Virus record (IMG/VR): IMGVR_UViG_3300036835_000183
Coordinates: 1 to 20,698 of that record
Length of the DNA: 20,698 nucleotides
Reading direction: 5' to 3' (one strand)
Source of the DNA: a virus
The notes beneath the pieces were generated by a model. It did no database searches. It had not been told where the DNA came from and saw only the letters and a program-made list of their open reading frames with translations. This document shows, in pieces, positions 1 to 20,698 of the stretch. The position numbers were made by a program, and so were the translations under genes. Positions within the stretch are counted from its first letter, which is position 1; every line of letters begins with the position of its first letter.

Positions 1-127
1 CGAGCTCGCCGTCAACGGCCGCCGTCGGGGTGTACAACAGGGACCGGTCTCAACCCCCATCGAGACCAACCCCAGCTCTTCCCCGCTGGCTGCAGGGGAG
101 ACCGCAACCGGTGCCGGGACGACGGAA
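1..127. repeat. Terminal direct repeat, left copy (contig circularity overlap)
   Basis: These 127 bases recur exactly at the other end of the window (20572-20698). The length of 127 equals a common maximum k-mer in short-read assemblers, so this is most simply the overlap left when a circular or circularly permuted molecule is assembled. A genuine packaged terminal repeat is possible but less likely, because an open reading frame passes through the repeat without interruption. Confidence 0.95.
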
Positions 128-187
128 AACACGCGTCATCGTGGGCTGTCGTCCCGGCCCGGTCGTGACGATGACCCGTTCCCGTGA
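2..187 (+). CDS. C-terminal part of a junction-spanning hypothetical protein
   Basis: This is the 3' end of the gene that starts at 20339; joined across the circle (20339-20571 plus 1-187) it encodes 139 aa. The frame enters at base 2 and stops at TGA 185-187. The tail encoded here is Ser/Thr/Gly-rich and then basic/acidic (ending RDDDPFP) and looks disordered. The stop overlaps the GTG of the next gene (184), which suggests translational coupling. I recognise no family. See the 20339 entry for the N-terminal half. Confidence 0.7.
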   Translation, partial: ELAVNGRRRGVQQGPVSTPIETNPSSSPLAAGETATGAGTTENTRHRGLSSRPGRDDDPFP

Positions 188-372
188 ACACCGGCCATAC
201 CGCCTACTACCGGGGGGTCAGGTGGGTGACGGTGGCGTGTTCGTGCGGGTGGGTGAGCATGAATCACCGCTCGAGAGGCGAAGCTAGACGGGCGTGGGAC
301 GGTCACCGCACCTACGGGACCCGGTACGGCCGGTACGTGGTCGGTGTCGACGCCCACCGGCGGATCCGGTGA
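184..372 (+). CDS. Small CxC zinc-ribbon-like protein (hypothetical)
   Basis: A 62-aa protein starting at GTG 184, inside the stop codon of the preceding gene (GTGA overlap). Residues 18-22 read A-C-S-C-G, followed by Trp, a common pattern in tiny phage proteins that use a Cys pair plus downstream His as a metal site. The second half is basic (HRSRGEARRAW). Its stop overlaps the GTG of the initiator-like gene at 369. It lies in the rightward early operon between the recombination genes and the replication gene. The function is unknown; a nucleic-acid-binding accessory role is only a guess from its basic charge. Confidence 0.6.
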   Translation: MNTGHTAYYRGVRWVTVACSCGWVSMNHRSRGEARRAWDGHRTYGTRYGRYVVGVDAHRRIR

Positions 373-905
373 ACCGGCCCGATGGGCGGGCGTTCGGGGA
401 GCTGGCGGCGTCGGTGGGACTGTCGGGGTACGCGGTGGCGGCGTACCGGGTGTTGGACGATTACGCCGACCGGTATCGGCGGTCTCAGCCGGGGGTGCGG
501 GTGATCGCCCGGTTGTCGGGGTTCGGGATGACCCGGGTCCGTGACGGGCTCGCGGAACTGGTGGCGGCGGGGTTCGTCGAGGCGTGGTCTCAGGACGGTC
601 AACCGACTGTGTATTGGCTCCCGAAATTGTCCACAACCCCACCACAGGCCGGTGGGGTGGTTGGCGGGGACCCCACCACGGAACCCCACCAACCCCACCA
701 CGGAACCCCACCAACCCCACCACGGGGTGGTGGGAAATTGAGTTGTTTTGAGTTTGAAAGAGGCGCGTCCGGGCCTCTCACACATCCACAGGGCGCCGCC
801 GCGCCGCCCAAAGGGGCGGCGGCGCCCCCCATCAACCCCGAGCTCAACCTCCGCGGTTCCAACGCGGCCCGAGAGCTCCTCCACCGAAACCGCAAACCCC
901 GATGA
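369..905 (+). CDS. Winged-helix replication-initiator-like protein with embedded origin
   Basis: The gene encodes 178 aa. GTG 369 is chosen because it overlaps the upstream stop by 4 nt and removes a low-quality extension. Residues about 10-85 form a helix-turn-helix/winged-helix module: a helical stretch (AVAAYRVLDDYADRYRRSQPG), a recognition-helix region (VRVIARLSGFGMTRVRDGLAELVAAGFV) and a beta-wing ending PTVYWLPK. This pattern is common at the N terminus of phage and plasmid replication proteins. From about residue 90 the protein is low-complexity Pro/His/Thr/Gly with no recognisable fold. The DNA there carries repeated CCCCACCA sites followed by an AT-rich stretch, which recalls lambda O, whose origin lies inside its own gene. 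No helicase or primase partner was seen. The alternative is a plain HTH regulator; a replication role is inferred. Confidence 0.6.
   Translation: MNRPDGRAFGELAASVGLSGYAVAAYRVLDDYADRYRRSQPGVRVIARLSGFGMTRVRDGLAELVAAGFVEAWSQDGQPTVYWLPKLSTTPPQAGGVVGGDPTTEPHQPHHGTPPTPPRGGGKLSCFEFERGASGPLTHPQGAAAPPKGAAAPPINPELNLRGSNAARELLHRNRKPR
637..734 (+). repeat. Iteron-like CCCCACCA repeats, candidate replication origin
   Basis: CCCCACCA occurs at 637, 671, 684, 693, 706 and 715. The last five alternate at 13/9-bp spacing and so form two full 22-bp units (671-692, 693-714) plus half of a third. The array ends in an inverted repeat: CCCACCAC at 716-723, a GGG spacer, and GTGGTGGG at 727-734. An inverted G-rich relative (GGTGGGGTGG, 651-660) lies upstream. 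The array sits in the low-complexity C-terminal coding half of the initiator-like gene. Regular phasing of about two helical turns fits initiator binding; function is inferred. Confidence 0.55.
735..760 (+). other. AT-rich stretch, candidate DNA-unwinding element
   Basis: Of these 26 bases, 19 are A or T and none is C, which is exceptional in this GC-rich genome. TTGAGTT occurs twice. The stretch directly follows the CCCCACCA array and its terminal hairpin, where an unwinding element would be expected next to iterons. It is still inside the coding frame of the initiator-like gene (residues about KLSCFEFER). Confidence 0.45.
791..827 (+). other. Strong GC hairpin inside the initiator-like gene
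   Basis: An inner stem GCCGCCC (803-809) pairs with GGGCGGC (814-820) around a 4-nt loop, and an outer stem GGGCGCC (791-797) pairs with GGCGCCC (821-827) with a 5-nt bulge on the left arm. No T-run follows, so it is not a typical intrinsic terminator. It encodes a duplicated A-A-P-P peptide pattern. It may be part of the presumed origin or an mRNA structure. Confidence 0.5.
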
Positions 906-1186
906 CCGACGACCTGGACCCGGGTGAGTGCGGGTGGTGCGGCACCGTGTTCACCGACCCGCCGTGGTGCGACCACTGCCACGAAGAACGCGACCACGCC
1001 CACCGAACCCGCTACACCAGCGAACAACGCGAAAACGCAGAAGCAGGCCTCGCCGCGGCACGGGAAGCGTTACGCAACGCCCGCAACCAACGCCTCATCA
1101 CCAACCAGCACGGCGGTTCTCCCGATGAGAGTGAACGCCCGTTTCGAGACATGGACCGTCCCACAACGAACCGGGCCGAACCGTGA
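902..1186 (+). CDS. Small double-CxxC zinc-finger protein (hypothetical)
   Basis: A 94-aa protein starting at ATG 902 with an ATGA overlap on the upstream stop. The N terminus carries two Cys pairs, CGWC (residues about 10-13) and CDHCH (about 23-27), spaced like a treble-clef or zinc-ribbon metal site. Residues about 38-65 are predicted helical with Arg/Glu/Ala alternation (EQRENAEAGLAAAREALRNA) and may form a coiled coil. The last third is polar and probably disordered. The GTG of the next gene overlaps its stop. No family recognised; nucleic-acid or protein binding is likely from the zinc pattern only. Confidence 0.65.
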   Translation: MTDDLDPGECGWCGTVFTDPPWCDHCHEERDHAHRTRYTSEQRENAEAGLAAAREALRNARNQRLITNQHGGSPDESERPFRDMDRPTTNRAEP

Positions 1187-1410
1187 CGGTCCCGCCCGGG
1201 AAACTCACCTGGTGGAAAGGCCCCACGAAACTGTGGTTCGTCCGGTGCGCCTACTGCCGCACCGACCTCGCCGCCGGCGCCGACCTGGTCGACACCCTCA
1301 AGGTCGCCGAGTCGAACGCGTCGGCCCGTCCATGCTGTACCGCGTGGTCTACAACCAAGACGACGAGCTCGACTGCACCGACGACCCCGACGACTGCCGG
1401 CACCGAATGA
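1183..1410 (+). CDS. Small Cys-rich protein, 3' part overlapping the next gene out of frame
   Basis: GTG 1183 overlaps the upstream stop (GTGA) and opens a 75-aa frame. Residues 1-50 have normal G/C third positions and contain CAYC (residues 22-25) and a Cys-Cys pair near residue 51, a plausible zinc site. After about base 1326 the third-position signal fades in this frame, and the Thr/Ser-rich tail looks like a shadow of the gene at 1332. Either the protein really ends with an unconstrained tail, or a -1 frameshift (natural or a sequence error) joins it to the membrane protein downstream. Function unknown. Confidence 0.5.
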   Translation: MTVPPGKLTWWKGPTKLWFVRCAYCRTDLAAGADLVDTLKVAESNASARPCCTAWSTTKTTSSTAPTTPTTAGTE

Positions 1411-1499
1411 TGTTCCTGTTCCTGGTCGTCGCGTTGGCCGCCACATTGGGCGGCCTCGCGCTCGGGTTCCTGTTGGACTGGATGCAAGGGAGACTGTGA
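1332..1499 (+). CDS. Small single-span membrane protein
   Basis: A 55-aa protein from ATG 1332. An acidic N-terminal segment with two Cys (DELDCTDDPDDC, about residues 11-22) precedes one strong hydrophobic helix at about residues 26-49 ending LLDW, then a short basic tail. This predicts an inner-membrane protein with its acidic end probably outside. It overlaps the upstream Cys-rich frame by 79 nt, far more than the usual 4 nt here, and its codon bias is better than that frame in the overlap. The next gene starts at the last base of its stop. It is the first of three consecutive tiny membrane proteins; a lysis or exclusion role is conceivable but unproven. Confidence 0.55.
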   Translation: MLYRVVYNQDDELDCTDDPDDCRHRMMFLFLVVALAATLGGLALGFLLDWMQGRL

Positions 1500-1588
1500 T
1501 GACCGACACCCAGGCGTGGATCACCGCCATCAGCGTCGCCGTCATCGCCGGCGTCGCCCTCGTCCGGTTCCTGCTCGCCCGCCGATGA
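1499..1588 (+). CDS. Very small membrane peptide (29 aa)
   Basis: ATG 1499 shares its first base with the stop of the preceding gene, and the frame ends at TGA 1586-1588. The 29-aa product is a short polar start followed by one hydrophobic helix (about residues 7-25) and a C-terminal Arg pair. This is a typical single-span micropeptide with its positive end in the cytoplasm. It is supported by chained stop-start overlaps on both sides (next ATG at 1585) and consistent G/C third positions. Function unknown. Confidence 0.5.
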   Translation: MTDTQAWITAISVAVIAGVALVRFLLARR

Positions 1589-1788
1589 CCGCCGCCACCC
1601 ACCAGGCCGCGCTACTCGCGCTCCTCGGGATCGTCGCCATCGTCGGGATCGTCGCCGGTGTCGTCCTCGCCGGGCTCGGCTACTCGTCGGCCGGCGCGTT
1701 CGCCGTGTCGTCCGGGTGCGTGGGTGTGCTCGGCACCCTCGCCACCGAACACGTCACCCGCCGACGCACCGAGGGTGACGATCGATGA
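1585..1788 (+). CDS. Small two-span membrane protein, holin-like
   Basis: A 67-aa protein from ATG 1585, which overlaps the upstream stop (ATGA); the HNH gene begins in its own stop at 1785. Two hydrophobic segments, about residues 8-32 (rich in Ile/Val/Gly/Ala) and 36-54, are separated by a short Gly-Tyr-Ser-Ser turn, with a highly charged C-terminal tail (RRRTEGDDR). The size, two helices and charged tail match class II holins. However, it sits ahead of the terminase rather than beside the endolysin, where another two-span candidate lies at 16197. It may be an antiholin, a second holin or an unrelated membrane protein. Confidence 0.55.
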   Translation: MTAATHQAALLALLGIVAIVGIVAGVVLAGLGYSSAGAFAVSSGCVGVLGTLATEHVTRRRTEGDDR

Positions 1789-2225
1789 CCTCGGCGTGGG
1801 CTCGGAACGGGGCGCTACGCCGCCGTCTACGACTGTTCATCCTCGACCGTGACCGGCACGTGTGCCACTGGTGCGGCGGGTACGCCGACACCGTCGACCA
1901 TGTGACACCCCGCATCGAAGGCGGCACCGACCACCCGGCGAACCTGGTGGCGGCCTGTGGTGCGTGCAACAGCCGCCGGTCCCTCGAGTGGGTGCGGGCA
2001 CACAGGGGCGTGGACCCGACGGGGCGGCGAAGGGGGAGGGCATCGACGGTGGGGGGCGAAAACCGGGGAGGCCGGTTTTCGGGGGACCCGGTTTTTTGGG
2101 GGCGTGGTAGTCAGGTCACGTCTCGAGCACTCCACGCCCTGAATCGCCCCGCCCGAACCAGTGTTCGCCGGAAACGGCCGGATGCCGGCGTACTCGCCCA
2201 GGAACGGCCCGCCAGTGGCCCGTAG
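1785..2225 (+). CDS. HNH endonuclease, terminase-associated
   Basis: ATG 1785 is coupled to the preceding gene. Residues about 18-68 form a complete HNH domain: CHWC (zinc pair), DHVTPRIEGGTDHPANL (His pair with the central Asn) and CGACN (second zinc pair). HNH proteins beside terL are known packaging partners, for example HK97 gp74, and stimulate cohesive-end cleavage. After about base 2045 the coding quality drops: third positions lose their G/C bias and the DNA carries hairpins and repeats. The true end may therefore lie upstream, or the reading frame may run through a packaging site. No small terminase gene was recognised between this gene and terL, so this protein may be essential for packaging. 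Confidence 0.85.
   Translation: MTSAWARNGALRRRLRLFILDRDRHVCHWCGGYADTVDHVTPRIEGGTDHPANLVAACGACNSRRSLEWVRAHRGVDPTGRRRGRASTVGGENRGGRFSGDPVFWGRGSQVTSRALHALNRPARTSVRRKRPDAGVLAQERPASGP
2057..2102. repeat. CCGGTTTT inverted and direct repeats upstream of terL (possible cos or terminator)
   Basis: CGAAAACCGG at 2057-2066 pairs perfectly with CCGGTTTTCG at 2072-2081 across a 5-nt loop. The motif recurs directly as CCGGTTTTCGGGGG (2072-2085) and CCGGTTTTTTGGGGG (2088-2102), 16 bp apart. The T-runs are unusual for this GC-rich DNA. Lying between the HNH core and the large terminase, it could be a packaging recognition or cos region; a hairpin followed by six Ts could instead be an intrinsic terminator. 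Confidence 0.5.
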
Positions 2226-2234
2226 AGCCCGCCG

Positions 2235-3734
2235 GTGACGGCGGCCGGCACCACAGACCGGGCCGGTGTGCTCGCTTCGGCGGCGCCTACGGCGCGGGGG
2301 CGGGGGCGGGGGGAGCGGACCGGCGCTCGTGACACGCGGGTGTCGCGGGAGGCGCCGCCGTGGCGGGCGTGGCGGACGAAGAGCCGGGCGGCGCGGGCGA
2401 TCCGGTTCATCGAGACGTACTGCCGGGTGCCGGCCGGGCCGTTCGGCGGGCAGCTGATGAAGGTCCGCCCCTATCAGCGTCACGCCCTCGAGGAGCTGCT
2501 GGCGTCGAGGGTGCGGACTGGTGGGTTGCAGATCCCGCGGGGCAACGCCAAGTCCGGGTTGTGGGCGGCGGTGGGGTTGTGGGCGTTGTGCGACCATCCC
2601 GACACGCCGCAGGTGCCGCTGGTGGCGTTCAACGGGAAGCAGGCGACCCGCAACCTGTTGGAGCCGATCGCGGCGATGGTCCGCTCGCACCCGGAGCTCG
2701 AGGGCCGGGTGGTCCCGTACTCGGCGATCAATGACCGTCGGGTGTGGTCGCGGTGGAACAACGGGACGCTGGTCACGCTCCCCGCCGATGTGGACGGGTT
2801 GCAGGGGTTGAACCCGACGATCGCGTTGGTCGACGAGGCGCAGACGATCACTCCGGCGGTGTTCGCGGCGGTGATGCAGGGCGCCGGGAAGCGGGCTGAG
2901 TCGCTGGTGTTGGCGATCGGGACGCCGGCGCCGAACGCGCAAACGTCGGCGCTGTTCGGGTTGCGGGAACGGGCCGCGGAGGGGGCGCAGGTGACGTGGG
3001 TCGAACACGCGGCGGCGGCGGGGTGCGCGGTCGATGACCGGCGGGAGTGGCATCGAGCTAACCCGGGCATCAAGGCCGGCCTGTTGGATGCCGCCGTTCT
3101 CGAGGCGGAGCTGCAGCTGGTGTCGGAGGCCGAGTTCCGCATGTACCGGTTGGGGCAGTGGGTGGACGCCACGTTGGCGGGGTGGCTGCCGGGCACGGCG
3201 TGGGATGACTGCCCGAACGTGCCGCCGGCGGACCCGGATGCGGAGATCGTGTTGGGCCTGGCGGGCACGTTCGCCAGCTCGTTCGCGTTGATCGGGGCCA
3301 CGTTGGACGGCGGGCTGTTCACCGCCTGGATCGCCGAGTCGGTGACCGAGGCCGAGCTTGAGTCGGTGTTGGCGGACGCGTTCGACCGGTGGCAGGTGTT
3401 GACGCTGGTGGTCCAGCCTCGGATCCTGCCGAACTTGGTGGGCAGGATGACCGACGCGGGGATGCCGGTGCGGGTGTGGCAGGACACCAAGGAGCTCGAG
3501 GTCGGGTCGTCGACGGAGTTCCGCCGTGCCATCGTCGAAGGCCGGGTCGCGCACGATCATGATCCGACGTTGGCGGCGCACATCGCCGCGACGGTGGGTT
3601 CGTCGACCCCCGACGGGCAGCTTCGTCTCGTCGCCCCGGACGACGGCCGGCCCGTCGACGCCGCCCGGGCGGCGCGGTTGGCGTGGTGGACGGCCCGGGA
3701 CACCGAACGCCACGCCGCCCCAGCAATCTTCTGA
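2235..3734 (+). CDS. terL: Terminase large subunit, nuclease motifs apparently degenerate
   Basis: This 499-aa protein is the ATP-driven motor that packages DNA through the portal. The ATPase domain is intact: a deviant Walker A PRGNAKS at residues 101-107, Walker B ALVDEAQ around D200-E201, and a coupling motif LAIGT (226-230). The C-terminal RNase H-like nuclease is recognisable from its third region, HDHDP (440-444) and VDAARAA (474-480). However, the usual first acidic motif (of the type G-x-D) reads GLAGT (341-345), and the second (usually D-P) reads VVQPRIL (392-398). Two metal-binding acids therefore seem to be missing. Start GTG 2235 is uncertain; the Arg/Gly-rich first 40 residues may be untranslated, with GTG 2340 an alternative. 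Portal follows after a 70-bp gap. Family assignment is firm; nuclease loss is inferred. Confidence 0.93.
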   Translation: MTAAGTTDRAGVLASAAPTARGRGRGERTGARDTRVSREAPPWRAWRTKSRAARAIRFIETYCRVPAGPFGGQLMKVRPYQRHALEELLASRVRTGGLQIPRGNAKSGLWAAVGLWALCDHPDTPQVPLVAFNGKQATRNLLEPIAAMVRSHPELEGRVVPYSAINDRRVWSRWNNGTLVTLPADVDGLQGLNPTIALVDEAQTITPAVFAAVMQGAGKRAESLVLAIGTPAPNAQTSALFGLRERAAEGAQVTWVEHAAAAGCAVDDRREWHRANPGIKAGLLDAAVLEAELQLVSEAEFRMYRLGQWVDATLAGWLPGTAWDDCPNVPPADPDAEIVLGLAGTFASSFALIGATLDGGLFTAWIAESVTEAELESVLADAFDRWQVLTLVVQPRILPNLVGRMTDAGMPVRVWQDTKELEVGSSTEFRRAIVEGRVAHDHDPTLAAHIAATVGSSTPDGQLRLVAPDDGRPVDAARAARLAWWTARDTERHAAPAIF

Positions 3735-3766
3735 ATTTCCTGAATTTCCAGAATTTCCTGGATTCC
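3731..3766 (+). repeat. AT-rich 9-bp tandem repeat at the terL-portal junction
   Basis: Four tandem 9-mers: CTGAATTTC (3731-3739), CTGAATTTC (3740-3748), CAGAATTTC (3749-3757) and a diverged CTGGATTCC (3758-3766). The terL stop TGA lies in the first unit. The block is locally AT-rich in a GC-rich genome and occupies half of the 70-bp gap (3735-3804) before portal, which otherwise shows no clear promoter or strong ribosome-binding site. Confidence 0.8.
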
Positions 3767-3804
3767 CGGTAGTTCGCGGGAGTTAGCGCGACACTGGGCA
3801 GCGC

Positions 3805-5037
3805 ATGGGCGTCATCGACCGGGCGCGAACGATCGCCAGGCAGTGGTCGCCGCCGTCGTGGTGGCCGATCCCGGGCCCGTACACGTCGGTCTTCGTTTCC
3901 GACACCGGCGCGCAGTGGTGGCAGATGCCCGTCACCGCCCGCACCGCGCTGTCGGTGGCGGCCGTCTATCGGGCGTTGGCGATCTACGCCGACGAGATCG
4001 GCACGCTGCCGGTGCAACGCCTGCGGGGCGACTACGAGCAGCTCCCGGAACCGCCGTTCGTCGCGAGACCGGCCGGTGACGTGGTGGGGTGGACGGACGA
4101 GGTCGGCCAGATCCTGTGGTCGCTGGTGTTGCGCGGGAACGCCTACCTGCTGGTCACCGGGTACGACTGGACCGGCTACCCGGAGTCGTTCTACGTGTTG
4201 AACCCCGACACCGTGACCGTCGAACCGGCGCCGGCCGGGGGGTGGCAGTACCGGTGGACGACCGGATCCGGTGGCGAGATGGTTTTGGCGAACCCGTCGC
4301 CGCTCGAGCTGCTGCATGTCCGGTGGCAGCGGCCGCCGGGCGCGCCGGTCGGGCTGGGGATCCTGGACGTGAACGCCGGCCCCGGTTCGGCGTTGGCGGC
4401 CGCCTACGCCGCCCAGTCGTATGCCACGGATTCATTGTCGAATCCGGTGCCGCCGGCGGTGCTCACCCACCCGTTGCGGTTGAACAAGGACCAGGCCGCC
4501 GCGCTGCAAACCCAGTGGGCCACGTCGACCGGGCGGGGCCGGTCCGTGCCCGCCGTCCTGTCCGGCGGCGTCACCTACCAGCCCCTGACCGTCACCCCCC
4601 GCGATGTCCAGTTGATCGAAAGCCAACGGTGGTCGGCGACATCGATCGCGGTGATGTTCGGGCTGCCGCCGTACATGCTGGGCGGGTCCACCGGCGACAG
4701 CCTCACCTACTCCACCGTCGAAGGCGAGATGACCCGGCTGTGGGTGCAGACGTTGCAGCCGATGTGCATCCGCCTGCAACGGGCGTTCAACGCCTGGCTC
4801 CCCAGCGGGCAACGGTTGCGGTTCAACCCCGACGCCCTGCTACGCAGCCAGACGTTGGACCGGTTCAACGCCCACAAGATCGCCATCGACGCCGGGTTCG
4901 AAACCGTCGACGAGGTCCGCCAGCTCGAGAACCGTCCACCCCTCGAAAGCACCGCCGAGGTTCCCGCCGCGCTCCCCGCCGCCCGTCCCACCGACGCACC
5001 CACCCCCGCCCCGGCCGTGTTGGAGGTTGTGCCATGA
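3805..5037 (+). CDS. Portal protein, HK97-like (Phage_portal)
   Basis: A 410-aa protein forming the dodecameric ring at the capsid vertex through which DNA passes. Family features include the N-terminal ARTALSVAAVYRALAIYADEIGTLPV region (about residues 46-71), the L-R-G-N-A-Y-L strand (about 109-115), YVLNPDTV and ELLHVRW, and later SVAVMFGLPPYMLGG-type and NPDALLRSQTLDRF segments. All are typical of HK97-type portals. The length fits the family. ATG 3805 is the first usable start after an in-frame TAG at 3784. The C-terminal 25 residues are Pro/Ala-rich and probably disordered. The protease start overlaps its stop by 4 nt. Confidence 0.93.
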   Translation: MGVIDRARTIARQWSPPSWWPIPGPYTSVFVSDTGAQWWQMPVTARTALSVAAVYRALAIYADEIGTLPVQRLRGDYEQLPEPPFVARPAGDVVGWTDEVGQILWSLVLRGNAYLLVTGYDWTGYPESFYVLNPDTVTVEPAPAGGWQYRWTTGSGGEMVLANPSPLELLHVRWQRPPGAPVGLGILDVNAGPGSALAAAYAAQSYATDSLSNPVPPAVLTHPLRLNKDQAAALQTQWATSTGRGRSVPAVLSGGVTYQPLTVTPRDVQLIESQRWSATSIAVMFGLPPYMLGGSTGDSLTYSTVEGEMTRLWVQTLQPMCIRLQRAFNAWLPSGQRLRFNPDALLRSQTLDRFNAHKIAIDAGFETVDEVRQLENRPPLESTAEVPAALPAARPTDAPTPAPAVLEVVP

Positions 5038-5600
5038 GCGAAACCGTTTCCCGCCGGTTCGACGCCGCCTTCGAGCTCGGCGACGGCCGCACCGTCATCG
5101 GCCGGTGCGTCCCCTACAACACCCCGTCGATGGTCGCCGACGGCGACGGTGGCGTCCCGTACACCGAAGTGTTCCGGCCCGGCGCGTTTCGCCGGTGCGT
5201 TCGGGCCGCGCCGCGGGTGGAGTTACGCCACGAACACGACGAGACCATCACCGGCCGGATCGGCCGGGCCCGAGTGCTGCGCGAGGAACCCGACGGCCTC
5301 TACGGCGAGTTCGCGATGGTCGACGGCACCGTCGGCGACCATGCCCTCGAGCTCGTCCGGGCCGGGATCCTGCACTCCATGTCCGTCCACGCCGTCGTCT
5401 ACCCCCACGGCACCCACCGCCTCGACGACGGCACCATCGAACGGACGTTGGCGTCGCTGCTGCATGTCGGGCTCACGTCGACCCCCGCTTACGAAACCGC
5501 CCGGGTGCTAGCTGTACGGACCGGGCCGGTGTCAGCGGTCGACGAGATGCGTGACATCACGGCCCGGCTGCGCGTACGCTCACCGCGAGTTCCCAGCTAG
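5034..5600 (+). CDS. Prohead maturation protease, HK97 family (S78)
   Basis: A 188-aa protein starting at ATG 5034 with an ATGA overlap on portal. It digests scaffold/capsid N-terminal domains during prohead maturation. Family marks are the opening R-F-D-A-x-F-E strand, EVFRPGAF (about residues 43-50), the catalytic His region ELRHEHDETITGRI (about 63-76), the catalytic Ser region ILHSMSV (about 110-116), and LTSTPAYETARV near the C terminus. Its place between portal and capsid is canonical. No separate scaffold gene is present, in keeping with a scaffold-like delta domain at the capsid N terminus. Confidence 0.92.
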   Translation: MSETVSRRFDAAFELGDGRTVIGRCVPYNTPSMVADGDGGVPYTEVFRPGAFRRCVRAAPRVELRHEHDETITGRIGRARVLREEPDGLYGEFAMVDGTVGDHALELVRAGILHSMSVHAVVYPHGTHRLDDGTIERTLASLLHVGLTSTPAYETARVLAVRTGPVSAVDEMRDITARLRVRSPRVPS

Positions 5601-5724
5601 GCACCGCACCCCGGAAACGGCACCCCGACACCCCCGCCGGCGGGCGGGCACCCCGGAAGCCGCGAGCCCGGCACCCGGCGACGCGACGAACGACACCATG
5701 TCGAACGTCCCACAGGGGTGACCC
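5601..5724. other. Intergenic spacer between protease and capsid
   Basis: This is the longest non-coding stretch in the window (124 bp). It contains a perfect 12-bp palindrome CCCGCCGGCGGG (5633-5644) and two copies of GCACCCCGGAA (5606-5616 and 5648-5658) flanking it, with a related GGCACCCCG between. No convincing -10/-35 pair is visible. A purine-rich AGGGG ends about 9 nt before the capsid ATG and is the likely ribosome-binding site. The palindrome could be an mRNA-stability or attenuation hairpin upstream of the most highly expressed gene. Confidence 0.5.
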
Positions 5725-6945
5725 ATGCCGAACGCGGTGCTTTCCCGTCTGCAAGACGAACGTGACCAGCTGCTGTCGCAATGCGACCAGATCACCGACG
5801 GCGCCGAAGCCGACGAACGTGACCTGTCCGACGCGGAACGGAACCTGATCGCCCGCAACCACGCACGCATCGAATCGGAGATCGACCCGCAGCTCGAACA
5901 GCTCGAACAGCTCGAGGTGACCCGCGCCCGCCACCAGCGCGCTTCGGTGCAGCTCCCCGAGCCGGTCCGCCGAGGCGCGGTCGAACTGGTATCTCCGGAA
6001 CCGGACCCGGTCGTGTACCGGACGTTCGCGCAGTACGCCCGCGACCAGCTGATCGTCCGCTACGACCAGATCGCGCAACGGGCCGGGCCCGGCGCCCGCC
6101 AGCAAGCGGAGGACCGCATCAGCCGGGCGGTGGCCAACACCCTGTCGTCGGACGTGATGGGCCTGATCCCACCCCAGTACCTGACCCAGATCGTGGAGGT
6201 CATCTCCACGTCCCGGCCCATCGTCGAGTCCGCCCGCCGTATCGGGCTCACGTCCGGCCAGTTGATGTACCCGTCGATCGCGTCGCGACCGTCGGTGGGG
6301 AAGCAGACGGCGGAGAAGACCGAGGCGCCGTCCTCGAAGATGACCGTCAACTTCGTGACCGTCACCGCCGACACCTATGTCGGCGCCGGTGACATCTCGT
6401 GGCAGGCCATCAACTGGTCCACGCCCGACGCGCTGCAACTGTGGTTCGACCTCGCCGCCGAGGCGTACGCCCGCCAAACCGAGGCCGCCACCGGCACCGT
6501 CCTGGCGCAGCTCGCGACCGGCGCGCCGCCCGCGTCCGACGATCTCGCCGGGTGGATGGCCGCTATCGCGTCGGCCGCGGGGGACATCTACCGGTCCACG
6601 AACCGGCGGGCCGACACCATCTACGCCGACCCGACCACCGGCTACCACCTCGTCGGGCTGGTGTCGAACCAGTCGCCGGTGTTCCTGTCCACCGGCGGGT
6701 TCAGCCTGTCGACCGGGTCCGGGAACATCGCCGGCCTGCAACTGGTGATCTCGAACGGGCTCCCCGCCGGCACCGTCATCGTCGGCGCCTCGTCCGCGCT
6801 GCTGGTCGCCGAAACCGCCGGCGCGCCGGTCGAGCTGCGGGCCGTGGAACCGGCGTTGGGCGGCATGGAAGTCGGTGTCATCGGCGCGTTCGTGGCCAAG
6901 GTCATCGACACCGCCGCGTTCACGAAACTCGGCACCCCCGCCTAG
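5725..6945 (+). CDS. Major capsid protein, HK97 fold
   Basis: A 406-aa protein. The first about 75 residues are charged and helical, including a Q-L-E triplet repeat (QLEQLEQLE, about residues 56-64), and match the delta/scaffolding domain removed by the prohead protease. The rest matches the HK97 fold: an IPPQYLTQIVEVI segment (about residues 147-159), SRPIVESARRIGLTSGQLMYPSI, a beta-rich P-domain, a long helix around the DALQLWFDLAAEAYARQTE segment, and a C-terminal A-domain with GAFVAKVID. AGGGG upstream supports ATG 5725. It follows the protease after a 124-bp spacer, as expected for this module. Confidence 0.92.
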   Translation: MPNAVLSRLQDERDQLLSQCDQITDGAEADERDLSDAERNLIARNHARIESEIDPQLEQLEQLEVTRARHQRASVQLPEPVRRGAVELVSPEPDPVVYRTFAQYARDQLIVRYDQIAQRAGPGARQQAEDRISRAVANTLSSDVMGLIPPQYLTQIVEVISTSRPIVESARRIGLTSGQLMYPSIASRPSVGKQTAEKTEAPSSKMTVNFVTVTADTYVGAGDISWQAINWSTPDALQLWFDLAAEAYARQTEAATGTVLAQLATGAPPASDDLAGWMAAIASAAGDIYRSTNRRADTIYADPTTGYHLVGLVSNQSPVFLSTGGFSLSTGSGNIAGLQLVISNGLPAGTVIVGASSALLVAETAGAPVELRAVEPALGGMEVGVIGAFVAKVIDTAAFTKLGTPA

Positions 6946-6961
6946 AAGGGAAACGATCGCC

Positions 6962-7153
6962 ATGAGCGAACCGACCGCACCCGACCAGCCCATCCAGCCG
7001 TCCACCCCACCCGACAACGGCGACGACGGCGACCAGGACAACGACACCGAGTCCCGGGAGGGGCCGTCGTCGCACGACACCGCCGGCCAGTTCCCCGCCG
7101 ACGACATCGCTGCAACCCACGGCCAACACGGCGAGCCGCAGTCGTCGGAATGA
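6962..7153 (+). CDS. Small acidic disordered protein between capsid and connector
   Basis: A 63-aa protein from ATG 6962, preceded by an AGAAGGGA-type ribosome-binding site 8-15 nt upstream. Composition is Asp/Glu/Pro/Ser/Gln-rich with an acidic core (DNGDDGDQDNDTE, about residues 19-31) and no predicted hydrophobic core, so it is probably disordered. Small acidic proteins directly after the capsid gene occur in many actinobacteriophages, sometimes as decoration or assembly factors, but no specific family is recognised. The following connector gene starts 4 bp after its stop. Confidence 0.7.
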   Translation: MSEPTAPDQPIQPSTPPDNGDDGDQDNDTESREGPSSHDTAGQFPADDIAATHGQHGEPQSSE

Positions 7154-7156
7154 CCG

Positions 7157-7489
7157 GTGGCGTACGCGACCGTCGACGAGCTCGCTGCCGCGTTGCGCGT
7201 CCAGGTCACCGCCAAGAACCAGGACTTGCTCGAATCGTGTCTCGACGCTGCCGCGTCGGAGATCGACCATGCCCTCGACCGGCTACCCGACGACCCGCTG
7301 CCGGACCCGGCGCCCGAGCTCGTCGTGCGCGTGAACGTCGACCGCGGCGTCGAGTTCTACAAAGCCAACGATGCGACGTTCGGGGGGGTCGGGTTCGCCG
7401 ACACCGGCATCCTCAAAGTCCCCAACGACGGGTTCGCCCGGCACGCGGCGACCCTGATCCCGCTCACCCAACAGTTCGGCATCGCCTAG
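7157..7489 (+). CDS. Head-tail connector (gp6-like adaptor)
   Basis: A 110-aa protein from GTG 7157. It begins AYATVDELAAAL, the characteristic opening of HK97 gp6/SPP1 gp15-type adaptors, followed by helices (LLESCLDAAASEIDHAL, about residues 24-40) and a conserved-looking V-N-V-D-R-G-V-E-F-Y-K helix. Such proteins form a ring beneath the portal. Position directly after the capsid region supports the call. Its stop is followed by a 10-nt gap before the next gene. Confidence 0.75.
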   Translation: MAYATVDELAAALRVQVTAKNQDLLESCLDAAASEIDHALDRLPDDPLPDPAPELVVRVNVDRGVEFYKANDATFGGVGFADTGILKVPNDGFARHAATLIPLTQQFGIA

Positions 7490-7499
7490 GGGCGGTCCG

Positions 7500-7895
7500 G
7501 TGAATCTCGGTGAGCTGCGCGCCGCCGTGACCGCCGCCCTGTCCGGCATCCCGGACGTGACCGCGGGGGACTGGACGGTGTTCGACGCGCCCGTCGACGC
7601 GGTCGAACCGCCGTGCTACATGGTGCGGTGGGGGCCGGACCCGTGGCGGACAGTCGAGTCGGTGTGCACCGACCTCGCCCAACTCGAAGTCATCGCCGTC
7701 GCCGCCCGCCTCACCCCGGAAGCGAACTACCCCACCCTCGAGGCCCTCGTCGACGGCGCCGTCACCGCGCTCGCCCAAGCCCGGCTGCGGCCGTACCAGA
7801 CCCTCAGTCCCGGCCCGTTCGAGATCGCCCAGATCACCTACTTGGCTGCCCGTATCCAGCTACGCCGCCCCGTCACCACCACTGGAGGAACCTGA
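7500..7895 (+). CDS. Probable tail terminator / neck protein
   Basis: A 131-aa protein from GTG 7500. It starts with an amphipathic helix (LGELRAAVTAALSGIP) and continues with beta strands typical of tail-terminator proteins: CYMVRWGPDPW, then LAQLEVIAVAARLTP, a helix (ALVDGAVTALAQARL) and a final strand. Tail terminators cap the tail tube and join it to the head, and usually directly precede the major tail protein, as here. The primary sequence alone does not prove the family, and a head-closure role is possible. The next gene follows after 2 nt. Confidence 0.6.
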   Translation: MNLGELRAAVTAALSGIPDVTAGDWTVFDAPVDAVEPPCYMVRWGPDPWRTVESVCTDLAQLEVIAVAARLTPEANYPTLEALVDGAVTALAQARLRPYQTLSPGPFEIAQITYLAARIQLRRPVTTTGGT

Positions 7896-7897
7896 CC

Positions 7898-8413
7898 ATG
7901 TCCATGCAAACCGTCGACGCTGCCCCGTTCATCCTCGACCACCCCTGGGTCCAGTTGGGCCCCACCGGCACCGGCGTCGAGATCTCGTGCGCGGGCACGA
8001 ACCTGACCGCCACCGCCGACCAGGACGAGAACACCATCGAAACGTTCTGCGGGTCGTACACGTCGTACAAGGCGCCGAAGTGGACGGTCACGTTCACGCT
8101 CGCCCAGTCCTACGGCGCCGACGGGTCGTGGACGCTCATCCACCCGTTGTGCGGGACCGTGGTCCCGTTCGTGATCAAACCGGACCAGGCCACCGCGTCG
8201 GTCGACAACCCGGTCATGTCCGGCACCTGTGTCGTGAAGCAGTTGCCGTTCATCGACGCCGCCCCCGGCGAAGCATCCGAAATCGACCTCGTCCTCGCCG
8301 TCCAGGGCGACCCGGACTTCGGGATTGTCGACCCCACTGTCACTGCCGCCACGGCACCGGCGACCGCCGGCACCCAACCGGCCGGACCGGCCGGTGAGGG
8401 TTCGGCGGCGTGA
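7898..8413 (+). CDS. Major tail protein (tail tube)
   Basis: A 171-aa protein. ATG 7898 is preceded by GGAGGA at a good distance, the best ribosome-binding site in the window, which fits an abundant structural protein. The sequence is beta-rich with a central TIETFCGSYTSYKAPKWTVTFTL region (about residues 48-70) and SWTLIHPLCGTVVPF (about 77-91), the layout of siphoviral tube proteins. A Pro/Ala/Gly-rich C-terminal tail (about residues 148-171) may be flexible. Its place before the chaperones and tape measure supports the call. The next gene overlaps by 4 nt. Confidence 0.8.
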   Translation: MSMQTVDAAPFILDHPWVQLGPTGTGVEISCAGTNLTATADQDENTIETFCGSYTSYKAPKWTVTFTLAQSYGADGSWTLIHPLCGTVVPFVIKPDQATASVDNPVMSGTCVVKQLPFIDAAPGEASEIDLVLAVQGDPDFGIVDPTVTAATAPATAGTQPAGPAGEGSAA

Positions 8414-8745
8414 ACGTCGAAGTCGACATGGCCCCGCTGGTCGCGGCCACCGGCCGGCTCGCGGCCGCGCTCGCCAGCGGCGCCGACGCCGGCGCCCGCG
8501 CCCAAGCCGACTACACCGCCCACCAGGTCGCCGCCGGGGTGCCGCGCCGTACCGGCCGGTTGGCTTCCACCGTCGCCGCCGTCCCCGACCGCGACGGGTG
8601 GGCTGTCACCTACGGCGCCGGCCTCCCGTACGCCCGGTACATCGAACACCGCTCCCACGCCGTCGCCGCCGGTGTCGACGGCGCAGCGGTCATGTTCACC
8701 CAGCGGATGGAACGTCTCGCCGACCAGCTCGCGGCCCGAACATGA
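8410..8745 (+). CDS. HK97 gp10-like neck / tail-completion protein
   Basis: A 111-aa protein from GTG 8410 (GTGA overlap). After an Ala-rich helical start it shows GVPRRTGRLASTV (about residues 42-54) followed by VTYGAGLPYARYIEH (about 64-78). The pattern R-T-G-x-L followed by Y-A-x-Y-I-E-x is diagnostic of the HK97 gp10/minor-capsid-like neck family. Normally such a gene lies before the major tail protein; here it lies between the tail tube and chaperone genes. The chaperone gene begins in its stop (ATGA at 8742). Confidence 0.75.
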   Translation: MNVEVDMAPLVAATGRLAAALASGADAGARAQADYTAHQVAAGVPRRTGRLASTVAAVPDRDGWAVTYGAGLPYARYIEHRSHAVAAGVDGAAVMFTQRMERLADQLAART

Positions 8746-9041
8746 CCGCTGAAAAGGTCCGGATCGACATGGCCGACCTCACCCTCGGCGAGCTCGCCGA
8801 AGTCGGCGAACTGCTGGGAATGTCGTTGCAGGACGCCATGACCGGACCGGCGCAACCTCGCGCTGTCGCCGCGCTGGCGTGCGTGGTCGCCCGCCGCACC
8901 GACCCGGCCTACACGTTCGACCAGGCGTTGGCGTTGCACATGACCGACCTCGAGATCGTGAACGCACCGGACGCCGCGGGGGAACCGTCCGCGGGCAGCA
9001 ATGGCGCCGCGCCTGCCGTGTTGCCCGCGTCTGGCGGTTGA
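8742..9041 (+). CDS. Tail assembly chaperone, unshifted product (gpG-like)
   Basis: A 99-aa protein from ATG 8742. Residues 9-30 (DMADLTLGELAEVGELLGMSLQ) and the VVARRTDPAYTFDQAL segment (about 48-63) match the actinophage G-type chaperone that coats the tape measure during tail assembly. After about residue 80 the frame is low-complexity, as expected downstream of a programmed frameshift. The partner open frame lies one base back (-1) and continues to just before the tape measure gene. Confidence 0.82.
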   Translation: MTAEKVRIDMADLTLGELAEVGELLGMSLQDAMTGPAQPRAVAALACVVARRTDPAYTFDQALALHMTDLEIVNAPDAAGEPSAGSNGAAPAVLPASGG

Positions 9042-9163
9042 ACCCGGCCGACGTGATGCGGCTACCGGTCGGCCTGCTCGACGAGATGGACCGGGTGTTA
9101 CGCGATGAGGCGCGGGAACGGCGCCGAGCCGAAGCCCGACGGTCGCGGGGCAGGGCCCGGTAA
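8742..9163 (+). CDS. Tail assembly chaperone, -1 frameshift fusion (gpGT-like)
   Basis: The fusion is predicted as 8742-8981 joined to 8981-9163 and would have 140 aa. The in-frame part gives the G domain (80 aa). After a -1 slip on a run of five G, the second frame gives an Arg/Trp-rich linker and a helical T domain (LNPADVMRLPVGLLDEMDRVLRDEARERRRAEA), without any good start codon of its own. Its TAA shares a base with the tape measure ATG. The gene order G, T in -1 frame, tape measure is conserved in lambda and most siphophages. The second frame's content fits; the exact slip site is inferred. Confidence 0.75.
8978..8984 (+). promoter_or_regulatory. Candidate -1 slippery site G GGG GAA
   Basis: In the chaperone frame the codons read GCG GGG GAA CCG, so five consecutive Gs (8978-8982) allow glycyl-tRNA at GGG to re-pair with GGG one base upstream. 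It lies where the G frame becomes low-complexity and the -1 frame starts to carry a plausible T domain. GA-rich heptamers of this kind are known tail-chaperone shift sites. Confidence 0.6.
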
Positions 9164-11550
9164 TGGCTGACGTTCCCGTACGGTTCGTCGCCGACACGTC
9201 CAGCATCGACCGGGCCGCCGGGCAGCTCGACAAGGTCGGCTCGTCGATCTCGTCCGGTTTCAAAAAGGTCGGCGATGTCGTCGCCACGTCGTTCACGATC
9301 GGCGCCGGCGCCGTCGCCGGGTTCTCCGCCGCCGTCGTCACCAGCGGCAAGTCGTACAACGTTCTCGCCCAAACATCCCAGGCGGCGTTCAAAACCATTC
9401 TCGGTTCCGCCGACGCCGCCACCCAGATGATGTCGGATCTGGCCGGGTTCGCGAAAACGTCGCCGTTCCCCCGCCAGAACTTCATCGAAGCAACCCAACA
9501 GATGTTGGCGTTCGGGTTCGCGGCCAAAGACGTGATCCCGACCCTCGACGCCATCCAGAACGCGGTCGCCGCCACCGGCGGGTCGGCAACCCAGATCAAC
9601 GAGATCGCCGACATTCTCTCCAAGGTCCAGTCGACCGGGAAGATCACCGCCGAAACCCTCAACCAGCTCGGCTACCGGGGGATCGACGCCGCCAAACTCA
9701 TCGGCCAGGGCATGGGCGAAACCGCCCAGCAGATCCGCGACGACATCACCAACGGCACCCTCGACGCCCAAACCGCGCTGCAAACCCTCACCGACCAGAT
9801 GGCGGTCACCTACGCCGGCGCCGCCGCCAACGTGAAGAACACGTGGGCCGGTGCCACCGACCGCGTCAAAGGCGCGATGCGGGACATCGGGTCCGCCATC
9901 GTGGAACCGTTCATCTCCAAAGCGGGCGGCGGCCTCGCGCTCGAATGGGCGAACAAGTTCGCCGACCTGTTACGCAAACTCGAACCGCTCGTCACGCCCA
10001 TCGTCAACGCCGTCCTGAACGTGTTGGGCCCCGCCCTGTCGAAAGTTTCCCCGTTCCTCGACTCGCTCATCGCCAAGGTCGGCGATTTCGCTGCCGGCGG
10101 CGCCCAGTCCATTTCGAACCTGTTCGGCGCGTTGAAAGACCTGGCCCCGGTCCTCGCCCCCATCGTCGGGATGCTGTTGAAAACCGGTGGCGCGAACCTG
10201 GCGTCGGCGTTCGGACCGTTGGGCGGAATCGTCTCCGGTGTCACGTCCGCGTTCGGGCCGTTGGGGTCCACCGTCGCCGCGCTCCTGGTGACCATGCCCG
10301 ACCTGCGCGGTGTGATCGGCGACGTGTTCGACGTGCTCAAAGGATTGATGGGCCCGATCGGTGATGTCGTCAAATCGTTGGCCGGCGCCCTCAAACCGGT
10401 CCTCGCCGCCATCGTCCCCGTCCTCGGGAAACTGGGAACGACGATCGCCACCGCGTTCGTGAAACTCGCCCCGTTCGTCGTGCAACTCGTCGACGCGTTC
10501 ACGCCGCTGCTACCCGTTATCGGCGAGCTGGCCACCGTTCTCATCCAGGATCTGCTGCCCGCGCTCATGCCGATACTGCCGGTGTTCGTGAAACTGGCCG
10601 AGATCCTGTCGATCGGGCTCGTCTACGCCATCAACGCCGTCATCGCCCCGCTCACCTGGATGAGCGACTGGATGACCCAGAACCAGACGTTGGCGCAATC
10701 CATCGCCATCGGCCTCGGCGCCATCGGCGCCGTCATCCTCGCCATGCTCGTCCCCGCTTTCCTGGCGTGGGCCGCCGGCGCGCTCGCCGCCGCCGCCGCC
10801 ACCCTGCTCGCCATCGCCCCGTTCGTCGTGATCGGCGCCGCCGTCGCCGCGCTCGCCTACCTCATCATCACCAACTGGGACACCATCAAATCCGCCACCG
10901 CCGCCGTGTGGGATTTCATCGTGGGCGCCTTCCACGCCGTCGTCGATTTCCTGAAACAGGTGCCCGGCTGGATCGCCGACATCTTCAAGGGACTGTTCGA
11001 CATTCTCACCTGGCCGTACCGGACCGCCTGGGACTTCATCGTCAACCTGTGGAACGGCGCCAAAGAGTTCTTCGGGAAAATCCCCGGCTGGATCGCCGAC
11101 GCCCTCTCGACCGTGTGGGATGTCATCACGTCCCCGTTCCAACGGGCGTGGGACTGGATCAAAACATGGGTGATCGACCCCATCAAAACCGAATTCCAAG
11201 GCGCCATCGACCTGATCAAATCCGGGTTCAACGGGGTCGCCCGATTCTGGAACAGCACCGTCGGATCCCTGTCGTTCGAGATCCCATCGTGGGTGCCCGG
11301 CATCGGCGGGAAAGGGTTCGACGTTCCCGACATCCCCCTCCTCGACACCGGCGGGATCGTCACGAGACCGACGTTGGCGTTGCTCGCCGCCAACAGCCGA
11401 CCCGAAGCCGTCATCCCCCTCTCCGGGCCCGGGTCGCCGGTTCGTACCGGGCCGGTCGTGCACATCGAACAGGCCGTGTTCACCGACCAGACCGACATCG
11501 ACCTGTTCATGGCCCGCGTGGCGTGGGCCGCGCAAACCGAGAGGGTCTGA
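9163..11550 (+). CDS. Tail tape measure protein
   Basis: A 795-aa protein whose length sets tail length; at about 1.5 angstrom per residue this suggests a tail near 120 nm. The N terminus (VPVRFVADTSSIDRAAGQLDKV) and the FAKTSPFPRQNFIEATQQMLAFGF region (about residues 97-120) are typical. A long Ala/Gly/Val/Leu-rich hydrophobic stretch at about residues 512-568 contains probable membrane-inserting helices. A 40-residue repeat follows, with Trp at 583, 623 and 663 and two copies of PGWIAD. The C terminus (LLDTGGIVTRPTLALLA and PEAVIPL) matches the usual tape-measure end. ATG 9163 shares a base with the fused chaperone stop. Confidence 0.95.
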   Translation: MADVPVRFVADTSSIDRAAGQLDKVGSSISSGFKKVGDVVATSFTIGAGAVAGFSAAVVTSGKSYNVLAQTSQAAFKTILGSADAATQMMSDLAGFAKTSPFPRQNFIEATQQMLAFGFAAKDVIPTLDAIQNAVAATGGSATQINEIADILSKVQSTGKITAETLNQLGYRGIDAAKLIGQGMGETAQQIRDDITNGTLDAQTALQTLTDQMAVTYAGAAANVKNTWAGATDRVKGAMRDIGSAIVEPFISKAGGGLALEWANKFADLLRKLEPLVTPIVNAVLNVLGPALSKVSPFLDSLIAKVGDFAAGGAQSISNLFGALKDLAPVLAPIVGMLLKTGGANLASAFGPLGGIVSGVTSAFGPLGSTVAALLVTMPDLRGVIGDVFDVLKGLMGPIGDVVKSLAGALKPVLAAIVPVLGKLGTTIATAFVKLAPFVVQLVDAFTPLLPVIGELATVLIQDLLPALMPILPVFVKLAEILSIGLVYAINAVIAPLTWMSDWMTQNQTLAQSIAIGLGAIGAVILAMLVPAFLAWAAGALAAAAATLLAIAPFVVIGAAVAALAYLIITNWDTIKSATAAVWDFIVGAFHAVVDFLKQVPGWIADIFKGLFDILTWPYRTAWDFIVNLWNGAKEFFGKIPGWIADALSTVWDVITSPFQRAWDWIKTWVIDPIKTEFQGAIDLIKSGFNGVARFWNSTVGSLSFEIPSWVPGIGGKGFDVPDIPLLDTGGIVTRPTLALLAANSRPEAVIPLSGPGSPVRTGPVVHIEQAVFTDQTDIDLFMARVAWAAQTERV

Positions 11551-11551
11551 C

Positions 11552-12445
11552 ATGGCGACACCGTGTGTACGGCGGGCCTGGTTGACGCTCGGGAGCTCGA
11601 GCATCGATCTGCAGAACGAGGCGGGCGGCTGGTACTGCACCAACCTCAACCTCGGCTACCCCGAGGTCCGGGAAGTCGTCAACAACCGGCCCGACCAGGA
11701 CGGCATCGACGACCGCACCCGCTACTTCGGGAAACGCCCCGTCACCGCCGACATCGTCACCTACGCCTCGAGCGCCGGCTCGATCGATGATGTGGCCGAC
11801 AACTTCGCGCCGTTCATGGTTCCGTCCGCCCGGCCCGTTTTGCACTGGATCCTGGACCGTCCCGGCACCCCCGAACGGACACTGGTCGTGCGGGCGGCGG
11901 GATACGACTGGGCGGTCGCCGGCGACCAGGAACGCGACATCCACCTGGCGTGGGTCGCGGCCGACCCCATCGCCCGCGCCACCACTACGAGCTCGGCGAC
12001 GGCGTGGGCGGGGTCGACCGCGGGGGTGGGCCGGGCCTACGACCTGACGTTCGCTCGCTCCTACCCGGCGGGCACGTCCAGCTCGACGGTCGGGATGATC
12101 AGGGTGACCGGCGACGTTCCTGTCTACCCGCTGTACCGCATCTACGGGCCCATCACCCGCCCGATCGTGTCCGTCGGCGTGTTCCCGGCCAACCGGACCA
12201 TCATGATCACGTTCCTGTCGTCGTTCACGATCGGGTCCGGCCAGTGGGTTGATGTCGACTCGGCCCGCAAAACCGCGGTGTTGAACAGCGACCCCGCCCA
12301 GTCGGTGCTGTCGTCGATCGACTGGTTGAACACGAAATGGGGGGCGATCGACCCGCCCAACTGGGGTCAGCTCACCATCAACGGTTCGTCGACCAGTCCC
12401 GTCACCCAAGTCCAAGCGATCTGGACCGAAGGGTTCCTGTCGTGA
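11552..12445 (+). CDS. Distal tail protein (Dit-like)
   Basis: A 297-aa protein from ATG 11552, one base after the tape-measure stop. Dit forms the hexameric hub at the tail tip. The sequence is beta-rich, with NLGYPEVREVVNNRPDQDGIDDRTRYFGKRPVTADI (about residues 34-69) resembling the Dit N-terminal beta-sandwich that often ends in a G-x-R-x-V/I strand, and a C-terminal galectin-like half (about 170-297, with PLYRIYGPITRPIV and a final IDWLNTKWGAI segment). The position after the tape measure is canonical. The next gene overlaps by 4 nt. Confidence 0.8.
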   Translation: MATPCVRRAWLTLGSSSIDLQNEAGGWYCTNLNLGYPEVREVVNNRPDQDGIDDRTRYFGKRPVTADIVTYASSAGSIDDVADNFAPFMVPSARPVLHWILDRPGTPERTLVVRAAGYDWAVAGDQERDIHLAWVAADPIARATTTSSATAWAGSTAGVGRAYDLTFARSYPAGTSSSTVGMIRVTGDVPVYPLYRIYGPITRPIVSVGVFPANRTIMITFLSSFTIGSGQWVDVDSARKTAVLNSDPAQSVLSSIDWLNTKWGAIDPPNWGQLTINGSSTSPVTQVQAIWTEGFLS

Positions 12446-13764
12446 CGTGGCCGGCGGGCCGGGCCCCCACCGGTCCCGGGATCCAACCGGTCGTGTCCGG
12501 GAACGGTGACAGCGCGGCGCGGGCCGCGCCCGGGACGTACCCGGTGCCGGTGGGGCGGGGACAGTGGCGGCTGCTGTCCGCGCAACGACCGTTCGCCGCC
12601 CAGGCGTGGACCGACCTCGCGACCGGCGAGCTCGCCCAGGCCCGTTCCCGCCGGCTGGAGCAGAAATGGAACGCGCCGGCGACACTGTCGTTCGCGGTCG
12701 ACGGCCGCGCCGACGCCGCCGCCGCCATCGCCGAACTCCAAACCGATGTGATCGCCCTGCGGTGGGACGACCAGACCGGCAGAGACATACCCGTGTTCCG
12801 GGGGCCGGTCACCCAATCCCAGGACACGCTGTCCGAACAGGCCCACACCGTTACCTTCACCTGCCACGACTATTCGGCGCTGTTGTGGCGGCGGCTGCTC
12901 ACCGCCACCGTCACCTACACCCAGATCGACCAGGACACCATCGTCGCCGGGCTGTTGAACCGGGCCGTCGCCACCAGCTCGTCGTCCGGTACCAGCCTGA
13001 CGCCCGGCTCCTACCTGCCGCTCACCGTGTACCAGCGGAACCCCGACGGTTCGGCCCGGTCCGTGTCCGGACAGAAACGGGACCGCACCTACTATCCCAA
13101 CAGCCAGATCGGGCAACTGTTCGACGACCTGTCGAAAGTGCAGGGCGGGTTCGACTGGGACGTTGCCCCCGCCTACGCCAACCCGTCCTACGACGGGCTG
13201 CGGATCTTCTACCCGTACCAGGGTGTGGTCCGCACCGCCCCGGCGCTCGTGTACGGGTCGACGGTGGCGACCGTGTCGAGGTCGATCAACAGCGGCGACT
13301 ACGGCAACTATGTGCGGGTCGTCGGCAACAACGGCTCATCGGACCCCAACGCGCCGCAACTGTTCGCGGAGGCGTGGAATCCGGACGCCAACGACATCAC
13401 CCGTATCCCCATCGGACTGTGGATGCACGACGAGAACGCGGCCGACGTTTCCGTGCAGGCCACGTTGAACGACAAAGCGGCCGGGGATCTCGCCCAGTCC
13501 GGGATCGTCGTCCCCAACTACACGATCGGTTTGCGGCCCGGCGCCTACTCCTGGGGGAACCCGAACATGGGCGATGTCGTCCCGTTGGTCATCCAGGCGG
13601 GCCGGTTGAACGTGAACACCACCATCCGGGTGTTGGGGATCACGTTCGACGTCGGCGACGACGGCCAGGAAGACGTGACGTTGACGGTGGGGCGGCCCAC
13701 CACCACCCTCGCCGGTCTCCTCGCCGAACCCGTCCAGGACACCGCCGCCCTCACCCGCAGATAG
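12442..13764 (+). CDS. Baseplate / minor tail protein, Gp37-like (Siphovirus ReqiPepy6 family)
   Basis: A 440-aa protein. GTG 12442 is chosen because it overlaps the Dit stop (GTGA); an upstream extension to 12337 would run inside dit. The segment RRLEQKWNAPATLSFAVDG (about residues 70-88) is the start of the Gp37-like/tail-associated domain, and HTVTFTCHDYSALLWRRLL (about 134-152) continues it. The rest is beta-rich with repeated Trp/Tyr/Asn. Such proteins follow Dit and form the central tail tip, contacting the host surface. The Ser-rich block near residue 175 may be a loop. A 9-nt gap precedes the next tail gene. Confidence 0.8.
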   Translation: MTWPAGRAPTGPGIQPVVSGNGDSAARAAPGTYPVPVGRGQWRLLSAQRPFAAQAWTDLATGELAQARSRRLEQKWNAPATLSFAVDGRADAAAAIAELQTDVIALRWDDQTGRDIPVFRGPVTQSQDTLSEQAHTVTFTCHDYSALLWRRLLTATVTYTQIDQDTIVAGLLNRAVATSSSSGTSLTPGSYLPLTVYQRNPDGSARSVSGQKRDRTYYPNSQIGQLFDDLSKVQGGFDWDVAPAYANPSYDGLRIFYPYQGVVRTAPALVYGSTVATVSRSINSGDYGNYVRVVGNNGSSDPNAPQLFAEAWNPDANDITRIPIGLWMHDENAADVSVQATLNDKAAGDLAQSGIVVPNYTIGLRPGAYSWGNPNMGDVVPLVIQAGRLNVNTTIRVLGITFDVGDDGQEDVTLTVGRPTTTLAGLLAEPVQDTAALTRR

Positions 13765-13773
13765 GAGACCCGT

Positions 13774-14661
13774 ATGACGCGCTATACGCCGCAGTGGTTG
13801 CAGCAGGGCACCTACGCCGCCAGTGTCGACCGCCGCCTGATCGGGGCGTTGTGGCCCGCCGCGGCGGTGTCCGGGTGCGCGGTCACGGCCGGGTCGGGGA
13901 TGACCGTCAACGTCGCGGCCGGGCAGGTCGCGGTCCCGTCCCAGAACAACACCGGCTCCACCCTCTGCAGCTCGGACGCGGTGGAGCAGGTCACGTTGAC
14001 CGCCGCGCCCGCGTCGGGGTCGAACCGGTACGACCTGGTCGTCTGCCATCCCCGCGGGAACGATTTGGACGGCGGCGCCAACAACGATTTCGTGTTCGAG
14101 GTCGTCACCGGCACCGCCGCCGCGTCCCCGTCACCGCCGCCGGTCCCGGCCGGCCAGGCCGCGCTCGCCCAGATCTACGTTCCCGGCGGGTCCGCGTCTG
14201 TCACCGCCGGGAACATCACCGACCGGCGTTCACCCATGTACGGCCCCAACACCGTGTTCGCCCGCGTCTACCTGACCGCCAACACCACCCCGACCAGCGG
14301 CCAACCGTTCGGTTTCAACGCCGCCACCCGCGACCCGCTCGCCATGTGGTCGAACACGTCGAAAGTATTCACCGCCCCCTACGCCGGCCACTACCTCGTC
14401 GCCGGGTCGCTCGACACCGCCGGGAACGCCGTGAACCAGTGGTGCAACCTCGCCGTGCAGCGCAACGGCACCACCGTCGCACTGTGCGGGTGGGCGTTCG
14501 CGTCGCTGGCGTCATGGGACATTCCCGCCCCGTACCACGAGATCGTCGTATGCAACCAGGGCGACACGATCGGTGTGTTCTACACCGGGAATATTTCGAC
14601 CATCAAAGGCGACGCCGCCGGGACCCTGTCGTTCTGCACGGTCCAATACCTCCACCCTTGA
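13774..14661 (+). CDS. Minor tail protein with C1q-like C-terminal domain, candidate receptor binder
   Basis: A 295-aa protein from ATG 13774, preceded by AGGAGA. The N-terminal half (VTAGSGMTVNVAAGQVAVPSQ, then SNRYDLVVCHPRGNDLDGGANN...FVFEVVTG, then LAQIYVPGGSASVTAGNITDRR) matches the common phage tail-attachment module. From about residue 170 a separate beta-sandwich begins (VFARVYLTANTTPTSG..., KVFTAPYAGHYLVAGS, NQGDTIGVFYTGN, LSFCTVQYL) that resembles C1q/TNF-like domains used for trimeric receptor binding. Its place as the last large tail gene fits adhesion. Cys residues at 160-295 may form disulfides. Confidence 0.75.
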   Translation: MTRYTPQWLQQGTYAASVDRRLIGALWPAAAVSGCAVTAGSGMTVNVAAGQVAVPSQNNTGSTLCSSDAVEQVTLTAAPASGSNRYDLVVCHPRGNDLDGGANNDFVFEVVTGTAAASPSPPPVPAGQAALAQIYVPGGSASVTAGNITDRRSPMYGPNTVFARVYLTANTTPTSGQPFGFNAATRDPLAMWSNTSKVFTAPYAGHYLVAGSLDTAGNAVNQWCNLAVQRNGTTVALCGWAFASLASWDIPAPYHEIVVCNQGDTIGVFYTGNISTIKGDAAGTLSFCTVQYLHP

Positions 14662-14672
14662 GAGGGGACACC

Positions 14673-14774
14673 ATGAGCCGCGGCCCGCAACCATTCTGGC
14701 CGGAACCGGCCGACGACCCGCCCGAGGAACCGTCGCATCCCGACCGCACCCCCGGAGACGATGACGATGATTGA
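14673..14774 (+). CDS. Tiny Pro/Asp-rich peptide (33 aa)
   Basis: ATG 14673 is preceded by a good GAGAGGGGA ribosome-binding site and ends at TGA 14772-14774. The 33-aa product is Pro-rich and ends in five Asp, so it is disordered and strongly acidic. It follows the tail fibre gene by 11 nt and abuts the oppositely oriented HNH gene. No family is recognised; the ribosome-binding site and clean G/C third positions are the main evidence that it is translated. Confidence 0.5.
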   Translation: MSRGPQPFWPEPADDPPEEPSHPDRTPGDDDDD

Positions 14775-14775
14775 C

Positions 14776-15429
14776 TCAGGTGCGGGGACCGCGACGACAA
14801 ATCGGGCAGACCCGGTGGCCCGCACTGTCGACTGCGCAGTCCGCCGGGTAGACGTGGCCGTGCCGACATGCGGGACGCCGGAAATCGCGCACTCGCTTCG
14901 CCTCACGAATCGCCATGCAGGCGCGGCACATCCGCGTATTCGGAGCGCCGGGTGGCCGGTAGGTGTTCGCCTCATCAAACGGATGACCGTGGACGCAATG
15001 GGTCTTGCGGGCCGCGATCGCGGAGACAGTCATCCCGCGGGCGTTGTTCTCGCGGTGGGTGACGACGGCCATATGGGCGGGATTGACGCACAACCGGGTT
15101 CGGCACAGATGGTCGACCTCGAGCCTGTCAGGGATCGGACCGCGCTCGAGCTCCCACGCGACGCGATGCACGTAGGTCTGTCTTCCGCCGCGACCGGCGA
15201 TGCCGATCACCCCGTACCCCTTGCCGTTGTCCCCACCGAGCCACAACCAGCAGTCGTTCGGACCGCCGCGTTGCACCCGGCGCCACAACCGTTCGGCGAC
15301 GGGCATGGGTTTGGGTCCCGCGTTGTGCACGCACAACGGGCACAACCGGCGACCCTTCGAGTCTCGGGGCGTATCCGGTGCATACGGATGCCCGTTCCTG
15401 CATGTTGCCGGCAACTCTCCACGCCGCAC
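14776..15429 (-). CDS. Free-standing HNH endonuclease with three Cys/His zinc modules
   Basis: A 217-aa protein on the minus strand, GTG start at 15429-15427 with AGGGGAC upstream on that strand, TGA at 14778-14776. The central HNH region contains YVHRVAWELERGPIPDRLEVDHLC and LCVNPAHM (about residues 86-120), the HNH_3 homing-endonuclease type, with D-H followed by N-P-x-H. It is flanked by three similar zinc-like modules of pattern C-x-x-G-H-x-[YF]...C-x-x-C at about 10-33, 144-170 and 187-210. It is antisense to all neighbouring late genes, wedged between tail and lysis genes with only 1 and 18 nt of spacing. A mobile homing-type insertion is likely. Confidence 0.88.
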   Translation of the reverse strand: MRRGELPATCRNGHPYAPDTPRDSKGRRLCPLCVHNAGPKPMPVAERLWRRVQRGGPNDCWLWLGGDNGKGYGVIGIAGRGGRQTYVHRVAWELERGPIPDRLEVDHLCRTRLCVNPAHMAVVTHRENNARGMTVSAIAARKTHCVHGHPFDEANTYRPPGAPNTRMCRACMAIREAKRVRDFRRPACRHGHVYPADCAVDSAGHRVCPICRRGPRT

Positions 15430-15447
15430 GAGGTCGTCCCCTAAGTC

Positions 15448-16200
15448 ATGGCCCTACACCGAGTAGCAATTCCTTCGCCCAACTATAGTTCACGAGCCGG
15501 AAGCTCTGTGTCTACAATCGTGCTGCATTCGTCCCAGGGCGCCCGGACATACCAGGAGCTCGGCAACTATTTCGCCAACCCGAGCTCGGGTGTGTCATCC
15601 CATGTCGGGATCGACGACACCCCGGGCACGGTCGGCGAATACGTCCGCCGCGACTGGAAAGCGTGGACCGCGGCCAACGCCAACCCGTGGTCGATCCAGG
15701 CCGAACTGTGCGCCTTCGCGGAATGGGACCGGGCCGAATGGGACCGCCACCCCGTCATGCTCGAGAACACCGCGGCGTGGATCGCGGAAGAAGCCGCCAT
15801 CTTCGGGATCCCGCTGGTACTGCTCGACGCCCACCAGGCCCAAGACCCGTACACGCCAGGTGTCTGCCAACACGCCGATCTTGGTTCGATGGGCGGCGGC
15901 CATTGGGACTGCGGCCCCGGGTTCCCCATCGACCGGGTCGTCGACATGGCCGCCGGCGGCGGCACCCCACCCGACGAGGAGGACGAAGACATGCCCCCGA
16001 ACGTGTTCATCATGACGTTCATCGGCGAAGAAGGAAAACTTTGGATGGTCGACGTCGGCCAGATGACCAAAACGTTGATCCCCGACCCGGTGACCGTCGA
16101 CTTCCTCCACAACCTCGGCGTCACCGACGTCCTGAACCAGCCGTTGGCCGACAAGTTCGCCGACATCACCTTCCAACGCGAACCCGGATTCCCGTATTGA
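15448..16200 (+). CDS. Endolysin, N-acetylmuramoyl-L-alanine amidase (Amidase_2)
   Basis: A 250-aa protein from ATG 15448; no strong ribosome-binding site is seen. It cleaves the amide bond between muramic acid and the stem peptide. Residues about 22-165 are the amidase domain: H27 in IVLHSSQ, SSHVGIDD (about 50-57), H142 in VCQHADLG and D154/C155 in HWDCGPGFP as the expected zinc site. An acidic linker (PPDEEDED, about residues 174-181) leads to a small C-terminal domain (about 182-250) of unknown type that could bind the wall. No signal peptide is visible, so a holin is needed for export. The holin-like gene overlaps its stop. Confidence 0.92.
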   Translation: MALHRVAIPSPNYSSRAGSSVSTIVLHSSQGARTYQELGNYFANPSSGVSSHVGIDDTPGTVGEYVRRDWKAWTAANANPWSIQAELCAFAEWDRAEWDRHPVMLENTAAWIAEEAAIFGIPLVLLDAHQAQDPYTPGVCQHADLGSMGGGHWDCGPGFPIDRVVDMAAGGGTPPDEEDEDMPPNVFIMTFIGEEGKLWMVDVGQMTKTLIPDPVTVDFLHNLGVTDVLNQPLADKFADITFQREPGFPY

Positions 16201-16430
16201 CCGAACCGCGCCGCGACACTGTGACGATGGCCGCCATCGTCACCCTCGGCGCGGTCACCGTGGCGTCGATCGTGACGCTCGGCGTCGTCGCCGTCCAAAC
16301 GGACCGCGACCTACGCCTCGCCGAATCGTTGACCGGCGGTGCTGTCCTGTTGATCGCCGTGTTAGGCGGGATCGTCGTACACCGCTGGCACTACGACCTC
16401 AAACGCAACGGCCACAACACCGACGACTAG
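16197..16430 (+). CDS. Holin-like two-span membrane protein
   Basis: A 77-aa protein if TTG 16197 is used, which overlaps the amidase stop by 4 nt; ATG 16227 would give 67 aa and is a fair alternative. Two hydrophobic helices, about residues 11-33 and 46-61, are followed by a charged tail (HYDLKRNGHNTDD). Size, topology and position right after the endolysin fit a phage holin that permits endolysin escape. The gene faces the convergent integrase with 25 bp between stops. Confidence 0.75.
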   Translation: MTEPRRDTVTMAAIVTLGAVTVASIVTLGVVAVQTDRDLRLAESLTGGAVLLIAVLGGIVVHRWHYDLKRNGHNTDD

Positions 16431-16455
16431 CCGTCGTCACCCTCTGCCGGTGGTG

Positions 16456-17325
16456 TCATACGGCTCGGAGTTTGCCGTAGTTGGCGGCGCCGTCGACGGC
16501 TGCTCGCATCCGTTCCCATCCGACTTTGGTGTACCGCCGTGTGGTGGCGGGGTCTTGATGGCCCAGCATGTCCTGCACCGCGGCGAGGTCTTTGGTGTGG
16601 TCCAACGCGGCGGTGGCGGCGGTGTGCCGCCACCGGTGCGGGTTGACGTGCTCGTCGACACCGGCGGCGGCGGCGATCTCGTAGACGACGGCACGCATCG
16701 TCGAATCGGACACCGGTCGGCCGGGATGGACGGGCGAGGGGAACACGAACGTCCGGGACCGGCATTCGGGACGCCACCGGCCCAACACGGCGACGGCGGC
16801 GGTCGTCAACGGGACGTCGCGGTGCTTCACGCCCCGACGCCCCGACCCTTTGCCGGCGACCCGCCACGTCGACGCGGACCCGTCGAACACGAACGTGTCC
16901 CACCGTGCCAGGCGGGCTTCGCTGATCCGGCAGCCGGTCGTCCCTAACAGCACGGCGGCGACATGGTGGACGCCGCCGATGCGGGCGGCCGCGGCCCGTA
17001 GCCGGTCGAACGCGGGCCCGGCGACCGGGCGGGGGTGTCCTTCCGGCGCGGGCAGCGAGGGGAGCTCGAGCGCGGGCCCGCCCGTGCGGTGCCCGATGGC
17101 GCGGTAGAACGCGACCAGGGCTTTGCGGGCCCCGTTACGCGACGACGCCGACGGCGGCAGCGTCGTCCACCAGTCGTACAGTTCGTCCGCAGACGCCCCT
17201 AGAAGGCCGCCTAACGCGTGTTCGGCCCGTTGGGCGTACCCGACGTACACCGCGATGGTGGCGGGGGCGTAGTGGCGTTCTGTCAGCCACGCGGCGAAGT
17301 TGCGTCCTGTTCCGGTGAGTCCCAT
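16456..17325 (-). CDS. int: Tyrosine integrase
   Basis: A 289-aa protein on the minus strand, ATG at 17325-17323. The N-terminal core-binding (SAM-like) region spans about residues 1-90; the catalytic domain follows with R133 (TGCRISEA), K159 (RVAGKGS), H230 and R233 (HRWRHTAA), H256 (GHQDP) and nucleophile Y265 (RRYTKV). All five catalytic residues plus the tyrosine are present, so it should be active. It mediates attP-attB recombination and shows the phage is temperate. The length is rather short and lacks a large arm-binding domain. It lies 39 bp downstream of the repressor gene in the same direction, the BPs-type arrangement. Confidence 0.95.
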   Translation of the reverse strand: MGLTGTGRNFAAWLTERHYAPATIAVYVGYAQRAEHALGGLLGASADELYDWWTTLPPSASSRNGARKALVAFYRAIGHRTGGPALELPSLPAPEGHPRPVAGPAFDRLRAAAARIGGVHHVAAVLLGTTGCRISEARLARWDTFVFDGSASTWRVAGKGSGRRGVKHRDVPLTTAAVAVLGRWRPECRSRTFVFPSPVHPGRPVSDSTMRAVVYEIAAAAGVDEHVNPHRWRHTAATAALDHTKDLAAVQDMLGHQDPATTRRYTKVGWERMRAAVDGAANYGKLRAV

Positions 17326-17364
17326 CCCGGTCAGTCGGTCGTGTCCCGTGGCCGGTTTACCGGT

Positions 17365-17440
17365 TCACGCCGCGATCGGTTGGCGTTGCCGACGGGTAAC
17401 CGTGACGCCGGGCTCGCGATTACTGGTTGGTAACAGTGCA
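17365..17440. other. Candidate attP region inside the repressor 3' end
   Basis: On the plus strand, GGTAACCGTG (17395-17404) and GGTAACAGTG (17429-17438) are near-identical direct repeats 34 bp apart, and further inverted elements, ACGG-GTAA-CCGT (17392-17403) and CCGGTTTACCGG (just outside, 17352-17363), surround them. Integrase-binding repeats next to int are expected at attP. No complete tRNA 3' end was recognised, so the host target cannot be named. The core itself is not identified. Confidence 0.5.
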
Positions 17441-17718
17441 AGACGTTCGGCGCGAGCACGTGCTCGGTCGGCCACGACGGAGGACAGGTCGTCGAGGGCG
17501 ACGCCGTAGATGATCGCCAGCTCGACAAGCAGGTCGATGTCCATCAGCTCGGGGTCCGGTCCGTCGCCCTTGTGGTACAGGCGGATCTTCTCGCCGCTCG
17601 GTGCGGACAGCCCGACCGCTTGCACCAGTCGACGTTCGAGAATCTTGAACGACGGGTCACCAGCGGCGTGCCGCAGCTCCTCCAACCGCACCCCTACTTC
17701 CTGCCGCGTCTCCATCAC
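17365..17718 (-). CDS. XRE/HTH-like immunity repressor, C terminus ending -IAA
   Basis: A 117-aa minus-strand protein, GTG 17718 or ATG 17715. Residues about 1-82 look like a phage repressor DNA-binding domain: RLEELRHAAG, KIRLYHKG, and LLVELAIIYGVALDDLSSVV, which matches the end of XRE-type domains. The last about 24 residues (TSNREPGVTVTRRQRQPIAA) look unrelated to that domain. The protein ends in -IAA, the type of ssrA-like degradation signal reported for the viral-form repressor of mycobacteriophage BPs. Divergent operators lie upstream. Integration inside its 3' end would replace the tag. The call of immunity repressor is inferred from position and fold. Confidence 0.78.
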   Translation of the reverse strand: MMETRQEVGVRLEELRHAAGDPSFKILERRLVQAVGLSAPSGEKIRLYHKGDGPDPELMDIDLLVELAIIYGVALDDLSSVVADRARARAERLALLPTSNREPGVTVTRRQRQPIAA

Positions 17719-17731
17719 CCAACACTCTGCC

Positions 17732-17744
17732 AGACATTATGTCT
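17732..17744. promoter_or_regulatory. Operator-like palindrome AGACAT-T-ATGTCT
   Basis: A perfect inverted repeat with 6-bp arms and a one-base centre lies 14 bp upstream of the repressor start and covers its likely -10 box. This location suits autoregulation or action by the opposing HTH protein. Confidence 0.6.
17736..17741 (-). promoter_or_regulatory. Possible leftward repressor promoter -10 (CATAAT)
   Basis: On the minus strand, CATAAT differs by one base from TATAAT and lies 17 nt upstream of the GTG start. The -35 region is weak (no TTGACA-like hexamer at 17 nt), so this is tentative. Confidence 0.4.
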
Positions 17745-17782
17745 CATGTCCATAGGATCAGCACGACGTTTCGATTGTGGCG

Positions 17783-17811
17783 TTGACGACAAGTGACTTG
17801 TTGTCTACGTT
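17783..17811 (+). promoter_or_regulatory. Rightward early promoter (TTGACG -17 bp- TACGTT)
   Basis: -35 TTGACG (17783-17788) and -10 TACGTT (17806-17811) are spaced by exactly 17 bp. The first codon of the downstream gene is at 17821, about 9 bases after the -10, so its mRNA is probably leaderless or nearly so, common in actinobacteria. This should drive the early operon and, via read-through, possibly the late genes. Confidence 0.7.
17785..17805. promoter_or_regulatory. Operator-like inverted repeat in the early promoter spacer
   Basis: Arms GACGACAAGT (17785-17794) and ACTTGTTGTC (17796-17805) are inverted repeats with one mismatch, around one central G. The repeat spans the -35/-10 spacer, so a dimer bound here would block RNA polymerase. 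It is the most likely repressor operator in the window. Confidence 0.7.
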
Positions 17812-17820
17812 GCAAGCGAG

Positions 17821-18018
17821 ATGTCACGGACACCGACGTTCCCCCTCTATGACCGGATGCTCGGCGGCCGTCTCGCCCTGCTACTACTCCGCTGGCGCGA
17901 GGACGGACTGAGCCACCGAGCGATCGCCGGCCGGCTCGCTGCCGACTACGACGTCCACGTCTCATGGAAGACGGTCGGCCGTTGGTTGGCCGACCTCGAA
18001 GGTCCCGGCGCGGCGTGA
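17821..18018 (+). CDS. Small HTH protein, Cro- or excisionase-like
   Basis: A 65-aa protein from ATG 17821, the first gene after the rightward promoter and divergent from the repressor. Residues about 29-58 (GLSHRAIAGRLAADYDVHVSWKTVGRWLADL) form a helix-turn-helix; the small size fits a Cro-like regulator or a recombination directionality factor. It ends in Gly-Ala-Ala, also a potentially unstable C terminus. The methyltransferase GTG overlaps its stop. Cro versus Xis cannot be decided from sequence. Confidence 0.65.
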   Translation: MSRTPTFPLYDRMLGGRLALLLLRWREDGLSHRAIAGRLAADYDVHVSWKTVGRWLADLEGPGAA

Positions 18019-19013
18019 CTGCCGCGCTTGTACCGCGGGACTTGGGTCCAGGCCTGGTGCCTACCGGGTTCGCCGAACGCATCCTCGAGCGGTGTCCCGA
18101 TGTCGACGATCCGGCATTGTTGTGGGACACGGCGACGACGTGCGCAGCGTTGGCGCAGAAGTGGAACGGGCACGGCGCCGAGAAGGCCGAGATCAAGACC
18201 GCACAGATGTTCGTCGAGATCGAGCTCGCGCAACGTCTAGGGCCTAACCCCGGCGACCTGGGCAAGGGGCCGGGGAAAAGTAGTCATGGCGACTATTCGA
18301 TTCCGGCGTATGTGGTGTCGGACATTCGCCGGTTTCACGGTCACCGCGAGTTCCTGATCGCGCAAGTGCGCGAAGGGAAGCGATCGCGTCGCTCCCTGTT
18401 GCTCGCCGTCGACCGCGCTACTGCCGTGGACGTCAGGCCTGGCGACGTCGACATCATCCGGGGCGATTTCCGTACCGCGCTCGAGGTCGAGTCGGGTTCG
18501 GTGCCGCTGGTGCTCACCGACCCGCCCTATCCGACCGAGTTCCTGCCATTGTGGTCCGACCTCGGGAAGTGGTCGGCACAGTGGCTCGTACCGGGCGGGT
18601 CGCTCATCGCTTACTGCGGTCAGTCGATCATGCCCGACGTGCTGGACCGGTTGCGCGAGCACTTGCGGTACTGGTGGACGATCGCGCTGATTCACGGGAC
18701 CAGCAGCATGATCCCCGGCAAGTGGATCTCAGCCGGATGGAAGCCGCTGCCGTGGTTCGTCAACGGTCCCGGGCGCCGCGGCCGTTTCATGCTGGCCGAC
18801 ACCATCGGCGGCAGCACGCCCCGTAAGACGATCCCGACCGGCCCGACGGGCGACTGGGCCCAAGGAGTTCAAGAACTCGAGCCGATCATCTCGGCGCTCA
18901 CCGCGCCGGGCGATCTCATCGTGGACCCCTTCGCCGGCTCGGGGAGCGTTGGTATCGCGGCGCTGCGGTTCGGGCGCCGGTTTGCTGGTGCCGAGATCGA
19001 GGAAGGGCCATGA
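18015..19013 (+). CDS. DNA methyltransferase, N6-adenine/N4-cytosine type
   Basis: A 332-aa protein from GTG 18015 (GTGA overlap). It transfers a methyl group from S-adenosylmethionine to DNA. Catalytic motif IV is TDPPYP at residues 168-173, and the cofactor motif is DPFAGSGSVGIA at 304-315. Motif IV before motif I gives a beta-type order. About 140 N-terminal residues (TATTCAALAQKWNGHGAEKAEIKTAQMFVEIELAQRLG) resemble an extra helical domain found in some phage methyltransferases. No restriction endonuclease gene is adjacent, so it probably protects phage DNA from host restriction or modifies regulatory sites. The next gene overlaps its stop. Confidence 0.88.
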   Translation: MTAALVPRDLGPGLVPTGFAERILERCPDVDDPALLWDTATTCAALAQKWNGHGAEKAEIKTAQMFVEIELAQRLGPNPGDLGKGPGKSSHGDYSIPAYVVSDIRRFHGHREFLIAQVREGKRSRRSLLLAVDRATAVDVRPGDVDIIRGDFRTALEVESGSVPLVLTDPPYPTEFLPLWSDLGKWSAQWLVPGGSLIAYCGQSIMPDVLDRLREHLRYWWTIALIHGTSSMIPGKWISAGWKPLPWFVNGPGRRGRFMLADTIGGSTPRKTIPTGPTGDWAQGVQELEPIISALTAPGDLIVDPFAGSGSVGIAALRFGRRFAGAEIEEGP

Positions 19014-19483
19014 AAGTCGCCTGTCCGCACCAACGGGAGTGCGAGCTCTGTGGCGACCGCCTGATTCACCAGTGGAACCGCGGCACCGACGAGTCGTCGT
19101 CGGCCTTCGGCCAGTTCGTGCATGACCGCGTCACTTCCCACACGACGTTCGGCGACGTCGACATGGAGCTGTTCGAAGACCACGTGTATCAACTGCACTT
19201 CGGCGAGGGACCGCAACGCTTGCGGTTGCTCGAGCACAAGCCCGCCGGCAACGGCGACCTGCGTCAAGGCCAGCGCTGGTTGCTCGAGTGTCTGCGCCGG
19301 CTGATCACCCTCGGCGTGCAGTCCGGGGACCTGGCGCCCAAGAGCGGGGTGTACATCATCGAGGGCGACCCACCGTTCGAGACGGTGACCATGTACCGCT
19401 TGCCGCCCGTCTCCGGCGCCGGCGTCGTGCGAGAGACATGGGACCAGGCTCAGCTCGTCGATTGGCTGGGAGGCCCACGATGA
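19010..19483 (+). CDS. PD-(D/E)XK nuclease-like protein, putative RecT partner
   Basis: A 157-aa protein from ATG 19010, coupled to the methyltransferase (ATGA) and to recT (ATGA at 19480). The N terminus has a Cys set (CPHQRECELCGDRL, residues 5-18), possibly a zinc ribbon. Residues about 49-95 follow the PD-(D/E)XK pattern: D51 in GDVDMELF, then a strand with E75-x-K77 (RLLEHKPAG) and a helix with Q86/Q88 (LRQGQRWLLECL). Phage annealases are usually encoded beside a cognate exonuclease, so this may supply 5'-3' resection. At 157 aa it is smaller than RecE or lambda Exo. The nuclease assignment is from motif and context. Confidence 0.65.
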   Translation: MKVACPHQRECELCGDRLIHQWNRGTDESSSAFGQFVHDRVTSHTTFGDVDMELFEDHVYQLHFGEGPQRLRLLEHKPAGNGDLRQGQRWLLECLRRLITLGVQSGDLAPKSGVYIIEGDPPFETVTMYRLPPVSGAGVVRETWDQAQLVDWLGGPR

Positions 19484-20337
19484 CCGAGCACGGCCTGGCG
19501 CGTGTGGGTTCGTCGCATCCGATCGCGGTGTTGCGTGAGCAGTTGGCACCGGAGGCGTCGGATCAGGAGTTGGCGTTCTTCGCGCAAGTGTGCGCCCGGT
19601 TGGATTTGTCGCCGTTCGCGGATCAGATCGTGCTGATCGGCCGGTACGACAACCGCCTGAAACGCAAGGTTCACCGCCACCAGATCACGGTCGCGGGGCG
19701 CCGCACCCTCGCTACCCGTACGGGGAAGTTGGCGGGGATCGAGGGGCCGGTGTGGTGCGGGCCCCGCAACGCGAAGGGCGAGTTGGAGTGGCGGGACGTG
19801 TGGGACGACGACGACACGGTCCCGTATTGCGCCCGGGTCCTGGTGCATGTGGACGGGTGGGTGGTGCCGGCGAACGGGACGGCGAAGTGGTCGGAGTTCG
19901 TGCAGACCGACCAGTCGGGGGTGCCGACGATGTTGTGGCGGCGGATGCCGTCGCACATGCTGGGCAAGGTCGCGGAGTCGATGGCGTTACGGCGGGCGTT
20001 CCCCGATGTGATCGACCCCGCCGTCGCCGACAGCTACCCGGCGGGGATGGACGGCGACGAGGTCGAGCTGGCCGAACTGCTCGAGGCCGGCGGGACTGTG
20101 GCCACGGTAAGCACCCCCAGTGACACCGAACCGGCCGTGGCGCGGACGGTCACGAGCGATTGGACGCCGGGGCCGGGCGACCAGGCCGACGCGCACCGGG
20201 CGATCGCGTTGCTGCGGGACCATGAGCGGGACCTGTTCCTCGCTCAGTGGGACATCGAAACGTTCGGTGAGGTGTGGCCGGCGGGGGCGGTGGCGGACGC
20301 GTTGGGGTTCGAACAGGAACAGGAAGCCGGGCCCTGA
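19480..20337 (+). CDS. recT: RecT/Bet-family single-strand annealing protein
   Basis: A 285-aa protein from ATG 19480, overlapping the upstream stop. It promotes annealing of complementary single strands in phage recombination. Family core: LDLSPFADQIVLIGRYDNRL (about residues 41-60), HRHQITVAGRRTLATRTGKLAGIEGPVW (65-92), YCARVLVHVDGW (116-127), KWSEFVQ and the signature WRRMPSHMLGKVAESMALRRAFPD (153-176). The C-terminal 100 residues are Asp/Glu/Pro-rich and variable, often a single-stranded-DNA-binding-protein contact. It is a late member of the early operon with the nuclease-like partner upstream. Confidence 0.93.
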   Translation: MTEHGLARVGSSHPIAVLREQLAPEASDQELAFFAQVCARLDLSPFADQIVLIGRYDNRLKRKVHRHQITVAGRRTLATRTGKLAGIEGPVWCGPRNAKGELEWRDVWDDDDTVPYCARVLVHVDGWVVPANGTAKWSEFVQTDQSGVPTMLWRRMPSHMLGKVAESMALRRAFPDVIDPAVADSYPAGMDGDEVELAELLEAGGTVATVSTPSDTEPAVARTVTSDWTPGPGDQADAHRAIALLRDHERDLFLAQWDIETFGEVWPAGAVADALGFEQEQEAGP

Positions 20338-20338
20338 G

Positions 20339-20698
20339 GTGGGGGGGTGGGTGCCGGGGGACTGGCCGGGAGTGGTGGGCGGGTTCGTGGTCCCTGCCCA
20401 GTCCGCGGCCGAATATACGGGCCGGGTCGTGTTCACCCCGACGGGCCAGATCCGGACCGTGTCGACCACAAGCCGGGGGGTGGGGTTCTACACGACGGGC
20501 GGGCAGTGGGTGTTGGCGTGGTGCGGCGACAGCGTCGAGGACCGGGATTACGCCCTGTCGATGCTGCTGGTCGAGCTCGCCGTCAACGGCCGCCGTCGGG
20601 GTGTACAACAGGGACCGGTCTCAACCCCCATCGAGACCAACCCCAGCTCTTCCCCGCTGGCTGCAGGGGAGACCGCAACCGGTGCCGGGACGACGGAA
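20339..20698 (+). CDS. N-terminal part of a junction-spanning hypothetical protein
   Basis: GTG 20339 opens one base after the recT stop and runs off the contig end; joined over the circle junction it ends at 187 (139 aa). The N-terminal half is Trp/Gly-rich and then beta-rich (FVVPAQSAAEYTGRVVFTP, GVGFYTTGGQWVLAWCGD, DRDYALSMLLVEL), with a compact helix near residue 75; the rest is low-complexity. No family is recognised. The frame and G/C third positions continue cleanly through the 127-bp repeat, which argues that it is one gene. Position between recT and the replication-like gene suggests an early-operon role. Confidence 0.7.
   Translation, partial: MGGWVPGDWPGVVGGFVVPAQSAAEYTGRVVFTPTGQIRTVSTTSRGVGFYTTGGQWVLAWCGDSVEDRDYALSMLLVELAVNGRRRGVQQGPVSTPIETNPSSSPLAAGETATGAGTTE
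20341..20370 (+). other. G-quadruplex-capable run at the start of the junction gene
   Basis: Four G-runs, 20341-20347, 20349-20351, 20356-20360 and 20368-20370, are separated by loops of 1, 4 and 7 nt, which fits the common G3+N1-7 rule; more G-runs follow at 20377. They lie just inside the first codons of the gene on the coding strand, so the mRNA could fold there and slow initiation after recT. Confidence 0.4.
20572..20698. repeat. Terminal direct repeat, right copy
   Basis: This is identical to bases 1-127. Remove one copy to obtain the 20,571-bp circle. Coding passes through it in one frame from 20339. Confidence 0.95.

Follow-up and report, generated by a model that had tools for sequence, protein, structure and literature searches.

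The large terminase locus

The stretch of DNA analysed here, which we call the window, comprises 20,698 bases of a virus record from IMG/VR. It encodes portal, capsid, tape measure and tail proteins, an endolysin, an integrase, RecT, a DNA methyltransferase and two HNH endonucleases, and no match to a DNA polymerase was found among the window open reading frames scanned. The large terminase (TerL) gene is flanked by one of the HNH genes upstream and the portal gene downstream (Table 1). No small terminase gene was recognised near TerL (window 902-2235). An exact 127-nt direct repeat occupies the two ends of the window (1-127 and 20572-20698); the simplest explanation is an assembler (k-mer) overlap from a circular record of 20,571 bp, and the repeat is probably not a biological terminal repeat. 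The second HNH gene, of the HNH_3 type, found no match in any of 15 related records, and on that ground we rejected it as the genome cutter. It is probably a recent homing-type insertion.

Table 1. Positions of features in the window, with the evidence for each
Feature	Position	Strand	Evidence or remark
Virus record IMGVR_UViG_3300036835_000183, window	20,698 bases		source IMG/VR
HNH endonuclease, 146 aa, proposed genome-cutting partner	1785..2225	+	PF01844, PHROG, relatives, model
Cos-like cleavage region (putative)	2090..2136	+	homologous to contig-start base of relatives; dyad symmetry in clade
T6 run within cos-like region	2092-2097
Cos-like core GGTCACGTC/TCGAGC	2114-2128		cut inferred near 2119-2123
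CosB-like element GGCGTACTCGC	2187..2197	+	+65 from inferred cut
Second copy of element, GGTGTGCTCGC	2265..2275	+	+143
Large terminase, ATPase intact, RNase H-fold domain without nuclease site	2235..3734	+	phrog_9, 6z6d, model
Walker A, intact: LQIPRGNAKSG, K106/S107	2526..2558	+	alignment
Walker B acids D200-E201 (LVDEAQ), intact	2832..2837	+	invariant in all aligned TerLs
Ala343 codon (GLAGT), replaces first catalytic Asp, HK97 D302	3261..3263	+	acidic in 0/13 clade members, 22/22 intact relatives
Gln394 codon (VVQPR), replaces second catalytic Asp, HK97 D388	3414..3416	+	acidic in 0/13 clade members, 22/22 intact relatives
Asp475 codon (VDAARAA), third catalytic Asp retained, HK97 D471	3657..3659	+	alignment
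Portal protein, downstream neighbour of TerL	3805..5037	+	PF04860, E 1e-53
Second HNH endonuclease, HNH_3 type	14776-15429	minus

TerL is an HK97-type terminase with an intact ATPase

We confirmed the TerL open reading frame, which runs from a GTG start at 2235 to a stop at 3734 and encodes 499 aa. Its product matches phrog_9 (E 1e-52 over residues 49-492) and HK97 TerL (PDB 6z6d; E 7e-12, or E 2e-79 via profile alignment, the profile having been built from 36 relatives). PF03354 alone scored 16.7-19.5 bits, below its cut-off of 23.7. By overall sequence family, the window TerL is an HK97-type large terminase. Walker A, Walker B and the coupling motif had been called intact in an initial annotation made from the letters only, and this held: K106, D200, E201 and the coupling threonine T230 are identical in 36/36 aligned TerLs, which meets the criterion for an ASCE ATPase.

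Two of the three nuclease acids are missing throughout a clade

The catalytic residues of HK97 TerL are D302, D388 and D471 (PMC9410871). Mapping of HK97 positions by profile alignment to 6z6d places A343, Q394 and D475 of the window TerL at these sites, so that the requirement for the full triad is not met. The second motif-I aspartate (column 348) is also missing, and the active-site lysine is gone as well, HK97 K463 corresponding to A467. The initial annotation had proposed that nuclease aspartates are replaced at GLAGT and VVQPR while two later motifs, VDAARAA and HDHDP, remain. The replacements held, aligning with HK97 D302 and D388, and VDAARAA held as the site of the third catalytic aspartate. 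The claim for HDHDP held only in part, as this is a conserved TerL motif and yet not a metal ligand in HK97. Two further checks that it had recommended were also taken up, the structural one as far as the fold: alignment of homologs found both acid losses in all close relatives, and the predicted model superposes on HK97 TerL (6z6d) and on the G20c TerL nuclease. Its conclusion that another protein must cut the genome is supported, TerL activity in vitro not having been assayed.

The close IMG/VR relatives, at 54-69% identity, all lack both nuclease acids. A second contig (L002) is 100% identical to the window TerL over residues 131-499. In a 36-row alignment, 0/13 clade members have an acid at column 343, 348 or 394, whereas 22/22 intact TerLs have one at each; L018 is the single in-between row. 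Because independent contigs at this level of divergence carry the same loss, chance and sequencing error are excluded; an error or frameshift is further ruled out by 23 divergent TerLs in the same state. A scan guided by the HNH gene extended the clade to L088, L089 and L091 (Ala/Ala) and to L094, L096, L102 and L112 (Trp at motif I). In the tree the 23 nuclease-less TerLs are monophyletic (UFBoot 95, SH-aLRT 91), and together with L018 they form a clade supported at 100/100 that stands beside intact TerLs. Both the motif-I and the motif-II acids are absent from all 23 members, motif I reading A, C or W and motif II reading Q, A, P, K or another non-acid. The clade-wide loss of these acids is thus shown. 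The equivalent of D475 has also been lost in at least five members (L010, L088, L094, L102 and L112) from about three lineages (L010, L088 and L094/L102/L112), a repeated loss of the kind to be expected once a site has fallen out of use. Given that two of three acids are lost, and that the loss is real, clade-wide and inherited, another protein must make the cuts and it is very unlikely that the window TerL itself cleaves DNA. This is inferred from sequence alone, without biochemistry.

The TerLs of L094 (6281-7792), L102 (6254-7744, on a 61-kb contig) and L112 (396-1889) retain none of the nuclease acids: motif I has Trp, motif II has Lys and the motif III Asp is missing. In all three contigs an HNH reading frame overlaps the TerL start. 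The sister TerL, L018 (155-1702), keeps the aspartates of motifs I and III and has Tyr at motif II. It may represent an evolutionary intermediate in the loss of the site; a database search with L018 returned no match besides L018 itself.

We looked for a host or prophage home in one genome per species from 84,980 bacterial and archaeal species, and in a protein search of 396 Actinomycetota genomes, and each recovered only distant relatives (32-34%). Among the cultured phages in our collection, the best tblastn identity to the window TerL was about 29%. The annotated TerLs of six that were aligned (phiC31, Lilbooboo, phiPsal1, Barebow, ExGM16 and Efeko) keep the acids at motifs I and II. The clade appears to be an undescribed group of bacteriophages.

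The C-terminal domain keeps its fold and is under purifying selection

An AlphaFold2 model of TerL, run on the alignment, has an overall pLDDT of 89.6 and shows the full RNase H topology at residues 337-492, with a pLDDT of about 95 in the nuclease domain (range about 90-98). Its closest fold is that of HK97 TerL 6z6d (Z 30.2), with an rmsd of 10 Å that probably reflects different placement of the two domains. Residues 314-489 superpose on the G20c TerL nuclease with Z 17.9 and 3.2 Å over 172 residues. As predicted by the model, the window TerL has retained its C-terminal RNase H-like fold.

Purifying selection acts on both TerL domains. Between clade members, dN/dS of the nuclease part is 0.14-0.44, and mean identity within the clade is 57% for the nuclease part versus 69% for the ATPase; the two parts have nearly equal mean identity in intact relatives (61% and 62%). 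From these ratios and the difference in identity within the clade, we conclude that the nuclease domain is relaxed yet still selected. Decay of the TerL gene was rejected, dN/dS being far under 1.

An HNH endonuclease gene lies directly upstream of TerL

While the initial annotation left the cutter unnamed, the gene at 1785-2225 supplies a candidate. Its product scores 34.7 bits against PF01844 (cut-off 21.4) and matches many PHROG HNH families; the HNH core, at residues about 8-73, has an intact motif and CxxC zinc ligands. With its gene beside the terminase, the protein has the sequence and gene-order features of a packaging (gp74-like) HNH endonuclease. The core is modelled confidently, with a likeness to the Gme HNH nicking endonuclease (4h9d), whereas the model as a whole is poor (mean pLDDT 67.5).

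The gene lies directly upstream of TerL in seven of the eight clade members that were found through TerL and have visible upstream DNA (the window, L008, L013, L016 and L081, plus G002 and G007 across contig ends). L010, whose TerL is dead and has also lost the third Asp, shows no HNH in its 1.77 kb of upstream DNA (1-1766), where the contig ends. Among members found through HNH, the gene is directly upstream of TerL in L088, L091, L094, L102 and L112 and 700 bp from it in L089. The presence of an adjacent HNH gene with an intact motif is shown; that its product cuts DNA or promotes cos cleavage is inferred. Some TerLs with an intact nuclease likewise have an HNH gene nearby (L026, L030, L039, L048 and L055), so adjacency alone is no proof of a take-over, and the HNH partner is probably older than the loss of the nuclease. 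Between HNH and TerL in L089, at about 1840-2540, there is a frame reading CVDHDHNHCPG...CHRCNNAIG, which by eye only resembles an endonuclease VII-type protein.

A cos-like site lies between the HNH and TerL genes

Many contigs of relatives end just upstream of TerL. Within the nuclease-less clade, ten contigs have an end in this interval, and five of them (L003, L009, L011, L014 and L080) share one homologous start base, for which a union bound puts the probability by chance at 5e-7 with starts spread over 150 bases. The element GGCGTNCTNGC lies at +65 from the shared start base in the window, L016, L081 and L009, at +62 in L011 and at +56 in L003. G002 ends in ...GCTGAC on one side and CTCAGC... 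on the other, 3 bases short of the contiguous sequence of L081, TGACGACCTCAGC. The other contig end of G007 does not match the inferred cut. Clustering of contig ends is shown. Such ends are only indirect evidence for virion ends, and that the two coincide is inferred; equally, cos-type defined ends near the terminase gene are inferred from the contig ends of relatives, with no mapping of virion ends and with the window itself assembled as a circle.

Where it is read through, the site is dyad-symmetric, as in L016 (GGTGA-CGTCC-TCACC) and L091 (GCTGA-GGTCC-TCAGC). We counted 26/40 matching arm pairs at this axis versus about 11/40 at most other axes, the next best having 20, and 0/20,000 random placements matched 26/40. 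The site had been picked by contig ends and conservation, and its symmetry was noticed before it was tested. The window copy is weaker, with 3/5 arm pairs. The cos-like region is crossed by the 3' part of the HNH frame.

In the same part of the HNH frame, window 2059-2097 holds an inverted repeat, AAAACCGG...CCGGTTTT followed by CCCGGTTTTTT, which may act as a terminator or belong to the cos region. Among intact relatives, eight contigs (L021, L022, L028, L033, L034, L035, L036 and L044) start exactly nine bases before a common ACGCTTCCGAC-like motif, as seen in their first 20 bases. These apparent physical cos ends provide a cos consensus for an uncultured group.

A proposed packaging motor with a separate cutter

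We consider the best explanation, and a likely one, to be that TerL is only a motor and that the HNH protein makes the cos cuts, although no biochemistry supports it as yet. TerL would be a pure packaging motor whose ATPase drives DNA translocation, and its RNase H-fold domain would be kept for structural roles such as portal docking, DNA contact and partner binding, without cleavage. The upstream HNH endonuclease would cut genomes at the short, conserved and cos-like sequence that lies between its own gene and TerL, and the share of cutting proposed for TerL in HK97 would have moved, in this clade, to HNH or elsewhere. The likeliest version has two HNH subunits making one nick each, because the cos-like site is dyad-symmetric, with TerL and any cosB-binding factor positioning the complex. 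HNH, possibly as a dimer that leaves a short overhang, would be placed by TerL or by a factor reading the +65 element. A bolder reading is that both strands are cut by HNH alone, acting as a homodimer on a short palindromic cos sequence in the manner of a restriction enzyme and leaving a very short overhang, with motor and cutter as fully separate proteins; taken as one joint claim, we lean slightly against it.

The alternative that survives best, which we nonetheless think unlikely, is that labour is shared in the manner proposed for HK97, with one strand cut by TerL and the second by gp74 (PMC11331095). Here the HNH would nick one strand and a host nuclease or other phage nuclease the second, making HNH necessary and not sufficient. 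In favour, the closest relatives of solved structure include two enzymes that nick DNA, Gme HNHE and GVE2 HNHE. Against it, no second phage nuclease is conserved, the HNH_3 gene being absent from 15/15 related records, and a dyad-symmetric site fits a symmetric double cut.

A second alternative is that TerL still cuts, with a metal site rebuilt in the same fold from D475 and the clade-specific E422, E428 or E435. These glutamates vary little or not at all among the 13 aligned members and are rare in the same columns of intact relatives, and both the fold and D475 are mostly kept. In the RNase H superfamily, the first-strand aspartate serves as the central metal ligand. Yet every member of the clade has A, C or W in its place, motif II is non-acid, the active-site lysine is lost and, in the five members named above, so is the D475 equivalent itself; several of the 'new' acids, moreover, have an acid 1-3 columns away in intact TerLs, as a shift in helix register or alignment would give. 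Since the new acids are conserved in the clade and distances between acids remain unmeasured, a rebuilt site is not strictly excluded, though we regard it as very improbable.

It is also most improbable that no cutting is needed, with unit-length DNA packaged as in phi29 and the nuclease vestigial. The phi29 gp16 protein does have an RNase H fold from which the catalytic residues are missing, and the DNA that it packages is unit-length and protein-capped (PMC7672431). Against this, the record is circular (127-nt overlap) and carries an integrase and RecT, no DNA polymerase was found among the scanned proteins, and relatives show defined ends beside the HNH gene. Decay of the TerL gene, or a satellite virus using a helper's terminase, might be suggested by the small genome (20.6 kb) and degraded active site, but is all but excluded by the window's own portal, capsid, tape measure, tail, endolysin and integrase genes, by intact ATPase motifs and purifying selection on both domains, and by the same state in 23 divergent viruses, one of them on a 61-kb contig (L102).

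Relation to known packaging systems

In standard accounts, it is the nuclease domain of TerL that cuts every concatemeric tailed-phage genome. No cos-type TerL lacking its nuclease acids turned up in the literature searched (mostly without subscription papers), and a cos-like clade with a dead TerL nuclease thus appears undescribed there. Which protein makes which cos nick in HNH-containing phages is unsettled (PMC11331095). On our preferred reading, of a TerL motor with an HNH cutter, the clade is a natural separation-of-function experiment and predicts that HNH proteins are capable of both cuts. It further points to essential, non-catalytic functions of the RNase H domain and, if the reading is true, offers a motor without a built-in nuclease for the study of translocation.

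The window resembles HK97 in the family and fold of its TerL (Z 30.2), in having TerL plus an HNH gene and in the cos-type ends inferred here. In HK97 the HNH protein GP74 promotes cos cleavage, and TerL, which keeps D302, D388 and D471, is the presumed cutter stimulated by gp74 (PMC9410871). The window TerL, in contrast, is without the first two acids, no small terminase is recognisable in the window, and the inferred cut site is short and dyad-symmetric, not of the 10-12 nt overhang type.

Like the window TerL, phi29 gp16 is a packaging ATPase that has lost the catalytic acids of its RNase H-fold C-terminal domain and retained the domain (PMC7672431). The window TerL therefore qualifies as a phi29-like vestigial nuclease, whereas the other phi29 hallmark, a unit-length, protein-primed linear genome for which no cut is needed, is not met by a circular record with an integrase and relatives with apparently defined ends. 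The window domain also differs in keeping the full RNase H secondary structure and clear similarity to active TerLs.

With the packaging HNH proteins, namely HK97 gp74, GVE2 HNHE and the HNH proteins of cos-SaPI helper phages, the window protein shares small size, a gene beside the terminase and an HNH core alike by Pfam, sequence and fold. The known ones act with a presumed active TerL nuclease, whereas here the HNH would be the sole conserved candidate cutter.

What the first reader, a model, noticed from the sequence alone, without database searches (positions are those of the whole stretch)
16456..17820. Probable integration-dependent immunity switch: repressor ends in -IAA and overlaps a candidate attP
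In mycobacteriophage BPs and relatives, rep and int point one way, cro the other, attP lies inside the rep 3' end, and the viral-form repressor carries an ssrA-like C-terminal tag that integration removes. Here the gene order and directions are the same, the repressor's last 24 residues look unrelated to its DNA-binding domain and end -IAA, and near-identical GGTAAC(A/C)GTG repeats lie in that 3' end just upstream of int. This would be such a switch in a very different, smaller phage.
Basis: partly seen in the sequence, partly recalled or inferred. Interest (0 to 1): 0.85.

Follow-up and report, generated by a model that had tools for sequence, protein, structure and literature searches.

The report
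Soil phage integration-dependent immunity switch
This uncultured soil phage appears to carry a repressor gene that ends in a self-destruct tag and overlaps the site where the phage inserts into its host, so that insertion itself would make the repressor stable; the same kind of switch is known in cultured mycobacterial and Gordonia phages and seems common in this soil phage group.

Summary
A 117-residue repressor-like gene (17365-17718, -) ends -QPIAA. It is followed on the same strand by a 289-residue tyrosine integrase, and a short HTH-like gene diverges from it. The GGTAAC(A/C)GTG repeats are at 17395 and 17429. The window is an IMG/VR virus record, so no host junction could be read. Comparative evidence favours integration-dependent immunity. 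The one close relative (integrase 73-74% identical) has a repressor only 34% identical, yet it ends -GVAA and its 3' DNA is better conserved than its body (66% against 50%). In related soil phages, 16 of 17 distinct repressors upstream of short tyrosine integrases end -AA and one ends -AS, against 3.3% of background ORFs. Twelve carry one 12-bp block, TCTACCAAATGG, in the repressor tail; the DNA after it differs, but the -AA end stays. Unrelated repressor bodies sit on the same block. Cultured controls behave alike: YungMoney's repressor ends -GIAA; in prophiGD25-1 the true att core falls in the conserved block of the repressor tail. Still unproven here: the attP position, the truncated prophage form and proteolysis. 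Most likely a new member of a known kind, in phages with no close cultured relative.

The parts
17365..17718 (-). repressor gene (viral form), 117 aa, ends ...VTVTRRQRQPIAA
   Evidence: ORF; homologous to L002 rep, which has an HTH_31 match
17368..17376 (-). C-terminal Ile-Ala-Ala, putative ssrA-like degradation tag
   Evidence: sequence; -AA end in 16 of 17 distinct related tails
   Evidence: GTTACCCGT is a 9-bp exact match with L002 rep at the corresponding position; alignments
17419..17434 (-). imperfect palindrome GTTACC-AACC-AGTAAT, alternative attP core or accessory integrase site; overlaps the other repeat
   Evidence: L002 has GTTACT-CCGC-AGTAAC at the same place
16456..17325 (-). tyrosine integrase, 289 aa, C-terminus KLRAV (no -AA tag)
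   Evidence: Pfam, PHROG, alignment with L002
17821..18018 (+). divergent small HTH-like gene (cro-like position), 65 aa
   Evidence: ORF; weak HTH_32 match E 0.002, below cut-off
17733..17743 (.). GACATAATGTC palindrome in the rep-cro gap, candidate operator
   Evidence: exact copy in the same place in L002; resembles the BPs operator CGACATATGTCG (PMC4557955)
17765..17825 (.). long imperfect inverted repeat around ACAAGTGACTTGT, candidate second operator
   Evidence: the repeat finder (30-nt arms, 73% complementary)

Best explanation
This is an integration-dependent immunity switch. Before integration, the viral repressor is made with a C-terminal -IAA tag and is destroyed by the host ClpXP-type protease, so lytic growth proceeds. 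[quoted passage not shown] When the tyrosine integrase recombines it with the host site, the last roughly 7-22 codons, including the tag, are cut off and replaced by host sequence. The stabilised repressor then silences the divergent early promoter through the intergenic operators. Shown: gene order, the -AA end, and the conservation of both the tail and the -AA end. Inferred: attP position, truncation, proteolysis and repression.
For: 1) The L002 repressor shares 34% of residues with the window's, but also ends -AA, and its tail DNA is better conserved than its body (66% against 50%). 2) In relatives fetched by the lysin or RecT gene or by a DNA block, 17 distinct repressor tails upstream of short tyrosine integrases end -AA (16) or -AS (1); background 27 of 825, or 3.3%. 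Eight of these tails (L021, L023, L083, L107, L109, L116, L144, L152) were found by the DNA block rather than by the -AA filter; seven end -AA and one -AS. 3) Twelve share TCTACCAAATGG in the tail, and the DNA after it differs while the -AA end persists. 4) Unrelated repressor bodies sit on this same block next to related integrases, e.g. L023 and L116 with integrases 86% identical. 5) L013 and L015 are identical for 3.5 kb from 8 nt above a shared tail block and about 72% alike just above it. 6) Controls: YungMoney and Clown repressors end -GIAA and -KPAA; in prophiGD25-1 the 18-bp repeat at the prophage ends lies inside the block shared with phiT45-1. 7) The window integrase's best cultured matches include integrases of such phages. 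8) Integrases of L005, L008 and L020 also end -AA, as in several described systems (PMC8092301).
Against: No prophage or attL/attR was found for this phage or its relatives. The longest exact match to L002 at corresponding positions of the rep tail is only 9 bp (GTTACCCGT), so the attP position is weak. The two tail palindromes are 34 bp apart here and 37 in L002. The window integrase ends -RAV, not -AA. Some tails were first picked with an -AA filter, and related phages are not independent samples.
Confidence: 0.77

Rival explanations
1. The repressor is kept unstable by its -AA tag, but attP lies elsewhere (for example in the rep-int gap or beyond int), so integration does not alter the protein.
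For: No junction was seen. Exact DNA conservation with L002 in the tail is short.
Against: In L002 the rep-int gap holds a whole extra ORF and shows no comparable conserved block. In the related soil phages the conserved blocks are in the rep tail, and in the control prophage such a block contains the true core.
Confidence: 0.12
2. Ordinary rep-int-cro immunity module; the -AA end and the repeats are coincidence.
For: Ends in -AA occur in 3.3% of long ORFs in these GC-rich phages; the repeat count in the window is only about twice expectation.
Against: 16 of 17 related repressor tails end -AA although the DNA after the shared block differs.
Confidence: 0.06
3. A variant of the best explanation: the tail palindromes are accessory integrase sites or regulatory sites rather than the crossover point, which lies nearby but still inside rep; the switch works the same way.
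For: Two imperfect palindromes with different spacing in the two phages.
Against: The integrase is short (289 aa) and by its length has little room for an extra arm-binding domain (domain inference from length only).
Confidence: 0.25

Closest known systems
Integration-dependent immunity of mycobacteriophage BPs (gp33/gp32; clusters G, I, N, P)
   Same: rep and int on one strand, divergent cro-like gene, C-terminal tag expected to be removed by integration; a similar GACAT palindrome in the intergenic region (PMC4557955)
   Different: No detectable sequence relation of rep to any cultured phage record; the part lost would be shorter (about 7-22 residues, against 33 in BPs); no tRNA T-arm motif (GTTCGA) in the tail by eye; attP and degradation not demonstrated
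Integration-dependent immunity of Mycobacterium abscessus prophages and Gordonia phages (prophiGD25-1, phiT45-1, YungMoney, Clown, Walrus)
   Same: short tyrosine integrase next to rep, att core inside rep in the annotated prophage, -AA or -AS ends in the Gordonia phages, among the best cultured matches of the window integrase
   Different: Integrases about 25-28% identical; YungMoney and Walrus carry a tRNA-like block in the rep tail, the window does not; phiT45-1 lacks an -AA end

Membership tests
BPs-type integration-dependent immunity | rep and tyrosine int adjacent on one strand, cro-like gene divergent | tested here: met
   divergent gene has only weak HTH matches
BPs-type integration-dependent immunity | viral repressor ends in an ssrA-like -AA tag (typical, though not universal, PMC8092301) | tested here: met
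   -QPIAA in the window, -GVAA in L002, 16 of 17 related tails; sequence level only
BPs-type integration-dependent immunity | attP lies inside the repressor gene | tested here: inconclusive
   conserved palindromes in the tail; no attL/attR found; 9-bp exact match only
BPs-type integration-dependent immunity | integration gives a shorter, stable, active repressor | not testable with these tools
BPs-type integration-dependent immunity | viral form is degraded by a host protease | not testable with these tools
   needs a stability assay
BPs-type integration-dependent immunity | integrase also carries a degradation tag (seen in BPs; an -AA end is not found in all described systems, PMC8092301) | tested here: not met
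   window int ends -LRAV and L002 -LRDV, so no -AA end; -AA in L005, L008, L020

The most novel reading that the evidence does not exclude
In this uncultured soil phage group the att core inside the repressor tail also serves as a swap point for immunity. Unrelated repressor bodies are exchanged onto one fixed core and integrase, each ending in its own -AA tag, so that integrase-driven recombination would change immunity specificity while keeping the switch.
Probability: 0.3. Interest if true: 0.65.

Novelty: new member of a known kind. Interest (0 to 1): 0.45.

Why it matters
Integration-dependent immunity was worked out in cultured mycobacteriophages and reported in Gordonia and M. abscessus phages. 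Here it appears to be common in uncultured soil phages with no close cultured relatives, with several different att-like cores and at least two unrelated repressor families on one core. The repeated -AA end after differing DNA is natural evidence that the tag is selected. The swaps at the core suggest how such phages may diversify immunity.

Tried and rejected
Rep search in phage records and viral contigs found nothing. Scanning viral contigs for the window's own core and for the L005/L008 core gave no integrated copy. A search for a tRNA remnant with Rfam was uninformative, because the positive control (YungMoney, which has a tRNA-like block) was also missed. The AlphaFold model of rep was too poor to use (mean pLDDT 51.5). 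An L007 hit that first looked like an att junction turned out to be a rep-int fusion.

Full report
What is there. The window is a 20.7-kb IMG/VR virus record with terminase, portal, capsid, lysin and RecT-like genes. At 16456-17325 (-) lies a 289-residue tyrosine integrase. Upstream of it on the same strand, after 39 bp, is a 117-residue gene ending QPIAA (17365-17718). A 65-residue gene diverges at 17821. The 17719-17820 gap holds GACATAATGTC, present identically at the same place in relative L002. This resembles, but is not the same as, the BPs operator CGACATATGTCG (PMC4557955). A second, longer imperfect inverted repeat lies beside the divergent gene.

Nearest relative. One viral contig, L002, has an integrase 73-74% identical. 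Its repressor is only 34% identical over the alignment but homologous, has an HTH_31 match and ends RYATTGVAA. DNA identity is about 50% in the repressor body and 66% in the tail. The tail holds two imperfect palindromes in both phages: GTTACY-N4-ARTAAY and GTTACCCGTMGGYA. L002 has an extra small ORF between rep and int, so the gap itself is not conserved.

A wider group. The lysin gene brought in 80 loci of related soil phages and the RecT gene a few more. Among their integrases two kinds appear. Long ones (mostly 380-455 residues) in several cases have a tRNA-like motif near their start and have no -AA ORF before them. Short ones (mostly 270-315 residues) have an -AA repressor-like ORF upstream. 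L018, L020, L043 and L069 share TCTACCAAATGG in the repressor tail. A scan of viral contigs with GTCTACCAAATGGTA plus a local scan with mismatches brought this to 12 repressors. Eleven end -AA and one -AS; eight of the twelve were not preselected for -AA, and seven of those end -AA. The bases after the block and the tail lengths vary, so the -AA end is not a by-product of conserved DNA. In all, 16 of 17 distinct tails end -AA, against 27 of 825 background ORFs. The binomial (about 3e-23) overstates the case, since the phages are related and some were preselected.

Swapped bodies. On the TCTACCAAATGG block sit two repressor groups with little or no similarity to each other by BLASTP: L018, L021, L083, L107, L109, L116 and L144 against L020, L023, L043, L069 and L152. 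Integrase relationships cut across them: L023 and L116 integrases are 86% identical, L018 and L069 71%, L144 and L152 69%, yet the bodies differ in group. L013 and L015 are identical for 3.5 kb from 8 nt above a shared tail block, and about 72% alike in the 300 bp above it. This is what exchange at an att core would leave, though ordinary recombination is not excluded.

Controls. In cultured phages with the same anatomy, YungMoney rep ends ELPGIAA, Walrus LPAIAS, Clown LKPAA, while phiT45-1 has no such tag. The -AS end of L107 therefore has a cultured parallel. prophiGD25-1 is annotated with attP inside the repressor; its 18-bp end repeat lies inside the 24-bp block shared with phiT45-1. So the rule 'conserved block in the rep tail marks the att core' works where the answer is known. 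In M. abscessus prophages, integration removes 20-35 residues and many but not all rep and int proteins end -AA (PMC8092301).

Mechanism and limits. The best reading is a BPs-type switch: tagged unstable viral repressor, stable truncated prophage repressor. Shown: anatomy, the -AA end and its conservation. Inferred: attP position, truncation, proteolysis, repression. The window's integrase lacks an -AA end, which is also so in some described systems. The window-specific attP evidence is weaker than that for the TCTACCAAATGG group. An actinobacterial host is inferred from the cultured matches only.

Verdict. A new member of a known kind, in phages with no close cultured relative; the mosaic swapping at the core is the most novel part and is not proven.

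Noticed in passing
L007:753-1193 (-): In-frame fusion of a repressor body with the att-like block GGTTACGGCGGATGAACTACGG to the last 30 or so residues of the integrase, ending -RRYLAA; the rest of int is missing. Either a natural int deletion that keeps a degradation-type end, or a misassembly.
   Followed up: partly
L021:6000-8340 (-): A repressor ending STKWYPRVAA is followed by an unrelated gene and what looks like only the C-terminal remnant of an integrase.
   Followed up: no
window:17964-19013 (+): DNA methyltransferase gene (N6_N4_Mtase) overlapping the end of the cro-like gene.
   Followed up: no
window:14776-15429 (-): HNH endonuclease gene on the opposite strand between tail and lysin genes, possibly a homing endonuclease.
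   Followed up: no
L002:4766-4951 (+): Small ORF (61 aa) overlapping the rep stop and lying between rep and int, absent from the window.
   Followed up: no
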